A stretch of 64,000 nt of DNA, taken from contig NC_020829.1 in assembly GCF_000349845.1 (NCBI RefSeq), positions 4,037,001 to 4,101,000 on the forward strand, read 5' to 3'. Of this stretch, positions 1 to 64,000 are shown one piece after another. The notes beneath the pieces were generated by a model. That model made no database searches. It was not told the DNA's origin and was given only the letters and a program-made list of their open reading frames with translations. This DNA comes from Pseudomonas sp. ATCC 13867. Its GTDB lineage: Bacteria; Pseudomonadota; Gammaproteobacteria; Pseudomonadales; Pseudomonadaceae. Numbering within the stretch: position 1 is the stretch's first letter; each line of letters opens with the position of its first letter. Made by a program: the position numbers and the translations under genes.

Positions 1-750
1 CGTGGTGCCGACGGTGGCCGGCAGGTGACGATCCACCAGGTAGGCCGGCAGGTGCACGCCGATGAACACCACCTGGAAGCCGCAGACGAAGAAGCCCAGG
101 GACAACAGCCAGAAGCCGGAATGGCCGGCCGCCTCGCGCAACGCCTCGCCAAGGGTCTGCTCGTGGCCCTGGACCGGCAGCGGCTTGTCGCGCATCAGCC
201 CGGACAGCGGAACGATCAGTGCCACCAGCAGGCCCAGCGCCAGCAGCGCAGCGGACCAGCCCAGCCAACTGATCAGGCCGAGGGTGCCCGGCAGCATGAC
301 GAACTGACCGAAGGAGCCGGCCGCCGCCGAGATGCCCATCGCCATGCTGCGCCGCTCCAGCGGTACCGCACGGCCCACCGCACCGAGGATCACCGAGAAG
401 GAAGTGCCGGACAGGCCGATGCCGATCAGCAGGCCCGCGCTCAAGGACAGGCTGAAGGCCGAATCGGAGTAGCCCATCAGCACCAGGCCGACGGCGTAGA
501 GGATGCCGCCCACCAGCACGGTGCGCATGGCGCCGAAGCGGTCGGCGATGGCCCCGGTGAACGGCTGGGCGATGCCCCAGATGAGGTTCTGCAGGGCGAT
601 GGCGAAGGCGAAGGTCTCGCGGCCCCAGCCGAACTCGGCGCTCATCGGCGCCAGGAACAGGCCGAAGCCGTGGCGGATGCCCAGGGACAAGGCCAGGATC
701 AGGGCGCCGGACAAGAGTATCCAGAACGCCGTGCGCGATAGCTTCGACAT
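1..750 (-). CDS. MFS transporter, 3' end beyond window
   Basis: This is the N-terminal 250 residues of a major facilitator superfamily permease; the gene runs off the left edge. It starts MSKLSRTAFWILLSGA and has alternating hydrophobic helices. The loop 2-3 motif A is visible at about residues 67-80 (GAIADRFGAMRTVLVGG, the G-x-x-x-D-R-x-G signature). Six to seven membrane segments can be counted. It lies directly downstream of, and on the same strand as, a marR gene, with a perfect palindrome in the 80-bp gap, so it is probably the pump controlled by that regulator. The substrate cannot be told from sequence. The sequence style recalls oxalate/formate-antiporter-like or drug MFS proteins. 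Confidence 0.9.
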   Translation of the reverse strand, partial: MSKLSRTAFWILLSGALILALSLGIRHGFGLFLAPMSAEFGWGRETFAFAIALQNLIWGIAQPFTGAIADRFGAMRTVLVGGILYAVGLVLMGYSDSAFSLSLSAGLLIGIGLSGTSFSVILGAVGRAVPLERRSMAMGISAAAGSFGQFVMLPGTLGLISWLGWSAALLALGLLVALIVPLSGLMRDKPLPVQGHEQTLGEALREAAGHSGFWLLSLGFFVCGFQVVFIGVHLPAYLVDRHLPATVGTT

Positions 751-764
751 CGTTTTCTCCTAAA

Positions 765-778
765 CGGGTATATACCCG
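765..778. promoter_or_regulatory. Probable MarR operator in front of the MFS gene
   Basis: A perfect 14-bp palindrome, cgggtatatacccg, lies 15 bp upstream of the MFS start. Its core gtatatac recurs at 1256-1263 beside the marR start. Two copies flanking a marR gene fit autoregulation plus control of the pump. This is inferred from position and symmetry. Confidence 0.65.
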
Positions 779-830
779 CTTTTAATCCGTCTTCTAAGGT
801 GAAAAGCTATCCATTGCACGCGGGCCGCCG

Positions 831-1247
831 CTAGCTCTCCAGCTCGGCCAGTTCATCCAGCAAGGCTTCCAGCTGACGGCGCTTGTCCTCGCCCAGGTGG
901 GCCGCGACATCCTGCTGCGCCGCATCCCAGGCCTCGCGGCCAAGCTCGATGCGCGCCAGTCCTTCCGCGGTCAGCACCACGATACGGTTGCGCAGGTCTG
1001 CGCCCTCCGCCAGGCGTACCAGCCCCTCGCCTTCCAGCGGCTTGAGGTTGCGCCCGAGGGTACTGCGGTCCAGGCCCATCGCTTCGGCCAGTTCGGAGAT
1101 GCTCGGCTGCTCCAGCCGCGACAGGTGCCGCAACAGGGAAAACTGCGGCGTGGTCAACCCGACCCCCTTCAGGGCGTCATCATAGACACGGGTGACCGCA
1201 CGGGCGGAGCGGCGCAATTTGGTACAGAGACAGTGGGTCGTCAGCAT
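831..1247 (-). CDS. MarR-family transcriptional regulator
   Basis: This 138-residue winged-helix repressor is of the usual MarR size. The N-terminal dimerisation helix is followed by the wHTH at about residues 30-100: the segment SISELAEAMGLDRSTLGRNL is the recognition region, and LRNRIVVLTAEGLARI is the wing and following helix. It probably binds the gtatatac palindromes at 1252-1267 and 765-778 and represses itself and the MFS gene downstream. The chosen ATG leaves no clear Shine-Dalgarno, and the upstream palindrome sits only about 5 bp away. The transcript leader is therefore very short, or a slightly internal start is used. Confidence 0.92.
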   Translation of the reverse strand: MLTTHCLCTKLRRSARAVTRVYDDALKGVGLTTPQFSLLRHLSRLEQPSISELAEAMGLDRSTLGRNLKPLEGEGLVRLAEGADLRNRIVVLTAEGLARIELGREAWDAAQQDVAAHLGEDKRRQLEALLDELAELES

Positions 1248-1251
1248 GACT

Positions 1252-1267
1252 GCGTGTATATACCCGC
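1252..1267. promoter_or_regulatory. Probable MarR operator at the marR start
   Basis: The 16-bp imperfect palindrome gcgtgtatatacccgc has the same gtatatac core as the site at 765-778. It sits in the intergenic region between divergent marR and the acyl-CoA dehydrogenase gene, immediately upstream of the marR start codon. It could act on both genes. Confidence 0.6.
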
Positions 1268-1421
1268 AATCTGCGGATCGTCAATGGCCGGCGCGACCGA
1301 TTGTCCCATCTGCCAGATCGGCGCGTTGGCGCAGCCAAGGGCATCGCGCGGAGCCAGCCGTATAACTGCGGCCATCCAGCCCCGCGCTTTCGACGGGGCG
1401 CATCACGCTCCGAGGTCCCCG

Positions 1422-3242
1422 ATGCCCGTCTACAAAGCTCCGCTGCGCGACACCCGCTTCCTGCTCAACGAAGTCTTCGATTTCCCCAGCCACTACCAGA
1501 ACCTGGTCAACGGCGGCGAAGCCACGCCGGACATGGTCGATGCCATTCTCGGCGAATGCGCGAAACTCTGCGAGGAGGTTATCGCCCCGCTCTACCACAG
1601 TGGCGACGAGGAAGGCTGCCACCTGGAGAACGGCGAAGTGCGCACCCCCAAGGGCTTCAAGGAAGCCTACGACGCTTACGTCGCCGGCGGCTGGCAGGGC
1701 CTGTCGCACCCGGTGGAATACGGCGGCCAGGGCCTGCCGATGAGCCTGGGCGCGCTCAAGCAGGAGATGCTGGGCACCGCCAACTGGCCGTTCTCGATGT
1801 ACCCGGGGCTGTCGCTGGGCGCGATGAACACCGTGATGCAGCACGGCACCGAGGCGCAGAAGCAGACCTACCTCACCCCGCTCACCGAAGGCCGCTGGGG
1901 CGGCACCATGTGCCTGACCGAGCCGCAGTGCGGCACCGACCTGGGTCAGGTGAAGACCCGCGCCGAAGCCAACACCGACGGTAGCTACGCGATCACCGGC
2001 ACCAAGATCTTCATCTCCTCCGGCGAGCACGACCTCACCGAGAACATCGTCCACATCGTGCTCGCACGCCTGCCGGACGCGCCCAAAGGCACGCGCGGCA
2101 TCTCGCTGTTCATCGTGCCGAAATTCCTGCCGGGTGAAAGCGGCAGCCTCGGCCCGCGCAACGGCGTGACCTGCGGCGCGCTGGAAAAGAAGATGGGCAT
2201 CAAGGCCTCGGCCACCTGCGTGATGAACTTCGACGGCGCCACCGGCTACCTGATCGGCGAACCGAACAAGGGCCTGGAGTGCATGTTCACCTTCATGAAC
2301 AGCGCGCGCATCGGCACCGCCATCCAGGGCGTCGCCACCGCCGAGCTGGCCTACCAGGGCGCACTCGCCTATGCCCGCGAGCGCCGCTCGATGCGCGCCC
2401 TCTCCGGCACCAAGGAACCGGGCGAGATCGCCGACAGCCTGATGCACCACGGCGACGTGCGCCGCATGCTGCTGACCCAGAAGGCCGTGGCCGAGGGCGG
2501 CCGCGCGCTGATCTACCTAGCCACCCAGTACGCCGACAAGATGATCCAGGGCCTGCTGACCAACGACAACGCCGAATATGACCGCTGGGACGACAAGCTC
2601 GGCTTCCTCACCCCGATCCTCAAGGGCTGCCTGACCGAACTGGGCCTGGAGAGCGCTAACCTCGGCATGCAGGTATTCGGCGGCCACGGCTACATCAAGG
2701 AACACGGCATGGAGCAGATCGTCCGCGACGCGCGGATCGCCACGCTCTACGAAGGCACTACCGGCATCCAGGCGCTGGACCTGCTCGGCCGCAAGGTGCT
2801 GCTGATGACCCAGGGCAAGGCGGTGCGCGACTTCACCCGGCAGGTGGCGAAGTTCGCCGTCGAACTGCTCAAGCAGGAGCCGGCCATGCGCGGTCGCGCG
2901 CTCACCCTGCTCAAGCTCTGCGCGCAGTGGAACCTGCTGACGCTGCGCATCGCCCTCACCGCCCGCAAGCAGCGCGACCTGGTGAGCACCGCCAGCCACG
3001 ACTACCTGATGTTCTCCGGCTACGCCGCGCTGGCGTATTCCTGGGCGCTGCAGGAAGCCGCCGCGCGCAAGCGCCTGCGCCAGGGCGGCAGCGAGTCGAG
3101 CGACTTCTACAAGGCGAAGATCGCTACCAGCGAGTTCTACTTCGCCCGCCTGCTGCCGCGCGCCAAGGGGCATGCGGCGGCGATGGCGAAGCCGGTGCAG
3201 TCGATCATGGGTTTGAAGACGGAGCATTTCGCCTTCGATTGA
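1422..3242 (+). CDS. Acyl-CoA dehydrogenase (large, DmdC-like type)
   Basis: This 606-residue FAD-dependent acyl-CoA dehydrogenase catalyses alpha,beta-desaturation of an acyl-CoA. The length, about 600 rather than 380, places it in the class with an extra C-terminal domain, which includes 3-methylmercaptopropionyl-CoA dehydrogenases (DmdC) and several Pseudomonas fatty-acyl-CoA dehydrogenases. The flavin-binding segment MCLTEPQCGTDLG is near residue 165. The catalytic glutamate is in LYEGTTGIQALDLLG (about E444). The start MPVYKAPLRDTRFLLNEVFD is typical of the family; the open frame extends upstream to 897 but into marR on the other strand, so the ATG at 1422 is preferred. The substrate is unknown. 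Confidence 0.92.
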   Translation: MPVYKAPLRDTRFLLNEVFDFPSHYQNLVNGGEATPDMVDAILGECAKLCEEVIAPLYHSGDEEGCHLENGEVRTPKGFKEAYDAYVAGGWQGLSHPVEYGGQGLPMSLGALKQEMLGTANWPFSMYPGLSLGAMNTVMQHGTEAQKQTYLTPLTEGRWGGTMCLTEPQCGTDLGQVKTRAEANTDGSYAITGTKIFISSGEHDLTENIVHIVLARLPDAPKGTRGISLFIVPKFLPGESGSLGPRNGVTCGALEKKMGIKASATCVMNFDGATGYLIGEPNKGLECMFTFMNSARIGTAIQGVATAELAYQGALAYARERRSMRALSGTKEPGEIADSLMHHGDVRRMLLTQKAVAEGGRALIYLATQYADKMIQGLLTNDNAEYDRWDDKLGFLTPILKGCLTELGLESANLGMQVFGGHGYIKEHGMEQIVRDARIATLYEGTTGIQALDLLGRKVLLMTQGKAVRDFTRQVAKFAVELLKQEPAMRGRALTLLKLCAQWNLLTLRIALTARKQRDLVSTASHDYLMFSGYAALAYSWALQEAAARKRLRQGGSESSDFYKAKIATSEFYFARLLPRAKGHAAAMAKPVQSIMGLKTEHFAFD

Positions 3243-3255
3243 GGTGGGCGCTTTT

Positions 3256-3350
3256 CGTAGGACCGAGGGGGGGCGCCCAGCCCTTGCTCGCCAACGCGCT
3301 TCCCGGCCGCATCGGAGCCATGCGGTTCGCGAGCAAGCTCGCTCCTACAA
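3256..3350. repeat. Degenerate REP pair
   Basis: The right arm (3326-3350) is a full copy of the window's main REP sequence, reading ttcgcgagcaagctcgctcc. The left arm (about 3257-3295) is broken: taggaccgag, then a G-run and cccttgctcgcc. It lies between the convergent acyl-CoA dehydrogenase and cobV genes. Nothing else is visible in this gap. Confidence 0.85.
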
Positions 3351-3386
3351 CACGTCCAGCCCACCCGCATAACCGCGGGGACATGA

Positions 3387-4196
3387 TCAGACCGCCAGCG
3401 CCACCAGCACTGCGCACTCGATCAGCTCCACCATCGCCCCGGCGGTATCCCCGGTGGTACCGCCCAGGCGGGCGATGAAGCGGCGGCGCAGCCAGACGAA
3501 GACCACCAGCGCAACCGCCACCGCAAGCATTCCGGGCAACCCCATCACCACCATCAGCGCGGCGTTGCCCGCCAGCATCCAGGGTGTCGCCCGGCGCGGC
3601 AAGTGGTCCGCCAGCGCCTGCCCGAGGCCGCCGCGGCGGGCGTACTCGGTGCTGAAGAACAGCAAAGGCAATGCACAACGTCCCAGCCACGGCGCCAGCA
3701 GCAGCGCCCAGTACTGGTGGTTGCCGAGCACCGCGGCAAGCGCGGCGAACTTCAGCAGCAACACCACGACCAGCGTCACCACCGCCGCAGGCCCGCAGCA
3801 CGGATCCTTCATGATCGCCAGGGTGCGCTCGCGATCGCCCAGGCCGCCGACCCAGGCATCCGCCGTATCGGCCAGGCCATCCAGGTGCAGCGCACCGCTG
3901 ATCAGGACCCACAGCGCCAGCAACAGCGCCGCCTGCAACAGCAGGTGCACGTTGACCAGCAACTCGCCCACGCCCATCAGCAGCCCGCCGATCAGCAACC
4001 CCACCAGCGGATAGAACAGCGTCGCCCGGCCGAACTGTTCCGGCGTGGGCATCTGCGTGAAACGCACCGGCAGGCGGGTGAGGAACTGCAGCGCCACCAG
4101 GGGCAGGCACCAGTCGCTGAGCGGGCCGGCGGGCGGGGAAGTGGGTAGGTCACCCGGCGTTGGCACGGGCTCATCTCGTTCGGGTTGTTCGCTCAT
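3387..4196 (-). CDS. cobV: Adenosylcobinamide-GDP ribazoletransferase (cobalamin synthase)
   Basis: A polytopic membrane enzyme (CobV, CobS in Salmonella) that joins adenosylcobinamide-GDP and alpha-ribazole (phosphate), the last assembly step of coenzyme B12. The 269 residues hold several membrane helices and the family motif GALHLDGLADTADAW at about residues 100-114, with acidic metal-binding residues, followed by DRERTLAIMKDPCCG. It has a Pro-rich N-terminal extension of about 25 residues before the conserved LVALQFLTRLP. The ATG overlaps the stop of the upstream phosphatase gene (ATGA). It is the last gene of the cobalamin operon. Confidence 0.95.
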   Translation of the reverse strand: MSEQPERDEPVPTPGDLPTSPPAGPLSDWCLPLVALQFLTRLPVRFTQMPTPEQFGRATLFYPLVGLLIGGLLMGVGELLVNVHLLLQAALLLALWVLISGALHLDGLADTADAWVGGLGDRERTLAIMKDPCCGPAAVVTLVVVLLLKFAALAAVLGNHQYWALLLAPWLGRCALPLLFFSTEYARRGGLGQALADHLPRRATPWMLAGNAALMVVMGLPGMLAVAVALVVFVWLRRRFIARLGGTTGDTAGAMVELIECAVLVALAV

Positions 4197-4783
4197 CGCC
4201 GTTCCGCCTGCTGGATTCGCCAGCCTTCGCCTTCACGCGCCACGGCCAGCGACAGGCACTGGCCGTGATCGACCACCACCTCCAGCAAACGCCGGGCCGG
4301 CAAGCCACCAGCCAATGCCCCCAGCAGGCGCATCACGCCACCGTGGGTCACCACCAGTACACAGGCGCCGGCGTGGTCGCGGTGTAACCGCTCCAGTGCG
4401 CGGAATACGCGGAGTTCGAAGTCACCCAACGGCTCGCCGTCGGGCGGAGGAAACGCGTAGGGATCGGACCAGAAACGCCCCAGCGCCTGGGCATCGCTTT
4501 CCATCAGCTTAGCTGGCGAAAGGCCTTCCCATTGGCCGAAGTCCAGCTCGCGCAGGTCGGCGTCCAGGCTCAGCGGCAGCCCGTGGCGGCCCGCCAGTTC
4601 CTGCGCGAACGCGGCGCAGCGGCGCAGCGGCGAGCTGACCACCGCCGACCAGCGGCACGCCTCGCCAACCGTCGCCCGCATCTGTGCCCAACCGGTTTCA
4701 GTCAGCGCATCGTCCAGGCGCCCGCGAAAGCCGCCGCCCTGCTCGGTTTCGCCGTGGCGCAGCAGGTCCAGGAACAGCGTCAT
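4193..4783 (-). CDS. Alpha-ribazole phosphatase, histidine phosphatase family
   Basis: This 196-residue phosphoglycerate-mutase-like phosphatase removes the phosphate from alpha-ribazole-5'-phosphate or adenosylcobalamin-5'-phosphate in the nucleotide loop pathway. The RHG motif is [11 protein letters not shown] at residues 7-17, with the second catalytic His in [12 protein letters not shown]. Salmonella calls this enzyme CobC; in the pseudomonad nomenclature cobC is the PLP enzyme encoded further upstream, so no symbol is given. The start [11 protein letters not shown] is set by the ATGA overlap with cobU and by the position of the RHG motif. A longer open frame (to 5155) runs into cobU and is not used. 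Confidence 0.93.
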
Positions 4784-5835
4784 GCCGGGCGATCCGACAC
4801 CGCCGCCTCGGCGAAGGTGGCCATGCCGCTGTGCAGCCGGCAGGCCTGGCGCAGCAGCGGCACCGCCAGCGCCGCGCCGCTGCCCTCGCCCAGGCGCAGG
4901 CCGAGGTCCAGCAGCGGCTGCGCGTTGAGCGCGCTGAGCACACGGTCGTGCCCCGGTTCCGCACCGGCATGGGCGAACAGCAGCCAGTCGCGGCAATTGG
5001 GGTTGAGGTGCGTGGCGCACAGCGCAGCCGTGCTGCAGATGAAGCCGTCCACCAGCGCCGGAATGCCTTTCTGCGCGCAGGCAAGGTAAGCGCCGGCCAG
5101 CGCGGCAATCTCGAAACCGCCGAGGCGGCACAGCGCTTCGAAAGGCTCGTCGCACTGGGGGCGGTGCAAGGCCAAGGCACGCTCGATCACTTCGACCTTG
5201 CGCGCCACCCCCTGCGCATCCAGCCCGGTACCGGGGCCGACCAGCGCCTGCGCCGGTTCATCCAGCAGCGCGCAGGCCAGCGCGGCCGCCGCGCTGGTAT
5301 TGCCGATACCCATCTCGCCGCCGATGAACAGCTCCGCGCCGGCCTGCTGCGCCCGGCGCACCGACTCGCGCCCGGCTTCCAGGGCGGTCAGGCACTGCGC
5401 AGCGGTCATCGCCGGCGACCGGGTGAAGTTCGCGGTGCCGGCGCCAACCATCAGGTGCAGCACACCCGGCAGCGGTTCCAGCGGCGTCGCCGTGCCGAGG
5501 TCGATCACCTCCAGGTGCGCCTCGAGATCACGCGCCAGCACGCTGATCGCCGCGCCGCCGCGCACGAAGTTGCGCAGCATCTCGACGGTCACCGCCTGCG
5601 GATAGGCCGATACGCCCTCGGCCACCACGCCGTGGTCACCGGCGAACAGGGCGATCCAGAGGTGTTCCAGCGTCGGCCGCTCGCGGCCCTGCAGGCCGGC
5701 CAGACGGATGGTTTCCTCTTCCAGGCGGCCCAGCGCGCCGCGCGGCTTGGTCAACCGGTCCTGGCGCGCGGCGGCCTTGTCCTGCGCCACGCGGTCGATC
5801 GGCTGGGTACCTTGCAGCCACCATTGCAGACTCAT
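4780..5835 (-). CDS. cobU: Nicotinate-nucleotide-dimethylbenzimidazole phosphoribosyltransferase
   Basis: CobU (CobT in Salmonella) activates the lower ligand by forming alpha-ribazole-5'-phosphate from nicotinate mononucleotide and 5,6-dimethylbenzimidazole. The 351-residue length is standard. Recognisable blocks are [11 protein letters not shown] near residue 30, [31 protein letters not shown] near 180 and the catalytic Glu region [16 protein letters not shown] overlaps link it to cobP upstream and to the phosphatase downstream, implying translational coupling. The DMB substrate can be made by bluB in the same operon. Confidence 0.96.
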
Positions 5836-6353
5836 AACGCATTCCCCTTCAACACCGTGGGCAGGCCGGCGACGGTAAACACCACGCGCTCGCAGACCTC
5901 GGCCAGCGACTGGTGCAGCCAGCCGGCCTCGTCGACATAGCGGCGGCTGAGCTCGCCCATCGGCACCACGCCCAGCCCGGTTTCGTTGCTGACCAGGATG
6001 ATCCGTCCCGGCAGGCGCGGCAGCGCCTCCAGCAGCGCATCGATCTCGCCGCGCAGGCGCCAGCCGTCTTCATGCAGCAGCAGGTTGGTGACCCAGAGGG
6101 TCAGGCAATCCACCAGCACGCAGCGCTGTGGATCGGCCAGGCGCTCCAGCGCCCCGGCCAGGGCCAGCGGCTCCTCCACCAGCCCCCACTGCGCGGGACG
6201 GCGCTCGCGGTGCTGGAGGATGCGCGTAGACATCTCGCCATCGCCGGCCTGGGCCGTGGCGACATAGGTGACCGGCAGGCCGCTTTGCAGCGCCAGGCGC
6301 TCGGCCAGGCGGCTCTTGCCCGAACGGGCGCCGCCGAGGATCAGTTCAAGCAT
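5832..6353 (-). CDS. cobP: Adenosylcobinamide kinase / adenosylcobinamide-phosphate guanylyltransferase
   Basis: This bifunctional 173-residue enzyme (CobU in Salmonella) phosphorylates adenosylcobinamide and then transfers GMP to give adenosylcobinamide-GDP. The P-loop [10 protein letters not shown] is at residues 5-14. The second nucleotide-binding segment is [14 protein letters not shown], and the conserved [21 protein letters not shown] block is present (residues near 122-142). A ggag Shine-Dalgarno precedes the start. A REP pair separates it from cobQ, making this one of the few real gaps inside the operon. Confidence 0.96.
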
Positions 6354-6378
6354 GTTGTCTCCGGATAAATCGATATCT

Positions 6379-6457
6379 GCAGGAGCGAGCTTGCTCGCGA
6401 ACCGCCCGACCCCGGCGCGTTCGAGGAAATTTGTTCGCGAGCAAGCTCGCTCCTACG
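6379..6457. repeat. REP pair inside the cobalamin operon
   Basis: Two inverted copies (6380-6401 and 6434-6455) of the REP unit aggagcgagcttgctcgcga are separated by about 30 bp in the cobQ-cobP gap. Such paired REPs can stabilise upstream mRNA or bind gyrase and integration host factor (known for BIMEs). Here the pair could uncouple expression of the distal five genes. Confidence 0.9.
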
Positions 6458-6467
6458 AAGAGCCCCC

Positions 6468-7982
6468 CTACAGCCCGCATAGTGCTTTCAATCGTGCAGT
6501 ATCCAGATGCGCCTCGACCTGGTCGGCCAGGCGCTCGATGTCGCGCTCACGCAGCGCGTGGTAATCGATGCTCCGCACCTCGCGCAATCCCGCCCAGCGC
6601 AGCAGCGCCGAGCAGGCGGCCGGCGACTCGAACAGCCCGTGCAGGTAGGTGCCCAGCACCTGGCCGTCCGCACTCACGGCGCCATCGGCGCGACCATCGC
6701 CCAGGCGGACGGCGGGACATTCCAGCGCCGGGCCTTCGCTGACGCCGGCATGAATCTCGTACCCGGCCACCTCGGCATCCTCCAGCGCCAACCGGCCGCG
6801 GACATTGCGCAGTTGCTTCTCCGGCTCCAGCACGGTGCGGAAGTCCAGCAGGCCGAGGCCGTCGCTCTCCCCCGCCGCGCCTTCCAGTCCATGCGGGTCG
6901 GCCAGGGTCTGTCCCAGCATCTGCAACCCTCCACAGATCCCCAGCAGCTTGCCGCCATAGCGCAGGTGGCGCTGGATCGCCGTATCCCACCCCTGCTCGC
7001 GGAGGAAGGCAAGGTCGGCTCGAACGCTCTTGGAGCCGGGCAGGATGATCAGGTCCGTCGGCGGCCGCGGCTGCCCCGGCCCGACGAAGCTCAGCTCCAC
7101 CTGTGGGTGCAAACGCAGCGGGTCGAAATCGGTGTGATTGCTGATGCGCGGCAGCACCGGTACCGCCACGCGCAGACATTCGCCGCTCTTGGCGGTCTGG
7201 CGGAGGTCGATGGCGTCCTCGGCTTCCAGGTGGAAATCCATCAGGTATGGCAGCACGCCCAGCACCGGCACGCCGGTGCGCTGTTCCAGCCAGTCGAGGC
7301 CGTTCTGCAACAGCGCGATGTCGCCCCGGAAGCGGTTGATCACGAAGCCCTTCACCCGCGCCCGCTCGCTCACGGACAGCAACTCCAGGGTGCCGACCAG
7401 ATGCGCGAACACGCCGCCACGGTCGATGTCCGCGACGAGGATCACCGGGCAGTCCACCGCCTCGGCGAAGCCCATGTTGGCGATGTCGTTGGTGCGCAGG
7501 TTGATCTCTGCCGGCGAGCCCGCGCCTTCCACCATGACCACCGGGTACTGCGCGGCGAGACGCGCGTGCGACTCCAGCACCGCCTGCATCGCCACCCGCT
7601 TGTAGTCGTGGTAGGCGGCGGCGTTCATGCTGGTCACCGCGCGGCCGTGGATGACCACCTGGGCGCCGATGTCGCTGTTGGGCTTGAGCAGCACCGGGTT
7701 CATGTCGGTGTGCGGTGCCAATCCACAGGCCTGGGCCTGGACCGCCTGGGCGCGGCCGATCTCGCCGCCGTCGGCGGTGACCGCGCTGTTGAGCGCCATG
7801 TTCTGCGGCTTGAACGGCGCCACCGCCACGCCCTGGCGACGCAGCCAGCGGCACAGCGCCGTCACCAGGGTGCTCTTGCCGGCGTCGGAGGTGGTGCCCT
7901 GCACCATCAATGTCGTGCCCTGCACCATCAATGTCGCACCCTGATCCATCAGCCTCTCGGCCTGCCCCGTCGGCGAGGTCAT
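6468..7982 (-). CDS. cobQ: Cobyric acid synthase (amidotransferase)
   Basis: CobQ performs four ATP- and glutamine-dependent amidations of the corrin side chains to give adenosylcobyric acid. It has an N-terminal ATP-binding domain ([16 protein letters not shown], then [19 protein letters not shown]). The C-terminal triad glutaminase has its Cys nucleophile in [13 protein letters not shown] and the His/Glu in the C-terminal region. The annotated start overlaps the cobC stop (ATGA) and gives 504 residues, about 15-20 longer than usual. The excess is an N-terminal stretch with a tandem repeat ([20 protein letters not shown]). The internal ATG at 7949 or the Met of the last [10 protein letters not shown] are alternative starts. 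Confidence 0.94.
7894..7935 (-). repeat. 21-bp tandem duplication at the cobQ 5' end
   Basis: Two exact 21-bp units (7894-7914 and 7915-7935) are followed by a degenerate third (7936-7950). Each unit encodes TLMVQGT in frame. The repeat is multiple-of-three, so copy-number change alters only the N-terminal length. See the findings. Confidence 0.9.
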
Positions 7983-8980
7983 CGCAGGTTCTCCATCTGC
8001 TTGAAGGTGTGCAAACCATGCTCCAGGCGCCGCCAGCCCTCCTCGTCCGCCGGCAGGCCGAAGCGCAGGCTGGCGGGCGAGTCGAACAGGCGCACGAGAA
8101 TCCCTTGGCGCGCCAGGTGCTCGCGCAGTACCGGGCTCTGCATCGACACCACCCACTGGAACAGCGACGTGCCGCCCTGGGGGGCGAAACCATGCTCGCC
8201 GAGCAGCCCCGCCAGACGCCGGCTGGCCTCGGCCAGGTCGCGGCGGCGCTGGATGTGTTCGTGGAGATCGCCCAGCACCGCCTGCGCCGCCCAACGCGTC
8301 GGACCGTTCACCGCCCAGGGCCCGAGCGACTGCGCAAGGCCCGCCAGCAGGCGCGGTTCGGCGAAAGCGAATCCCAGCCGCGCGCCGGCCAGGCCGAAGA
8401 ACTTGCCGAAGGATCGCAGCACCACCAGCCCCGGCCGGGTTGCGCAACGGGGGGCCAGGCTCTGCTCCGGGGTACAGTCCATGAAGGCTTCGTCCACCAC
8501 CAGCCAGCCGCCGCGCTCGTGCAACCGCGCGTGCCACTCCAGCAGAACGCCGGGATCGATGCGTCGGCCGGTGGGGTTGTTCGGGTTGACCACCACCAGC
8601 ACATCGAAACGCTCCAGGTGATGCGTCACTTCGTGATCGCCGACTTCCCGCAGGATATGCCCGGCGCTACGCCAGGCATGGGCATGCTCGGCATAACAGG
8701 GCGAGACCACGCCGACCTTGCCCGGCCGGCGCAGCCTCGGCAGCAACTGGATGGCCGCCTGGCTGCCGGACAGCGGCAGCAGCGTCTCGGCGCCATAGTA
8801 GCGGCGCGCGGCGGCTTCCAGGCCATCGTCGTCTTCCGGCAGGCGCATCCAGGCGCTGGCCGGGATGTTCGGCAGGCTCCAGGGCCAGGGCGAGATGCCG
8901 GTGGACAGGTCCAGCCACTCCGCCAGCGGGATGCCATAGTGCTGCGCCGCCCGGCGCAACCGGCCACCATGTTCGAGCAT
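7979..8980 (-). CDS. cobC: Threonine-phosphate decarboxylase (PLP enzyme)
   Basis: This fold-type I aminotransferase-like enzyme of 333 residues (CobD in Salmonella) decarboxylates L-threonine-phosphate to (R)-1-aminopropan-2-ol phosphate, the linker of the nucleotide loop. It begins [29 protein letters not shown], typical of the family. PLP-binding landmarks are [10 protein letters not shown] near residue 134, VVDEAFMDC, and the Schiff-base lysine in [17 protein letters not shown]. The stop overlaps the cobQ start; the start directly abuts the cobD stop. Confidence 0.94.
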
Positions 8981-9910
8981 TCAGAGCACTCCCGGAATCA
9001 GGATGAGCGCCAGCCACAGCAGCACGCCCTGGCGCACCAGGGCCAGCGCGCGCCAGATGTCCGCCGCGCTCGGCGCCGGGCCTTCGCCCAGTTGCGGACG
9101 TTCATGCAGCGCGCCGTGGTAGCGCGCCGCACCGCCCAGCGCGACACCCAGGGCGCCGGCACCGGCGGCCATCACCGGGCCGGCGTTGGGGCTGTCCCAT
9201 TGCGGCGCCTGCGTGCGCCAGCAGCGCAGTGCCAGGCGGGTCTGCCCGAGCAGCGCGTAGGTCAGCGCCACCAGTCGCGCCGGGATGTAATTGAGCACAT
9301 CGTCGATCTTCGCCGCCGCCCAGCCGAAGCGTTCGAAGCGCGCGTTGCGATAACCCCACATCGCATCGAGGGTATTGCTCAGCCGATACAGCACCACGCC
9401 CGGAGCGCCGGCCACGGCGAACCAGAACAGCGCGGCGAACACCGCGTCGCTGCCGTTCTCCAGCACCGACTCGGTGGCCGCGCGGGCCACGGCGGTCTCG
9501 TCCAGCGCGGAGGTTTCGCGGCTGACCATGCAACCCACGCGCAGACGCGCTTCGTTCAGATCGCCGCCGCGCAATGCCAGGGCCACCGGTTCGGCGTGCT
9601 CACCCAGGCTGCGCAGGCCCAGCGCGGCATACAGGGCGAGCGCCTGGACCAGCCAGCCGACCTGGGGCAGCAGGCTCAGCAACCCTGCGATCAAGGTCAG
9701 CGGAATGACCGCGAGCACCCAGGCGGTAACGCCATGACTGCGCCAGCCCAGACCGGGCGTGTCGGCCGCCGCATCCGTGCGCGATCGATTGAAGCGCCGC
9801 TCCAGTCGATCGGCGAAGCGCCCGAAGGCCACCAGCGGGTGCCAGCGCTTCGGCTCGCCCAGCAGCGCGTCCAGCGCCACCCCGAGCACACTCAACAGCG
9901 CCAGGCTCAT
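8981..9910 (-). CDS. cobD: Adenosylcobinamide-phosphate synthase (CbiB type)
   Basis: This 309-residue integral membrane protein (CbiB in Salmonella) amidates adenosylcobyric acid with aminopropanol (phosphate) to make adenosylcobinamide (phosphate). Family landmarks are [23 protein letters not shown] at the N-terminus, with several membrane helices. The central block runs from [20 protein letters not shown] through [20 protein letters not shown], and [21 protein letters not shown] follows. The start overlaps the bluB stop (ATGA). It acts with cobC, the next gene, which supplies its linker substrate. Confidence 0.95.
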
Positions 9911-10557
9911 GGCTGCTCCCCCCAGTGGTTCTCGAACAGCAGCTCGCCGAGCGGGCGCGGCTGCCGCCAGCCCTCCAGGGCCAGCATCGGCGCCGGGTAG
10001 AACTCGCTCACCGGCCCGAGGCAGATCACCGCCACCGCTTCGGCCCCGACGGGCAGGCCGAGCAGTTCGCCCAAGGCGGCCGGGTCGAACAACGACACCC
10101 AACCCATGCCCAGGCCCTCCGCGCGGGAGGCGAGCCAGAGGTTCTGGAGGGCGCAGGCCAGCGAGGCCAGGTCCATCTGCGGCAGCGTGCGGCGGCCGAA
10201 CACATGCGCCTCGCGGCCGTCCATCAGCGCGGCGACCAGCACTTCGGCGCAGTCGAGCACCCCCTCCACCTTCAGCCGCATGAATTCGGCGGAGCGTTCG
10301 CCCAACGCCTCGGCGGTGCGCACACGTTCGTCCTCCACCAGTTGGTGGATCGACTGGCGCAACGCCCTGGCGGTGATACGGATGAACCGCCACGGCTGCA
10401 TCAGGCCGACGCTGGGCGCCTGATGGGCGGCCTCCAGCAGACGGGCAAGCAGCTCGGGCGCCACCTCGCCGCCGCTGAAGTGGCGCATGTCGCGGCGCTC
10501 GGCAATGGCGCGGTAGAGCGCGGCGCGTTCTTCAAGGCTGTAGGCGTGCTGAGTCAT
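9907..10557 (-). CDS. bluB: 5,6-dimethylbenzimidazole synthase
   Basis: BluB is a flavin-destructase of the nitroreductase fold that converts reduced FMN and oxygen into 5,6-dimethylbenzimidazole, the lower B12 ligand. The 216 residues show the BluB hallmarks: [38 protein letters not shown] at the N-terminus (given in part), the [20 protein letters not shown] segment and [12 protein letters not shown]. Its presence between cobB and cobD shows an aerobic, oxygen-dependent route to DMB. It lies 6 bp after cobB, with ATGA coupling to cobD. Confidence 0.95.
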
Positions 10558-10563
10558 GGTCGG

Positions 10564-11859
10564 TCATGGTCGAAACAGGGCCACCGCGGCGTCCGGAGCG
10601 GACGGCAGGTAGAAGTGGATGTAGGACGCGGTAAGCCGGCCACGACGGAACACCGCCTCGGCCACCGGTTTGTCGTTCGGACAGACGCCACGGGCCAGCG
10701 GTGGTTCCGGGCTGTCCAGCAGCGAATGGTGGAAGGTGTGGCCGCGCAGCGTGCCTTCGGGCAGCGCCACGGCCTGCAGCGCCAGTGCCGCCAGGCGCTT
10801 CTGCAGGCGTGCCTCGCCGGGCAGCAGGCCGAGCAGTTCGGCGCGTACGCCATCCACGTCGGCCAGCGCGTCGAGCAGATAGAGCATGCCCCCGCACTCG
10901 GCGAGGATCGGCTTTCCCGCGTCATGGTGAGCACGGATCGCCTGGGACATGGAGAGGTTTTCCGCCAGCGCGCGCAGGTGCAATTCCGGGTAGCCGCCGG
11001 GCAGGTAGAGGCTGTCCACCGCAGGCAGCGCCTTGTCGCACAATGGCGAGAAGAACACCAGCTCGGCCCCCAGTGCGCGCAGCAGATCGAGGTTCGCCTG
11101 GTAGAGGAAGGCGAAGGCGTTGTCCCGCGCCACGCCGATCCGCACGCCGTCGAGACGACCGAGCGCGGCGCGCGGCCCGGCTGCCGCGAAGCACACCGGC
11201 GCCGGCAGCTCGGTACTGGCGCTGGCGGCCAGGGCATCGGCGGCGGCGTCCAGGCGGGCGTCGAGGTCGGCCAGTTCGTCGGCCTGCACCAGGCCCAGGT
11301 GACGGCTGGGCAGTTCCACCTCGGTGTCGCGCGGCAGCGCGCCATACCAGCGGATCCATTCCGGCAGGCTGTCGCGCACCAGGTCGCGGTGGCGCTGGCT
11401 GCCGATGCGGTTGGCGAGCACGCCGGAGAATGGCAGGTCGCTCTGGTAGGTAGCCATGCCGACCGCCAGCGCGCCGAAGGTCTGGGCCATCGACTGGCCG
11501 TTGATCACCGCCATCACCGGCACGTCGAAGCGGCGGGCGAGATCGGCCGCCGAGGGCGAACCGTCGAACAGCCCCATCACGCCTTCGATCAGGATCAGGT
11601 CGGCCTCGCCGGCGGCTTCCCAAAGCAACCGCCGGCTCTCGTCCTCGCCGACCATCCACAGGTCCAACTGGTAGACCGGCGCGCCGCTGGCGCGGGCGAG
11701 GATCATCGGGTCGAGGAAATCCGGCCCGCACTTGAACACCCGCACCTGGCGTCCAAGGCGCGTGTGCAGGCGTGCCAAGGCGGCGGTCACGGTGGTCTTG
11801 CCCTGGCCGGAGGCCGGGGCGGCGATCAGGAGTGCGGGGCACTGACGGGAGTCGGACAT
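10564..11859 (-). CDS. cobB: Cobyrinate (hydrogenobyrinate) a,c-diamide synthase
   Basis: This glutamine-dependent amidotransferase of 431 residues amidates side chains a and c of the corrin ring. The N-terminal ATP-binding domain has APASGQGKTTV at residues 14-24, and KCGPDFLDP follows near 45. The C-terminal triad glutaminase has its Cys in ILAECGGMLYLLDAL and the terminal HHSLLDS and SYIHFYLPS segments. The start MSDSRQCPALLIAAPASG is chosen because only about 10 residues normally precede the P-loop; the frame extends to 11934 into cobO. No cobN-type chelatase is in the window; it may be encoded elsewhere. Confidence 0.95.
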   Translation of the reverse strand: MSDSRQCPALLIAAPASGQGKTTVTAALARLHTRLGRQVRVFKCGPDFLDPMILARASGAPVYQLDLWMVGEDESRRLLWEAAGEADLILIEGVMGLFDGSPSAADLARRFDVPVMAVINGQSMAQTFGALAVGMATYQSDLPFSGVLANRIGSQRHRDLVRDSLPEWIRWYGALPRDTEVELPSRHLGLVQADELADLDARLDAAADALAASASTELPAPVCFAAAGPRAALGRLDGVRIGVARDNAFAFLYQANLDLLRALGAELVFFSPLCDKALPAVDSLYLPGGYPELHLRALAENLSMSQAIRAHHDAGKPILAECGGMLYLLDALADVDGVRAELLGLLPGEARLQKRLAALALQAVALPEGTLRGHTFHHSLLDSPEPPLARGVCPNDKPVAEAVFRRGRLTASYIHFYLPSAPDAAVALFRP

Positions 11860-11887
11860 CAGGTGCGTTCCGGCACGACGGCAGCCA

Positions 11888-12499
11888 TCAGAACTCCACC
11901 CCTTTCTGCGCCTTGATCCCGGCCTTGAAGGCATGCTTCACCAGGCCCATCTCGGTCACGGTGTCGGCCGCCTCGACCATCGCCGGCAGCACGCCACGCC
12001 CGGTGGCGACCACATGCTGCATCGGTGGACGGGCGGCGATGTCGGCGAGCACGCTGTCCAGCGCCAGGTAACCGTGCTTGAGGGCGATGTTCACCTCGTC
12101 CAGCACCACCAGGCCGACCTGCGGATCGCCCAGCAACTGGCGGGCGACGTCCCAGGCCTCGCGGGCCTTGGCGATGTCGCGCTGGCGGTCCTGGGTCTCC
12201 CAGGTGAAGCCCTCGCCCATCACGTGGTAGCTGACCTCTTCGGGGAAACGCCGGAAGAAGGCCTCCTCGCCGGTGGTGGCGGCGCCCTTGATGAACTGCA
12301 CCACGCCCACCTTCATGCCGTGGCCCAAGGCGCGGGCGACCATGCCGAAGGCCGAGCTGCTCTTGCCCTTGCCGTTGCCGCTGTGGACCAGGAACACACC
12401 ACGCTCGCCCTGGGCCTGGGCGATCTTCTCGTCGACCACGGTTTTCTTGCGCTGCATGCGCGAACGGTGGCGTTCGTCCTTTTCCGGGGATTCGCTCAT
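11888..12499 (-). CDS. cobO: Cob(I)yrinic acid a,c-diamide adenosyltransferase
   Basis: CobO (BtuR/CobA type) transfers the 5'-deoxyadenosyl group from ATP to Co(I) corrinoids. It has 203 residues. The P-loop SGNGKGKS is at residues 40-47, followed by SSAFGMVARALGHGMKVGVV; VVLDEVNIAL is the Walker B-like segment. The ATG at 12499 is preferred over an in-frame start at 12517 because a ggagag Shine-Dalgarno sits 5-8 bp upstream. It follows btuB by 14 bp, so corrinoid uptake and adenosylation share one transcript. Confidence 0.95.
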   Translation of the reverse strand: MSESPEKDERHRSRMQRKKTVVDEKIAQAQGERGVFLVHSGNGKGKSSSAFGMVARALGHGMKVGVVQFIKGAATTGEEAFFRRFPEEVSYHVMGEGFTWETQDRQRDIAKAREAWDVARQLLGDPQVGLVVLDEVNIALKHGYLALDSVLADIAARPPMQHVVATGRGVLPAMVEAADTVTEMGLVKHAFKAGIKAQKGVEF

Positions 12500-12513
12500 C
12501 GGTCTCTCTCCTC

Positions 12514-14358
12514 TCAAAGGGCCTGGTAGCGCACGCCGAAGAGTACGGCGCGGCCGGGCTGCTCATAGCCCAGGGTGGTCTGGTAATCGGCGTCGAACAG
12601 GTTGCTCAGGCGCGCCTGCAGACGCCACTCCGGGTTCAGTCGATACTCGCCGCGCAGGTCCAGGGTAGCGAAGCCGCCCAGGCGATTGCGGTTGGCCAGG
12701 TCATCGTAGCGGCGGCCTTCGGCGTGCAGGCTGGCGCCCAGGCTCAGCGCGTCGAGGCGCCGGTCGAGGTCCAGGTTGAACAACTGCCGGGCGCGGCGCG
12801 GCAGGTCGTTGCCACGGTTGCCGCTGGCGCGGCTTTCCGGGTCGAGCAGGCTGGCGTTGGCGTTCCACACCCAGTCCCGCCACTGGCTGCCCAGCTGCAG
12901 TTCGACACCGCGGATGCGCGCCTGGTCGATATTGTCCGGCGCACGCAATGCCGAGTCGTAGGCGATCAGGTCGTCGATCGCCGTGCGGTACAGGTTCACC
13001 GCCCAGTGGCCCCAGCCGTGGCGACCGTCCACGCCGAGTTCGACGCTGCGCGAGGTTTCCGCATCCAGGTCGGGGTTGCCGTAGCCAGGGTAATAGAGTT
13101 CGTTGAAGGTCGGCGCCTTGAACGCCGTACCGTAGCTGGCGAAGGCCCGTACGGCGTCGGTCAGCGCGTAGCCCCAGGCGAGGTTGCCGGTGTTGCGGCT
13201 GCCGAACTGCTGGTTGTCGTCGTGGCGCAGGCTCAGTTGCCAGTCATGCCGCCCCGCGCTGCCCAGGTACTGGGCGAAGGTGCCGCGGTTGTCGCGGGAG
13301 GTCAACGCATAGTCGGTGGAACTGCTTAGTTCATCCTGCTGCCAGTCGTAGCCCAGGGTCAGGGTGTGGCCGGGCGCGAGGTCCAGGTCGTTCTGCCAGG
13401 ACGCGGTGTCGCGACGGCTGTCGAAGCGCGAGTAGAAGGCACCGTCCTGGTAGGCATCGGACTTGTCCTCGCTGCGCCCGGCGGACAGGCTCACCCGCCA
13501 GGGCTCCAGCGGCGCGAAGCGCGCGCGGCCGCCGATCACCCGCTGCACGCCATCGTTGTAGGCATCGAAGCCCTGGGTGCGGCGGCTGTTCACCGTGTCG
13601 AAGTCGTTGTGCGAATCGGTTTGCAGCAGGCTGCCGTCCAGCTCCAGGCCGTTGTCGAAACGGTAGCCGGCACGCAGCGAACCGGACAGGTTGCGGTAGC
13701 CGTCGCGGTCCGGCTCATGGCCGCTGGCACCGTTGGCCTTGGCGTCGATGCCAGCGGTATCCAGGCTCGATACGCCGAGGGCGAACCAGCCGCGACCGTT
13801 GCCGGCCGAGGCTCCGGCGCTGCCTTCGTAGGTGCTCTGGCTACCCGCCCCGGCGTAGACCCAGGGCTTGAAGCCCGGCTCCAGTGCCTGTCGGGTGAAG
13901 ATCTGGATCACCCCGCCGATGGCCTCGGAACCGTACAGACTGGAACGCGGCCCGCGCACCACTTCGATGCGCTCGATCAGCGCCACCGGCAAGTCCTGCA
14001 AGGACGCACCGCCGGACGAAACCGAGCCGGCCTTGATGCCGTCGATCAGCACCAGCACATGGTCGGATTCGCTGCCGCGCAGGTAGAGGCTGGTGGCCTT
14101 GCCGGGGCCGCCGTTGCTGGCCAGGGAAATCCCCGGCAGCCGCCGCAGCAGGTCGGGCACCGATTGCGCCTGGCTGCGCTCGATGTCGGCGCGGTCCAGC
14201 ACGCTGACCGAAGCGAGCGTCTGCTCGGCGCGGCGCTCGGTGCGCGTGGCGGTCACCAGTTGATCGTCGAGCACCAGCGGCGCTTCGTCCGCCGCCAGGC
14301 CGATGCAGGAGAAGCCGCCCAGCGCCAGGGCTGTCGGCCAATAGAGGAAATGCTTCAC
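12514..14358 (-). CDS. btuB: TonB-dependent cobalamin outer-membrane receptor
   Basis: This 614-residue ligand-gated outer-membrane beta-barrel imports corrinoids with TonB energy. A signal peptide (about 22 residues ending in GLAAD) is followed by a TonB-box-like LDDQLVTATRTE. The plug domain contains VPDLLRRLPGISLASNGGPG and IERIEVVRGPRSSLYGSEAIGG (in part), and the protein ends in the barrel signature GVRYQAL with an aromatic near the C-terminus. The start is GTG (GTGAAGCAT) with a ggag about 9 bp upstream. A full cobalamin riboswitch lies in the leader. It is the first gene of the cobalamin operon. Confidence 0.95.
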   Translation of the reverse strand: MKHFLYWPTALALGGFSCIGLAADEAPLVLDDQLVTATRTERRAEQTLASVSVLDRADIERSQAQSVPDLLRRLPGISLASNGGPGKATSLYLRGSESDHVLVLIDGIKAGSVSSGGASLQDLPVALIERIEVVRGPRSSLYGSEAIGGVIQIFTRQALEPGFKPWVYAGAGSQSTYEGSAGASAGNGRGWFALGVSSLDTAGIDAKANGASGHEPDRDGYRNLSGSLRAGYRFDNGLELDGSLLQTDSHNDFDTVNSRRTQGFDAYNDGVQRVIGGRARFAPLEPWRVSLSAGRSEDKSDAYQDGAFYSRFDSRRDTASWQNDLDLAPGHTLTLGYDWQQDELSSSTDYALTSRDNRGTFAQYLGSAGRHDWQLSLRHDDNQQFGSRNTGNLAWGYALTDAVRAFASYGTAFKAPTFNELYYPGYGNPDLDAETSRSVELGVDGRHGWGHWAVNLYRTAIDDLIAYDSALRAPDNIDQARIRGVELQLGSQWRDWVWNANASLLDPESRASGNRGNDLPRRARQLFNLDLDRRLDALSLGASLHAEGRRYDDLANRNRLGGFATLDLRGEYRLNPEWRLQARLSNLFDADYQTTLGYEQPGRAVLFGVRYQAL

Positions 14359-14479
14359 GTGAACTCACTCCGCCGCTCTCACCCGCGCGGCTCTGACCGA
14401 AAAAGGCAGGCGGAGGACGGTAGCGCCCCGGCGGTCGATCCGCCGGAACGCTCGACAGCGCCCACCGCGATGCCATGAC

Positions 14480-14692
14480 ATGCAGCAGGCCGGTCTCCGG
14501 GCTTGCGAGTGGGCCGTGACAGGCTCCTGAAACCGCGCCTTCCCATGCCGATGGCACAGTGGCGGAATGCGGTTCGATGCTCGCTTACCGTTGCGGGGGC
14601 AGCGCCGGACTGGTCGGACCGCGAGGTCGGACTTCACCGGCTTCCCTGTTTCACCCCCGACTTGCACCGGGGGCACCTGAAGCAGGCGCGCA
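14480..14692 (-). promoter_or_regulatory. Cobalamin (B12) riboswitch in the btuB leader
   Basis: Read on the minus strand, the region shows the conserved blocks in order: aggtgcccccggtg at the 5' end (about 14692), gggaagccggtgaa, gctgccccgcaacggtaa, the B12 box gccactgtg with gggaaggcg, and cccggagaccggcctgctgc at the 3' end (about 14482). This matches the class I adenosylcobalamin riboswitch. About 120 nt separate it from the btuB start. It should lower expression of btuB and the biosynthetic genes when coenzyme B12 is plentiful. Confidence 0.95.
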
Positions 14693-14717
14693 GCTTAGTG
14701 GCTGTCGCCAGCCACGG

Positions 14718-16763
14718 TCAATTGCGGCGGCCTGTCGCTCCCAGGGTGACGAAGCGCACCGGTGCGTCGGCCGCAGCCTCCCGGCACCAGCGCAACCAGA
14801 TCGAGCGCAATTGGCCGACGGCGGCCCGTGCCCGGCGGCGCTGGCCTTCCTCCAGCCAGCGATTGCCCTGCAACGCAGCCGACAGCGCCTCCTCGACTCC
14901 ATCCAGCGCATGCTCCCGGTCGTTACGCGGCCCGCCGTCGAGCAGCAACTGCCGCAACCGCGCCAGATAAGAGTCCCGCGCGCGCCGCAGCGGCCCCCGC
15001 GCCGTGCCCAGGCTGTCGCGCAGGAACAGCAGTTCGTCCGCCAACGCCAGGCCGAACAGCCCTCCCCGCCATTGGGCGCGGCGTTCCCGCGGCAGGCCGT
15101 CCTGGTATTGCACCAGGCGCAGCAGGCGGTCGGCGCTGCGCCCGTCGAACCAGGCCTCCAGCCTGGGCAGCGGGCCACGAGTCAGCCGTGCCAGGTCGGC
15201 CAGCAGTGCGCCGAGCACTCGCCGGTAGTGGCGGCGCCCCGGCCGCAGCTCCACCAGGTTGAACACCAGCACCGCGAACCCCACGCCCAGCACCGTCGCC
15301 AACGCCGAATTGAGGAAGTGGTCGAGGTCGTAGACCATCTGGTTGCTCGGCCCCACGTTCTTCACGAAGAAGATGCAGAAGGCCGATGCCATTGCGGCGA
15401 TGGCCGGCCGCGTCGTGCACAGCGCCGCGATGAACAGCGGTATGCCGAGTACGCTGTAGAGCGCCGTGAATCCTTCGCATCGCGGCAGGATCACCAGCAC
15501 GGCAACCGCCGCCACGGGAATCGAGAGGAGGATGCCGCGCAGGAAGTTCAGGCCCGCGCCGGCTGGCTCGTCACGGCTGGCGAACAGGCTCAGCACCACA
15601 CCGGTGATGGAAACCGCGCCCAGGCCGCTGGGCCAGGCACTGACCACCCAGAACCCCGCCACGCAGAGAAATGCCAGGGCGCTGCGCAGGCCGAACAGCA
15701 GCCCGCGCTCGACGTCCCGGTGCCAGACGATCAGCGCCGGCGCCTCGCGTGTCGCTTCACCGTAAAGCAGTACTTCCAGGCTGCGCCGGGATTGCCGGCC
15801 CCGATCCAGCACCGCCAGCAGAGATTCCAGGTAATCGCGCTCCTGTGCACCTACGACGTTCTCCAGCGCACCGAGCAGATGCTCCCGGCAGGCGGTGAAG
15901 TCGGGCTGTTGCGCATTCTCCAGGCACTTGCGCACCTGCTCGCGCCAGGGGCGCACGGCCAGCTCGACGGCGGCGTCGAGCAACCGTCCCTCCCGCGCAA
16001 CCCGGCGCGCGGCGCGCAGCAGGCCGAGCAGGGCGGCATTGAGCCCACGCAACGCAGGCACTCGCCGACGCCCCGTCGGACCTTCGAACCACGCCTGCTC
16101 CTGCCGCCCATCCAGCTCCAGAATGCTGCCCAGGGTAGCGATCAGCGCCGCGTGTTCATCGGTGCCCAGCATTTCCGCGGACGCCGCCTTCAGCGTCGAC
16201 GACCAGACCTTGCGCGCCTGCTCGAGCAACTGCTGCTCCGTGCTGCGCGGCCACAGCAGCACGCTGACCAGGGAAGCACAGGCAATGCCCAGGCCGATCT
16301 CCGAACAGCGGGCCACGGCCTGGTCGAAGACCATCAGCGGCGCGGCCGAGGCTGGCAGGGCAACGATCGCGGCGGTATAGCCGGCCAGCACGAAGCCGTA
16401 GGACGAGAAATTGCGCAGCATCGACGCCCCGGCGGTGCAGAACGCCAGCCATAGCGCCATCGCCAGCAGGAACGGCAAGGGCGCCTGCCCCAGCCAGGCG
16501 ACCAGGGCCACCGACATGGCCGCCCCCGTCAGCGTGCCAAGCAGGCGGAACACGCTCTTGGCCAGCACCATGCCGCTCAACGGCTGGCTGACCACGAACA
16601 CCGTGACCAGCGCCCATTGCGGCTGCTGCAACTGGAAGACGAACGCCAGGTAGAGAGCGATCCCGCCCGCCAGCACCGCCTTGATGGCGAACTGCAGATC
16701 GACCACCCGGGGGCGTAAGATGGCCTGGGCGAATGCAGACAACGAAGGAGGCAGAGCAGGCAT
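14718..16763 (-). CDS. FUSC-family inner-membrane exporter, copy 1
   Basis: This 681-residue protein has the duplicated FUSC/AaeB layout: an N-terminal membrane block (QFAIKAVLAGGIALYLAFVF, PQWALVTVFVVSQPLSGMVL) and a cytoplasmic linker of about 180 residues. A second membrane block follows (LLFGLRSALAFLCVAGFWVV onward), then a C-terminal cytoplasmic tail. Relatives such as AaeB and YdhK export aromatic or hydrophobic weak acids with a membrane fusion partner. No fusion partner gene adjoins this copy; its paralogue at 59.3-61.3 kb has one. A SlyA-type palindrome is 40 bp upstream. The substrate is unknown. Confidence 0.9.
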   Translation of the reverse strand: MPALPPSLSAFAQAILRPRVVDLQFAIKAVLAGGIALYLAFVFQLQQPQWALVTVFVVSQPLSGMVLAKSVFRLLGTLTGAAMSVALVAWLGQAPLPFLLAMALWLAFCTAGASMLRNFSSYGFVLAGYTAAIVALPASAAPLMVFDQAVARCSEIGLGIACASLVSVLLWPRSTEQQLLEQARKVWSSTLKAASAEMLGTDEHAALIATLGSILELDGRQEQAWFEGPTGRRRVPALRGLNAALLGLLRAARRVAREGRLLDAAVELAVRPWREQVRKCLENAQQPDFTACREHLLGALENVVGAQERDYLESLLAVLDRGRQSRRSLEVLLYGEATREAPALIVWHRDVERGLLFGLRSALAFLCVAGFWVVSAWPSGLGAVSITGVVLSLFASRDEPAGAGLNFLRGILLSIPVAAVAVLVILPRCEGFTALYSVLGIPLFIAALCTTRPAIAAMASAFCIFFVKNVGPSNQMVYDLDHFLNSALATVLGVGFAVLVFNLVELRPGRRHYRRVLGALLADLARLTRGPLPRLEAWFDGRSADRLLRLVQYQDGLPRERRAQWRGGLFGLALADELLFLRDSLGTARGPLRRARDSYLARLRQLLLDGGPRNDREHALDGVEEALSAALQGNRWLEEGQRRRARAAVGQLRSIWLRWCREAAADAPVRFVTLGATGRRN

Positions 16764-16802
16764 GGCAAGACCACCGGCAGGAAACCGACCGGGCGAATTT
16801 TA

Positions 16803-16816
16803 GTTAGCTTGCTAAC
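16803..16816. promoter_or_regulatory. SlyA/MarR-type operator upstream of FUSC copy 1
   Basis: The 14-bp sequence gttagcttgctaac is palindromic apart from its two central bases. It matches the published SlyA consensus TTAGCAAGCTAA read on the other strand. It lies 40-53 bp upstream of the FUSC start and recurs upstream of the second FUSC gene (61390-61402). Confidence 0.6.
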
Positions 16817-16896
16817 AAAGTCCAGAAATATCCCGTTACGAGAACCAGGCCCACCCGACGAATGGCTCCATCGAAGAACTTCGCTAGACTCCCTGC

Positions 16897-18045
16897 ATGA
16901 TCGCGCCCGCTCAAGCCGGCCAGCTTCGGCTGGACTCATCCGCCACCCAGACACTGCTGCACGTCAGCGGCGACTGGACGCTCGCCCATTTCACCAGCCT
17001 GCAGCAACAGATGCGCGGGCTGGCTGAGCAGCGACAGAACATCGCCACCCTCGACTTCAGCGAACTCGGCGCCCTCGACACCGCCGGCGCCGCGCTGCTC
17101 GCCGAAGTCATCGGCGGCGCGCGGATGAGCCAGCTCGAGCAGATCGCCCGCAACCTGCCGCCCGAGCGCCAGGCGCTGCTGCGCACCGTGGGCGGCGCCA
17201 TCACCCAGTGCCGGCTCGATGAAAAGGCACCGCCACCGGGCAACGCGCTGGTCGACATACTCGAACGCATCGGCATCGCCACCGTCACCTTCTGGGATCA
17301 CCTGGTCGGCGTTCTCGGCTTCATCGGCCTGACCCTGCAGACGCTGATGCGCAGCCTGCTGCGGCCTCGCCGCTGGCGCATCACCTCGCTGGCCGCGCAC
17401 ATGGAACAGACCGGCCTGGACGCCGTGCCCATCGTCGCCCTGCTGACCTTCATGGTCGGCGCGGTGGTGGCCTTCCTCGGCGCCACGGTGCTGCAGAAGT
17501 TCGGCGCGGCGATCTACACCGTCGACCTGGTGGGCTTCTCCTTCCTTCGCGAATTCGGCGTGCTGCTCACCGCCATCCTCCTGGCGGGCCGTACCGCCAG
17601 CGCCTTCACCGCGCAGATCGGCTCGATGAAGGCCAACCAGGAGATCGACGCCATCCAGGCCCAGGGCCTGGATCCGGTGGAGCTGCTGGTCCTGCCCCGG
17701 GTGCTCGCACTGCTGCTGGCCCTGCCGCTGCTGACCTTCCTGGCGATGATCGCCGGCATCTTCGGCGGCGGCGTGGTCTGCGCCCTGAGCCTGGACATCT
17801 CGCCGCGCATGTTCCTCTACATGCTGCAGAACGACATCGCCGTGCAGCACTTCCTGGTGGGCATCGTCAAAGCCCCGGTGTTCGCCTTCATCATCGCCGT
17901 GATCGGTTGCCTGGAAGGCTTCCGCGTCAGCGGCAGCGCACAGTCGGTGGGCGAACACACCACCTCCGCCGTAGTCCAGTCGATCTTCGTGGTGATCCTG
18001 CTGGACGCCATGTTCGCGCTGTTCTTCATGGAGATGGGCTGGTGA
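16897..18045 (+). CDS. MlaE-type ABC permease with N-terminal STAS-like domain
   Basis: This 382-residue permease belongs to an MCE-type lipid transporter. Residues 1-100 look like a STAS/MlaB-like domain (LLHVSGDWTLAHFTSL, IATLDFSELGALDTAGAALL), and the MlaE permease domain follows. Its landmarks are VALLTFMVGAVVAFLGATVL, FLREFGVLLTAILLAGRTAS and the EIDAIQAQGLDPVELLVLPR coupling segment. Fusing MlaB and MlaE functions in one chain is known in related PqiA/MlaE sets. It heads a four-gene operon of permease, ATPase, MCE protein and lipoprotein, and probably moves phospholipid or another lipid between the membranes. Confidence 0.9.
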   Translation: MIAPAQAGQLRLDSSATQTLLHVSGDWTLAHFTSLQQQMRGLAEQRQNIATLDFSELGALDTAGAALLAEVIGGARMSQLEQIARNLPPERQALLRTVGGAITQCRLDEKAPPPGNALVDILERIGIATVTFWDHLVGVLGFIGLTLQTLMRSLLRPRRWRITSLAAHMEQTGLDAVPIVALLTFMVGAVVAFLGATVLQKFGAAIYTVDLVGFSFLREFGVLLTAILLAGRTASAFTAQIGSMKANQEIDAIQAQGLDPVELLVLPRVLALLLALPLLTFLAMIAGIFGGGVVCALSLDISPRMFLYMLQNDIAVQHFLVGIVKAPVFAFIIAVIGCLEGFRVSGSAQSVGEHTTSAVVQSIFVVILLDAMFALFFMEMGW

Positions 18046-18827
18046 GCGAACCAATCATCGTCGTCCGCGACCTGGCCAACCGCTTCGGCACCCACGCCGT
18101 GCACGAGCACCTCGACCTGGATGTGATGAAGGGCGAGATCCTCGGCGTGGTCGGCGGCTCGGGCACCGGCAAGTCGGTGCTGCTGCGCAGCATCATCGGC
18201 CTGCGCCAGCCCAGCGAAGGCAGCGTCCAGGTGTTCGGCCAGAACCTGCTGGAACTGCCGCCGGCGCAGCGCTCGAAGCTGGAGCGACGCTTCGGCGTCC
18301 TGTTCCAGAACGGCGCGCTGTTCTCCTCGCTGAGCGTGAGCGAGAACATCTGCCTGCCGCTGATCGAGCATGCGGGCCTGTCCCGCGCCGACGCCGAGTT
18401 CATGGCCAAGGTGAAGATCTCCCTCGCCGGCCTGCCGCCGGATGCCGGCGCCAAGTACCCCGCCGAACTCTCCGGCGGCATGGTCAAGCGCGCCGCCCTG
18501 GCCCGCGCCCTGGCGCTGGACCCGGACATCCTGTTCCTCGACGAACCCACTGCAGGGCTCGACCCCATCGGCGCCGCGGCCTTCGACCAACTCATCCTGA
18601 CCCTGCGCGACGCCTTCGGCCTCACCGTGTTCCTGGTCACCCACGACCTGGACACCCTCTACACCATCTGCGACCGCGTTGCCGTGCTTTCGCAAAAGCG
18701 CGTGCTGGTAGTGGGGCCGCTGGATCAGGTCGCCGAGACCAACGACGCCTGGGTGCAGGACTACTTCCACGGCCCACGCGGCCGTGCCGCGCTGCAGGCC
18801 ACCGAACACCTGCGGGAGGAAAGCTGA
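18042..18827 (+). CDS. MlaF-type ABC transporter ATP-binding protein
   Basis: This 261-residue ATPase energises the preceding permease. Visible motifs are Walker A GGSGTGKSVLLR near residue 39, the signature AELSGGMVKRAALARAL (the MlaF-type SGGM variant), Walker B DILFLDEPTAGLDP and the switch His in FLVTHDLDTLY. The start is GTG at 18042, whose GTGA overlaps the stop of the permease gene, so the two are translationally coupled. The longer open frame from 17907 starts inside the permease and is not used. Confidence 0.93.
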   Translation: MSEPIIVVRDLANRFGTHAVHEHLDLDVMKGEILGVVGGSGTGKSVLLRSIIGLRQPSEGSVQVFGQNLLELPPAQRSKLERRFGVLFQNGALFSSLSVSENICLPLIEHAGLSRADAEFMAKVKISLAGLPPDAGAKYPAELSGGMVKRAALARALALDPDILFLDEPTAGLDPIGAAAFDQLILTLRDAFGLTVFLVTHDLDTLYTICDRVAVLSQKRVLVVGPLDQVAETNDAWVQDYFHGPRGRAALQATEHLREES

Positions 18828-19766
18828 ATGGAAACCCGTGCCCATCACGTGCTGATCGGCCTGTTCACCCTGATCGTCTCGATCGGCGCACTGCTCTTCG
18901 CGCTGTGGCTGGCGCAGTCGAGCAACGACCAGAAGTTCAAGTTCTACGATGTGATCTTCAACGAAGCGGTGACCGGCCTCTCCGAAGGCGGCACCGTGCA
19001 GTACAGCGGCATCCGCGTGGGAGACGTGGTCTCCCTGCGCCTGGATCCGAACGATCCGCGCAAGGTCCGCGCGCGCATCCGCGTCTACGACAGTACACCG
19101 ATCCGCGAAGACACCCGCGCCAAGCTGGCGCTCACCGGCGTCACCGGCCAGGCCATCATCCAGCTTTCCAGCGCCGCCCAGGACAGCCCGCCGCTGGTCA
19201 GCCAGGACGGCAGCATCCCGGTGATCAAGACCATCCCCTCGCCACTGGCCAAGCTCCTGGCCAATGGCGAAGACATCGCCACCAACGTCAACACCCTGCT
19301 CGCCAACGCCAGCCGGCTGTTCTCCCAGGAGAACGTCGACCACATCAGCCGCACCCTCGACCACATGGACCAGGCCACCAGCGTGATCGCCGAGCAGCGC
19401 GCCGACATCCGCCAGACCATCAAGGAAATGGCCGCCGCCAGCGAACAGGCGCGCATCACCCTGGCCAACGCCAGTGCACTGCTCGAACGCGCCAACCAGA
19501 CCCTCGGCAGCCGCGGTCCGGCCATCCTCGACGACACCCAGAAGACCCTGGCCGCCTTGCGCGTCAGCAGCGAGCGGATCGAGCAGTTGCTCAACAACAA
19601 CTACGACGCGGTGAACGGCGGCCTCAGCGGACTGGGCGAAATCGGCCCCGCCGTGCGCGAACTGCGCGCCACCCTGGAGGACCTGCGCGGCGTCACCCGG
19701 CGCCTGCAGGAAAACCCCGCTGGCTACCTGCTCGGCCGCGAACGCAACAAGGAGTTCCAGCCATGA
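18828..19766 (+). CDS. MlaD-type MCE-domain lipid-binding protein
   Basis: This 312-residue periplasmic protein is anchored by one N-terminal helix (HHVLIGLFTLIVSIGALLFALWL). The MCE domain spans about residues 38-120 (VTGLSEGGTVQYSGIRVGDV and the TLALTGVTGQAIIQL-like strand), and a long helical region of about 150 residues follows. In PqiB/YebT/MlaD relatives this region forms a channel or bridge for lipids. It starts 1 bp after the ATPase stop. The C-terminus overlaps the lipoprotein start. Confidence 0.92.
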   Translation: METRAHHVLIGLFTLIVSIGALLFALWLAQSSNDQKFKFYDVIFNEAVTGLSEGGTVQYSGIRVGDVVSLRLDPNDPRKVRARIRVYDSTPIREDTRAKLALTGVTGQAIIQLSSAAQDSPPLVSQDGSIPVIKTIPSPLAKLLANGEDIATNVNTLLANASRLFSQENVDHISRTLDHMDQATSVIAEQRADIRQTIKEMAAASEQARITLANASALLERANQTLGSRGPAILDDTQKTLAALRVSSERIEQLLNNNYDAVNGGLSGLGEIGPAVRELRATLEDLRGVTRRLQENPAGYLLGRERNKEFQP

Positions 19767-20401
19767 TCGCCCTTCCCCGCCTGCTCGGTGTCGCCGCCCT
19801 GCTCGGACTGCTCAGTGCCTGCTCGATTCTTCCGGAAGCGGAAACCCCGGACTTCTACCTGCTGCCGGCCGCCCAGCAACCGCAGCGCAACAACGCGGCT
19901 GTGGACTGGTCACTGCGGGTCAGCGCGCCCAGTGCGAGCCTCGCACTGGACAGCAACCGCATCGCCGTGATCCCGCAGGGCAATCAGCTCAGCAGCTACC
20001 AGGGCGCGCGCTGGAGCAACCGAGCCCCCGGCCTGCTGCGCGATCGCCTGCTCGACGCCTTCACCGCCAACGGCAGCATCCGAGCCTTGAGCAGCGACGA
20101 AAACAGCCTGCAGGCCGACCTCGACCTCACCGGCGAACTGCGCGCCTTCCAGAGCGAATACCAGAACGGTGAACCGGTGATCCACATCCGCTACGACGCG
20201 CGCCTGGTGCGCACGCTCGGCCAGCGCATCGTCGCCTCGCGCAGCTTCGAGGTCCGCCAGGCGGTGGACGGCAAGCAGGTGGCGGAAGTGGTCACCGCCT
20301 TCGGCAAGGCCGCCGACCAGCTCGCCGCGCAGGTGGTGGAGTGGACGCTGCAGCAGGGGCAGGCGCAGCAGATCGGGCAGCCAGCCCAAGCCGACAACTG
20401 A
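19763..20401 (+). CDS. ABC-type transport auxiliary lipoprotein (PqiC-like)
   Basis: This 212-residue lipoprotein has lipobox LLSAC at residues 17-21 and then the PqiC/YmbA-like fold: TPDFYLLPAAQQ near residue 30, IAVIPQGNQLSSYQGARWSN, LLRDRLLDAF and the C-terminal KAADQLAAQVVEWTL helix. In PqiABC and related systems this outer-membrane lipoprotein caps the MCE bridge. ATGA overlap with the MCE gene sets the start and completes the operon. No separate MlaC-like soluble carrier is present, so the set resembles a bridge type more than the classical Mla shuttle. Confidence 0.9.
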   Translation: MIALPRLLGVAALLGLLSACSILPEAETPDFYLLPAAQQPQRNNAAVDWSLRVSAPSASLALDSNRIAVIPQGNQLSSYQGARWSNRAPGLLRDRLLDAFTANGSIRALSSDENSLQADLDLTGELRAFQSEYQNGEPVIHIRYDARLVRTLGQRIVASRSFEVRQAVDGKQVAEVVTAFGKAADQLAAQVVEWTLQQGQAQQIGQPAQADN

Positions 20402-20475
20402 GCCGTGGCCTGAGCTGATTGATACCGGCAGGGGCCGCCCGCGAGCCGTCTATTGCACAAAGGCACGGATTATCT

Positions 20476-20497
20476 GTAGGAGCGAGCTTGCTCGCGC
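20476..20497 (+). repeat. Single REP arm
   Basis: One copy of gtaggagcgagcttgctcgc lies between the convergent lipid-transporter operon and the small lipoprotein gene. The partner arm is not the usual inverted copy. Instead, ggggacgcca appears about 15 bp on, as in the altered right arm at 35876-35914. Confidence 0.8.
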
Positions 20498-20545
20498 ACG
20501 AGCGCTCCAGTGGGGACGCCAAAGCACCCCTTGGCCAGCCTGCCG

Positions 20546-20800
20546 CTACTTGTGGCAATGGTACGGGCTCTCGCCCTCCAGCTCCTGGTCCGTGTCCACG
20601 TCACGGATGGTCACGATGGCCTTCGGATACACCGAGCAGAGTGAGTTGCGCACGGTATAGATGCCGCTGCCGTGGGCGAGGAACTTGCCCTTGCCCAGGG
20701 CGTTGCCTGCCTCGTCGTGGGCGCTGACTTCGTAGTTGCCGGTCATGGTGATGCAACCACCCAGGGCCAGCAGGGACAGTACGGGGATCAGGTATTTCAT
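20546..20800 (-). CDS. Small lipoprotein of unknown function
   Basis: This 84-residue protein has a lipoprotein signal peptide with lipobox LALGGC at residues 11-16, then a compact domain of about 68 residues containing GNYEVSAHDEAGNALGKGKF and two further cysteines (SLCSVYP and YHCHK at the C-terminus) that could form a disulphide. I do not recognise the family. It stands alone, convergent with the MCE transporter operon, and is not obviously part of it. Confidence 0.75.
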   Translation of the reverse strand: MKYLIPVLSLLALGGCITMTGNYEVSAHDEAGNALGKGKFLAHGSGIYTVRNSLCSVYPKAIVTIRDVDTDQELEGESPYHCHK

Positions 20801-20996
20801 GGCTTCTCCTTGCTACGCGATGCGCCGGACGGGCGGCGCGTCTGTCATTCCCTGACGGCTTCGCGAAAGCGGGCTGGTGATTCGAACGACCGCCGGTGCA
20901 TGGCGGTGGGAGTTCGACCCGAACGCGGCGATGCAGTTCAGCCTGCAAGCCCCCGACAAATACCTTGCCTGAAGGGCTTACCGGCGGAAGGTCGTC

Positions 20997-21203
20997 TCAG
21001 CGCTTGCCCATCGAGCGGCGGGAGCCGCGCGGATGCGGTGGCCGGAATTCAGCCTTGTCGTGCGGCTTGCGGTGCTGGTAGGCCGTACTCGCCTGTTTCT
21101 GTGCCGCCAGGGCGGCCTTGGCGAGGTCGGTCAGAGACAGCGTGGAAGCGTCTTGAGTGGATTCCGCGCTGTCGTCGCGGGGCGGCTGCTGAGAGGAAGT
21201 CAT
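20997..21203 (-). CDS. Small basic hypothetical protein
   Basis: This 68-residue protein has a polar, disordered-looking N-terminus, a helical middle (LTDLAKAALAAQKQASTAYQ) and a strongly basic tail (RGSRRSMGKR). No domain is recognised. The composition suggests nucleic-acid contact, but that is speculation. The coding frame is open across the whole interval with a normal start; conservation in related genomes would decide whether it is real. Confidence 0.55.
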   Translation of the reverse strand: MTSSQQPPRDDSAESTQDASTLSLTDLAKAALAAQKQASTAYQHRKPHDKAEFRPPHPRGSRRSMGKR

Positions 21204-21282
21204 GGGTCTGGGGTTCTACAAGAGACTGGAACGGCACACATGATAGCCGATCCAGCCCCGTTCCGGCTGCAGGCGATGCCGT

Positions 21283-21738
21283 TCACGCCCCTCCGGTCGG
21301 CGGGAAGAGCGTATCCGGACGGGTGACGTACTCGGACGCTTCCTCATAGGTCATCACCCAGATCTGGTTGATCCGCTGGTCCAGGCCGAGCTTGAGGCCG
21401 ACGAACTTGCCGTTGATCTTCGGCAACAGCCCGTGAACCATGAAGCGGTTGTCCTCGTCACGGATGCGGACGGAAACCGACAGCGGATAGCTGATGGTCC
21501 TCTTGTAGAACCCGAGCGTGATCACCTGCCGCAGCAGGCTCGGCTTGGGGCGCTTAAGGGTGATCACCGGATAGACCGCGTTGTCGACGAAGCCCACCAT
21601 CATGCCCGAGGGCAGTATGCGGTCGGCATGGGCCGGAGCCATGCCTCCCAGCAGCAGCGCAACGCTGCCGAACAACAGGATGCACAAGCGCCGCAGCGAA
21701 CCTCGGCTGCTGGCGACCGGAATTACAACTGGTGTCAT
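21283..21738 (-). CDS. Exported hypothetical protein
   Basis: This protein of about 151 residues has a clear Sec signal peptide (SLRRLCILLFGSVALLLGGMAPAHADR, in part, ending AHA) and a mature domain of about 110 residues without cysteines. It includes SGMMVGFVDNAVYPVITLKR and a C-terminal segment, WVMTYEEASEYVTRPDTLFP. No family is recognised. The ATG at 21738 puts the signal peptide at the usual distance; an in-frame ATG at 21774 is possible. It is divergent from dcyD. Confidence 0.7.
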   Translation of the reverse strand: MTPVVIPVASSRGSLRRLCILLFGSVALLLGGMAPAHADRILPSGMMVGFVDNAVYPVITLKRPKPSLLRQVITLGFYKRTISYPLSVSVRIRDEDNRFMVHGLLPKINGKFVGLKLGLDQRINQIWVMTYEEASEYVTRPDTLFPPTGGA

Positions 21739-22003
21739 TGGATGTCCCGCCCCTGGAATGAATGTTCTCGTCATCTGCCCGATTCAACGCTGGCGTTCCG
21801 GGTCTGAAGATGGAGCGTAGCGGTTCGCCGCACGGCTGTCCGCACATTGATTCACAGCCCGCGGCATTCCTGCGCCACCCCGTTGCACCAGCCAGACGCG
21901 ACATTCCGCTGCGACACCGCGTCATGCGCGCCACCAGTGCATTGCCGATGCGCGTCTGTCGCTCTATCGTGACCGTTTCACAGGATTGATCCGGGATTCC
22001 CAC

Positions 22004-23005
22004 ATGAGCTCCCTGCGCGAATCGCTCGCCCGCTTCCCTCGTCTCGAACTGGCCGGCGGCCCGACGCCGCTGGAAAAGCTGGAGCGGCTTTCCGCCCGGC
22101 TGGGCCGCGATATCCACGTAAAGCGCGACGACGCCACGCCCTTCGCACTGGGCGGCAACAAGGTACGCAAGCTCGAGTTTCTCGCCGCCGATGCGCTGCG
22201 CGCCGGCGCCGACACCCTGGTGACGGCGGGGGCGATCCAGTCCAACCACGTACGCCAGACAGCCGCGGTGGCAGCCAAGCTGGGCCTGCGCTGCATGGCG
22301 CTGCTGGAAAACCCCATCGGCACCGCCGACCACAACTACCTGAGCAACGGCAACCGCCTGCTGCTCGACCTGTTCGGCACCGAGGTCGAAGTGGTCGCCA
22401 ACCTGGACACCGCCGACGAACTGTTGCAGCAGACCGGCGAGCGCCTGCTGCGCGAAGGCCGCAAGCCCTACCTCGTACCGATTGGCGGCTCCAACGCCCT
22501 CGGCGCGCTGGGCTACGTACGCGCCGGGCTGGAGCTGGCCGAGCAGATCCGCCACAGCGGCCAGCGCTTCGCCGCCGTGGTGCTGGCCTCCGGCAGCGCC
22601 GGCACCCATGCCGGACTGGCCGTGGCACTGGCCGATGCCCTGCCGGAACTGCCGGTGATCGGCGTGACCGTCTCGCGCACCGACGCCGCGCAGCGGCCGA
22701 AAGTGGAAGGCCTGATCCAGCGCACGCTGGAACTGCTTGGCCAGGACACGGCCAAGGCGCCGAAGGTGGAACTCTGGGATGAGTACTTCGCCCCGCGCTA
22801 CGGCGAGCCCAACGCCGGCACGCTGGATGCGCTGCGCCTGCTGGCGAGCCACGAAGGACTGCTGCTCGACCCGGTCTACACCGGCAAGGCAATGGCCGGC
22901 CTGCTCGATGGCGTCGCCCGCCAGCGTTTCGCCCAGCAGGGGCCCCTGCTGTTCCTGCACACCGGAGGCTCGCCGGCGCTGTTCGCTTACCACCCGGCAG
23001 GATGA
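22004..23005 (+). CDS. dcyD: D-cysteine desulfhydrase
   Basis: This PLP-dependent fold-type II enzyme of 333 residues, of the DcyD/ACC-deaminase family, breaks D-cysteine into pyruvate, sulfide and ammonia. The PLP lysine is in [13 protein letters not shown] (about K50). [19 protein letters not shown] follows with the conserved SNH, and the phosphate-binding loop lies in [16 protein letters not shown]. It sits just upstream of a cystine-type ABC transporter in the same orientation, the arrangement known from enteric fliY-dcyD-yecS-type clusters. This supports uptake and use of D-/L-cystine as a sulfur source. A TTG at 21986 is an alternative start. Confidence 0.9.
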
Positions 23006-23122
23006 ATCCGAGCAAATCCAGCTAAGTATGTAATCTTTTATTATTTTATTGCATAACAACTACGACCCTATAGTCGCCACGCGTTGACTAACCTGCTTAA
23101 AACACCAAAAACGGGGCTCACC
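23006..23122 (+). promoter_or_regulatory. AT-rich promoter region of the cystine transporter
   Basis: The gap between dcyD and the binding-protein gene contains a strikingly AT-rich block at 23024-23052 in otherwise GC-rich DNA. A plausible sigma70 promoter follows: ttattg, 17 bp, tatagt (ending near 23075). Sulfur genes in Pseudomonas are often CysB-activated at AT-rich sites. This is an inference; no CysB consensus was scored. Confidence 0.4.
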
Positions 23123-23923
23123 ATGACCTTCTCCGCACTGCGACGTCATTTCCTGCTTGCCGGCCTGACCCTCACCCTCGGCGCCAGCCTGTTCGGCCAG
23201 GCCCAGGCCGCCGACGACCTGCTTGCCCAGATCAAGTCCAAGGACGAAGTCCGCGTCGGTCTCGAGGGCACCTACCCGCCCTTCAGCTTCCAGGACGAGA
23301 ACGGCAAACTCGCCGGCTTCGAAGTGGACTTCTCCCACCTGATCGCCAAGGAACTGGGCGTCACCGCCAAGCTGCAGCCGACCAAGTGGGACGGCATCCT
23401 CGCCGCGCTGGAATCCAAGCGCCTGGACCTGGTAATCAACCAGGTGACCATCTCCGAGGAGCGCAAGAAGAAGTACGACTTCTCCGACGCCTACACCGTT
23501 TCCGGCATCCAGGCGCTGGTGCGCAAGGGTGACGAAGGCAAATACGACGCCCCCGAAAAACTCGCCGGGGTGAAAGTCGGCGTAGGCCTGGGCACCAACT
23601 ACGAACAGTGGCTGCGCGAACACGTGCCGCAGGCTGACGTGCGTACCTACGAAGACGACCCGACCAAGTTCCAGGACCTGCGCAGCGGGCGCATCGACGT
23701 GATCCTGGTGGACCGCCTGGCGGCCTTCGACATGGTCAACAAGACCAAGGGCGCCATGGCGCTGACCGGCGCCCCCTTCGCCCGCCAGGAAGCAGGCATC
23801 GCCCTGCGCAAGGGCAACCCCGAATTGCTCGCGGCGCTGAACAAGGCCATCGAGAAATTCCGGGCCGACGGCACGCTGAAAAAATTGTCGGAGAAGTGGT
23901 TCCAGGCTGACGTCACCCAATGA
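23123..23923 (+). CDS. Cystine/amino-acid ABC transporter, periplasmic binding protein
   Basis: This 266-residue solute-binding protein (SBP_bac_3, TcyA/FliY-like) has a signal peptide ending in GQAQA (residues 1-29). The conserved opening is DEVRVGLEGTYPPFSFQDENGKLAGFEVDF (in part), followed by WDGILAALESKRLDLVINQVT, characteristic of polar amino-acid and cystine binders. The ATG at 23123 gives a normal leader; the frame is open from 23084 but lacks a better start. ATGA coupling to the permease gene marks a transporter operon. Cystine as substrate is inferred from family and dcyD context. Confidence 0.9.
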   Translation: MTFSALRRHFLLAGLTLTLGASLFGQAQAADDLLAQIKSKDEVRVGLEGTYPPFSFQDENGKLAGFEVDFSHLIAKELGVTAKLQPTKWDGILAALESKRLDLVINQVTISEERKKKYDFSDAYTVSGIQALVRKGDEGKYDAPEKLAGVKVGVGLGTNYEQWLREHVPQADVRTYEDDPTKFQDLRSGRIDVILVDRLAAFDMVNKTKGAMALTGAPFARQEAGIALRKGNPELLAALNKAIEKFRADGTLKKLSEKWFQADVTQ

Positions 23924-24594
23924 TCGAAGAAAGCCTGCAGCTTGCGCTGGATTCCGCGCCCTTCCTGCTCAAGGGCGCGGTCTTCACGGTAGTCCTCAGC
24001 GTAGGCGGCATGTTCTTCGGACTGCTGCTGGGTTTCGTGCTGGCACTCATGCGCCTGTACGGTTTCACCGCCTTGAGCTGGCTCGCCCGCATCTACGTGT
24101 CGTTCTTCCGTGGCACGCCGTTGCTGGTCCAGCTCTTCATGATCTATTACGGCCTGCCCCAGGCCGGCATCGAACTCGACCCGCTGCCGGCGGCGCTGAT
24201 CGGCTTCTCGCTGAACATGGCCGCCTACGTCTGCGAAATCCTCCGCGCCGCCATCGGCTCGATCGACAAGGGCCAGTGGGAAGCCGCCGCCAGTATCGGC
24301 ATGACCCGCGCCGAGACCCTGCGCCGGGTGATCCTGCCGCAGGCCGCGCGCACTGCCCTGCCGCCGCTGGGCAACAGCTTCATCTCGCTGGTCAAGGACA
24401 CCGCCCTGGCCGCCACCATCCAGGTGCCGGAATTGTTCCGCCAGGCCCAACTGATTACCGCGCGCACCTTCGAGGTGTTCACCATGTACCTCGCTGCCGC
24501 GCTGATCTACTGGATCCTCGCGAGCATCCTGTCGCACCTGCAGAACCGCCTGGAAGACCGGGTCAACCGTCATGACCAGGAGCACGACGCATGA
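23920..24594 (+). CDS. Cystine/amino-acid ABC transporter, permease
   Basis: This 224-residue HisM/TcyL-type permease has about five membrane helices. The cytoplasmic EAA loop is WEAAASIGMTRAETLRRVILPQA near residues 118-140, and the conserved FFRGTPLLVQLFMIYYGLP segment is near residue 60. It overlaps the stop of the binding-protein gene and the start of the ATPase gene by ATGA at both ends. Only one permease gene is present, so it should work as a homodimer. Confidence 0.93.
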   Translation: MIEESLQLALDSAPFLLKGAVFTVVLSVGGMFFGLLLGFVLALMRLYGFTALSWLARIYVSFFRGTPLLVQLFMIYYGLPQAGIELDPLPAALIGFSLNMAAYVCEILRAAIGSIDKGQWEAAASIGMTRAETLRRVILPQAARTALPPLGNSFISLVKDTALAATIQVPELFRQAQLITARTFEVFTMYLAAALIYWILASILSHLQNRLEDRVNRHDQEHDA

Positions 24595-25346
24595 TCGAAG
24601 TACGCCAGCTGACCAAGCAGTTCCGCGGCCAGGAGGTGCTCAAGGGCATCGACCTGACCGTCGAGCCCGGCGAAGTGGTTGCGATCATCGGCCCCAGCGG
24701 CTCCGGCAAGACCACCCTGCTGCGCTGCCTCAACCTGCTGGAAACCCCCAACGGCGGCACCATCCAGGTCGGCGAGATCCGCATCGACGCCTCGCGTCCG
24801 CTCAGCGGGCAGCAGGGCCTGATCCGCAAGCTGCGCCAGCACGTGGGCTTCGTGTTCCAGAACTTCAACCTGTTCCCGCACCGCACGGCGCTGGAGAACG
24901 TGATCGAAGGCCCGGTGATCGTCAAGAAGGAGCCCCGCGCCCAGGCCGAGCAACGCGCCCGCGCCCTGCTCGCCAAGGTCGGCCTGGCCGGCAAGGAAGA
25001 CGCCTATCCCAAGCGACTTTCCGGCGGCCAGCAGCAGCGCGTTGCCATCGCCCGCGCCCTGGCGATGCAGCCGGACGTGATCCTGTTCGACGAACCGACG
25101 TCGGCGCTCGATCCTGAACTGGTCGGAGAGGTGCTGGCGACCATTCGCGGCCTGGCGCAGGAAAAACGCACGATGGTCATCGTCACCCACGAGATGAGTT
25201 TCGCCCGCGACGTGGCCAACCGGGCGATTTTCATCGACAAGGGCGTAATCGTCGAGCAGGGCGATGCCAAGACACTGTTCTCCAATCCGAGGGAGGAACG
25301 CACGCGGCAGTTCCTTAGCAAATTCCTTACCCGAGACGGCTCCTGA
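24591..25346 (+). CDS. Cystine/amino-acid ABC transporter, ATP-binding protein
   Basis: This 251-residue polar amino-acid ABC ATPase (TcyN/GlnQ-like) has Walker A GPSGSGKTTLLRCLNLLE near residue 35, Q-loop FVFQNFNLFPHRTALENV, signature RLSGGQQQRVAIARALAM, Walker B VILFDEPTSALDPELVGEV and switch MVIVTHEMSFARDVANR. It is the last gene of the cystine operon. No strong terminator is visible after it; an AT-rich stretch leads into the pirin gene. Confidence 0.94.
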   Translation: MIEVRQLTKQFRGQEVLKGIDLTVEPGEVVAIIGPSGSGKTTLLRCLNLLETPNGGTIQVGEIRIDASRPLSGQQGLIRKLRQHVGFVFQNFNLFPHRTALENVIEGPVIVKKEPRAQAEQRARALLAKVGLAGKEDAYPKRLSGGQQQRVAIARALAMQPDVILFDEPTSALDPELVGEVLATIRGLAQEKRTMVIVTHEMSFARDVANRAIFIDKGVIVEQGDAKTLFSNPREERTRQFLSKFLTRDGS

Positions 25347-25439
25347 ATCCCGCAAACAATCGTAAAATTCGATCTATTAGCTCGGATATTTGCGCTTTTA
25401 TATCTATCAAATGCGATGGAACATAGCTCCCATGAACCG

Positions 25440-25466
25440 CACGGGCCGGTGATTCCGCCGGCCGTG
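25440..25466 (+). promoter_or_regulatory. GC-rich hairpin just upstream of the pirin gene
   Basis: The sequence cacgggccgg and ccggccgtg form a nearly perfect stem with a short loop, ending 17 bp before the pirin ATG and just before a gagg Shine-Dalgarno. There is no T-run, so it is not a standard terminator. It may be a leader hairpin or processing site. Confidence 0.35.
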
Positions 25467-25483
25467 CCCATGAGGACTTCGCC

Positions 25484-26182
25484 ATGATCGAACGCAGACC
25501 CTTCCAGCAACTCGGCGGCGCCAACCACGGCTGGCTCAACGCCAAGCACCACTTCTCCTTCGCCGAGTACTACGACACCGAGCGCATGGACTGGGGCAAC
25601 CTCCGCGTCTGGAACGATGACGAAATCGCCGCCGGCACCGGCTTCCCGCCGCACCCGCACCGCGAGATGGAAATCATCACCTACGTCCGCCAGGGCGCGA
25701 TCACCCACCAGGACAGCCTGGGCAACAAGGGCCGCACCGAAGCCGGCGACGTGCAGGTCATGAGCGCCGGGACCGGCATCGTGCACTCCGAGTACAACCT
25801 CGAGAAGGACCTGACCAGGATCTTCCAGATCTGGATCATCCCCTCGGTACGCGGCGGCACGCCGTCCTGGGGCGCCAAGCCCTTCCCGAAGGGCGACCGC
25901 GCCGGACGCTTCGTCACCCTGGCCAGCGGTTATGAGAGCGACGTCGATGCCCTGCGCATCCGCGCCGATGGCCGTCTGGTCGCGGCGACCATCAAGGCCG
26001 GCCAGAGTGCCGAGTACGAACTGGGCAGCGAGCGCCGCGGCTACCTGGTGCCGGCGACCGGCAAGGTGGAAGTGAATGGCGTGGCGCTGGAGGCTCGCGA
26101 CGGCGCGGCTATCGCCAACGAAGCCGTGGTGAAGGTGACGGCGCTGGAAGACAGCGAAGTCATCCTGGTCGACGTTGCCTGA
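25484..26182 (+). CDS. Pirin-family bicupin protein
   Basis: This 232-residue protein is close to YhhW-type pirins, several of which have quercetin 2,3-dioxygenase activity in vitro. The N-terminal cupin carries the metal-binding set in FPPHPHREMEIITYVRQGAITHQDSLG (residues 52-78, given in part: PHPHREME and THQDS) and HSEYNLE near residue 101. The second cupin lacks obvious metal ligands, as usual. The physiological role is not established for the family. A convergent terminator follows. Confidence 0.9.
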   Translation: MIERRPFQQLGGANHGWLNAKHHFSFAEYYDTERMDWGNLRVWNDDEIAAGTGFPPHPHREMEIITYVRQGAITHQDSLGNKGRTEAGDVQVMSAGTGIVHSEYNLEKDLTRIFQIWIIPSVRGGTPSWGAKPFPKGDRAGRFVTLASGYESDVDALRIRADGRLVAATIKAGQSAEYELGSERRGYLVPATGKVEVNGVALEARDGAAIANEAVVKVTALEDSEVILVDVA

Positions 26183-26200
26183 CGGCACGCACCAGAAACG

Positions 26201-26230
26201 AAAAAGGCACGCCATCTGGCGTGCCTTCTT
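26201..26230. terminator. Bidirectional terminator between pirin and O-methyltransferase genes
   Basis: The perfect 9-bp stem ggcacgcca / tggcgtgcc (26206-26214 and 26217-26225) has five A's on the left and cttctt on the right. It suits the two convergent genes on either side; the minus-strand T-run is the stronger one. Confidence 0.88.
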
Positions 26231-26307
26231 GTGTCGGGTGGGCCGAAGGAGGATCTCTCCCGGCAGGACTATCGATTCGATACGGAGCTGCGTTCTGATC
26301 GGCAATG

Positions 26308-26970
26308 TCACCGCTTGCGGCAAAGACTCATGCCATCGCCGATCGGCACCAGCGAGTAATCGACCCTGGCATCGTCCTTCAACGCCCGGTTGAGCCGCTG
26401 GATGGCGCGCGTATCTTCGCTCTGAGGCTCGACCTCCAGCACCCGGCCGCTCCACAGCACATTGTCGAAGACCACCAGCCCGCCACTGCGCAACAGACTC
26501 AGGGCGTACTCGAAATAGGCGGGATAGCGCGCCTTGTCGGCATCGATGAAGACCAGATCGAAGCAACCATTCTCGCCCCCGGCCATCAGGCTCTCCAGCG
26601 TGGACAACGCCGGCCCCAGGCGCAGTTCGATACGGGAATCGACACCCGCCTCCCGCCAGTGGGTACGGGCGATCTCGTTGTAGTCACCGGGCAGATCGCA
26701 GCACAGCAGATGCCCGTCGGCGGGAAGCGCCTCGGCCATGCACAGTGCGCTGTAGCCGGTAAAAGTGCCCACTTCGAGGATGCGCCGGGCGCCGATCAGT
26801 TTCACCAGCAGCGCAAGGAACTGCCCCTGTTCAGGCGCAACCTGCCAGCGCGCCGTCGGCATCGCCGCGGTCTCGGCGCGCAGGCGAGCCTTGATCGCGG
26901 AGTCCCGCAGGGACACGTCGAGAAGGTACTGGTAGAGGGTATCGTCCAGGTTCAGTGTGCGTGTCGTCAT
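26308..26970 (-). CDS. Class I SAM-dependent O-methyltransferase
   Basis: This 220-residue enzyme is of the caffeoyl-CoA/catechol O-methyltransferase-like family (Methyltransf_3). SAM motif I is RRILEVGTFTGYSALCMAEAL at residues 62-82 (in part EVGTFTGYSAL). The acidic DLPGD follows, and the metal-binding site is FDLVFIDADKARYPAYFE with the later VVFDNVLWSGRV. These are the features of Mg-dependent bacterial O-methyltransferases. The acceptor substrate is unknown. It lies 18 bp downstream of an NlpC/P60 lipoprotein gene on the same strand, perhaps by read-through only. Confidence 0.9.
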   Translation of the reverse strand: MTTRTLNLDDTLYQYLLDVSLRDSAIKARLRAETAAMPTARWQVAPEQGQFLALLVKLIGARRILEVGTFTGYSALCMAEALPADGHLLCCDLPGDYNEIARTHWREAGVDSRIELRLGPALSTLESLMAGGENGCFDLVFIDADKARYPAYFEYALSLLRSGGLVVFDNVLWSGRVLEVEPQSEDTRAIQRLNRALKDDARVDYSLVPIGDGMSLCRKR

Positions 26971-26988
26971 GGCCCCTCCCGCAAACGA

Positions 26989-27519
26989 TCAGGGATGGAG
27001 GGCGATACTCTGCACGGCGAGGACGCGCTTGGCTTCCAGGAAGGCTTTCTGCCAATAGGCGCTGTCGAGGCTGTCCAGGCGTACGGTTCCACCCGTTCTG
27101 GGCGCATGGACGAAGCGCCCTTCCCCGACATAGATACCCGCATGGCTCACGCCACGTCCACCGCTGGTGGCGAAGAACACCAGATCGCCGCTCTGCAGGG
27201 ATTCGCGGCCGATGGTGGGCGCGCGCAGGGTGATCATCTCGCGTGTCGAACGCGGCAGTTGCAGGCCGGTGGCATCGCGGTAGACATAACCGATCAGGCC
27301 GCTGCAATCGAAGCCGCCATCGGGCGTGTTGCCGCCCCAGCGATAAGGGGTACCGACCAGGCCAATGGCGCGGATCAGAATGTCATCGGCGGCTTGCGAA
27401 TTGTAGGCAGGGAGCGAAGGCGCATTCACCACGGGCGGCGGCGATGGCGGAGTGCGAATGGCACAGGCGGCCAGGGAAGCGAGAAACGCGAGAAGGATGA
27501 TGCGCTGTGGCGAAAGCAT
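26989..27519 (-). CDS. NlpC/P60 lipoprotein peptidoglycan endopeptidase, copy 2
   Basis: This 176-residue outer-membrane lipoprotein has lipobox LASLAAC near residue 18 and an NlpC/P60 domain from about residue 45. The catalytic Cys is in GGFDCSGLIGYVYRD, the His in GVSHAGIYVGEGRFVHAP, and the third polar residue follows. Related MepS/Spr enzymes cut D-Ala-mDAP cross-links. P. aeruginosa has an adjacent pair, PA1198 and PA1199 as I recall, reported as substrates of the CtpA-LbcA protease. ATG 27519 is preferred over 27558 because it gives a normal lipoprotein signal. Confidence 0.92.
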   Translation of the reverse strand: MLSPQRIILLAFLASLAACAIRTPPSPPPVVNAPSLPAYNSQAADDILIRAIGLVGTPYRWGGNTPDGGFDCSGLIGYVYRDATGLQLPRSTREMITLRAPTIGRESLQSGDLVFFATSGGRGVSHAGIYVGEGRFVHAPRTGGTVRLDSLDSAYWQKAFLEAKRVLAVQSIALHP

Positions 27520-27579
27520 GTGATGGCATCCCTGCGAAGGAATGCCATCACTTTGCACCGACAGTGAGTTGAACGCAAT

Positions 27580-27600
27580 ACTTAAAGTAAAACTTTAAGT
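27580..27600. promoter_or_regulatory. Perfect AT-rich inverted repeat between two NlpC/P60 genes
   Basis: acttaaagt-aaa-actttaagt is a 9-bp perfect inverted repeat with a 3-nt loop. It ends exactly at the stop codon of the upstream NlpC/P60 gene and is about 60 bp in front of the downstream one. The low GC content sets it apart. It may be an operator or a weak hairpin attenuating read-through. Confidence 0.5.
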
Positions 27601-28224
27601 TTAGCGACTCACCGTCTTGGGTTCGTAACCCGGTTCGAGTACGCGCTTGGCTTCCATGTAGCTCAGACGCCAGTAGCTCTCGTCCAGGCTGTCCACCCGC
27701 ACCCCACCGCTACGGCGGCTGGCGGAGTGGATGAACTGGCCGTCACCGATATAGATGCCGGCATGGCTCACCCGACCGCGACCACGATTATTGAAGAAGA
27801 TCAGGTCGCCCGGTTGCAGGTCTTCCTTGGAGACCAGCGGGACGTCCATATTGATCAACTCGCGCGTGGAGCGCGGCAGGTTGATGCCTGCTTCTTCGCG
27901 GAACAGATAGCCCACGAAGCCGCTGCAATCGAAACCAGTCCGTTCCGATTTCCCACCGAAGCGGTACGGTGTACCGATCAGCGAGAACGCGCGATCCAGG
28001 ATATCGGATACGTGCGTGGTCGAACTGCCGTTATAGTTTTTGGCCCCCTCGTCCTGCGACTCATCCGCCTGCGTGACCTTATTCTGGTCAATCTGGAGAA
28101 AAGCGGCGCGGCTGGTCGACGATGCGGCGACCTGGCTTTGCTGCGATTCCGGCGAATGGCTGGCACAAGCTGCCAGCAGCAGAACGAAACTCATGGGCAC
28201 GAGGGGTGCGAAGCGTTTAAGCAT
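27601..28224 (-). CDS. NlpC/P60 lipoprotein peptidoglycan endopeptidase, copy 1
   Basis: This 207-residue lipoprotein has lipobox LLLAAC near residue 19 and a polar linker of about 50 residues rich in Ser/Gln. The NlpC/P60 domain has Cys in TGFDCSGFVGYLFREEAG and His in GRVSHAGIYIGDGQFIHSAS. It is clearly paralogous to the next gene, sharing the order IGTPYR-GG, FDCSG, LPRSTRE, QSGDL/QPGDL, SHAGIY and EAKRVL. The longer linker is the main difference. ATG 28224 is chosen over a GTG two codons upstream. Role: cell-wall growth hydrolase, by analogy with PA1198/PA1199 and MepS. Confidence 0.92.
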   Translation of the reverse strand: MLKRFAPLVPMSFVLLLAACASHSPESQQSQVAASSTSRAAFLQIDQNKVTQADESQDEGAKNYNGSSTTHVSDILDRAFSLIGTPYRFGGKSERTGFDCSGFVGYLFREEAGINLPRSTRELINMDVPLVSKEDLQPGDLIFFNNRGRGRVSHAGIYIGDGQFIHSASRRSGGVRVDSLDESYWRLSYMEAKRVLEPGYEPKTVSR

Positions 28225-28257
28225 GGGCACGACCGTGTCTCATTAGTTCCATTAGTT

Positions 28258-28277
28258 AGCGGGCTAATTTGCCCGCT
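28258..28277. terminator. Hairpin between sirtuin and NlpC/P60 genes
   Basis: agcgggc-taattt-gcccgct is a 7-bp perfect stem in the 75-bp gap. No long T-run follows on the minus strand, so termination strength is doubtful. Two copies of attagtt lie beside it. Confidence 0.45.
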
Positions 28278-28299
28278 CAATGAGACCAATGCAAGTTTT

Positions 28300-29064
28300 T
28301 TATCGCGGAATGTGACTCAACAGGCGCGGCATAATGTCTAAGGCTCGACCCTGCATTCTTTCCTCGACCACTGAACTCAGGTCGGTCAGCCCCGGATTCA
28401 CCTCGGCGGTGAAGCCTCCAGCGGCCCGCGTCCGCATCACCGGCTCGATGATGTAGGGGAAGCTCGCGGTGGTTCCCACCAGCAATACGACATCGAATCC
28501 CTTGCGCAGTTGCGCGTAGAGCGTGTCGATCGCCGCTTCCGGCAGCATCTCCTCGAACAGTACCACCGACGGGCGCAGCACGCCTGCGCAGCGCTCGCAG
28601 CGCGGGGGCAGCGGACGTTGCAGGTGCTCGGCCAGCTCGGCGCTTTCCTGGCCGCAGGACTGGCAATAGAGCGGTGCCAGTTCGCCGTGTATCTCGATCA
28701 GGCGCTCCACCGGCGAGCCCGCGCGGCGATGGAAACCGTCGATGTTCTGCGTCAGCACCCAGCACTCCGGCTTGAGCCGCTGCAGCTCGGCGATCGCTTC
28801 GTGGCCAGCGTTGGGTCGCGCGTTGATGCATGCCTTGCCCAGCTCCGCCAGGTATTTCCAGCACAGCGCCGGATTATCGCGCAGCATCGGCCCGGAAAGC
28901 GCCGCCTCGATGGGCAGCCCTTCTTCCGTGCGACCGTTGTAGAGGCCCCCAAGGCCGCGGTAGGTGGGCATGCCGGAATCGGCGGAGACGCCGGCGCCGG
29001 TGATCACCAGGATGCGTTCGGCGCAGGCCAGTGCCGCGCCGGTGCGTTTGATCGCCGAATCCAT
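28300..29064 (-). CDS. Sir2-family NAD-dependent protein deacylase
   Basis: This 254-residue sirtuin has the NAD-binding motif ILVITGAGVSADSGMPTYRG at residues 18-37, with QNID in WVLTQNIDGFHRRAG and the catalytic His in IEIHGELAPLYC. A four-Cys zinc site is formed by CQSC and CERC (about residues 133-163), and LLVGTTASFPYI and AEVNPGLT follow. It would remove acyl groups from lysines. A strong ggaggagg Shine-Dalgarno precedes the start. It is the third gene of a ttcA-tag-sir2 run with gaps of only 20-30 bp. Confidence 0.93.
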   Translation of the reverse strand: MDSAIKRTGAALACAERILVITGAGVSADSGMPTYRGLGGLYNGRTEEGLPIEAALSGPMLRDNPALCWKYLAELGKACINARPNAGHEAIAELQRLKPECWVLTQNIDGFHRRAGSPVERLIEIHGELAPLYCQSCGQESAELAEHLQRPLPPRCERCAGVLRPSVVLFEEMLPEAAIDTLYAQLRKGFDVVLLVGTTASFPYIIEPVMRTRAAGGFTAEVNPGLTDLSSVVEERMQGRALDIMPRLLSHIPR

Positions 29065-29092
29065 GCGCCCTCCTCCGCGGCCAGGCCGCGCG

Positions 29093-29764
29093 TCAATGGT
29101 TGACCGTGTACGACAGCATCATCGAGATATGGCACAGCGGGCGACCGCTTTGTTCCTGCCAGGTATTGAACGCGGCCTGCACCCGGGCGAGGTCCTTCAG
29201 GCTGGTGGGCGCCTTGTCGACGATGTCCTGGGCCTTGAGGGCCGCGACCACATCGTCGCTGAGCACGAAGGTGTCCTTGCCGGCCATGCGCAGGAAGCGC
29301 GGCGCCGACATGCCGCCCAACTGGTTGCCGCGCTTGGCCAGCAGCTTCCACAGCCCAACGATATCGCTCACTGGCCAGTCCGCCAGCAGCTTGCCGAAAC
29401 TGCCGTACTCACGGGCGATGTCGAGGACCATCTGGGCGTTGCGCGGCACGCTCTTGAGCTTGCCGAGGTGACGGATCAGCCGGGTGTCCTGCATCAGGTT
29501 TTCCAGGCGCTCGCCGCCCATCAGCACGACCTTCTCCGGATCGAAACCGAAGAAGACCTCCTCGAAGGCCGGCCACTTGGCGTCCACCAGGCTGTGCTTG
29601 AGCCCCGCGCGGAAGATACGCAGGCTGATCAGCGACAGGTAGCGGTCATCGCCTACCGCCGCCAGTTCAGCCGGCGACCAGGCTTGCGGCAGGCGGGCTT
29701 CCAGCGCTTCGACCGAGCCGAAGCGGTTCAGGCAATACTCATACAGCCACGGGTAATCGCGCAT
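29093..29764 (-). CDS. DNA-3-methyladenine glycosylase I-like protein (Tag family)
   Basis: This 223-residue HhH-GPD superfamily protein has a Tag-like opening (YPWLYEYCLNRFGSVEALEARL) and the alpha-helical core WPAFEEVFFGFDPEKVVLMG, then LMQDTRLIRHLGKLKSVPRNAQMVLDIAREYGS (in part). Tag removes 3-methyladenine from DNA. The four zinc ligands of classical Tag are not all evident, so it may be a divergent member. The start MRDYPWLYEY is preferred to the longer frame, which enters ttcA. Confidence 0.8.
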   Translation of the reverse strand: MRDYPWLYEYCLNRFGSVEALEARLPQAWSPAELAAVGDDRYLSLISLRIFRAGLKHSLVDAKWPAFEEVFFGFDPEKVVLMGGERLENLMQDTRLIRHLGKLKSVPRNAQMVLDIAREYGSFGKLLADWPVSDIVGLWKLLAKRGNQLGGMSAPRFLRMAGKDTFVLSDDVVAALKAQDIVDKAPTSLKDLARVQAAFNTWQEQSGRPLCHISMMLSYTVNH

Positions 29765-29787
29765 CGGGCGTCCTTGCGGGGGCGTTC

Positions 29788-30615
29788 TTACAGGTTCATC
29801 ACATCGAGGAAGCGCGGGGTCGCCGCCTCGTCGATGCGCAGGCTGTTGAAGTCGAACAGGTCGCGGTCGGCCAGTTGCGACGGCACCACGTTCTGCAGCG
29901 CGCGGAACATGATCTCGGTGCGGCCCGGCGACTTGCGCTCCCAGTCCAGCAGCATTTCCTTGACCACCTGGCGCTGCAGGTTTTCCTGCGAGCCGCAGAG
30001 ATTGCACGGGATGATCGGGAATTCCTTGAGCACCGAGTAGGCCTCGATGTCCTTCTCGTTGCAGTACGCCAGCGGGCGGATCACCACGTTGCGGCCGTCG
30101 TCGGACAGCAGCTTGGGCGGCATGGCCTTGAGGGTGCCGCCGTAGAACATATTGAGGAAGAAAGTTTCCAGGATGTCGTCGCGGTGGTGCCCCAGCGCCA
30201 TCTTGGTCGCGCCGATCTCGTCGGCGTAGGTGTAGAGGGTGCCACGGCGCAGGCGCGAGCACAGCGAGCAGGTGGTCTTGCCCTCCGGGATCTTCTCCTT
30301 CACCACCGAGTAGGTGTCCTTCTCGATGATGTGATACTGCACGCCGATGGATTCCAGGTATTGCGGCAGCACATGCTCGGGGAAGCCGGGCTGCTTCTGG
30401 TCCATGTTCACCGCGACGATCTCGAACTGGATCGGCGCCACCTTCTGCAGGTACAGCAGGATGTCCAGCAGGGTGTAGCTGTCCTTGCCGCCGGACAGGC
30501 AGACCATCACCTTGTCACCGTCCTCGATCATGTTGAAGTCGGTGACCGCTTCGCCAACCTGGCGGCGCAGGCGTTTCTGCAGTTTGTTCTGGTTGACCGA
30601 AAGGGTGCTGGCCAT
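29788..30615 (-). CDS. ttcA: tRNA 2-thiocytidine(32) synthetase
   Basis: TtcA thiolates C32 of certain tRNAs using an Fe-S cluster and ATP. The 275-residue protein has the PP-loop [16 protein letters not shown] near residues 40-55. The paired CxxC motifs are [11 protein letters not shown] and [14 protein letters not shown], and [19 protein letters not shown] lies between them. The ATG at 30615 ([16 protein letters not shown]) is chosen over 30639. It is the first gene of a short minus-strand operon with the Tag-like and sirtuin genes, and divergent from the DnaJ-related gene. Confidence 0.95.
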
Positions 30616-30716
30616 GATGTTCTGGAATCCGAAGGGCAAGACGAAAAGCCGGTCATTTTACGCGCAAAGCGACGCGTACCCCAGCCCCTCTATCGGGCTA
30701 CTGCTAATCTGACAGC

Positions 30717-31313
30717 ATGACGCCCGACCTCGATCCTTCCCTCGACCTGACGGACCAGCTCCTGCAGCTACTACAGGAAGCGCCTGACGGACTCTCCGAA
30801 TTTCAGCTCATCCAGCAGTTGAAGGCGCGGCATTCCACGCATGTTCCGAACCTGGCGCTGACCGACAAGCTGGTACTGTTCCGCACCCACTTCCTGGTGT
30901 TCAACGCGCTCTATCGGCTGCGCGACCGCCTGTGGGCGGAGAGTGCCGCGCACCTGGAGATCGGCCCGCTGCAGATCCGCCTCTCCCCCTACATGAGCGG
31001 CGCGCAGGCGCTCGGCGAGCAAGACACCCTGCGCACCTACTACCTCGACGAAAGACACCTGAAGGAAACCACCGAGCGCGACGTGGAGAAGCTGCTGGAA
31101 AGCTTCTGGACGCGCATGCAGGGCAACGAGGAAAAAGCCGCCGCGCTGGCCCTGTTCGAGCTGGAAGACGGCCCGGTGGACTATGCGCTGATCAAGCTGC
31201 GCTACCGCCAGTTGGTCAGCCAGCACCATCCCGACCGGGGCGGCAGCACCACGCGCCTGCAGTCGATCAACAAGGCGATGGAAATTCTGGAGCGCTATTA
31301 CAGCCGCCCGTGA
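30717..31313 (+). CDS. DnaJ-related co-chaperone-like protein
   Basis: This 198-residue protein has an N-terminal DNAJ_related region (LLQEAPDGLSEFQLIQQL, FLVFNALYRLRDRLW) and a C-terminal J-domain-like segment at about 150-198. The latter carries the diagnostic HPD in LRYRQLVSQHHPDRGGSTTRLQSINKAMEILE. The HPD suggests it can stimulate DnaK ATPase. The short J domain at the C-terminus matches a gammaproteobacterial family of unknown client. It is divergent from ttcA. Confidence 0.88.
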   Translation: MTPDLDPSLDLTDQLLQLLQEAPDGLSEFQLIQQLKARHSTHVPNLALTDKLVLFRTHFLVFNALYRLRDRLWAESAAHLEIGPLQIRLSPYMSGAQALGEQDTLRTYYLDERHLKETTERDVEKLLESFWTRMQGNEEKAAALALFELEDGPVDYALIKLRYRQLVSQHHPDRGGSTTRLQSINKAMEILERYYSRP

Positions 31314-31473
31314 AACTTCCATTTGCTCTAACCCCACGGACGACGCCCCCTCCAGCCCTCCCTATACTGCGTCATAAGGCCGCATAGGTCGGTCGGACAC
31401 CGGATGACGCTGGCTACGCGTCTCTGGGGTCTTGCTGGGGGGCGGCCTTCTATAAGAAGAGGAGAATGCTGAC

Positions 31474-32070
31474 ATGATCCATCATGTGTGGGGGCTCTTC
31501 ACCCATCCCGATCAGGAATGGCAGGACATCCGTGGCGAGGAAGAATCCATCAGCCACATGTACCTGACCCACGTTCTGATCCTCGCGGCCATCCCGGTCA
31601 TTTCCGCCTACATCGGCACCACACAGGTCGGCTGGGTCTTGGGCAACGCAGGACCGGTCAAGCTGACGCCCGCCAGTGCGATACAGCTGACCATCATGAC
31701 CTATATCGCCATGCTCGCCGGCGTCGCCGTGATGGGCGCCTTCATCCACTGGATGGCACGCACCTACGATGCGGCGCCGTCGCTGACCCAATGCATCGTA
31801 TTCGCCGCGTACACCGCCACCCCACTGTTCATCGGCGGTCTGGCGGCGCTCTATCCGCACCTGTGGCTGGGCATGATCATCGGCACCGCCGCGATCTGCT
31901 ATACCGTGTACCTGCTCTACGTCGGCATCCCGACCTTCATGAACATTCCCAGGGATGAAGGTTTCCTGTTCTCCAGCTCCGTGCTGGCGGTGGGGCTGGT
32001 GGTGCTGGTGGCGATGATCGCCCTGTCGGTGATCCTCTGGGGCAGCGGTGTCGGCCCGGAATACACCTGA
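31474..32070 (+). CDS. YIP1-family inner-membrane protein
   Basis: This 198-residue protein has five predicted membrane segments, starting after a short cytoplasmic N-terminus (WGLFTHPDQEWQDIRGEEE), and ends with VLVAMIALSVILWGSG. The HP-x-x-x-W N-terminal motif and helix pattern match bacterial YIP1/DUF1282 proteins, whose role is not established. A gaggag-type Shine-Dalgarno and a 160-bp leader with a possible -10 (tatact near 31362) precede it. A clear terminator follows. Confidence 0.85.
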   Translation: MIHHVWGLFTHPDQEWQDIRGEEESISHMYLTHVLILAAIPVISAYIGTTQVGWVLGNAGPVKLTPASAIQLTIMTYIAMLAGVAVMGAFIHWMARTYDAAPSLTQCIVFAAYTATPLFIGGLAALYPHLWLGMIIGTAAICYTVYLLYVGIPTFMNIPRDEGFLFSSSVLAVGLVVLVAMIALSVILWGSGVGPEYT

Positions 32071-32086
32071 TTCCCATCCTTGAATG

Positions 32087-32114
32087 AAAAACCGGGTCCC
32101 AGTGGCCCGGTTTT
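32087..32114 (+). terminator. Terminator after the YIP1 gene
   Basis: aaaaccggg / cccggtttt forms a 9-bp stem around a short loop (32096-32105) and is followed by cttttg. It starts 17 bp after the YIP1 stop codon. Confidence 0.9.
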
Positions 32115-32133
32115 CTTTTGCACCACTGCTTTT

Positions 32134-32208
32134 CGTAGGAACGGACTCTGTCCGCGATCCGGCCGTATGGCCGGCAAGGAAGCCTCGCGGACAGAGTCCG
32201 CTCTACAG
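32134..32208. repeat. Second REP-like family, inverted pair
   Basis: The arms cgtaggaacggactctgtcc and ggacagagtccgctctacag form a long imperfect inverted repeat around an inner ggccg-tatgg-ccggc hairpin. The sequence family (gcggac-agagtccgc) differs from the main REP. A degenerate relative lies at 38561-38580. Confidence 0.82.
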
Positions 32209-32333
32209 GGAAGGCCACTTGCCTGAAAGGCTTCCCGGCTTGCCTGAACCTGCACCCCGGACGAGCGGCCACGAGAAATCCGCCACCCGCGCTCCGACTG
32301 CGGCATAATCTGCCCCCGTCGGAGAACCACTGT

Positions 32334-32831
32334 ATGCCTGAACAGCTTAACGCTCGCGTCGAAGCCTGCTACCAGCAGGCCGAAGCCTTCTTCCAGCGGC
32401 GCTTTCCCCGCCCGGAAGTGAGCTTCCGGCTACGCGGCCAGAAGGCCGGCGTCGCCCACCTCGATGAAAACCTGCTGCGCTTCAACCCGCAGTTGTACCG
32501 GGAAAACCACGAACACTTCCTTGAGCAGACCGTGGCCCATGAAGTGGCCCACCTGATCGCCCACCAGATGTTCGGCCCGCGCATTCGCCCGCATGGCGAG
32601 GAGTGGCAGCTGATCATGCGCGGCATCTACGGCCTGCCGCCGGACCGCTGCCACACCTACGAGATCAAGCGCCGCCGGGCTACCCGCTACCTGTACCGCT
32701 GCCACTGCGGCGAGGGCAACGAATTTCCCTTTTCCGCCCAGCGCCACAATCTGGTCGCCCAGGGTCGCCGCTACTATTGCCGGCGCTGCCGCGCGACGCT
32801 GGTGTTCACCGGCGAAACCCGCCGCGAGTGA
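32334..32831 (+). CDS. SprT-family zinc metalloprotease
   Basis: This 165-residue SprT-like protein has the zinc-binding motif EQTVAHEVAHLIAHQMFG (HEVAH at about residues 66-70). A C-terminal zinc ribbon uses CHCGEGNEF and YYCRRCRATLVF. Eukaryotic Spartan relatives cleave DNA-protein crosslinks; the bacterial role is less certain. It ends 6 bp from the convergent CoA-transferase gene, with no terminator visible between them. Confidence 0.92.
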   Translation: MPEQLNARVEACYQQAEAFFQRRFPRPEVSFRLRGQKAGVAHLDENLLRFNPQLYRENHEHFLEQTVAHEVAHLIAHQMFGPRIRPHGEEWQLIMRGIYGLPPDRCHTYEIKRRRATRYLYRCHCGEGNEFPFSAQRHNLVAQGRRYYCRRCRATLVFTGETRRE

Positions 32832-32837
32832 TACCGC

Positions 32838-34019
32838 TCAGGCGATGACCTTCGCCGCCTTCAACGCCTCGACCTGTTCGGCCGAATAGCCCAGCTCCGC
32901 CATCACCTCCGCCGTGTGCGCCCCCAGTGCGGCACCGATATGGCGCGGTTCGGGCAGGCCGGCGGAAAAGCGGATCGGACAGGCCGCCTGTCGCTGCGCG
33001 CCGCCCTGGCCATTGGGCACCTGCGTGACCACTCCGCGCTCGCGCAACTGCGGGTGTTCCACCGCCTCCGCCAGCGACAGCATCGGCTCGACGCACGCAT
33101 CCAGCGCCGCGAAACGCTCACGCCACTCCTCGAAATCCTGCTTCTCGAACTCGATGGCGATCTCACGCTTGAGCGCCTGCTGCTCTTCCGGCTTGGGCGA
33201 AAGCCCGCGCGCGGCCAACTCCGGGCGGCCGATGGCGGCGCAGAACTGTTGCATGAACTGCGGCTCCAGGCTGCCCACCGAGAACCAGCGACCATCGCGG
33301 GTACGGTAGTAGTCGTAGAAGCTGCCGCCGTTGAGCGCGAGGCCTTCCATCTCCGGCTCCACGCCCGCCGCGAGATAGCCCGCGCCAGCCATGCCATGCA
33401 GACTGAAGGCGCAGTCGGTCATGCTCACATCGACCTGCTGCCCCTCCCCCGTCTGCTGCCGGTGGATGACCGCAGCAAGCAGGCCCATCACACCGTGCAG
33501 CGAGCCGCCGCCGATATCCGCCAGCTGCACACCCAGCGGCAGCGGGCCGCTCTCGCGGCGGCCGGTGTAGCTGGCGACGCCAGCCAGGGCCAGGTAGTTG
33601 ATGTCATGCCCAGCGCGGTCGCGCAGCGGCCCGGTCTGGCCGTATCCGGTGATCGACACGTAGATCAGCTTCGGGTTGATCGCCTTGAGCGCCTCGTAGC
33701 CCACGCCCAGCTTGTCCATCACGCCGGGACGGAACTGCTCCAGCACGATGTCGTACTCCTGCACCAGTTGCTTCACCACTTCCACCGCTTGCGGCTGCTT
33801 GAGGTCCAGGCCGACGGAGCGTTTGTTGCGGTTGAGATAGGCATGGCTGGCCGAGGTGCCGTCCACGTGCGGCGGCAGTACGCGCACCAGGTCCATGCGC
33901 GTGGGCGACTCCACGCGTAGCACCTGGGCGCCCATGTCAGCCAGCAGCAACGAGGCGAACGGCCCCGGCAGCAGGGTGGAGAAGTCGAGAATTTTCAGGG
34001 AGGCGAGCGGGCCGTTCAT
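32838..34019 (-). CDS. CaiB/BaiF family CoA protein, alpha-methylacyl-CoA racemase type
   Basis: This 393-residue family III CoA-transferase-fold enzyme opens ILDFSTLLPGPFASLLLADMGAQVLRVE (in part) and contains RAGHDINYLALAGVASYTG. The GHDINYLA-type motif is typical of alpha-methylacyl-CoA racemases, where the Asp and a nearby His do proton transfer. It would epimerise 2-methylacyl-CoAs from branched-chain or isoprenoid degradation. The start MNGPLASLK follows aggag by 7 bp. It lies 42 bp after an acyl-CoA dehydrogenase gene in the same direction, probably co-transcribed. Confidence 0.9.
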   Translation of the reverse strand: MNGPLASLKILDFSTLLPGPFASLLLADMGAQVLRVESPTRMDLVRVLPPHVDGTSASHAYLNRNKRSVGLDLKQPQAVEVVKQLVQEYDIVLEQFRPGVMDKLGVGYEALKAINPKLIYVSITGYGQTGPLRDRAGHDINYLALAGVASYTGRRESGPLPLGVQLADIGGGSLHGVMGLLAAVIHRQQTGEGQQVDVSMTDCAFSLHGMAGAGYLAAGVEPEMEGLALNGGSFYDYYRTRDGRWFSVGSLEPQFMQQFCAAIGRPELAARGLSPKPEEQQALKREIAIEFEKQDFEEWRERFAALDACVEPMLSLAEAVEHPQLRERGVVTQVPNGQGGAQRQAACPIRFSAGLPEPRHIGAALGAHTAEVMAELGYSAEQVEALKAAKVIA

Positions 34020-34061
34020 GGGCACTCCTGTTTCGCTCAATCGATGCGTGGGCGCCGCGCC

Positions 34062-35201
34062 TCAGAGCTTCATGCCGCGGCTGATGATCTCTTTCATGAT
34101 CTCCGAGGTACCGGCGAAGATGCGCTGGATACGCGCGTTCGCGTACATCCTGCAGATCGGATACTCCCACATGTAACCCCAGCCGCCGTGCAGTTGCACG
34201 CCTTCGTCGACCACCTTGCACAACAGCTCGGTGGTGAACAGCTTGGCCTCGGCGGCCACTTCGGGGATGAGCTTCTTCTGGTTGTGGTCCATCACGCAAC
34301 GGTCGGTGAAGACCTGCGCGACGTCGATCTGCGTACGCATCTCGGCGAGCTTGAAGCGGGTGTTCTGGAAGTGCGCCACCGGGCGGTCGAAGGCCTTGCG
34401 CTCCTTCACGTAGTCGACGGTCGCGTTCAGCGCCGCCTCGGCACCGGCTACCGCGCCACAGGCGTTGGTCAGGCGCTCCTGCGCCAGCATGTTCATCAGG
34501 TAGAAGAAGCCGCCCTTGGCGTCGCCCAGCAGATTTTCCTTCGGCACTTTCACGTTGTTGAAGAACAGCTCGGCGGTGTCCTGGCTCTTCATGCCCAGCT
34601 TCTTCAGGTTGCGCCCACGCTCGAAGCCTTCCATGCCGCGCTCGACCACGAACAGCCCCATCGCGTGCTTGTTCGCCGGATCGGTCTTGGCCGCGACGAT
34701 CACTAGGTCCGCCAGCAGGCCGTTGGAGATGAACACCTTGGAACCGTTGAGGACGAAGTGGTCGCCCTTGTCCACCGCCGTGGTGCGCATGCCGGCCAGG
34801 TCGGAGCCGGCCGACGGCTCGGTCATCGCCACCGCCAGGATGCTTTCGCCGCGAATGATCCCCGGCATCCAGCGGGCCTTCTGCTCGGCGTTGCCGTACT
34901 CGGCGATGTAGGGACCGCATAGCGCCGAGTGCAGCGGAATCATGAAGCCCGGCTCGTTGATGGCGGCCAGTTCCTCGCACATGATCTGTTCGTAGCGGAA
35001 ATCCTTCAGACCGGTTCCGCCGTACTCCTCTTCCGCCCAGGGCAGCAGGAAGCCCATCTCCCCCGCCTTGCGCCAGACGCTGCGGTCCACCACGCCGGCC
35101 TCTTCCCATTCGTCCTGGTGAGGCACCACTTCCCGGTCGAGGAAGGCTCGGAACGCATCGCGGAACAGGTTGTGCTCGGTCTCGAAGTGATTGCGCAGCA
35201 T
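34062..35201 (-). CDS. Acyl-CoA dehydrogenase (long-chain type)
   Basis: This 379-residue FAD enzyme is of standard acyl-CoA dehydrogenase length. Motifs are VAMTEPSAGSDLAGMRTTA near residue 125, LGMKSQDTAELFF and the C-terminal RIFAGTSEIMKEIISR. The last has Ala-Gly-Thr instead of the Glu-Gly-Thr of MCAD. The base is then probably the Glu in ACGAVAGAEAALNATV, as in LCAD and isovaleryl-CoA dehydrogenase. It is paired with the racemase gene, suggesting methyl-branched acyl-CoA catabolism. The start MLRNHFETEHNLFRDAFRAF is family-typical; the longer frame upstream is not used. Confidence 0.92.
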   Translation of the reverse strand: MLRNHFETEHNLFRDAFRAFLDREVVPHQDEWEEAGVVDRSVWRKAGEMGFLLPWAEEEYGGTGLKDFRYEQIMCEELAAINEPGFMIPLHSALCGPYIAEYGNAEQKARWMPGIIRGESILAVAMTEPSAGSDLAGMRTTAVDKGDHFVLNGSKVFISNGLLADLVIVAAKTDPANKHAMGLFVVERGMEGFERGRNLKKLGMKSQDTAELFFNNVKVPKENLLGDAKGGFFYLMNMLAQERLTNACGAVAGAEAALNATVDYVKERKAFDRPVAHFQNTRFKLAEMRTQIDVAQVFTDRCVMDHNQKKLIPEVAAEAKLFTTELLCKVVDEGVQLHGGWGYMWEYPICRMYANARIQRIFAGTSEIMKEIISRGMKL

Positions 35202-35346
35202 GGTCGACTCCCGGTGGGTTGAGTGCCCGCAGGGTAGGTGCTGGCCGCGCGCGGCCTCAATGACGCGAGCGCTCAGGGTCGATTGACGCATTCGCCCAGC
35301 GGATGCGAGGGTGAAACTTCCCAAGGCTGCACCGGAGAGCACCCGC

Positions 35347-35811
35347 ATGCAGATTCGTCCTTTCCAGGCAGAGGACATCCCGCCGTACGAAAGCTGGTTC
35401 GCCGATCCGCTGCTCGATGCGCAACTCGGTCCGATGGATCGCTACTGGCTGGAACAGGTACTGAAGGATGCGGACAAGGCCCAGTACAGCATTCTGCGCG
35501 GCGGCCAGCTGATCGCGGTGGTAGGGGTTTGCCTGCCCACCCCGGCGCATCCGTACTACTTCGTCACTGACCTCGCGGTACGCCCGGAGTTGCGCGGCTC
35601 AGGCGTCGGACGCGCAGTGATGGCGCTGGTGATGAGCCAACCGGAACTGCAGAGCAGCCCCTTGTGGCGGGCCAGCGTGAGGCCGGACAACCCGACGGCG
35701 CGGGCTTTCCTCGTCAAGCTGGGCTGGACGCGCCTGGAAATGGGCAATCCGTTCGATGAGCTGCTCGAGTTCGAATTCCGCCGGCAGCCAGCACGCCCCG
35801 GTTTCCGCTAA
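35347..35811 (+). CDS. GNAT-family N-acetyltransferase
   Basis: This 154-residue GNAT protein has the acetyl-CoA-binding motif A LAVRPELRGSGVGRAVMALV near residue 75 (R-x-x-G-x-G: RGSGVG) and a C-terminal motif B in NPTARAFLVKLGWTRLEMGN. The ATG at 35347, preceded by ggagag, is chosen over 35311. The acceptor is unknown. It is divergent from the acyl-CoA dehydrogenase and followed by a REP and a terminator. Confidence 0.9.
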   Translation: MQIRPFQAEDIPPYESWFADPLLDAQLGPMDRYWLEQVLKDADKAQYSILRGGQLIAVVGVCLPTPAHPYYFVTDLAVRPELRGSGVGRAVMALVMSQPELQSSPLWRASVRPDNPTARAFLVKLGWTRLEMGNPFDELLEFEFRRQPARPGFR

Positions 35812-35820
35812 GGCACAAGT

Positions 35821-35914
35821 GTAGGAGCGAGCTTGCTCGCGAACGAGGTCGCAGGCAGCTTCGGCGTGCAGCAGGTTCGCGAGCAATAACGATGGCGTCC
35901 CCTTCGCTCCTACA
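35821..35914. repeat. REP pair with an interrupted right arm
   Basis: The left arm gtaggagcgagcttgctcgc (35821-35840) is normal. The right arm starts ttcgcgagcaa, then has taacgatggcgtcccctt in place of the usual bases, and resumes cgctccta. The ggggacgcca/tggcgtcccc block also occurs next to the single arm at 20476. It lies between the convergent GNAT and porin genes. Confidence 0.85.
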
Positions 35915-35933
35915 GAAAGGCTTTCCGACTCCC

Positions 35934-35960
35934 ATAAAAAAACCCCGCCGAAGCGGGGTT
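35934..35960 (-). terminator. Terminator of the OprO-like porin gene
   Basis: aaccccgc-cgaa-gcggggtt (35941-35960) is a perfect 8-bp stem. Read on the minus strand, the loop is uucg and a run of T's follows (35934-35942). It begins 35 bp after the porin stop codon. Confidence 0.93.
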
Positions 35961-35994
35961 CACACAAAGGAGTCAAACGGTAAAGCTGTAGTTC

Positions 35995-37311
35995 TTAGAA
36001 CACGTACTGCAGACGGGTCACGACGCCGTTGCCGTCATCGTCGCCGTTGGCGTTGCGAATGCCATCGGTGGTGACGTGAACGTAGTCGAGGGAGACTTTC
36101 ACCGCTTCGTTGGCGTACCAGTTCACACCGATGGTGTTGGTGCTGGCCTTGGTGTCGCCAACATCGCGGGTAGCGGTGGCCACGGTCACGTTCGGGTCAT
36201 CGACCTTGATGTGGTCGTAGCGGTAGAAGACTTCCCAGGCACCGAGTTGCTTGTCAGCTGGCTTGATGGTGTCGAACTTGGCGCCATCGAGCTTGTACAC
36301 GCGGGACTCGCCGGTGATGGTGTAGGCCAACTGGCCGTAGTAACCGTCAGCCTTGATGTCCTGGTAGGCATCGGCGTCGGCCTTCAGCTTGCGCTTGAGG
36401 TATTCGGCCTGAGCGGAGAACGGGCCGAAGGCGTAAGCAAATTCAGCACCCCAGGTGGAGTCATCCTTGTAGGAACCGGCCGGGCTCAGGGTGGCGCCGC
36501 CGAAGGTCGCGCGGTTGCCGTTTTCGCCGGCGTCGTTACCGCCATTGGTGGAAACGCCGCGCATGCCCAGACGCGGACGGATGCGGGAGTCGAAGGCGGT
36601 GTCGTCCAGATCGCGGTAGGCGTAGTCCACGCCCAGGTGCAGGACGTTGCCGTCGGTGTTCATCGGCGCGAACACACCACGGAAGTTGAACTGCTTGACG
36701 CTGTCGCCGTCGGTGTCGTCGGCGTCCTTGGCGTACACGCCGGCATCCAGGTAGGCCATGTTGGCGACGACGCCGCCAACCTGGGCACCCATGCCGTCCT
36801 GGTGGGTGTTGATCCAGTCAGCCAGTTCGTAGGCCGAGTTACGCTCGGTGGCGGTAACCCACTTGGAGCTGGTGGCTTTTTCCAGGCCGAAGTCCGGGTC
36901 GAAGCGGCCGAACTTCAGGGTGACCGGGGAGAAGCCGATATAGCTGAAGGACGCTTCATCGAAGTAACCGTTGTCCGAGTTACCCGAGTTGTGGGCCATG
37001 TCATAGCTGATCTGGTATTTCCAGTCGCGGTACATGGTGCCGCCCAGTTCCAGGTAGGCACGGCGGAAATACGCGGCGTCGGCATCGTTGCCATTCTTGG
37101 TGTAGAAACCATCGAAACGGCTGTAATCCGCTTGCAGACGGCCACCCAGCTTGAAGCTGAATTCTTTGTCGGTGGTGCCGACCTCAAGGCCGCCCTTGGT
37201 CTTGATAACGATATCGGCGCCATCGGTGGTGACTGTGCCTGCGAAAGCCTGGGCGGAAACGGCCAGTGCCAGGGCAGTGGCGGCGTAACCGGCGAAGTGC
37301 TTACGGATCAT
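35995..37311 (-). CDS. oprO: OprO/OprP-type polyphosphate-selective porin
   Basis: This 438-residue outer-membrane trimeric porin takes up phosphate, pyrophosphate or polyphosphate. A signal peptide of 24 residues ends in QAFA, before [20 protein letters not shown]. The anion-ladder region [15 protein letters not shown] carries R59 and R60 (mature numbering), and the protein ends in the porin signature VVTRLQYVF. Segments such as [14 protein letters not shown] and [16 protein letters not shown] look more like OprO than OprP. The two selectivity positions read Y62 (as in OprP) and D114 (as in OprO, in [13 protein letters not shown]); see the findings. A candidate Pho box lies upstream. Confidence 0.94.
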
Positions 37312-37461
37312 CGAAGATTCCCCTTAATGGTATTTAGCGTTGAACACGCCGAGTGCCTGGCTGCTGCGCGGCCCCCAAGGTCTCGCACAGGCCGTCTGGC
37401 GGCCCCCGTTTGTGTTGCTGGGAATCTTGGCGAGGGGTTATTTCAGATCAGTTGCTCGTAG

Positions 37462-37479
37462 ATAAAACTTTTATTACAG
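37462..37479 (-). promoter_or_regulatory. Candidate Pho box upstream of the porin gene
   Basis: Read on the minus strand, ctgtaataaaagttttat resembles the PhoB direct repeat (ctgtcat-aaaa-ctgtcat), with the second half weak. It is in an AT-rich patch about 150 bp upstream of the oprO start. Family knowledge (OprO/OprP are PhoB-activated) makes it plausible. Confidence 0.45.
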
Positions 37480-37608
37480 AGGAACTTTTGATTTCTTTGA
37501 GTCATAAGAATCCTGAGCCACGCCCGACTGGGTCCCGGGCTCTTTCCGATCGCGCTTTGGCGGTATGCTTCCACCTCCCACTGAACGACCTTGCCTTCAG
37601 GCGTCCCC

Positions 37609-38523
37609 ATGCATGAATTGCAACCCCTGATCCAGCAGCACGGCCTCTCCCTGCTGTTCCTCAACGTCCTGCTGGAGCAGCTCGGCCTGCCGATTCCGGC
37701 CTACCCGGCCCTGATCGTTGCCGGCGCGCTGGCCCTGCAAGGCAGCGGCGTACCACTGGGCGAAGCGCTGGCGGTGGCCGTCGTCGCCTGCCTGATCGCC
37801 GATTTCATCTGGTACTTCGCCGGCCGGCATTACGGCGGCTTCATGCTGCGCAGCGCGTGCAAGATTTCGCTGTCGCCGGACAGCTGCATCCGCCAGAGCC
37901 AGAGCTTGTACCTGCGCATCGGTCCGCGCGCGCTGCTGATCTCGCGCTTTCTCCCCGGAGCCAGCGCGCTGACCACCACGATGGCCGGGATGACCCGTAC
38001 ACCGCCGCCGCGCTTTCTCGGCTACGATTGCGCCGGCGCCGCGCTGTGGGCCGGCTCGGCCCTGATGATCGGCAGCATCTTCAGCGACGCGGTGGACCAT
38101 GTGCTCGGCTGGCTCACCCAATACGCCAGCCTTGGCGCGGCACTGCTGTTCGGCGCCTTCGCCCTGTTCATCACCTGGAAACTCTGGCAGCGCTTCAGCC
38201 TGCTGCGCCGCACTTCGCGGATCCCGCGCATCAGCGTCGGCGAGCTGCGCGCCCGCCTCGACGCCGGCCAGCCGCCCTTGATCCTCGACGTACGTGCGCA
38301 GCTCGATGGCGAAGCGATCCCCGGCTCCATCCCGTTCGGCCTCGACACGCCGCTGGACCAGTTGCACGGCAGCCTGGAAGGCCAGGACGTGGTGATCTAC
38401 TGCGCCTGTCCCCACGAACTCTCTGCCGCCATGCTCGCCGAACGCCTGCAGGCCTCGGGACATCCGCGCGCCTGGGCGCTGTCGGGCGGGCTGGATGCGT
38501 GGCACGCGCAGGGGCCGCGCTAG
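37609..38523 (+). CDS. DedA-family membrane protein fused to a rhodanese domain
   Basis: This 304-residue protein has two parts. Residues 1-200 are DedA/SNARE-associated: LEQLGLPIPAYPALIVAGAL, then FIWYFAGRHYGG and the conserved ISRFLPGASALTTTMAGMTR, with 4-5 membrane helices. Residues 215-304 form a rhodanese domain (ISVGELRARLDAGQPPLILDVR) with a candidate active-site Cys loop in VVIYCACPHELSAAMLAERL. DedA proteins are linked to lipid flipping and membrane energetics; the rhodanese may bind persulfide. ATG 37609 is used rather than TTG 37591. Confidence 0.9.
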   Translation: MHELQPLIQQHGLSLLFLNVLLEQLGLPIPAYPALIVAGALALQGSGVPLGEALAVAVVACLIADFIWYFAGRHYGGFMLRSACKISLSPDSCIRQSQSLYLRIGPRALLISRFLPGASALTTTMAGMTRTPPPRFLGYDCAGAALWAGSALMIGSIFSDAVDHVLGWLTQYASLGAALLFGAFALFITWKLWQRFSLLRRTSRIPRISVGELRARLDAGQPPLILDVRAQLDGEAIPGSIPFGLDTPLDQLHGSLEGQDVVIYCACPHELSAAMLAERLQASGHPRAWALSGGLDAWHAQGPR

Positions 38524-38928
38524 GGATTTATCCGCCAATCGCTTGGTAGACGGGCTGATCGCGGACGGAGTCCGCTACGAGATATATCTGCGCTCGGGGC
38601 GGCCCTCAGCCTCGGCTTTGGCATCCTGCGTCGCTCTACCTCCTGCATCCATGCAGTCGTCTCCCAGGGGGAGAGGGGACCGTTCGGCGCAGGAGGAAAT
38701 CTCGGTCTCAGCCGGCACGGTCTGCCCTCTCTCCCTGAGGGAGAGGGTTGGGGTGAGGAGGAAGCGCTGGCACAGATCGCCCAGAAGTAGGCAGTTGCTC
38801 CTACGGAAGAACGCCAGGCGATCCCGCTCTTGTAGGAGCGAGCTTGCTCGCGAACCCGCTTGATGCTGGAGTCACCGAAAACATCGGCTCGCGAGCAAAC
38901 TCGCCCCCACGAAGAGCCTTCCCCAGGG
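38524..38928. repeat. Non-coding stretch with a mosaic of three repeat families
   Basis: No gene is supported in these 405 bp. They hold a degenerate second-family REP arm (38561-38580, gcggacggagtccgctacga), a ctccctgagggagag-type inverted element (38661-38761) and a main-family REP pair (38832-38910) whose right arm has diverged. The stretch separates the convergent DedA and anti-sigma genes. Its three families side by side suggest repeated insertion at a tolerant site. Confidence 0.8.
38661..38761. repeat. gggagag-type inverted intergenic repeat
   Basis: The arms ctcccagggggagagg (38661 onward) and cctctctccctgagggagag (38725 onward, followed by ggttggggtgagg) face each other. This is a second, GC-rich repeat type often seen between Pseudomonas genes. 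It is not related to the REP units on either side. Confidence 0.7.
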
Positions 38929-39168
38929 TCAGCGCCGCGAATGGTCCCGTCGCAGCTCGGCGAGATGCGCGGCGAGCAGGTCGGTGTCCGCGCCGGATTT
39001 CTCCGGCAGCGCGCGCAAAGTAGCCTGGGTCAGCCGCATCTGCCGCAGGTAACGCCGACAGTTGCGACACAGCAGCAGGTGCCGGCGCAGCGCCAGCTTC
39101 TCGCGAAAGCCCAGTTGCTCATCCAGCAGGTCGCTGGAGCGTGCCACCAGTTCCTTGCAGGTCAGCAT
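38929..39168 (-). CDS. Small zinc-finger anti-sigma factor
   Basis: This 79-residue protein has the ZAS zinc-binding signature in RRHLLLCRNCRRYLRQ (H-x3-C-x2-C, residues about 30-37) and an N-terminal Cys in MLTCKELVARSSDLLDEQLG. There is no membrane segment, so it would act as a soluble, possibly redox- or zinc-responsive, inhibitor. The start overlaps the ECF sigma gene end by 7 bp, which fits co-translation of a sigma/anti-sigma pair. Confidence 0.85.
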   Translation of the reverse strand: MLTCKELVARSSDLLDEQLGFREKLALRRHLLLCRNCRRYLRQMRLTQATLRALPEKSGADTDLLAAHLAELRRDHSRR

Positions 39169-39770
39169 TCCCCGGTCTCCTCGAAGTGCTCCAGCGTGGC
39201 GAACACCTTCAGCCGCGCGCGGTGCAGCAGCACCCTGACATTGGAGAGCGAAACGTCCAGAAGATTACAGATCGCCTCCAAGTCCAGCCCCTGGCGCTCA
39301 CGCAGCAGCAGGACGCTGCGCTGCAGCTCGGACAGGCTGGCAAGGGTCTTTTCCAGGCATTCACGCAGTTCCTCCCCGGCCAGCAGGGCTTCGGGCGAGT
39401 CCTCGTGCCAGGCCAGCGGCGCCGGGCTCCAATGGCCGTCGGCAGCGAAACGGCTGTCGTCGATGCTGCCGTGGGGCGCGGGCAGGTCGTCCAGCGACAC
39501 ATCGCGACGAACCTTGCGCAGGCGGGATTTCGCGGTATTGGCGGTGATGGTCAGCAGCCAGGTCTTGAGGCTGGAACGCCCCTGGAAGCCGTCGAGGTTG
39601 CGCACGGCGGCGAGCCAGGCGTCCTGCACCACCTCGTCGGCATGGGCAGCACCGACGATGGCGATAGCGACAGCGCGCATCGCACCCTGATAGGCGGCTA
39701 CCAGGGTGCGGAAGGCCTGCTGGTCACCGGCCAGCAGGCGCGACAACAACTCGCTGTCGTCGGTGGGCAC
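39162..39770 (-). CDS. ECF-subfamily RNA polymerase sigma factor
   Basis: This 202-residue ECF sigma has region 2 at about residues 20-85 (HADEVVQDAWLAAVRNLDGF, then SLKTWLLTITANTAKSRLRK) and region 4 at about 140-190 (LSELQRSVLLLRERQGLDLE, ICNLLDVSLSNVRVLLHRAR). The linker of about 55 residues is long for the family. It is probably held by the zinc-finger anti-sigma encoded next. It lies 2 bp downstream of the KAS III-like gene; a similar order (PA3286-PA3285) exists in P. aeruginosa, as I recall. Confidence 0.92.
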   Translation of the reverse strand: MPTDDSELLSRLLAGDQQAFRTLVAAYQGAMRAVAIAIVGAAHADEVVQDAWLAAVRNLDGFQGRSSLKTWLLTITANTAKSRLRKVRRDVSLDDLPAPHGSIDDSRFAADGHWSPAPLAWHEDSPEALLAGEELRECLEKTLASLSELQRSVLLLRERQGLDLEAICNLLDVSLSNVRVLLHRARLKVFATLEHFEETGEC

Positions 39771-39772
39771 GA

Positions 39773-40894
39773 TCAGCGCTTGCGCAGGATCACACTGCCG
39801 ATGGAGTAGCCGGCGCCGAAGGAGCTCAGCACGCCGATGGAGCCGGCGGGCAGATCGTCCTGATGCTTGTGGAAGGCAATGACCGAACCCGCCGAGCTGG
39901 TGTTGGCGTAGGTGTCGAGGATCACCGGCGCCTCGTGGGCTTCGGCGTCACGGCCGATCAGCTTGCGGGTGATCAGCAGGTTCATGTTCAGGTTGGCCTG
40001 GTGCAGCCAGAAGCGCTTCACGTCGCTGACCGGGATGTCGTTCTGCACCAGGTGCTCGCCGATCAGCTCGGCCACCATCGGGCAGACGTCCTTGAACACC
40101 TTGCGGCCTTCCTGCACGAACAGCTTGTCGCGTGCACCGATGCCCTCTTCCGCGGCGCGGTTGAGGAAGCCGAAGTTGTTGCGGATGTTGTTGGAGAACT
40201 GGGTCAGCAGCTTGGTGCTCACCACGTCGAACTGGTGCGGGCTGGTGGCCTGGTCGGCGCGCTCGACGATTACCGCGGTGGCGGCATCGCCGAAGATGAA
40301 GTGGCTGTCGCGATCGCGGAAGTTCAGGTGACCGGTGCAGATTTCCGGGTTGACCAGCAGGATGGCGCGGGCCTGGCCGAGCTGCACGCTGTTCACCGCG
40401 GCCTGCAGGCCGAAGGTGGCCGAGGAGCAGGCGACGTTCATGTCGTAGCCGAAACCCTGGATGCCAAGGGCGGCCTGCACTTCGATGGCCACCGCCGGGT
40501 AGGCGCGCTGCAGGTTGGAGCAGGCGACGATCACGCCGTCGATGTCCGCGGCGGTACGGCCGGCGCGCTGCAGGGCTTCCTTCGCCGCGTGCACGGCCAT
40601 CTCGCAGAGGATGCCCCAGTCTTCGTTGGAGCGCTCCGGAATGCGCGGCGCCATGCGCTGCGGGTCGAGGATACCTTCCTTGTCCACCACGAAGCGGCTC
40701 TTGATACCGGAAGCCTTCTCGATGAAGGCCGAGCTGGATTCGGCCAGCGGCTCCATCTCACCCTTGGCAATGGCGTCGGCGTGTTGCTCGTTGTGACTGC
40801 GGACGTAGCTGTTGAAGGATTCCACCAGTTCATCGTTGGAGATGCTGAACGGCGGGGTGTACAGGCCAGTTCCGCTGATCACGACTTTATGCAC
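39773..40894 (-). CDS. KAS III-like beta-ketoacyl-ACP synthase (beta-ketodecanoyl-ACP synthase type)
   Basis: This 373-residue thiolase-fold synthase has a Cys-His-Asn triad: Cys in MNVACSSATFGLQAAV, His in FWLHQANLNMNLL and Asn in YANTSSAGSVIAF. It looks like P. aeruginosa PA3286, reported to condense octanoyl-CoA with malonyl-ACP and so shunt beta-oxidation products into fatty-acid synthesis. The GTG start at 40894 (VHKVVISGTG) follows agagga by 6-9 bp and agrees with the family N-terminus; the upstream frame to 40936 is not used. Its neighbours are the ECF sigma downstream and a divergent ankyrin gene. Confidence 0.9.
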   Translation of the reverse strand: MHKVVISGTGLYTPPFSISNDELVESFNSYVRSHNEQHADAIAKGEMEPLAESSSAFIEKASGIKSRFVVDKEGILDPQRMAPRIPERSNEDWGILCEMAVHAAKEALQRAGRTAADIDGVIVACSNLQRAYPAVAIEVQAALGIQGFGYDMNVACSSATFGLQAAVNSVQLGQARAILLVNPEICTGHLNFRDRDSHFIFGDAATAVIVERADQATSPHQFDVVSTKLLTQFSNNIRNNFGFLNRAAEEGIGARDKLFVQEGRKVFKDVCPMVAELIGEHLVQNDIPVSDVKRFWLHQANLNMNLLITRKLIGRDAEAHEAPVILDTYANTSSAGSVIAFHKHQDDLPAGSIGVLSSFGAGYSIGSVILRKR

Positions 40895-41300
40895 GGTCAA
40901 TCCTCTTCTGTATCGGGCCGCCGGACCGGGCGGCAAGGTTAGGCATCAAGGTGCCCGCACGCTGGCCGGCACTGGATAGTCTGGGTTTCCGCGGCATCAC
41001 GCGGATGCCGGGGGATGTAACAAGGCAGTGTGCCACCCCCGCCCGCGAGCGGCACCTTTCACCGCCCGGCGGTCCTCGATGGCACCTTGGTACAACCGCT
41101 GGCCGCTGATTATGCTGCAATTTTCGGCAAAAAGTCGCCGGTAAAGCGTGGTAATTCCGCCACTTTCCGTAAGAAAGCCTCGTACTCCCTGGCATGGCTC
41201 AATCGATTGAAATTCTGCAAGGGCACCATAGCAACCGCTGGCGCGCCGGAATCGGTGGCGCCCCGTATGCTTCGGCTTATTGCCCAGGAAGACTGACAGG
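40895..41300. other. Divergent intergenic region, KAS III-like / ankyrin
   Basis: These 406 bp hold no supported gene. Short frames on both strands overlap one another and lack Shine-Dalgarno sequences. It must contain both divergent promoters. The segment near 41100-41200 is lower in GC (attatgctgcaattttcggc, aaattctgcaag), which is the likeliest promoter zone. I see no strong terminator or repeat. Confidence 0.5.
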
Positions 41301-41813
41301 ATGAGTGACATGCCCCGCCCGGAAATGGACGAACAGACACTGGAATTTGCCAATCAGGTGATCGACCTGGCCCGCCAGGGCGATACCGAGCGCCTCGCCG
41401 AGCTGCTGCGCCAGGGGCTGCCGGCCAATCTGCGCAATCACAAGGGCGACAGCCTGCTAATGCTGGCCAGCTACTACGGCCACCACGATACGGTGCAGGT
41501 GCTGTTGAACCACGGCGCCGATCCGGACCTGCGCAACAACGCCGGACAGACACCGCTGGCCGGTGCGGCCTTCAAGGGCGATCTGCGGATGGTCCGCCTG
41601 CTGCTGGCACACGGCGCCGACGTCGAGGGTGCTTCAGCCGATGGCAAGACCGCCCTGATGATGGCGGCGATGTTCAATCGCCCGGAAATCGTCCGCTGCC
41701 TGCTGGAGCACGGTGCCAACCGCGTGGCACAGGACGCCAGCGGCCTGACGCCCCTGGCCGCCGCGCGGATGATGAACGCCGCCGACACCCTCGCCCTGCT
41801 CGACGCCACCTGA
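41301..41813 (+). CDS. Ankyrin-repeat protein
   Basis: This soluble 170-residue protein has four ankyrin repeats from about residue 30 to 165. Typical units are GDSLLMLASYYGHHDTVQVL, LRNNAGQTPLAGAAFKGDLR, DGKTALMMAAMFNRPEIVRC and ASGLTPLAAARMMNAADTLA. It probably mediates protein-protein contact. ATG 41301 is the best start, and an in-frame MPRPEMDEQ four codons later is possible. It is divergent from the KAS III-like gene across a 406-bp gap. It ends 5 bp before the convergent diguanylate cyclase gene. Confidence 0.9.
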   Translation: MSDMPRPEMDEQTLEFANQVIDLARQGDTERLAELLRQGLPANLRNHKGDSLLMLASYYGHHDTVQVLLNHGADPDLRNNAGQTPLAGAAFKGDLRMVRLLLAHGADVEGASADGKTALMMAAMFNRPEIVRCLLEHGANRVAQDASGLTPLAAARMMNAADTLALLDAT

Positions 41814-41818
41814 GCCGC

Positions 41819-42883
41819 TCAGACCGGGTCGCTGCAGACCAGCCGATCCCGTCCTTCCGCCTTGCCCCGGTACAGGCGGCGATCGGTGCAGCGGTAGAGC
41901 TCGTCGGCGTCCAGGCCGTCGGAGGGCCATTCGGCCAGGCCGAAGGTGGCCGACAGGGGAATCCGCTGGCCGGAGTACTCCAGCGGTAACCGCGACACTT
42001 CCTTACGCAGCGACTCCACCAGCGGTTGGGCGTCGTAGCGGTCGGTGTACGGCAGCAGGATGCCGAACTCCTCCCCGCCCAGGCGACCGATCAGGTCGGT
42101 GGCGCGCAAGCGGTGGCGCAGGGATTTGCACAGGTGCTGCAGGGCCTTGTCACCGGCGTCGTGCCCCCACTGGTCGTTGATCAGCTTGAAATGGTCGACG
42201 TCCAGCACCACCAGCACCAGGCGCGCGTCGTAGCGAGCCGATTCCTGGATACAGCGCTGCAACGCACGCTGGAAGCTCTCGCGACTGGCCACTCCGGTCA
42301 GGGTGTCGGTGAGCGCGAGGCGACGCAGTTGCCTGTAGGCGTCGGCACGCCGCCCCTCGTAGACGTGCATGAAGGCGAGCACCAGCACGCCGCAGAAGAT
42401 GCCATTGCCGATGTCGATCAGGCCTGGCGCATCCAGGCGCAGGTGGTTCATGTACAGGTACATCAGGGTCGCCAGCAGCATGAACGGCACGGCCAGCAGG
42501 AAGCCGCGCAGCTTGCCCAGCAGCAGGTAGGCCATGACTGGCATCAGGTAGACCCAGACAAAGGCCGTGGCCGACGCGTTGGGCATGACGATGATATAGA
42601 GGATGAAACAGAAGGTTGGCAGCAGGTAGGCGATGATCCAGGGCACCAGGCGGCGTACCCGCTTGAGACGGTGCGCGGCCCACAGCAGCATGCCGCAGGC
42701 GACGGCCTCGGCGACGGCCAGCCAGTAGTTGCCGGCCAGGCTCTGCAGAATGCCGAATACCCCCAGGGTCGCCCCGGTGCAGGCAAAGATCAGCCGCATC
42801 AGCAGACGGTGATCCGCCTCTTCCAGCCCTGTCGGCCCGGTGCTGGGCTCGTACAATTGTTCGGGATCGCTGTTGCGCTGCAT
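41819..42883 (-). CDS. Membrane-bound diguanylate cyclase
   Basis: This 354-residue protein has an N-terminal membrane region of about six helices (LLMRLIFACTGATLGVFGIL through FCGVLVLAFMHVYEG) and a GGDEF domain from about residue 190. The active site is LGGEEFGILLPY, and the DxD-like metal site is VVLDVDHFKLIND. An inhibitory I-site, RATD, lies exactly five residues before GGEEF, so product inhibition by c-di-GMP is expected. All residues needed for synthesis of c-di-GMP look intact. The membrane sensor type is not recognised. Confidence 0.93.
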   Translation of the reverse strand: MQRNSDPEQLYEPSTGPTGLEEADHRLLMRLIFACTGATLGVFGILQSLAGNYWLAVAEAVACGMLLWAAHRLKRVRRLVPWIIAYLLPTFCFILYIIVMPNASATAFVWVYLMPVMAYLLLGKLRGFLLAVPFMLLATLMYLYMNHLRLDAPGLIDIGNGIFCGVLVLAFMHVYEGRRADAYRQLRRLALTDTLTGVASRESFQRALQRCIQESARYDARLVLVVLDVDHFKLINDQWGHDAGDKALQHLCKSLRHRLRATDLIGRLGGEEFGILLPYTDRYDAQPLVESLRKEVSRLPLEYSGQRIPLSATFGLAEWPSDGLDADELYRCTDRRLYRGKAEGRDRLVCSDPV

Positions 42884-43087
42884 CAGCCTGGCTCCTTGGC
42901 TCGGCCGTCAGCGGGTCGGCCGTCGTGGCGAAATCCAATCGTTCTGCCAGTTCCCGCCTCAGAAGACTACTCCAATTTCCTACACTTCGTAGCCATCCGA
43001 CCGAATCATTCGGGGCACGCGGGTCGATTCGCGGCAGGATCGGTCCGTCTGGACTAGCCTTCGCTGCATCATCCGTGGAGGAAGTCT

Positions 43088-43510
43088 ATGCGTTCGATCC
43101 TTGCTGTCCTGCCGTTGCTGGTGCTGTCCGGTTGTGCCTCGTACCAGAGCGATGAGATCCATCCCGTTCCCGCCGACCGGCTGCTGGCCTACCAGCAACC
43201 GGGCAAGGACAGCGTGGAACTGGAAGTAACGCGTGATGCGGGTTACCTGGGCGGCGGCTGCTATGTCGCCGTCACCATCGACCGCGAGGTGGCGGCGCGC
43301 ATCGGCACGGGCGAATCGGCCAGCTTCCACGTACCGGCAGGCCAGCACGTGGTCGGCATCATCGGCGACAAGGATGGCGACGGCCTGTGCAGCAAGGCCA
43401 TGTTGCGCCGCGAGTTGCTGGTGTCGCTGGAGCCTGGCAACGACAACCGCTTCCGCATCAACAGCGACAACCGCACGGGCTTCGACATCAAGCCGGTGGT
43501 CACCCGCTGA
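43088..43510 (+). CDS. Hypothetical lipoprotein
   Basis: This 140-residue protein has lipobox LLVLSGC near residues 10-16 and a mature domain with two cysteines (GGGCYVAVTIDREVAARIG and DGDGLCSKAM). The central part (FHVPAGQHVVGIIGDKDGDG) resembles the beta-sandwich of DUF2846-like lipoproteins, but I cannot assign it firmly. A ggaggaag Shine-Dalgarno precedes the start. It is convergent with the HIT gene. Confidence 0.82.
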   Translation: MRSILAVLPLLVLSGCASYQSDEIHPVPADRLLAYQQPGKDSVELEVTRDAGYLGGGCYVAVTIDREVAARIGTGESASFHVPAGQHVVGIIGDKDGDGLCSKAMLRRELLVSLEPGNDNRFRINSDNRTGFDIKPVVTR

Positions 43511-43536
43511 GCGAACCCCGACCGCCCAGGCGCGCT

Positions 43537-43974
43537 TCAGCCATTCAAACGCGCAACGAGGCGCGCCTGCAGCTTCTCCAGCTCACCCACGTCGGCCTTG
43601 TTCGCCGCGTGGATGCCCAGGCCCTCGCCGGCATAGCGCGGAACGATGTGCATATGGATATGGAATACCGTCTGCCCGGCCGGCGCACCATTGAACTGGG
43701 CGACCTGCACACCGTCGGGGTTGAGCTCTTCCACCAGTACGCCGGTCAGGCGCTGCACCACGCGCATCACCTTGTCCAGCGCATCGGGATCGACCTCCAG
43801 GATATTGCGCGCGGCGCTGCGCTTGGGGATCACCAGCGTGTGGCCGTAGGACTGCGGGAAGAGATCGAGGAAGGCCAGGACGTCGTCGTCCTCGTACAGC
43901 TTGTAGCAAGGCGCATCGCCTCGAATGATCTGGGCGAAGATGTTCTGTGGATCGTAGGTGCCGTGCAGGCTCAT
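43537..43974 (-). CDS. HIT-family nucleotide-binding protein
   Basis: This 145-residue histidine-triad protein has GHTLVIPKRSAARNILEVD and the catalytic triad VFHIHMHIVPRYAGEG (HxHxH) near residue 98. HIT proteins hydrolyse AMP-linked substrates or diadenosine polyphosphates; the specificity here is unknown. The ATG at 43974 has aagga 8 bp upstream and is preferred over 43992. Confidence 0.92.
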   Translation of the reverse strand: MSLHGTYDPQNIFAQIIRGDAPCYKLYEDDDVLAFLDLFPQSYGHTLVIPKRSAARNILEVDPDALDKVMRVVQRLTGVLVEELNPDGVQVAQFNGAPAGQTVFHIHMHIVPRYAGEGLGIHAANKADVGELEKLQARLVARLNG

Positions 43975-44106
43975 GGTCGGTTCCTTGTGCATGACTCTGG
44001 TGCCGCACCATACCGGTTTGTTGCGCCCGGGTCATGACCGGCGGCGCGTGGAGGGCTATCCTGAGGCCTTTCGCTGCTTTTCTTCAGTGACCTGACCGGA
44101 GTATGC

Positions 44107-44811
44107 ATGTCAGACCTTTCCGCGTTCCCCATCACCCGCAAATGGCCCGCCGAACACCCTGACCGCCTGCAGCTGTACTCGCTGCCCACGCCCAACGGCG
44201 TGAAGGTATCGATCATGCTGGAAGAGCTTGGCCTGCCCTACGAGCCGCACCTGGTCAGCTTCGAGCGCAACGACCAGATGTCCCCGGAATTTCTCTCGCT
44301 GAACCCGAACAACAAGATCCCGGCGATCCTCGATCCCAACGGTCCCGACGGCAAGCCGCTGGCGCTGTTCGAGTCCGGCGCGATCCTGGTCTACCTCGCC
44401 GACAAGACCGACTCGCTCATCGCCCCCGGCGCCAGCGGCCGCTACGAAACCCTGCAGTGGCTGATGTTCCAGATGGGCGGAATCGGCCCGATGTTCGGCC
44501 AGATCGGCTTCTTCAACAAGTTCGCCGGCAAGGACTACGAGGACAAGCGCCCGCTGCAGCGCTACGTGGACGAGGCCAAGCGCCTGCTGGGCGTGCTCGA
44601 CCAGCGCCTGCAAGGCCGCGACTGGATCATGGGCGAGCACTACACCATCGCCGACATCGCCACCTTCCCGTGGATTCGCAACCTGGTCGGTTTTTATGAG
44701 GCGGGCGAACTGGTGGGCTTCGACAACTTCCAGAACGTGAAGCGCGTGCTGGAGCGCTTCCTCGCGCGGCCGGCGGTACAGCGTGGGCTGAATATTCCCA
44801 AGCGCGACTGA
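44107..44811 (+). CDS. Glutathione S-transferase family protein (YfcG/YghU-like)
   Basis: This 234-residue GST-fold protein has an N-terminal thioredoxin domain (LQLYSLPTPNGVKVSIMLEEL, with NPNNKIPAILDPNGPDG) and a C-terminal helical domain (YTIADIATFPWIRNLVGFYE, the GST N-capping motif). The PTPNG active-site Asn region is characteristic of Nu-class YfcG/YghU proteins, which have disulfide-bond reductase activity. The gene is monocistronic and convergent with hrpA across a REP pair. Confidence 0.92.
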   Translation: MSDLSAFPITRKWPAEHPDRLQLYSLPTPNGVKVSIMLEELGLPYEPHLVSFERNDQMSPEFLSLNPNNKIPAILDPNGPDGKPLALFESGAILVYLADKTDSLIAPGASGRYETLQWLMFQMGGIGPMFGQIGFFNKFAGKDYEDKRPLQRYVDEAKRLLGVLDQRLQGRDWIMGEHYTIADIATFPWIRNLVGFYEAGELVGFDNFQNVKRVLERFLARPAVQRGLNIPKRD

Positions 44812-44826
44812 CTGCGGCATAGACCT

Positions 44827-44904
44827 GTAGGAGCGAGCTTGCTCGCGAACGAATTCTCCGGCAGCTCAGACGCTGGGCGGGTTCGCGAGCAAGCTCGCTC
44901 CTAC
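44827..44904. repeat. REP pair at a convergent gene end
   Basis: Intact inverted copies of the main REP (44827-44849 and 44881-44904) lie between the GST gene and the 3' end of hrpA. A second pair of the same family lies within hrpA itself. Confidence 0.92.
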
Positions 44905-44918
44905 GAAGAGTCTGAACC

Positions 44919-47900
44919 TCAGGCCTCGACCTGGCTCCACTGCTTCGACAGGCGCTTGTCCGACACCGGCACCTTCGTCCCCAGTTGCTGGGCGAACAGC
45001 GAGACGCGGTATTCCTCCAGCATCCAGCGGTACATCACCAGTTCCGGGTCGCGCTTGCCTTCCTGGGCGTGCTTGGCCAGGCGCGCCGCATACTGTTCCC
45101 AGTAGCCGGCCATCTCGCCGCTCCAGACACGGTCGCGCTGGACCTGGCCGGCGACCTTGTCCAGGCGCTGCTCGACCGCCTTCAGGTAGCGCGGGTATTC
45201 CTTCAGCCATTCCAGCGGCGTGTCACGGACGAAGCCGGGGTAGACCAGCTTGGCCAGTTGCCCCTTCACGTCGTTGAGCGGCACGGTCATGGCCAGGTCG
45301 ACCTTGCCCTTGAAGCGCTTCTGCAGGCCGTGCCAGAGCTTGAGGATTTCCAGGGTCAGGCGGGCGATGCGCTCGGCGTGCTCGGTCCATGCGCCGCGCT
45401 TCTTCTCGGCCAGTGAGGCGAGCCCGGCGCCATCGCGCGGCAGGCTGCTTTCACCGTCGAGAATGGCGCTGTCCAGGCTGGCCAGCAGGATGTCCTCCAC
45501 CAGCGACTCGACCCGGCCCAGCTCGCGGTAGAGCAGGCCCATGTCGGTCTGCCCTGGCAGCTTGCCGCGCAGGAACTTGGCCGGCTCGGCCAACTGTTGC
45601 AGCAGCAGGCGCTGCAGGGCGCGGCGGTGCTGGTAGTCGGCCTCGGCCTGGGTCGGGAAGCGGTTTTCCTTCACCACGCCGGCCTCTTCCACCAGCGCCG
45701 GGTAGACCGTCATCGACAGCCCGGCGACCTTCTGCTGAACCCTCTCCGCCACTTCGCCAAAGCCCTTGGCTTCCACCGCTTTCTGCGGCTTGTCCGCCTG
45801 CGGGATCGCCAGCGCAGCCTGGCTGGCTTCGGCGAAGCGTGCGGTGAGCTCGGCCAGATCACGGCCTTCGCCGAGGAACTTGCCACGGGCGTCGACCACC
45901 TCGATGTTCATCCGCAGGTGGCTTTCCACCTGGGTTTCGGCCTCCGCCCAGGCCTCTTCGGGCACGCGGCTGCCAGTCATGCGCTGCAGCTCGCGGCCGA
46001 GGGATTCGGACAGCGCGCCTTCGGCGAAGACCATCTTGCCCAGTGCGGCGCGGACGAAGTCCGGCACCGGCACGAAGTTCTTGCGGATGGCCTTGGGCAG
46101 GCTGCGCACCAGCTCGATGCACTTGGCCTCCAGCAGGCCTGGCACCAGCCACTCCAGGCGTTCGGCGGGCAGCTGCGGCAGCAGCGGCGCCGGTACGCGC
46201 ACGGTCACGCCATCACGCACGTGGCCGGGCTCGAAGTGATAGGTGAGCGGCAGTTGCAGGTCACCCAGGCGCAGGCGGTCCGGGTAGAGGCCGGCAGTGA
46301 CTTCGCTGGCGTCACGGGCGAGGACGTCCTCCTCGCGCATGATCAGCAGGTCCGGCTGCTGCTTGTGCTCGCGCTCGTACCACTTCTCGAAGCTGGCGGA
46401 CTGGTAGATGTCCGCCGGCAGGCGCTCGTCGTAGTAGGCGAAGAGGGTTTCCTCGTCGGCGAGGATGTCGCGCCGGCGCGCCTTGGCTTCCAGCTCGTCG
46501 AGCTTCTCCAGCAACTGGCGGTTGGCCGACAGGCACTTGGCGCGGCTGTTGATCTCGCCACGCACCAGCGCCTCGCGGATGAACATCTCGCGGGATACCG
46601 GCGCATCGATGGGGCCGTAGTGCACGGGGCGGCGGCCGATGATGATCAGGCCGTAGAGCGTGACCTGCTCGTAGGCCACCACCTGGCCCCGGCGTTTTTC
46701 CCAGTGCGGCTCCAGGTAGTTCTTCTTCACCAGGTGCCCGGCCAGCGGCTCCAGCCAGTCCGGCTCGATCTTGGCGACCATGCGGGCGAACAGCTTGGTG
46801 GTCTCCACCAACTCGGCGGCCATGATCCACTGCGGCTTCTTGCGGCCGATCACGCTGGAAGGGTGAATCCAGAAACGCCGCTGGCGCGCGCCGAGGTAGT
46901 CGCCCTCCTCCGCCTTCTGGCCGATCTGGCTCAGCAGGCCGGAGAGGATTGCCTTGTGCACGGCGGCGTAGTCGATGTCGCGCTGCTTCGCATCCGGCTC
47001 GCCACCTTTGTAGGAGCGAGCTTGCTCGCGAACGCTCTTCGAGTCCTTGCCGGCGGCTTTGTTGTCCTGGGGTTTCGCGGTGTGGGGCTGTTCGCGAGCA
47101 AGCTCGCTCCTACCAGAAGCCTTGGAGCCGAAGGGCAGCTGCAATTCACGGCAGATCAGCGTCAGCTGGCGGTGCGCATCACGCCACTCGCGCAGACGCA
47201 GATAGTTCAGGAAGTTCTTCCGGCACCAATTGCGCAGCGGGTTGGAACCCAGCGCCTGGCGCTGCTCCTCGAAGCCGCGCCAGAGGTTAATCAGTGCGGC
47301 GAAGTCCGAATCCGGGTCCTTCCACTGAGCGTGGGCCTGGTCGGCGGCCTGCTGGCGATCCATCGGCCGCTCGCGCGGGTCCTGCACGGACAGTGCGCTG
47401 GCCACGGTGAGCACTTCCGGCAGGCTGCCCAGTTGCGCCGCTTCCAGCAGCATGCGGCCCAGCCGCGGGTCGATGGGCAGGCGCGCCAGCTGGCGGCCCA
47501 GCGGCGTCAGCTGGCCCTCGCGGTTCACCGCCGAGAGTTCCTGCAGCAGGGTGAAACCGTCATTGATCGCCTTGCCGTCCGGCGGCTCGATGAAGGGGAA
47601 GGCCTCGATGTCGCCCAGGCGCAGGTGCAGCATCTGCAGGATCACCGCCGCCAGGTTGGTGCGCAGGATCTCCGGATCGGTGAAGGCCGGACGGCCGTTG
47701 AAGTCTTCCTCGCTGTACAGACGCACGCAGATGCCAGGCTCGACCCGTCCGCAACGGCCCTTGCGCTGGTTGGCGCTGGCTTGCGAGACGGCCTCGATGG
47801 GCAGGCGCTGGACCTTGGCGCGGTAGCTGTAGCGGCTGATCCGCGCGGTGCCGCTGTCGATCACGTAGCGGATGCCCGGTACGGTCAGCGAGGTTTCCGC

Positions 47901-48974
47901 GACGTTGGTGGCGAGCACGATCTTGCGCCCCGGCATGGGCGCGAAGATTTTCTGCTGTTCGGCCGGCGTCAGCCGCGCATACAGCGGCAGCACCTCCGTG
48001 TGACGCAGGTTGGCCTTGCGCAGCATGTCGGCGGCATCACGGATTTCGCGCTCACCAGGGAGGAACACCAGCACGTCGCCGGGGCGCTTGCCGATTTCGC
48101 GCTCGTGGGCGGCGATCTCGTCCAGCGCGCGGAGGATGCCCTGGTCCACGGAGAGGTCGTCGAACAGCGCTTCGCCATCCTCGTCCACTTCCGCCGCCAG
48201 CGGGCGGTACCAGGTTTCCACCGGGTAGGTGCGCCCCGAGACCTCGACGATGGGCGCATCGCCAAAGTGTTTGGAGAAGCGTTCCAGGTCGATGGTCGCC
48301 GAAGTGATGATCAGCTTCAGGTCCGGCCGGCGGTGCAGCAGGGTCTTCAGGAAGCCGAGCAGGAAGTCGATGTTCAGGCTGCGTTCGTGGGCTTCGTCGA
48401 CGATGATCGTGTCGTAGCGCTCGAGGTAACGGTCATGCTGGGTCTCGGCCAGCAGGATGCCGTCGGTCATCAGCTTGATCAGCGTGCTGTCGTCGCTCTG
48501 GTCCTCGAAACGCACCTGGTAGCCGACCAGTGAACCCAGCGGCGTGCCGATCTCCTCGGCGACGCGGGTGGCCACGCTGCGCGCGGCCAAGCGGCGCGGC
48601 TGGGTGTGGCCGATCAGGCCGTGGGTGCCACGGCCCAGCTCCAGGCAGATCTTCGGCAGCTGGGTGGTCTTGCCCGAACCGGTCTCGCCGGCGATCACCA
48701 CCACCTGGCTCTTCATCAGCGCGGCCTTGATCTCGTCGCGCTTGGCGGCAATCGGCAGGCTGTCGTCGTAACGGATCGACGGGATGCTCGCGCGGCGCGC
48801 CTCGGCCTTGGCGCAGGAGGCTTGGAAGCGCTCGGCCCACTGGACGAGCTTGGCTTCGTCGGGGTGCTTGCGCAGTTCATGGAGCTGCCGGCGCAGGCGG
48901 TGGCGGTCGCGGATCATCGCGTGATCCATGCGCTGCAGGAGCTGTTCGGGGGTCGGCGTACTGTCTGTGGTCAT
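44919..48974 (-). CDS. hrpA: DEAH-box ATP-dependent RNA helicase
   Basis: HrpA is a large DEAH/RHA helicase; in E. coli it rescues stalled ribosome complexes. The protein has 1351 residues. Walker A is VVIAGETGSGKTTQLPKICL (96-104), then DEAH in IIVDEAHERSLNIDFLLGFL, SATIDLERFS, and motifs V/VI VLATNVAETSLTVPGIRYVI and QRKGRCGRVEPG. The HA2 and OB-fold regions follow, and then the long C-terminal DUF3418 region. Residues about 621-655 are encoded by a REP pair, in frame. ATG 48974 is preferred; 48989 and 49079 are possible. Confidence 0.94.
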   Translation of the reverse strand: MTTDSTPTPEQLLQRMDHAMIRDRHRLRRQLHELRKHPDEAKLVQWAERFQASCAKAEARRASIPSIRYDDSLPIAAKRDEIKAALMKSQVVVIAGETGSGKTTQLPKICLELGRGTHGLIGHTQPRRLAARSVATRVAEEIGTPLGSLVGYQVRFEDQSDDSTLIKLMTDGILLAETQHDRYLERYDTIIVDEAHERSLNIDFLLGFLKTLLHRRPDLKLIITSATIDLERFSKHFGDAPIVEVSGRTYPVETWYRPLAAEVDEDGEALFDDLSVDQGILRALDEIAAHEREIGKRPGDVLVFLPGEREIRDAADMLRKANLRHTEVLPLYARLTPAEQQKIFAPMPGRKIVLATNVAETSLTVPGIRYVIDSGTARISRYSYRAKVQRLPIEAVSQASANQRKGRCGRVEPGICVRLYSEEDFNGRPAFTDPEILRTNLAAVILQMLHLRLGDIEAFPFIEPPDGKAINDGFTLLQELSAVNREGQLTPLGRQLARLPIDPRLGRMLLEAAQLGSLPEVLTVASALSVQDPRERPMDRQQAADQAHAQWKDPDSDFAALINLWRGFEEQRQALGSNPLRNWCRKNFLNYLRLREWRDAHRQLTLICRELQLPFGSKASGRSELAREQPHTAKPQDNKAAGKDSKSVREQARSYKGGEPDAKQRDIDYAAVHKAILSGLLSQIGQKAEEGDYLGARQRRFWIHPSSVIGRKKPQWIMAAELVETTKLFARMVAKIEPDWLEPLAGHLVKKNYLEPHWEKRRGQVVAYEQVTLYGLIIIGRRPVHYGPIDAPVSREMFIREALVRGEINSRAKCLSANRQLLEKLDELEAKARRRDILADEETLFAYYDERLPADIYQSASFEKWYEREHKQQPDLLIMREEDVLARDASEVTAGLYPDRLRLGDLQLPLTYHFEPGHVRDGVTVRVPAPLLPQLPAERLEWLVPGLLEAKCIELVRSLPKAIRKNFVPVPDFVRAALGKMVFAEGALSESLGRELQRMTGSRVPEEAWAEAETQVESHLRMNIEVVDARGKFLGEGRDLAELTARFAEASQAALAIPQADKPQKAVEAKGFGEVAERVQQKVAGLSMTVYPALVEEAGVVKENRFPTQAEADYQHRRALQRLLLQQLAEPAKFLRGKLPGQTDMGLLYRELGRVESLVEDILLASLDSAILDGESSLPRDGAGLASLAEKKRGAWTEHAERIARLTLEILKLWHGLQKRFKGKVDLAMTVPLNDVKGQLAKLVYPGFVRDTPLEWLKEYPRYLKAVEQRLDKVAGQVQRDRVWSGEMAGYWEQYAARLAKHAQEGKRDPELVMYRWMLEEYRVSLFAQQLGTKVPVSDKRLSKQWSQVEA
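47011..47112. repeat. REP pair embedded in frame in hrpA
   Basis: The arms taggagcgagcttgctcgcg (47011 onward) and ttcgcgagcaagctcgctcc (47091 onward) are exact inverted matches to the intergenic REPs. The frame stays open, giving GRSELAREQ at one end and VREQARSYKGG at the other. It falls in a linker before YAAVHKAILSGLLSQIG. Confidence 0.95.
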
Positions 48975-49137
48975 CGGCTTCGCGGGCATCAGGCGGGAGC
49001 GGCGCGAGCTGGTGCGGAGCCGGTCCCTGGAGTGAGCTGTCGTGGCGACAATTCGTGAATTGTCGCAAAAGACCGGCACGGGCCGCCATGCCGAATGCTT
49101 GGCGGCCCGGATTGGCGGGGCATTGCGCCCCGCCGGT

Positions 49138-50823
49138 TCAGATGCGGAACTGGCCGACCAGCTGGCGCAAGCGCTCTCCCAGTCCGTTCAGTTCGGTCGC
49201 GGTGCGTGCGCCCTTGGCGGCGTCATCCGCCACGCTTTCCACGCCACCGGCGATCTGGTGCACGCTGCGGTTGATCTCCTCGGCGACGGCGGTCTGCTCC
49301 TCGGCGGCGCTGGCGATCTGCGCGTTCATCGAGTTGATGGTGCCGATCAGCTGGGCGATGGCGTCCAGCGACTGGCCGGCCTGGTTGGCCTGGCCGCGGG
49401 TGCGTTCGGCCATGTCGCTGGCGCGCTGCATGGCGCTTACCGAGCCTTCCGTGGTACCGCGCAGACGGTCGATCATCTGCTGGATTTCCCCGGTGCTTTG
49501 CTGGGTGCGGCTGGCCAGGGCGCGGACTTCGTCGGCGACCACGGCGAAGCCTCGCCCGGCCTCACCGGCGCGGGCCGCTTCGATGGCGGCGTTGAGCGCC
49601 AGCAGGTTGGTCTGCTCGGCGATGGAGCGGATCACCTCGAGCACGCCGACGATGCCCTGCACGTCCTGGCGCAGGGTGTCGAGGGAGTCGCTGCTGCTGC
49701 GCACCTCGCCCACGAGGTCGTTGATCTGCGAGACGCACAGGTCCACTTCGCGCTTGGCCGCCTGCCCCTCGCGGTCGGTCTGCTGCGCCGCGTCGGCCGC
49801 CTGTTGCGCGCTGCGCGCCACTTCCTGCGCAGCGGCGGTCATTTCGTTGATGGCGGTGGCGACCTGGTCGGTCTCGTGGCGCTGGCCGTCCATCGCCCGC
49901 TCGGAGCGCTGCGCCTGCTGCGCCACGTCGCCGACCAGCCCGGACAGTTGGTGGGTAGTGCCGGCCACTTGCTGCACCAGCACGTGGATCTTTTCGACGA
50001 AGCGATTGAACGAGCCGGCCAGTTCGCCCAGTTCGTCGCTGCGGCCCAGGTTCAGACGATGGGTCAGGTTTCCATCGCCGGCGGCCATGTCGTCGAGGTT
50101 GTCGCGCACCTGCACGATGGGCTGGACGATGGTGCGGCTGAACAGCCCGGCAAGCAGGCCGATCACCAGCAGCAGCGCCAGCGCCGAGCCGCCCATCAAC
50201 AGCAGCAGGTTGTCGATCTTGGCGTCGAAGGCAGCGCCGGCTTCCTGAGCCTCCCGCTCGACGTCATCGAGATTCAGCGAGGTACCGAACACCAGGTTCC
50301 ACTTGGGCAGGAAATGCGCATAGCCGATCTTCGGCACGATGGCATTGCCGCCCGGCAGGGTGAAGCTGTAGCGCACATAGTGCTGGCCACTCTGGCCCGC
50401 CGCTACCAACTCGCGGATGGCATAGACGCCATTGGGGTCGCGATAGCCGCTGAAGTCCTCGCCCAGGCGCTCGTCGCTGGTGCCCTGGAAGACCCGTACG
50501 GAGCGTGTGTCATAGCCCCAGAAATAACCACCCTTGCCGTATTCGAGGCGCTTGAGGATCGCGATGCCCTGTTCGCGGGCCTGGGCATCCCCCTGGGCGG
50601 CAGCCTGGTAGATCGGGCCAACGGCAGCCAGGGCCACATCGACGAAGTTCCTCAACTGCGCCTCGCGGTCATGCGTGAGGTTCTCGCGGATCTGCGCCTC
50701 CTGCTGGGTCGACAATTGCATGAGGGCAACGGTGGCGATGGCACACAACAGAACGGTGAGGAGCAGGATCGGGGCGATGGCCAGGAGCAGTACCTTGGCG
50801 CGCAGTCGAAGGACGGTATTCAC
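49138..50823 (-). CDS. Methyl-accepting chemotaxis protein with sCache domain
   Basis: This 561-residue chemoreceptor has TM1 at about residues 9-30. A periplasmic single-Cache-type sensor follows, from [20 protein letters not shown] through [24 protein letters not shown] sequence. TM2 is [20 protein letters not shown], then a HAMP domain, and the conserved signalling hairpin contains [30 protein letters not shown] (in part). The ligand is unknown; sCache receptors often sense organic acids. The GTG start at 50823 has gaggt 8 bp upstream; an ATG at 50871 would lie in the fadD terminator, so it is rejected. Confidence 0.93.
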
Positions 50824-50869
50824 GGCATGGACCTCAGGCAGATAAGGGACCCGCTTCCGTGCAGGCATC

Positions 50870-50892
50870 AAAAAACCCGCCTCGCGGCGGGT
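50870..50892 (-). terminator. Terminator downstream of the first fadD gene
   Basis: aacccgcc-tcgc-ggcgggtt (50874-50892) is a perfect 8-bp stem followed on the minus strand by six T's. It closes the fadD transcript before the chemoreceptor gene and supports the GTG start chosen for the latter. Confidence 0.93.
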
Positions 50893-50907
50893 TCCTTGTT
50901 TATCGGC

Positions 50908-52593
50908 TCAGGCCCTGATCTTCTTGAGCTCTTCGTCGCGCAATTCTCGGCGCAGGATCTTGCCGACGTTGGTGGTCGGCAGGCTGTCGCGGAACTCCAC
51001 GGCCTTGGGCCGCTTGTAGCCGGTGAGGTTGTCGTGCATGTGCTGCATGACTTGCTCCTTGGTCAGGGTGACGCCCGGCTTGGACACCACGAAGACCTTG
51101 ATCGACTCGCCGGATTTCTCGTCCGGGATGCCAATGGCGGCGCACTGCAGCACGCCCGGCAGGGTGGCGAGCACGTCTTCCAGCTCGTTGGGGTACACGT
51201 TGAAGCCCGACACCAGGATCATGTCCTTCTTGCGGTCGACGATACGCATGTAGCCGTCTTCCTGGATGATCGCGATGTCGCCGGTGCGCAGCCAGCCGTC
51301 CTTGTCGAGGATCTCGTCGGTGGCTTCCTGGCGCTGCCAGTAGCCCTTCATCACCTGCGGGCCCTTCACGCACAGCTCGCCACGCTCGCCCAGCGGCAGC
51401 TCCTGGCCGTCATCGCTGATGACCTTGCACAGGGTCGACGGAACCGGAATGCCGATGGTGCCGATCTGGATGTTCTGGAACGGGTTCACCGAAACCACCG
51501 GGCTGGTCTCGGTCATGCCGTAGCCTTCGCAGATGGCGCAGCCGGTAACGTCTTTCCAGCGCTCGGCTGCGGCCTGTTGCAGAGCCATGCCCCCGGAGAG
51601 GGTCAGCTTCAGTGCAGAGAAGTCCAGCTTGCGGAAGCCTTCGTTGTTGCACAGGCCGACGAACAGGGTGTTCAGGCCGACGAAGCCGGTGAACTTCCAC
51701 TGCGACAGCTCCTTGACCATGCTGGCCAGGTCGCGCGGGTTGGTCACCAGGATGTTGTGGTTGCCGGTGAGCATCATCGCCATGCAATGGAAGGTGAAGG
51801 CGTAGATGTGGTACAGCGGCAGCGGCGCGATGAGGATCTCGCAGCCTTCGTTGAGGTTGGCGCCCATCAGTGCCTTGCACTGCAGCATGTTGGCGACCAG
51901 GTTGCGGTGGGTCAGCATCGCACCCTTGGCCACACCCGTGGTGCCGCCGGTGTACTGCAGCACGGCCACGTCGTCGCTCTTGGGCGAGGCTTCCGCCACC
52001 GCCTTGCCACGGCCCTTGGCCAGGACGTCGGTCAGCTTCTGCGCATTGGGCAGGTTGAAGGCCGGAACCATCTTCTTGATGTTCCTGACCACGAAATTGA
52101 CGATGAAGCGCTTGAGCGGCGGCAGCATGTCACCCACTTCGGTGACGATGACGTTGCGGATACCGGTCTTGGGCAGCACTTCCTCGGCCAGGTGCGCCAT
52201 GTTCGCCAGGCACACCAGCGCCTTGGCGCCGGAGTCGTTGAACTGGTGCTCCATTTCCCGCGCGGTGTACAGCGGGTTGGTGTTGACCACGATGAGGCCG
52301 GCGCGCATGGCGCCAAAAACCACGACCGGGTACTGGAGCACGTTGGGCAGTTGCACGGCGATGCGATCGCCGGGCTTGAGATCGGTGTTCTGTTGCAGAT
52401 AGGCCGCGAAGTCCCCGGAGAGCTTGTACATCTCGCCGTAGGTCAGGGTCTTGCCCAGGTTGCTGAAGGCGGGCTTGTTTGCAAAGCGTTGGCAGGACTC
52501 TTTCAGTACCGCGAGGATGTTCGGGTACTGGTCAGCGTTGATCTCGGCAGCGATCCCCACTGGGTATTTGTCCTTCCAGAAATTATCGGTCAT
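50908..52593 (-). CDS. fadD: Long-chain-fatty-acid-CoA ligase, distal copy
   Basis: This 561-residue AMP-forming acyl-CoA synthetase activates fatty acids to acyl-CoA. Motifs are the phosphate-binding loop VLQYTGGTTGVAKGAMLTHR near residue 210, CEGYGMTETSPVVSVNPF, WLRTGDIAIIQEDGYMRIVD and the C-terminal lysine region TNVGKILRRELRDEEL. It is about 60% like its neighbour fadD by eye. In P. aeruginosa a tandem fadD1/fadD2 pair exists, with fadD1 favouring longer chains. Which is which here is not certain. A 534-bp gap with a YdcH-like gene separates the two copies. Confidence 0.93.
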   Translation of the reverse strand: MTDNFWKDKYPVGIAAEINADQYPNILAVLKESCQRFANKPAFSNLGKTLTYGEMYKLSGDFAAYLQQNTDLKPGDRIAVQLPNVLQYPVVVFGAMRAGLIVVNTNPLYTAREMEHQFNDSGAKALVCLANMAHLAEEVLPKTGIRNVIVTEVGDMLPPLKRFIVNFVVRNIKKMVPAFNLPNAQKLTDVLAKGRGKAVAEASPKSDDVAVLQYTGGTTGVAKGAMLTHRNLVANMLQCKALMGANLNEGCEILIAPLPLYHIYAFTFHCMAMMLTGNHNILVTNPRDLASMVKELSQWKFTGFVGLNTLFVGLCNNEGFRKLDFSALKLTLSGGMALQQAAAERWKDVTGCAICEGYGMTETSPVVSVNPFQNIQIGTIGIPVPSTLCKVISDDGQELPLGERGELCVKGPQVMKGYWQRQEATDEILDKDGWLRTGDIAIIQEDGYMRIVDRKKDMILVSGFNVYPNELEDVLATLPGVLQCAAIGIPDEKSGESIKVFVVSKPGVTLTKEQVMQHMHDNLTGYKRPKAVEFRDSLPTTNVGKILRRELRDEELKKIRA

Positions 52594-53127
52594 GGAAGCC
52601 CACTCCTAAGCAACAGCTTATCTTTACCGCAGTGCGGTTCGTTGTTGTGTTTATGTCGCCTTCCCTTGAGGCAGGGAGCGAAAAGCGGGCCGAGATTAGC
52701 AGCTTTGAGAAAACGCGACCAGCACCAAACACGGCCTTGTCAGTCAGAAAAATGACCAAAAGCAGTCATTTCGGTCACTAACCGCCCACTCGTCGGAAAA
52801 GCCCGCCCCAGAGGGGCTACAGGCTTGTTGGATTGTCAGACAAGGCAGGTTTCAGGGAGATGAAACCGGAAAAAAGAACGGGGACTGATCGCCAGAGCGG
52901 TCCCGTCACGGAGGTGGATCGGCGGAGTCCGACCAGGCGGTTTCGCGCAGCTCCCGATGCCGATTCTGCCCACCGGGTGAAGAGCAAGGGCATTAGTCGG
53001 CGCTTGCGGGCCGGTGTACGAATCATCCGCCAGGTACTTGCGAAATCATCTTCCGGAAATGATCTACCTCAACACCGGCCAGGTGCAGATCACGCAGAGT
53101 ACTTTTGCACTCGCCTGGAGAACCCTC
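52594..53127. other. 534-bp non-coding region with inverted repeats
   Basis: No gene is supported here. Short frames (such as an ATG at 52860 or a minus-strand frame at 52817-53026) lack coding signs. It contains ttgtcagacaa (52833-52843), the perfect inverted repeat ggtttca-N6-tgaaacc (52848-52867), and tgacc...ggtca halves near 52753-52778. The last are close to the divergent start of fadD. It probably holds the fadD promoter and leader and the promoter of the YdcH-like gene, and could encode a small RNA. Confidence 0.5.
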
Positions 53128-53364
53128 ATGTTTCCCGAATTCCGTGAAAAGATTACTCGCCTCAAAGCCGAAGACCCGCATTTCGCCAAGCTCTTCCATA
53201 GCCACAACGATCTCGATCAGGAGATCAAGAACATGGAAGCCGGCATCACCCCTGCCTCGCACGACACCATCGAGGCGCTGAAGAAACAGAAGCTGCAGCT
53301 CAAGGACGATCTCTACGAGATCCTGCGCAAGAAGAATAGCTGCTGTGGCGGCTGTGGCGGTTGA
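53128..53364 (+). CDS. YdcH/DUF465-family small coiled protein with Cys-rich tail
   Basis: This 78-residue protein matches the YdcH family (DUF465): an amphipathic two-helix region with KITRLKAEDPHFAKLFHSHN and the DxxI spacing DLDQEIKNMEAG, then KLQLKDDLYEILRKK. The function of the family is unknown. The C-terminus is unusual: NSCCGGCGG has three cysteines in the last eight residues, suggesting metal binding or a redox tail. ATG 53128 follows ggag by 8 bp. It is encoded opposite to the two fadD genes that flank it. Confidence 0.85.
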   Translation: MFPEFREKITRLKAEDPHFAKLFHSHNDLDQEIKNMEAGITPASHDTIEALKKQKLQLKDDLYEILRKKNSCCGGCGG

Positions 53365-53390
53365 CCGGCTCTGGCTGACAATCGGCAATA

Positions 53391-53425
53391 AAAAAGGGGG
53401 CTGATTCTGGATCAGCCCCCTTTTC
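53391..53425. terminator. Bidirectional terminator between YdcH-like and fadD genes
   Basis: aaaagggggctgat-tctgg-atcagccccctttt (53392-53424) is a 14-bp perfect stem with A's on the left and T's on the right. It serves both convergent genes. Confidence 0.96.
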
Positions 53426-53438
53426 GTTCACGCTCGCC

Positions 53439-55127
53439 TCAAGCCGTTTCGCGCAGCTCCCGACGCAGGATCTTGCCCACCGGCGTCATCGGCAGGGCGT
53501 CCTTGAGCACGATGTGCTTGGGCACCTTGTAGCCGGTGAAATTCTCCTTGCAGTAGGCCTTGAGCTCCTCCACCGTCACCCCGCCCTCGCGCGGCACGAC
53601 GAACAGTTTCACCGCCTCGCCGGACTTCTCGTCCGGCACGCCGACCGCCGCGCAGTTGGCGACTTTCGGGTGGGCCATGACCACGTCCTCGATCTCGTTG
53701 GGGTAGACGTTGAAGCCGGAGACGATGATCAGGTCCTTCTTGCGGTCGACAATACGGACGAAGCCGTCCTGATCGATCACCGCGATGTCGCCGGTACGCA
53801 GCCAGCCTTCGGCGTCCAGCACCTCGGCGGTGGCTTCCGGGCGCTGCCAGTAGCCCTTCATCACCTGCGGGCCCTTCACGCACAGCTCGCCCCGCTCGCC
53901 CAGGCCGAGGTCATTGCCGTTGTCATCGATCACCTTCAGCGCGGTACCCGGCACCGGGATGCCGACGGTGCCCAGGCGCGCCTGGTCGCCGTAGGGGTTG
54001 GTGCTGACCACCGGGGAGGTTTCGGTGAGGCCGTAGCCTTCGACCACGGAACAACCGGTCATGGCCTTCCAGCGCTCGGCGGTGGCGGTGACCAGCGCGG
54101 TGCCACCGGAGTTGGTGACCTTCAGGTTGGAGAAGTCGAGTTCCTTGAACTCCGGGCGATCCATCAGGGCGACGAACAGGGTGTTCAGCCCCAGCAGCGC
54201 GGAGAAGCGCCACTTCTTCAGTTCCTTGATGAAGCCGGGGATGTCGCGCGGGTTAGTGATCAGTACGTTGTGGTTGCCGTTGACCATCATGCACATGCAG
54301 TTCGCGGTGAAGGCATAGATGTGGTACAGCGGCAGCGGCGCGATCATCACCTCGTTGCCGACCTGCATCAGTGGCTTGCCGTCCGGGCCGTGCTGCTGCA
54401 GGCAGGCGTGCACCTGCTGCATGTTCGCCACCAGGTTGCCGTGGGTGAGCATGGCGCCCTTGGCCACGCCGGTGGTGCCGCCGGTGTATTGCAGCACGGC
54501 GATGTCGTCGAGACCGGCCTTGACCGGCTGCAGCCCGTGGCCACGGCCCTGGCGCAGGGCGTCCTTGAAGGAGACGGCCTGGGGCAGGCTGTACTCCGGC
54601 ACCATCTTCTTCACGTGCTTGACCACGGTGTTGACCAGGAGCCCCTTGAGCGGCGACAGCAGGTCGCCCATGCGCGCCTCGATCAGGTATTCGAGCCCCG
54701 TGTCGGGCAGCACTTCCTGCACCAGCTTGCCGAACAGGTTCACGTAGACCAGCGCGCGGGCGCCGGAGTCCTTGAACTGGTGGCGCATCTCGCGCGCGGT
54801 GTACAGCGGGTTGGTGTTGACCACCACCAGCCCGGCGCGCAGGGCGCCGAACACGGCGATCGGGTACTGCAGGATGTTGGGCATCTGCACGGCGATGCGG
54901 TCACCGGGCTTGAGGTCGGTGTGCTTCTGCAGGTACGCGCCGAAAGCAGCGGACAGGCGGTCCAGCTCGGCATAGGTCAGGGTCACGCCCAGGTTGCTGA
55001 ACGCCGGACGGTCGGCGAACTTCTTGCAGGAGCGTTCGAACACTTCGACCACGGACTTGTAGGCCGTCAGATCAATGTCGCTGGGCACGCCGGCCGGGCG
55101 TTTGTCGTTCCAGAAATCAGGTTGCAT
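53439..55127 (-). CDS. fadD: Long-chain-fatty-acid-CoA ligase, proximal copy
   Basis: This 562-residue AMP-forming acyl-CoA synthetase is paralogous to the 50908-52593 gene. It has VLQYTGGTTGVAKGAMLTHG near residue 209, VEGYGLTETSPVVSTNPYGD, WLRTGDIAVIDQDGFVRIVD and PVGKILRRELRETA at the C-terminus. It activates exogenous or recycled fatty acids for beta-oxidation and links to phaJ1, divergent and 1.3 kb away. It starts 338 bp from the divergent hydrolase gene. Confidence 0.93.
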   Translation of the reverse strand: MQPDFWNDKRPAGVPSDIDLTAYKSVVEVFERSCKKFADRPAFSNLGVTLTYAELDRLSAAFGAYLQKHTDLKPGDRIAVQMPNILQYPIAVFGALRAGLVVVNTNPLYTAREMRHQFKDSGARALVYVNLFGKLVQEVLPDTGLEYLIEARMGDLLSPLKGLLVNTVVKHVKKMVPEYSLPQAVSFKDALRQGRGHGLQPVKAGLDDIAVLQYTGGTTGVAKGAMLTHGNLVANMQQVHACLQQHGPDGKPLMQVGNEVMIAPLPLYHIYAFTANCMCMMVNGNHNVLITNPRDIPGFIKELKKWRFSALLGLNTLFVALMDRPEFKELDFSNLKVTNSGGTALVTATAERWKAMTGCSVVEGYGLTETSPVVSTNPYGDQARLGTVGIPVPGTALKVIDDNGNDLGLGERGELCVKGPQVMKGYWQRPEATAEVLDAEGWLRTGDIAVIDQDGFVRIVDRKKDLIIVSGFNVYPNEIEDVVMAHPKVANCAAVGVPDEKSGEAVKLFVVPREGGVTVEELKAYCKENFTGYKVPKHIVLKDALPMTPVGKILRRELRETA

Positions 55128-55465
55128 TTATTCTTATCCTCGTACCTGAGCGAAACCAAACCGCCATTGCGGTCATTTGACGGAAGCTAACAGTTCCCCC
55201 GGTCAGCGCAAAGACTCCGGCGAGTGTCATTGACTGCATGAATCTTGCGCCACCGCCTACTGCCGCGCAGGGATACCACGGAGCACCTGACGTCGCGGGA
55301 AGCCTAGGCCAGCCGACACAATCCTTACAGAAGATGTCCACGGGCGAACCTGGGCAAAAATCGCCTGGGCAGATGCGCACGGCGCTGTACACTGCGCAGC
55401 TTCGGCGACGATCGCCGTGTCTCACCTTCGCTCGACGATAATTCGTACAACAACGGGAAGGACCC
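55128..55465. other. Divergent promoter region, fadD / hydrolase
   Basis: These 338 bp contain no supported gene. A gggaagga Shine-Dalgarno just before 55466 and the AT-richer patch gacgataattcgtac mark the hydrolase leader. I looked for the fatty-acid regulator PsrA box (caaac-gtttg type) and saw no convincing copy. Confidence 0.5.
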
Positions 55466-56419
55466 ATGCCTTACGCCGCCTACTGGCTGACCGCCAGCGA
55501 CGAGACACCGCTGTACACCCGCCACTGGGCACCGGAAGGTCAGTTCCGCGGGGCTCTGATGCTGTCCCACGGCATGGCCGAACATGCCGGCCGCTACGAG
55601 CGCCTGGCCCTGGCGCTGAACGCCGCCGGCTATCACCTCTACGCCATCGACCAGCGCGGCCACGGCCGCACCGCCGAGAACAGCGAACTCGGCCACTACG
55701 CCGACCGCGGCGGCTGGGGCAAGGTGATCGGCGACCTGCACACGCTGAACCAGCATGTGCGCGAGGAGCATCCGGACCTGCCCATCGTCCTGCTCGGCCA
55801 CAGCATGGGCAGCTACATCGGCAGCGCCTACCTGATGCAGCACAGCGCCAGCGTGAAGGCGGCAGTGCTGTCCGGCTCCAATTACCAGCCAGTGGCGCTG
55901 TACAAGAGCGCCCGCCTGATCGCCCGCTTCGAGCGCTGGCGCCAGGGCCCGCTGGGGCGCAGCGCGCTGATCGACTTCCTCTCCTTCGGCTCGTTCAACA
56001 AAGCCTTCAAACCCAACCGTACCGCCTTCGACTGGCTCAGCCGCGATCCCGCCGAAGTCGACAAATACGTCGCCGACCCGCTCTGCGGCTTCCGCTGCAG
56101 CAATCAGCTATGGCTGGACCTGCTCGGCGGCCTGGCCGACATCACGCCGCTGGAGCACCTGTCGCGCATCCGCAGCGACCTGCCGGTACTGGTGATCGGT
56201 GGCGAGCGCGACCCGGTCAGCCAGGGCAAGCGCCTGCGCGACCTCGCCCAGGCGATGACCCGGGCCGGGGTACGCGACGTCCAACTGAAGATCTATCCCG
56301 ACGCTCGTCACGAGCTGTTCAACGAGAGCAACCGCGACGAGATCACCCGCAACCTGATCGACTGGCTGGCGGCGCACTGCCCCGTCTCGCAGGTCGAGAA
56401 ATCCGAGGAGCCCCTATGA
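55466..56419 (+). CDS. Alpha/beta hydrolase, monoacylglycerol lipase/lysophospholipase-like
   Basis: This 317-residue serine hydrolase is of the Hydrolase_4 type. The oxyanion motif is LMLSHGMAEHAGRYERLALAL near residue 35, DQRGHGRTAENS follows, the nucleophile elbow is IVLLGHSMGSYIGSAYLMQH (Ser about 116), and the C-terminal catalytic His is in YPDARHELFNESNRDEI. It probably releases fatty acids from mono-acyl lipids. It overlaps phaJ1 by ATGA, tying fatty-acid release to acyl-CoA use (inference). Confidence 0.92.
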   Translation: MPYAAYWLTASDETPLYTRHWAPEGQFRGALMLSHGMAEHAGRYERLALALNAAGYHLYAIDQRGHGRTAENSELGHYADRGGWGKVIGDLHTLNQHVREEHPDLPIVLLGHSMGSYIGSAYLMQHSASVKAAVLSGSNYQPVALYKSARLIARFERWRQGPLGRSALIDFLSFGSFNKAFKPNRTAFDWLSRDPAEVDKYVADPLCGFRCSNQLWLDLLGGLADITPLEHLSRIRSDLPVLVIGGERDPVSQGKRLRDLAQAMTRAGVRDVQLKIYPDARHELFNESNRDEITRNLIDWLAAHCPVSQVEKSEEPL

Positions 56420-56886
56420 CCCAGGTCCAGAACGTCCCCTATGAAGAACTCGAAGTCGGCCAGAAGGCCAACTTCCGACGCAACGTCGGCGAGCGCGACA
56501 TCCAGCTGTTTGCCGAGGTCTCCGGCGACCGCAACCCGGTGCACCTGGACGCCGACTACGCCGCCACCACCCAGTTCAAGGAACGCATCGCCCACGGCAT
56601 GCTCACTGGCGCGCTGATCAGCGCGGCGATCGCCACCACCCTGCCCGGCCCGGGCACTATCTACCTCGGCCAGAATCTGACGTTCACCCGCCCGGTGAAG
56701 CTCGGTGACGAACTGACGGTAGAGCTGGAAGTGCTGGAAAAGCTGCCGAAGAACCGCGTACGCATCGGCACCGTGGTGCTCAACCAGGATGGCAAGGCCG
56801 TGGTCAAAGGCGAGGCCGAAGTGCTGGCACCCACCGAGAAGCTCAACATCGAACTGCCTGCCCTGCCGCCGATCACCATCGGCTGA
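56416..56886 (+). CDS. phaJ1: (R)-specific enoyl-CoA hydratase, PhaJ1 type
   Basis: This 156-residue MaoC-like hydratase converts trans-2-enoyl-CoA from beta-oxidation into (R)-3-hydroxyacyl-CoA, the monomer for medium- or short-chain PHA synthesis. The hot-dog catalytic motif is AEVSGDRNPVHLDADYAATT (Asp and His) near residue 34. The sequence follows P. aeruginosa PhaJ1 closely as I recall it, including VPYEELEVGQKA and PGPGTIYLGQNLTFTRPVKLG. The start is set by overlap with the hydrolase stop. Confidence 0.94.
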   Translation: MTQVQNVPYEELEVGQKANFRRNVGERDIQLFAEVSGDRNPVHLDADYAATTQFKERIAHGMLTGALISAAIATTLPGPGTIYLGQNLTFTRPVKLGDELTVELEVLEKLPKNRVRIGTVVLNQDGKAVVKGEAEVLAPTEKLNIELPALPPITIG

Positions 56887-57095
56887 GAATCTATTCAACG
56901 TCTGCCTGCGCTTGCTCATGCTGCGCCCGGCAAGACCTTGAACAGGTTCCGAGGTCGACTCCGGGGCTGGCCGCCGGCCCCGGAAACTTGTATACAGTTT
57001 TCACCTCAACTACCCTGCCCTGGTCATTTTTCAATCCATCTGGGATAACCGAAGGCCCTCCGCCCGAAACCCCATTACCGGGAATCGGAGCCATC

Positions 57096-58274
57096 ATGGA
57101 CCTTCGACTGCTGTTGCTGTCCATCTGCACCTTCGCCGCGGGCCTCGCCGAGGCCATCCTCACCGGCATCCTGCCGTCACTCGCCGATGACCTGGGCGTT
57201 TCCCTCAGCCTCGCCGGCCAGCTCACCAGCCTGTTCTCCCTGAGCTTCGCCATCGCCGCGCCGCTGCTCGGCTGGTTCACCCGTGGCGCCGACTGCCGCC
57301 GCCTGCTGGTGATCACCCTGCTGGTGTTCGCCGCCTTCAACGCCGGCGCGGCGCTCAGCCCCGGTTACGTCCCCCTGCTGCTGATGCGCATCGGTATGGC
57401 CGCCTGTTGCGGGCTGTTGATCATGCAGGCCAGCCTGCTGGCGGTGGAGCTGGCGCCGCCGACCCAGCGCGGGCGCGCCATCGGCCTGATCTTCATGGGT
57501 ATCAGCGGCTCGCTGGTGTTCGGCGTGCCGGCCGGCGTGCTGGTGAACGAATGGTTCGGCTGGCGCTGGATCTTCGCCGCCATCGCCCTCTATTCGCTGC
57601 CGCTGGCCGCACTGCTGCGTCTCGCCCTGCCCCGCCGCGCCCTCGTCAGCCCGGCCAATGGCGCGGCGTACAAGCGCCAGCTGCGCAGCCCCTCGCTGAA
57701 CCTGGCGCAACTGGTGTCGATCCTGCTGCTGGGCGGGCACTTCACCCTGTTCGCCTACATCACGCCCTGGTTCCAGCAGGTGGCCGGGATCACCGACAGC
57801 CAGCGCATCGCCCTGACCCTCTTGCTGATCGGCCTTGCGGCCATTGGCGGCGGCTACCTCGGCGGCTGGCTGAGCGACCGCCTCGGCCATCGCCGCGCCT
57901 TGATCGTGGTACCGATCCTGTTTGCCCTGGCGATGCTGGCGATCCCGCTGAGCCTCGGGTACCCCTGGATGCTGCTGGCGGCGCTGATGGTCTGGAGCAC
58001 CATCAGTTGGATGATCTCGCCGGCGGTGCAGAGCTACCTGCTGGCCAGCGACCCGGCCAGCGGCAGCGCCGGGGTGGCGCTGAACACCTCGGCGATGCAC
58101 CTGGGCGTAGCCCTCGGCGCTGCACTGGGCGGCGCGGTGATCAGCCTCGCGGGCATCGCCTGGACGCCCTGGCTCGGTATCGGCCTGGTGGCGCTCTCGG
58201 TGCTCTGCGCCGTGCTGTCCTGCTGGCTGCAGCGCGAGCCGGACGACGCGCCCCTCAGCGTTCCTTCACGGTGA
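57096..58274 (+). CDS. MFS transporter, DHA1 drug-efflux type
   Basis: This 392-residue permease has 12 predicted helices. Motif A-like GWFTRGADCRRLLVITLLV is degenerate, whereas the repeat in the second half, GGWLSDRLGHRRALIVVPIL, is good. Motif C-like MGISGSLVFGVPAGVLVNEW is near residue 135 and typical of DHA1 drug/H+ antiporters. The substrate is unknown. Its end overlaps the convergent hlyD gene by 20 bp. Confidence 0.92.
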   Translation: MDLRLLLLSICTFAAGLAEAILTGILPSLADDLGVSLSLAGQLTSLFSLSFAIAAPLLGWFTRGADCRRLLVITLLVFAAFNAGAALSPGYVPLLLMRIGMAACCGLLIMQASLLAVELAPPTQRGRAIGLIFMGISGSLVFGVPAGVLVNEWFGWRWIFAAIALYSLPLAALLRLALPRRALVSPANGAAYKRQLRSPSLNLAQLVSILLLGGHFTLFAYITPWFQQVAGITDSQRIALTLLLIGLAAIGGGYLGGWLSDRLGHRRALIVVPILFALAMLAIPLSLGYPWMLLAALMVWSTISWMISPAVQSYLLASDPASGSAGVALNTSAMHLGVALGAALGGAVISLAGIAWTPWLGIGLVALSVLCAVLSCWLQREPDDAPLSVPSR

Positions 58275-59112
58275 CGCTGGCGGTCATCCCGGCGCTCAGG
58301 TGCACGCCTTCGGGAACCCTGTCGAGATGGATGCGCACCGGAATGCGCTGGGCCAGGCGTACCCAGTTGAAGGTCGGCTCGACGTTGGCCAGCAACTGGC
58401 TGTCGGGAATGGCATTGCGGTCGGTGATGCCGCTGCTGATGCTTTGCACGGTGCCGTCGATGGGGGTGTCGCCGCTCATCAGCACGACCTTCGCCGGCTG
58501 GCCGACGCGGATGCCGGGTAGCTTGGTCTCCTCGAAGTAGGCGGTGACGTAGAAGGACTTCTGGTCCACCAGCGCCATCGCCGGCTGGCCGGCCTGAGCA
58601 TAGTTGCCCTGGGCCAGGCGCAGGTTGGTCACCTGTCCGTCGCGCGGGGCACGCATCTCGCTGCGGGTGAGGTTCAGCTCGGCCAGGCGCACCTGGGCCA
58701 GCGCCTCGTCGTACTCGCTCTTGGCGATGGCGGCGTTGATCTGCGCGGTTTCCTTGTCTTCGGCGCTGATCGCGGCGATGCCCAGACGATTGCGCCGCGA
58801 CGCTTCGCTCTGGCGCAGCAGGTACTGCTGGTGCCGGGTTTCGGCCTGTGCCTTGGCCTGCTCGAGGTTGGCGGCGTAGCGCTCGCGGTCGATGCGCATG
58901 ATCAGGTCGCCGGCTTTCACCTGCTGGTTGTCCTGCACCGCAAGGTCGGTGACCCACCCGGAAACGTCCGGGGCGATCACCACCACGTCGGCGCGTACCC
59001 GCGCATCGCGGGTCCAGGGCGACAGCATGTAGTAACGCCATAGCCAGGTGCCGGCGAGCACCGCGGCAGCGACCAGAATCAGGGTGATGGCTACGCGAAG
59101 GAATCCGCGCAT
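58255..59112 (-). CDS. HlyD-family membrane fusion protein of a FUSC exporter
   Basis: This 285-residue periplasmic adaptor has an N-terminal anchor (LRVAITLILVAAAVLAGTWLW). A biotinyl/lipoyl-like motif follows (TRDARVRADVVVIAPDVSGW, VTDLAVQDNQQVKAGDLIMR), then a coiled-coil hairpin at about residues 75-150 and a beta-barrel (FYVTAYFEETKLPGIRVGQPAKV). It is of the AaeA/YdhJ type. It is the third gene of a FUSC-DUF1656-HlyD operon. ATG 59112 is used; the frame extends upstream without a good start. Confidence 0.93.
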   Translation of the reverse strand: MRGFLRVAITLILVAAAVLAGTWLWRYYMLSPWTRDARVRADVVVIAPDVSGWVTDLAVQDNQQVKAGDLIMRIDRERYAANLEQAKAQAETRHQQYLLRQSEASRRNRLGIAAISAEDKETAQINAAIAKSEYDEALAQVRLAELNLTRSEMRAPRDGQVTNLRLAQGNYAQAGQPAMALVDQKSFYVTAYFEETKLPGIRVGQPAKVVLMSGDTPIDGTVQSISSGITDRNAIPDSQLLANVEPTFNWVRLAQRIPVRIHLDRVPEGVHLSAGMTASVTVKER

Positions 59113-59125
59113 GCAACGTCTCCTC

Positions 59126-59335
59126 TCAAGGGATCCCACTCAGCGCCCAGGTGACGCCGCAGAGAATCAACACGAACAACGAGCAATCGAACAACGCTTC
59201 GTGCCAGATCCAGCGGCCGAAGGGCGTAGCCTGCAGCAGCAGGCGCAGTACCACGGTCAGGCCCAGGGCCAGCACGGCGTAGATGAACAGCGGGCTGAGG
59301 TAGACACCGCCCCAGCCGACCTCATGCAGGCCCAT
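59126..59335 (-). CDS. DUF1656 small inner-membrane protein
   Basis: This 69-residue protein has two hydrophobic helices (PLFIYAVLALGLTVVLRLLL and FDCSLFVLILCGVTWAL). The order FUSC-DUF1656-HlyD is the standard AaeX/YdhI context, so this is the small subunit of the exporter. Its start overlaps the end of the FUSC gene by 14 bp; the stop is 13 bp from the hlyD start. Confidence 0.9.
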   Translation of the reverse strand: MGLHEVGWGGVYLSPLFIYAVLALGLTVVLRLLLQATPFGRWIWHEALFDCSLFVLILCGVTWALSGIP

Positions 59336-61310
59336 GCGATTCCTCCAGTCGACACCACTGCCGCCAAGTGTGGCGCAATTGCGCCAGGGCGGCGCGGGCC
59401 AGGCGATTGGGTTCGCTGTCGCCCTGGCGATCACGCGCCAGGGCCTGTTCCAGCGGTTCGCAGAGCGATTCCAGGCGCTGCTCGCGGCCGATGCCCGGCC
59501 CTTGCTCCAGCACGCTGGCAAGCGCGCCGAGGAACTGGTCGCGCGACTTGCGCAGCACACCCTGGGCGCCATTGAGACAGGCGCGCATGTGGATCAGCTC
59601 GTTGCCCAGGTCCAGCGCCAGCAGGCCGTCCTGCCAGCGCCGCTGCCCGGCTTTCGGCAGCAGGGTGTAGTGCCGCGCGAGGCGAATCAGGCGGTCGGCC
59701 ATGCGGCCACCGAACCAGTTCTCCGCCTCCGCGATCGGCCGCCGGGTCAGCCGCCCGAGATCGACACAGGTGGCCTGGATCAGGCGGCGGTTCAGCCAGT
59801 CCGCCGGCAGGGTCAACAGGCGGAACACCACGACCGCGAAGCCCACGCCGATGACGATGCCCTGTGCGGAATTGAGCAGGCTGGCCAGGTCGTACTTCAT
59901 CACATTGCTCGGCGCCACCAGGGTGATGAAGTGGATCGAGAACGACGTGGCGATGCCGGCCAATGCCGGCGTGGCCATGCCCAGCAAGGCGAAGAACAGC
60001 GGCACGCCCAGGGCCATGCAGAGCAAGGGGAAGCCATTCCATTGCGGCAGCAGCCACTGGGTGACCACCGCGGCGGCGGGTATCGCATAGAGAATGCCGC
60101 GCAGGAAGCCCAGGCCAATGGCAACGGCGTTGTCGCGGTTGGCGAACAGGCTGCAGATCACCGCCGCCAGCAGCATTCCACCGGTGGCGGCGGGCCATGC
60201 GGTGGCCATCCAGAAGGCCGACATGCCGAGCAGCGCCAGGGCACTGCGCAATCCGTAGAACAGCGCCATCAGCCCATCGCGGTGCCAGGACAGCGTACCG
60301 GTCGTTCGCTCATCCACCGCGCCCGAAGCAACCGAGCGCATGGTGTGCTCGGCGTCCACGGCCTTGCGCAGCAACAGGGCACAGCGGGTCAGGCAGTAGC
60401 GCAGGTCATTGGACCGGGTGTCGTCGGTGCCCGCCTGCTCCAGCCGCGCGCCCAGCATCTTCATCGGCTCGACCTGCGGGTCCTGCAACAGCGCTTGCAG
60501 TTCATCGATCCAGGGTTGCAGCCGCGCCTTGTCGCCCTCGTCCAGCACGCTGCGCTGGCGGGCCACGCCACGTGCAGTGCGCAACAGGCTGAGCAGATCG
60601 CGGGACAGGATGCGCAGCGCCCGCGACCGCATGCGCCCGCGATACCCCTCGAACCAGGCGTGGTCGCGCTGCACGTCCACCTCGACGATCTTGCCCAGCG
60701 CCTGCAGCAGGCCCCTGATTTCCCGCGCATCGGCGTCGATTTCGCTGCGTGCGGCCTGCATCCCGGCAAGCCAGGTGGCCCGCGCCTGCTTGTCCAGGTT
60801 GGCCTCGACCCGGCGCGGCCAGAGGATGGCGCTGACCGCCGAGGCGCAGAGGATGCCCAGGCAGATTTCTGTGGAACGCGCCACGGCCTGGTCGAACACC
60901 CCCAGCGGATGGCTGATCGCCGGCAGGCCGATGATCGCCACCGTATAGCCCGAGAGCACGAAGGCGTAGGACATGTGGTTGCGCAGGGTCGTCGAAGCGG
61001 CGGTACACAGGCCGAGCCACACCGATACGGCCAGCAGGAACAGCCAGGGGGTCTGGGCGAACAAGGCCATGATGACCACCGACATGGCGGTGCCGGCCAG
61101 GGTGCCGATCAGGCGGAACAGCCCCTTGGCCACCACCATGCCCGACAACGGCTGGGACACGATGAACACCGTCATCAGCGCCCACTGTGGCTGCTCGAGG
61201 TCGAAACGGAAGGCGCACCAGAGCGCCAGGCCACCAGCCAGGAGGGTCTTGATCGCGAACGTCAGCGCCAGCGTATCCGGCGCGAGGAATGCCTGTAGCG
61301 TAGGTCGCAC
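59322..61310 (-). CDS. FUSC-family inner-membrane exporter, copy 2
   Basis: This 662-residue protein is the pump of a YdhK/AaeB-type system. N-terminal membrane block: TFAIKTLLAGGLALWCAFRF, then PQWALMTVFIVSQPLSGMVV. The cytoplasmic region is at about 170-340, and a second membrane block begins LMALFYGLRSALALLGMSAF. It is clearly homologous to copy 1 at 14718-16763 (same PQWAL, SQPLSGMV and FDQAVAR blocks). This copy has its membrane fusion and DUF1656 partners; a SlyA-type box lies 80 bp upstream. The substrate is not known; aromatic acids or toxic hydrophobic compounds are likely for the family. Confidence 0.93.
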   Translation of the reverse strand: MRPTLQAFLAPDTLALTFAIKTLLAGGLALWCAFRFDLEQPQWALMTVFIVSQPLSGMVVAKGLFRLIGTLAGTAMSVVIMALFAQTPWLFLLAVSVWLGLCTAASTTLRNHMSYAFVLSGYTVAIIGLPAISHPLGVFDQAVARSTEICLGILCASAVSAILWPRRVEANLDKQARATWLAGMQAARSEIDADAREIRGLLQALGKIVEVDVQRDHAWFEGYRGRMRSRALRILSRDLLSLLRTARGVARQRSVLDEGDKARLQPWIDELQALLQDPQVEPMKMLGARLEQAGTDDTRSNDLRYCLTRCALLLRKAVDAEHTMRSVASGAVDERTTGTLSWHRDGLMALFYGLRSALALLGMSAFWMATAWPAATGGMLLAAVICSLFANRDNAVAIGLGFLRGILYAIPAAAVVTQWLLPQWNGFPLLCMALGVPLFFALLGMATPALAGIATSFSIHFITLVAPSNVMKYDLASLLNSAQGIVIGVGFAVVVFRLLTLPADWLNRRLIQATCVDLGRLTRRPIAEAENWFGGRMADRLIRLARHYTLLPKAGQRRWQDGLLALDLGNELIHMRACLNGAQGVLRKSRDQFLGALASVLEQGPGIGREQRLESLCEPLEQALARDRQGDSEPNRLARAALAQLRHTWRQWCRLEESHGPA

Positions 61311-61389
61311 GCAGTCTCTCGAAAGGCTTCGGATCTATCGCTTAAAGATAGCCCGCAACGGGAATGGCACTATCGTTGCCCGGATATTA

Positions 61390-61402
61390 TTAGCAAGCTA
61401 AC
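61390..61402. promoter_or_regulatory. SlyA/MarR-type operator upstream of FUSC copy 2
   Basis: ttagcaagctaac contains the exact 12-bp SlyA consensus palindrome TTAGCAAGCTAA. In enteric bacteria SlyA controls a neighbouring ydhIJK locus encoding the same three protein types. No slyA gene is seen here. Confidence 0.65.
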
Positions 61403-61430
61403 AATATGTCATTCCGACTTTCGCGCAGGC

Positions 61431-61459
61431 AAAAAAAAACGGGCGACCTAAGTCGCCCG
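61431..61459 (-). terminator. Rho-independent terminator of the ccoM/phrS-like RNA
   Basis: cgggcgac-ctaa-gtcgcccg (61440-61459) is a perfect 8-bp stem. On the minus strand it is followed directly by nine T's (61431-61439). It ends the transcript starting near 61639. Confidence 0.95.
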
Positions 61460-61639
61460 AAGTGCCTTGCGTGCTCTGTGTATCTGGAAGGTCAACCGCG
61501 CTTGTGCGAGTCCTTCCAGATGAAATATCCGACCCCGCCGAAGAACAGAACCATGAGTCCTACGGTAACGATGCCTGCGAGAACCACTTCGTCGATGAAC
61601 ATGATGCTGGCCTCCTATTTGCCTACATCGTCTGGGGAT
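61432..61639 (-). ncRNA. phrS: PhrS-like ANR-controlled RNA (predicted)
   Basis: A predicted transcript of about 208 nt runs from a promoter with -10 taatct (61651-61646) to the terminator at 61431-61459. P. aeruginosa PhrS is about 213 nt, needs ANR, encodes a 37-codon ORF and lies between the PA3305 and alkB (PA3306) region, as I recall. Here the order, the ORF of 37 codons including stop, the ANR box and the length all match. The 3' part (61440-61491) is the non-coding segment. Whether it regulates a target such as a pqsR-like mRNA is not shown. Confidence 0.75.
61492..61602 (-). CDS. ccoM: CcoM-like small membrane subunit of cbb3 oxidase
   Basis: This 36-residue single-helix protein, too short for ordinary gene finders, reads MFIDEVVLAGIVTVGLM, then VLFFGGVGYFIWKDSHKRG. 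The pattern of a short N-terminus, one helix and a YFIWKD basic tail resembles CcoM, the small subunit found in the P. stutzeri cbb3 cytochrome c oxidase. A perfect aggagg Shine-Dalgarno lies 8 bp upstream. The ANR box means expression under low oxygen, which fits a high-affinity oxidase. The gene is also the ORF of the PhrS-like RNA. Confidence 0.8.
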   Translation of the reverse strand: MFIDEVVLAGIVTVGLMVLFFGGVGYFIWKDSHKRG

Positions 61640-61672
61640 GTGTGCAGATTACCGGCGGCCGGACAGGGCAAA

Positions 61673-61686
61673 TTGACCTGGATCAA
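61673..61686 (-). promoter_or_regulatory. ANR (FNR-type) box
   Basis: ttgacctggatcaa matches TTGAT-N4-ATCAA with one difference from the ideal. Its centre (61679.5) is about 40.5-41.5 bp upstream of the start predicted from the -10 element taatct (61646-61651), the class II activator position for FNR-type proteins. Confidence 0.85.
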
Positions 61687-61818
61687 TGGTCGACAAGGCG
61701 CTTTCCGGCGAGGGCCGGAGCACTGACGCAGGTCAACTTAGCGAAAGGGGTAGGTGCGGCGGGAAGCCGCGTGGGACGGTGTTTCTGACGAAAAAGGGGT
61801 GGGTAGGGGCAGGAAAAA

Positions 61819-61980
61819 TCAGCGTTTCTTCGGCTTGCTCTTGCCCTTCTTGCGCGCCTTGCTCAGCGGCAGCGCGTTCTCGAAGGCCTTGCGCACGTCC
61901 TGCAAACGCTTTTCGTGCACGTCGTGGATGCGCTTGTCGCGCTCGGAGGCGAAGTCGATCAGTTTTTCGTCATTGCTCAT
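61819..61980 (-). CDS. Small basic hypothetical protein downstream of alkB
   Basis: This 53-residue protein reads LIDFASERDKRIHDVHEKRL and ends in the Lys-rich ARKKGKSKPKKR. It is helical and highly charged. ATGA overlap with alkB argues that it is a real coupled gene; the position matches PA3305 of P. aeruginosa, as I recall. Function unknown. Confidence 0.78.
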   Translation of the reverse strand: MSNDEKLIDFASERDKRIHDVHEKRLQDVRKAFENALPLSKARKKGKSKPKKR

Positions 61981-62576
61981 GGCAGGGCATGCACCAGGCG
62001 GAAAGTCAGATTCAGGCGCGGCGCGACCGCATGGCGCGTCTTGGCGACCTGATGTTGCCAATAATGCTGCGTCGCGCCGGACATGACCAGCAGCGAACCG
62101 CCGGACAGCTCGATGGAATGTTCGATTGTGTGTCGCCCCTTGCGCCGCAGGTCGAAGCGCCGCGCGCCACCGAGATTCAATGACGCCACCACCGGGTTGC
62201 GGCCCAGTGCCGGTTCGTCGTCGCTGTGCCAGCCCATCGAATCCTGGCCGTCGCGGTAGTAGTTGAGCAGCACGCCGTTGAAGCGCTGCCCGGCCGCCTC
62301 TTCCACCCGTGCGCGGATCTCCGTCAGCAGCGGCGTCCAGGGTAGCGGCACGTGGGTCAGGCCGGAGTAGGCATAGAAAGCCTCGGGATCGCCGTACCAG
62401 TTGACCAGCCGCGGCACCGGGTAGTCGCGCCCGTGCAGGCGCACGCATGGCTGCTCCCAGGGCGTCTCGGCGACCAGTTGTTCGAACCACTGAGCAGCAC
62501 GCCGCGGCGGGCACCAGTCGGACAGCAGGCGCAACTCGGCATCGGGCAAGTGAATGGGGGCATCGTCGAACAGCAT
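61977..62576 (-). CDS. alkB: AlkB-type alpha-ketoglutarate-dependent dioxygenase
   Basis: This 199-residue Fe(II)/2-oxoglutarate enzyme would repair alkylated bases (1-methyladenine, 3-methylcytosine) by oxidative demethylation. The iron ligands are in SMGWHSDDEPALGRNPVVAS (H-x-D) and a downstream His in ATQHYWQHQVAK. The 2-oxoglutarate arginines lie in PRLNLTFRLV, and NGVLLNYYRDGQD is the substrate lid. It is of the short eukaryotic-ABH2/ABH3-like type. It is co-translated with the small downstream gene. Confidence 0.93.
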   Translation of the reverse strand: MLFDDAPIHLPDAELRLLSDWCPPRRAAQWFEQLVAETPWEQPCVRLHGRDYPVPRLVNWYGDPEAFYAYSGLTHVPLPWTPLLTEIRARVEEAAGQRFNGVLLNYYRDGQDSMGWHSDDEPALGRNPVVASLNLGGARRFDLRRKGRHTIEHSIELSGGSLLVMSGATQHYWQHQVAKTRHAVAPRLNLTFRLVHALP

Positions 62577-62627
62577 GCGGGACTCGGCGTGATCGGGAAC
62601 TCGTCCAGCTTACTCCGGGCCGCGGCG

Positions 62628-62930
62628 TCAGACCTCGATATCGATCCACAGGCCCTTGCGCGGAGCATCCCGCACTTCGCCCAGCTCCTCGACCTGCTCC
62701 AACTCTTCCAGCGCCTCGCCCTCCGGCGTGCCATCGCTGGGCTGGCGGCGTTTGCGGCGGCGCTGGTACTCCTCTTCCAGCACCTCTTCGTCGGGACGAC
62801 GCTCCAGGCCCACGCCGGCGTTGCCCGCGCTGGGGGCAGGCGGGCTCACCGGGGCGACATCCGGTCGCGGCCTGGGCACGTCCTGCTGGGCGGTGACCGG
62901 TGCCAGACTGTGGGGAATGGGCGGCAGCAT
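62628..62930 (-). CDS. Hypothetical acidic/proline-rich protein
   Basis: This 100-residue protein has a Pro/Ala-rich N-terminus ([19 protein letters not shown]) and a charged region ([20 protein letters not shown]), ending [12 protein letters not shown]. No domain is recognised and no membrane segment or signal is seen. The position matches the unknown PA3307 in P. aeruginosa, as I recall. ATG 62930 ([11 protein letters not shown]) is chosen over a longer frame to 63122. Confidence 0.7.
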
Positions 62931-63150
62931 GCGGAAAAGTCCCGTCGGAGGTCCTCTGGTCAGGCTATCGGCGGCTCCGCTACAGACTTGAGCCCGGCTC
63001 GCTACACTTTCGTACATTTGCGGCAAGTCCAGCGGGAGCCCCCGACGCCCAGCGCCTCCCTCCCGGCAGGCCCGACCTTTCGGACGACCGGAACCGTCTT
63101 CGGCCATCGCTGAATGCCGCACGTTCCGGTACCATAGCCGGCTTTTTTTG

Positions 63151-63159
63151 GGAGGTGAT
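63151..63159 (+). promoter_or_regulatory. Near-perfect ribosome binding site of rapA
   Basis: ggaggtgat is a full 9-nt match to the anti-Shine-Dalgarno and is 1 nt short of the ATG at 63161. The unusual strength and tight spacing suggest either a second downstream start or very stable initiation. The T-rich tract gcttttttt precedes it. Confidence 0.7.
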
Positions 63160-63160
63160 C

Positions 63161-64000
63161 ATGGCGCAGTATCAACCCGGTCAACGCTGGATCAGCGACA
63201 GTGAAGCGGAACTCGGGCTGGGGACCATCCTGGCGCTGGACGGCCGCCTGCTCACGGTGCTCTATCCCGCCACCGGTGATACCCGCCAGTACGCCGAGCG
63301 CAACGCGCCGCTGACCCGCGTGCGCTTCGCCCCGGGCGACGAGATCACCCATTTCGAAGGCTGGAAGATGACCGTCCGCGAAGTGGACGAGGTCGACGGC
63401 CTGCTGATCTACCACGGCATCACCGCACAGAACGACCAGCACACCGTGCCGGAGACCCAGCTGTCGAACTTCATCCAGTTCCGCCTGGCCAGCGATCGGC
63501 TGTTCGCCGGGCAGATCGACCCGATGTCCTGGTTCGGCCTGCGCTACCACACCCTGGAACACCGCACCCGCCTGCTGCAATCCTCCCTCTGGGGCCTGGG
63601 CGGCGCCCGCGCGCAACCCATCGCCCACCAGTTGCACATCGCCCGCGAAGTCGCCGACCGCATGGCGCCGCGCGTCCTGCTGGCCGACGAAGTGGGCCTG
63701 GGCAAGACCATCGAAGCGGGCCTGGTGATCCACCGCCAACTGCTCTCCGGCCGCGCCAGCCGCGTGCTGATCCTCGTGCCGGAAAACCTGCAGCACCAGT
63801 GGCTGGTGGAAATGCGCCGGCGCTTCAACCTGGAAGTCGCCCTGTTCGACCGCGAACGTTTCGTCGAGAGCGATGCCAGCAATCCCTTCGAAGACACCCA
63901 GTTGGCCCTGGTGGCGCTGGAGTGGCTGCGCGAGGACGAGCGTGCGCAGGACGCCCTGTTCGCCGCCGGCTGGGACCTGCTGGTCGTGGACGAAGCCCAC
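63161..64000 (+). CDS. rapA: RNA polymerase-associated helicase RapA, 3' end beyond window
   Basis: The first 280 residues of the SWI2/SNF2 ATPase RapA (HepA) are present; the gene continues past the right edge. RapA recycles RNA polymerase after transcription. The N-terminal Ntn domains start [20 protein letters not shown] and contain [20 protein letters not shown] and [20 protein letters not shown]. The helicase core begins [20 protein letters not shown] (Walker A, near residue 175), and the window ends exactly at the Walker B DEAH in [10 protein letters not shown]. Confidence 0.96.

Follow-up and report, generated by a model that had tools for sequence, protein, structure and literature searches.

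The PhrS small RNA locus of Pseudomonas sp. ATCC 13867 is, by sequence, also ccoM, the gene of a cbb3 oxidase subunit

Results and discussion

Organization of the locus

The window analysed here, a stretch of 64 kb from Pseudomonas sp. ATCC 13867, carries on its minus strand a 208-nt PhrS RNA (Rfam RF01673, 61432-61639) with a predicted start near 61639. Upstream of it are a -10 hexamer TAATCT (61646-61651) and an FNR/ANR-type box, TTGATCCAGGTCAA (61673-61686, no strand assigned). Since the Rfam model spans 61432-61639, the centre of the box lies 40.5 bp upstream of the first base of the model; FNR-type boxes are usually centred at about -41, and the spacing at this locus agrees with that value. 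The RNA contains a Shine-Dalgarno sequence AGGAGG (61611-61616) with a start codon 8 nt further on, and an ORF of 36 codons (61492-61602). Behind the ORF follow a pairing element known as creg, GCACGCAAGGCA (61463-61474, RNA nt 166-177), a terminator stem GGGCGAC-TTAG-GTCGCCC (61441-61458), both recognized by fold and sequence, and a run of nine Ts (61431-61439) corresponding to the U tail. The pattern TTGAY-N4-RTCAA has a single match in the whole window, which is the box itself (0.05 expected), and GCACGCAAGGCA likewise has one match versus 0.05 expected. Neighbouring genes encode a FUSC-type transporter (PF04632), a 53-codon product with no family match, and an AlkB-type oxygenase (PF13532) that stays under the cut-offs of two NCBIfam AlkB models.

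The original prediction had described the box, the -10 hexamer, the AGGAGG-led ORF of 36 codons and the terminator stem with nine Ts, and all of them were recovered at their positions. The proposed transcription start, about 40-41 bp from the box centre, coincides with the first base of the PhrS model, and the proposed transcript of about 208 nt equals the length of the Rfam match, as predicted from sequence. Two features had been missed, namely creg and a stem joining the last codons of the ORF to the 3'UTR. Of 80 distinct ccoM/phrS sequences from Pseudomonadaceae, 79 have a box of FNR/ANR type no more than 100 nt before the start codon; in the remaining one it lies at -101. This conserved box supports ANR as the probable regulator of the RNA, as had been proposed. 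Given box conservation and the purifying selection described below, sequence comparison confirmed that the layout of signals is beyond chance.

Identity as PhrS and as CcoM

The covariance model RF01673 identified one PhrS in the window, with 180.1 bits against a gathering threshold of 37 and over its full length (positions 1-212 of 212), which bears out the earlier identification as PhrS. The product of the ORF, previously called CcoM-like, scored 77.6 bits with NF041600, the NCBI equivalog model for CcoM (cut-off 40). Its nearest solved chain was 5djq_N (E 1.5e-14, residues 1-35 aligned), deposited under the name 'putative uncharacterized protein', which we take to be CcoM of Pseudomonas stutzeri within the cbb3 oxidase structure 5DJQ. 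A Pfam search of the same product returned nothing significant (best E 0.2). The ORF inside PhrS is the one copy of CcoM over cut-off in this genome, which has four matches to ccoN and is thus a cbb3 host, as expected for CcoM. The designation 'CcoM-like' can be raised to CcoM on the support of these family models, and family models identify the locus as both ccoM and phrS.

For P. aeruginosa, a 2021 review says of the conserved 37-aa peptide encoded by PhrS that its function 'has so far remained elusive' (PMC8395346), and a 2022 review describes the peptide in much the same way and places creg at nt 169-182 (PMC9308961). The locus described here resembles that PhrS in its full-length match to the covariance model, its ANR-type box, its terminator and its internal ORF. 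It differs in an ORF of 36 instead of 37 residues and in a creg at nt 166-177, which is the same place allowing for one codon fewer, as well as in the identification of its peptide as CcoM; the likeness is established through the Rfam model and the published positions. Compared with CcoM of P. stutzeri (5DJQ chain N, NF041600), the length is equal, residues 1-35 align and the score lies well over the cut-off. One article (PMC10433244) reports CcoM of P. stutzeri as a cbb3 subunit of 36 aa; its available text does not mention PhrS. Among the papers listed by literature searches pairing PhrS with CcoM, none joined the two, and the link was likewise absent from the accessible parts of PMC3272035, PMC12491237 and PMC8450116, which name PhrS and cbb3. 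It may nevertheless have been noted already, in the 2016 CcoM, 2011 PhrS or 2023 interactome papers or in RefSeq annotation via NF041600.

PhrS has been studied intensively in P. aeruginosa, and the identity of its peptide as CcoM offers a directly testable answer to what the peptide does. It also connects a regulatory RNA of low-oxygen conditions with an oxidase that serves under those conditions. A deletion of phrS also removes an oxidase subunit, so mutant phenotypes may have two causes.

Selection on the ORF

Selection was evaluated on distinct sequences extracted from the best-scoring fetched loci and from 20 loci picked for breadth, a sample that is not random. It comprised 80 sequences from Pseudomonadaceae (including L155 and L156, counted with this family) and 22 from other families. 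Among the 80, pN/pS was 0.30 in frame versus 1.40 and 1.55 in the other two frames, for which few stop-free pairs were available (15 and 820 of 3160). The third codon position was the most variable at 29 of 33 codons. These substitution patterns indicate that the ccoM ORF is under purifying selection, so that the possibility raised with the original prediction, an ORF free of selection, does not apply. Selection at the protein level, as a dual-function RNA would display, is thus found. A pure sRNA with an ORF arising by chance would fit the listing of PhrS as an sRNA in Rfam and the existence of ORF-less forms; this explanation is contradicted by in-frame purifying selection over 80 sequences, and by homologous ccoM genes outside Pseudomonadaceae that have no pairing element, and its probability is negligible.

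Association of CcoM with cbb3 oxidase

The distribution of the three components was examined in a family sample of 198 Pseudomonadaceae genomes, with PhrS and CcoM called at E <= 0.001 and ccoN at E <= 1e-50. PhrS was found in 192 genomes, CcoM in 174 and ccoN in 177; six genomes had no PhrS match at this threshold, and the weak matches in G012 and G041 looked spurious by eye. CcoM and ccoN occurred together in 171 genomes and were both absent from 18, while six had ccoN only and three CcoM only. Fisher's test gave p of about 1e-17, a value uncorrected for kinship (13 of the 21 ccoN-less genomes came from one genus) and computed from a table in which five negatives were inferred from absence among the positives. 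The CcoM-only genomes were G039 (78% complete), G099 and G113, and the ccoN-only genomes included G037 (87% complete) and G027, in which the CcoM-like ORF is truncated to 22 aa (MVDNMIFAGVITACLMVAFLGN, L068). Elsewhere in the same order, CcoM was found in 65 of 280 genomes, all 65 with ccoN, versus 216 of 280 overall.

Taken by co-occurrence, the coupling of CcoM to cbb3 appears strong, not absolute. It is loose in places, as seen from five ORF-less genomes with intact ccoN and from two cbb3-less genomes, G099 and G113, with an unrelaxed ORF. Relaxed selection was expected in the latter two and was not seen, their ORFs differing by 14 synonymous and 8 non-synonymous changes. These two groups of genomes are what might be found if the peptide descended from CcoM had another or an additional membrane job, which would account for its loose loss with cbb3. 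The strong overall co-occurrence of CcoM and ccoN speaks against such a job, as do the equivalog-level match and the presence of a close homologue among the chains of the solved cbb3 structure 5DJQ, and we regard it as unlikely.

A further truncated form may exist in genome G010, where two PhrS-like copies (L065, L083), both followed through to creg and a terminator, are separated by about 0.7 kb; the 28-aa ORF in one of them resembles a truncated CcoM.

A stem shared by the last codons and the 3'UTR

In the predicted fold of the window RNA, the Ile-Trp-Lys codons of the ORF and part of an Asp codon (61512-61521) are paired with the ten bases that directly follow the stop codon (61482-61491). 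Over the 80 Pseudomonadaceae sequences, duplexes formed by a species' own two arms reached -11.81 versus -10.29 when arms were swapped between species (sd 0.19; 0 of 50 swaps as strong). When the ORF arm was slid along the gene, excess pairing appeared at codons 25-35 alone (z -6.6, -7.2 and -7.4), and the other 13 of the 16 windows showed no excess of own pairing (|z| < 2). Covarying arms are exemplified by CGGGA/TCCCG in L231, GTTAGAAAAGA/TCTTTTCTAAC in L233 and ATCTGGAAAGAC/GTCTTTCCAGAT in L009. Own pairing exceeded pairing with species having different codons in 59 of the 80 sequences, hence not in all. Outside Pseudomonadaceae the longest runs comprised 4-7 pairs, close to the mean of 5.15 obtained by shuffling, although L177 reached -13.0 kcal/mol. 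This covariation indicates that the last codons of the ORF and the 3'UTR form a stem. Ribosomes at the stop codon would open it, from which we infer that translation may tune the RNA.

The pairing element and its targets

According to reports including PMC8395346 and PMC9308961, ANR drives phrS in P. aeruginosa and PhrS acts there on pqsR, antR and a CRISPR leader. In the window RNA, as in PhrS, creg lies downstream of the ORF; its accessibility in the predicted fold is moderate, with a mean unpaired probability of 0.58. A 2025 review states that PhrS down-regulates cyoAB. That creg acts directly against the rival bo3 oxidase as its conserved target was considered but not supported, as the 3' segment of the window RNA gave no consistent signal with 16 cyoA start regions. 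In this comparison, which used the window's segment for all loci and not each species' own PhrS, one of the 16 loci reached p 0.02 (mononucleotide shuffle) and the others were at 0.22 or above. Of 24 genomes, four lacked any cyoA match, and in another four the match was weak and below cut-off. The exact complement of creg, TGCCTTGCGTG, occurred at 51 places in 12 genomes (phrS itself once per genome) versus 11 for the reversed pattern. Of the 51 places, 30 were assigned to loci; phrS accounted for 12 of these, and by eye no gene was common to the remaining 18. Neither the cyoA nor the exact-complement search yielded a conserved target. One exact complement of creg lies at position 1501 of L140 (G154), 24 nt before the start of a response-regulator-like gene, in that one genome only.

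PhrS RNAs that have lost the ORF

A covariance search of 22 odd genomes returned several that match model positions 168-203 alone. At these loci, creg and a terminator are preceded by an ANR-type box, a -10-like hexamer and a short hairpin, which leave no space for the ORF. A pattern scan for the box 41-101 nt before creg, run on a genome collection of 84,980 species by its description, gave 30 stretches, of which 18 were ORF-less PhrS with a terminator and 12 were attributed to chance by eye. The 18 include P. oryzihabitans (four records), P. rhizoryzae, P. viridiflava, P. poae, P. trivialis, P. typographi and P. triticifolii; in P. fluorescens PS910 (L096) just the end of the ORF remains. 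The pattern-scan set and the family sample described above overlap, some handles and named records being the same genome (G054 is G209, P. poae).

In 17 of the ORF-less genomes (the metagenome-assembled genome with L100 was left out), ccoN was absent from ten, interrupted by an internal TGA in two and intact in five. The interrupted genes are the sole ccoN matches of G200 and G206 (Pseudomonas sp. KNUC1026 and URIL14HWK12:I12), both of which have an ORF-less PhrS. No CcoM over cut-off was found elsewhere in the seven ccoN-bearing genomes or in two of the ten ccoN-less ones. P. oryzihabitans is described as oxidase-negative (PMC5362990).

The pattern-scan set was picked by its box and creg and therefore cannot measure their retention. 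An unselected count is provided by one genus of the family sample (g6), in which PhrS was matched in 13 of 13 genomes, ccoN in 0 of 13, and CcoM was absent from 11 of 13. Nine of these 13 sequences were inspected: six were ORF-less, G099 and G113 had an intact, diverged ORF, and G091 had a broken ORF with creg in place. The RNA part is accordingly kept independently of the ORF in the 18 ORF-less cases and in g6, as would be the case for a dual-function RNA.

If transcription is assumed to start 34 nt beyond the box, RNAs of this ORF-less kind are 58-105 nt long. Most fold into a hairpin, creg and terminator; the hairpins differ between lineages, and a clear one is missing in L100 and L119. From the differing remnants and flanks, compared by eye, the ORF losses were judged to be distinct events. 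Among 33 listed loci, alkB adjoins just three (L062-L064, with the ORF intact in two and broken in one), and a FUSC-type gene adjoins a subset.

These forms bear on whether the locus is an mRNA for CcoM and nothing else, whose 3' end would be conserved for its own stability, for Hfq binding or for termination. The missing conserved creg target in the genomes searched and the moderate accessibility of creg would suit such an mRNA. Its 3' end, however, outlives the loss of the ORF together with an ANR-type box, so the 3' end is not serving the ORF alone, and the actions on other RNAs credited to PhrS in P. aeruginosa also tell against it. We consider this explanation improbable. The ORF-less descendants provide a natural separation of the two functions, and may record an mRNA becoming a regulatory RNA.

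Relative age of the ORF and of the RNA module

An FNR-type box lies at most 100 nt upstream of ccoM in 19 of the 22 distinct sequences from outside Pseudomonadaceae, and neither GCACGCAAGGC nor CGCAAGGC occurs within 110 nt after the ORF in any of the 22. Extending this to 300 nt, L185 alone has CGCAAGGC, at about 230; in the near-identical L188 and L190, GCAAGG stands by itself at 42, and no T-run follows closely. Within Pseudomonadaceae, GCACGCAAGGC follows the ORF in 71 of 80 sequences and CGCAAGGC in 76 of 80, and the core GCAAGG followed by a T-run within 55 nt was present in all 80. This distribution suggests that the ORF predates the RNA module, and a gain in Pseudomonadaceae would be the simplest reading; loss of the pairing element in the other families is a possible alternative. 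RF01673 scores ccoM genes of other families above gathering, although those inspected have no creg, so that automatic 'PhrS' labels outside Pseudomonadaceae can mislead.

One genus (g5; L047, L051, L053, L226 and L227) has a variant pairing element, GGCTCGCAAGGCC, together with a different terminator stem, the variant element hinting at a target shift in that genus. In family f20, eight of nine loci examined (L177, L185-L191) have a tRNA-Glu gene immediately downstream of ccoM. It is on the opposite strand, which rules out ccoM running into the tRNA gene on one transcript.

Proposed function and origin

A shared box, conserved coding and pairing parts and separable histories are observed at this locus. 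They lead us to regard it as highly probable that an ANR-driven ccoM mRNA acquired a 3' end that became the sRNA PhrS, that both outputs are used, and that the module later came to exist without the ORF. At low oxygen, ANR bound at 61673-61686 would drive the 208-nt RNA, as the conserved box suggests and as is reported for phrS of P. aeruginosa. The middle of the RNA, more than half of its length, would be translated into a one-helix CcoM joining cbb3, an identity given by family models and a role transferred from P. stutzeri. Its end would act as a compact sRNA module made of the codon/3'UTR stem, creg and the terminator with its U tail, and creg would base-pair with other RNAs, by analogy with pqsR in P. 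aeruginosa. A shared promoter means that the oxidase part and the regulator would be made together, and we infer that both outputs of this one low-oxygen RNA work in the species of the window. Historically, an FNR-controlled ccoM mRNA would have gained the module in Pseudomonadaceae; the ORF would later have been lost, often with cbb3, and the module would have kept its ANR-type box and persisted as an ORF-less sRNA.

A more far-reaching reading, to which we give an even chance, is that the birth and independence of PhrS can be read in living genomes, from an FNR-controlled mRNA through a two-in-one RNA to an ORF-less sRNA of roughly 58-105 nt, the last in lineages such as P. oryzihabitans where the protein was given up, commonly together with cbb3, and with the oxygen-sensing box kept throughout. 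It would include a switch: the last codons fold the module, so ribosomes ending translation could set its state.

SgrS/SgrT is a dual-function RNA, and CpxQ and SdhX are sRNAs born from mRNA 3' ends, mostly by cleavage. VcdRP of Vibrio cholerae is also described as a dual-function RNA. As in VcdRP and SgrS/SgrT, a small protein and a base-pairing part reside here on one RNA; unlike them, the protein is an enzyme subunit that seems to predate the function of the RNA, and descendants without the ORF were found. What CpxQ and SdhX have in common with this RNA is a terminator-bearing 3' module that acts separately from the coding sequence, whereas here some lineages are without the coding part and have kept the ANR-type box.

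Rfam also matched other RNAs on the minus strand of the window. The P18 sRNA (59177-59311, 85 bits, gathering 60) lies 2.1 kb from PhrS, immediately beyond the FUSC-type ORF at its 3' end. The Pseudomonas sRNA P17 is at 38912-39158 (92.9 bits) and a cobalamin riboswitch at 14471-14695 (108.8 bits).
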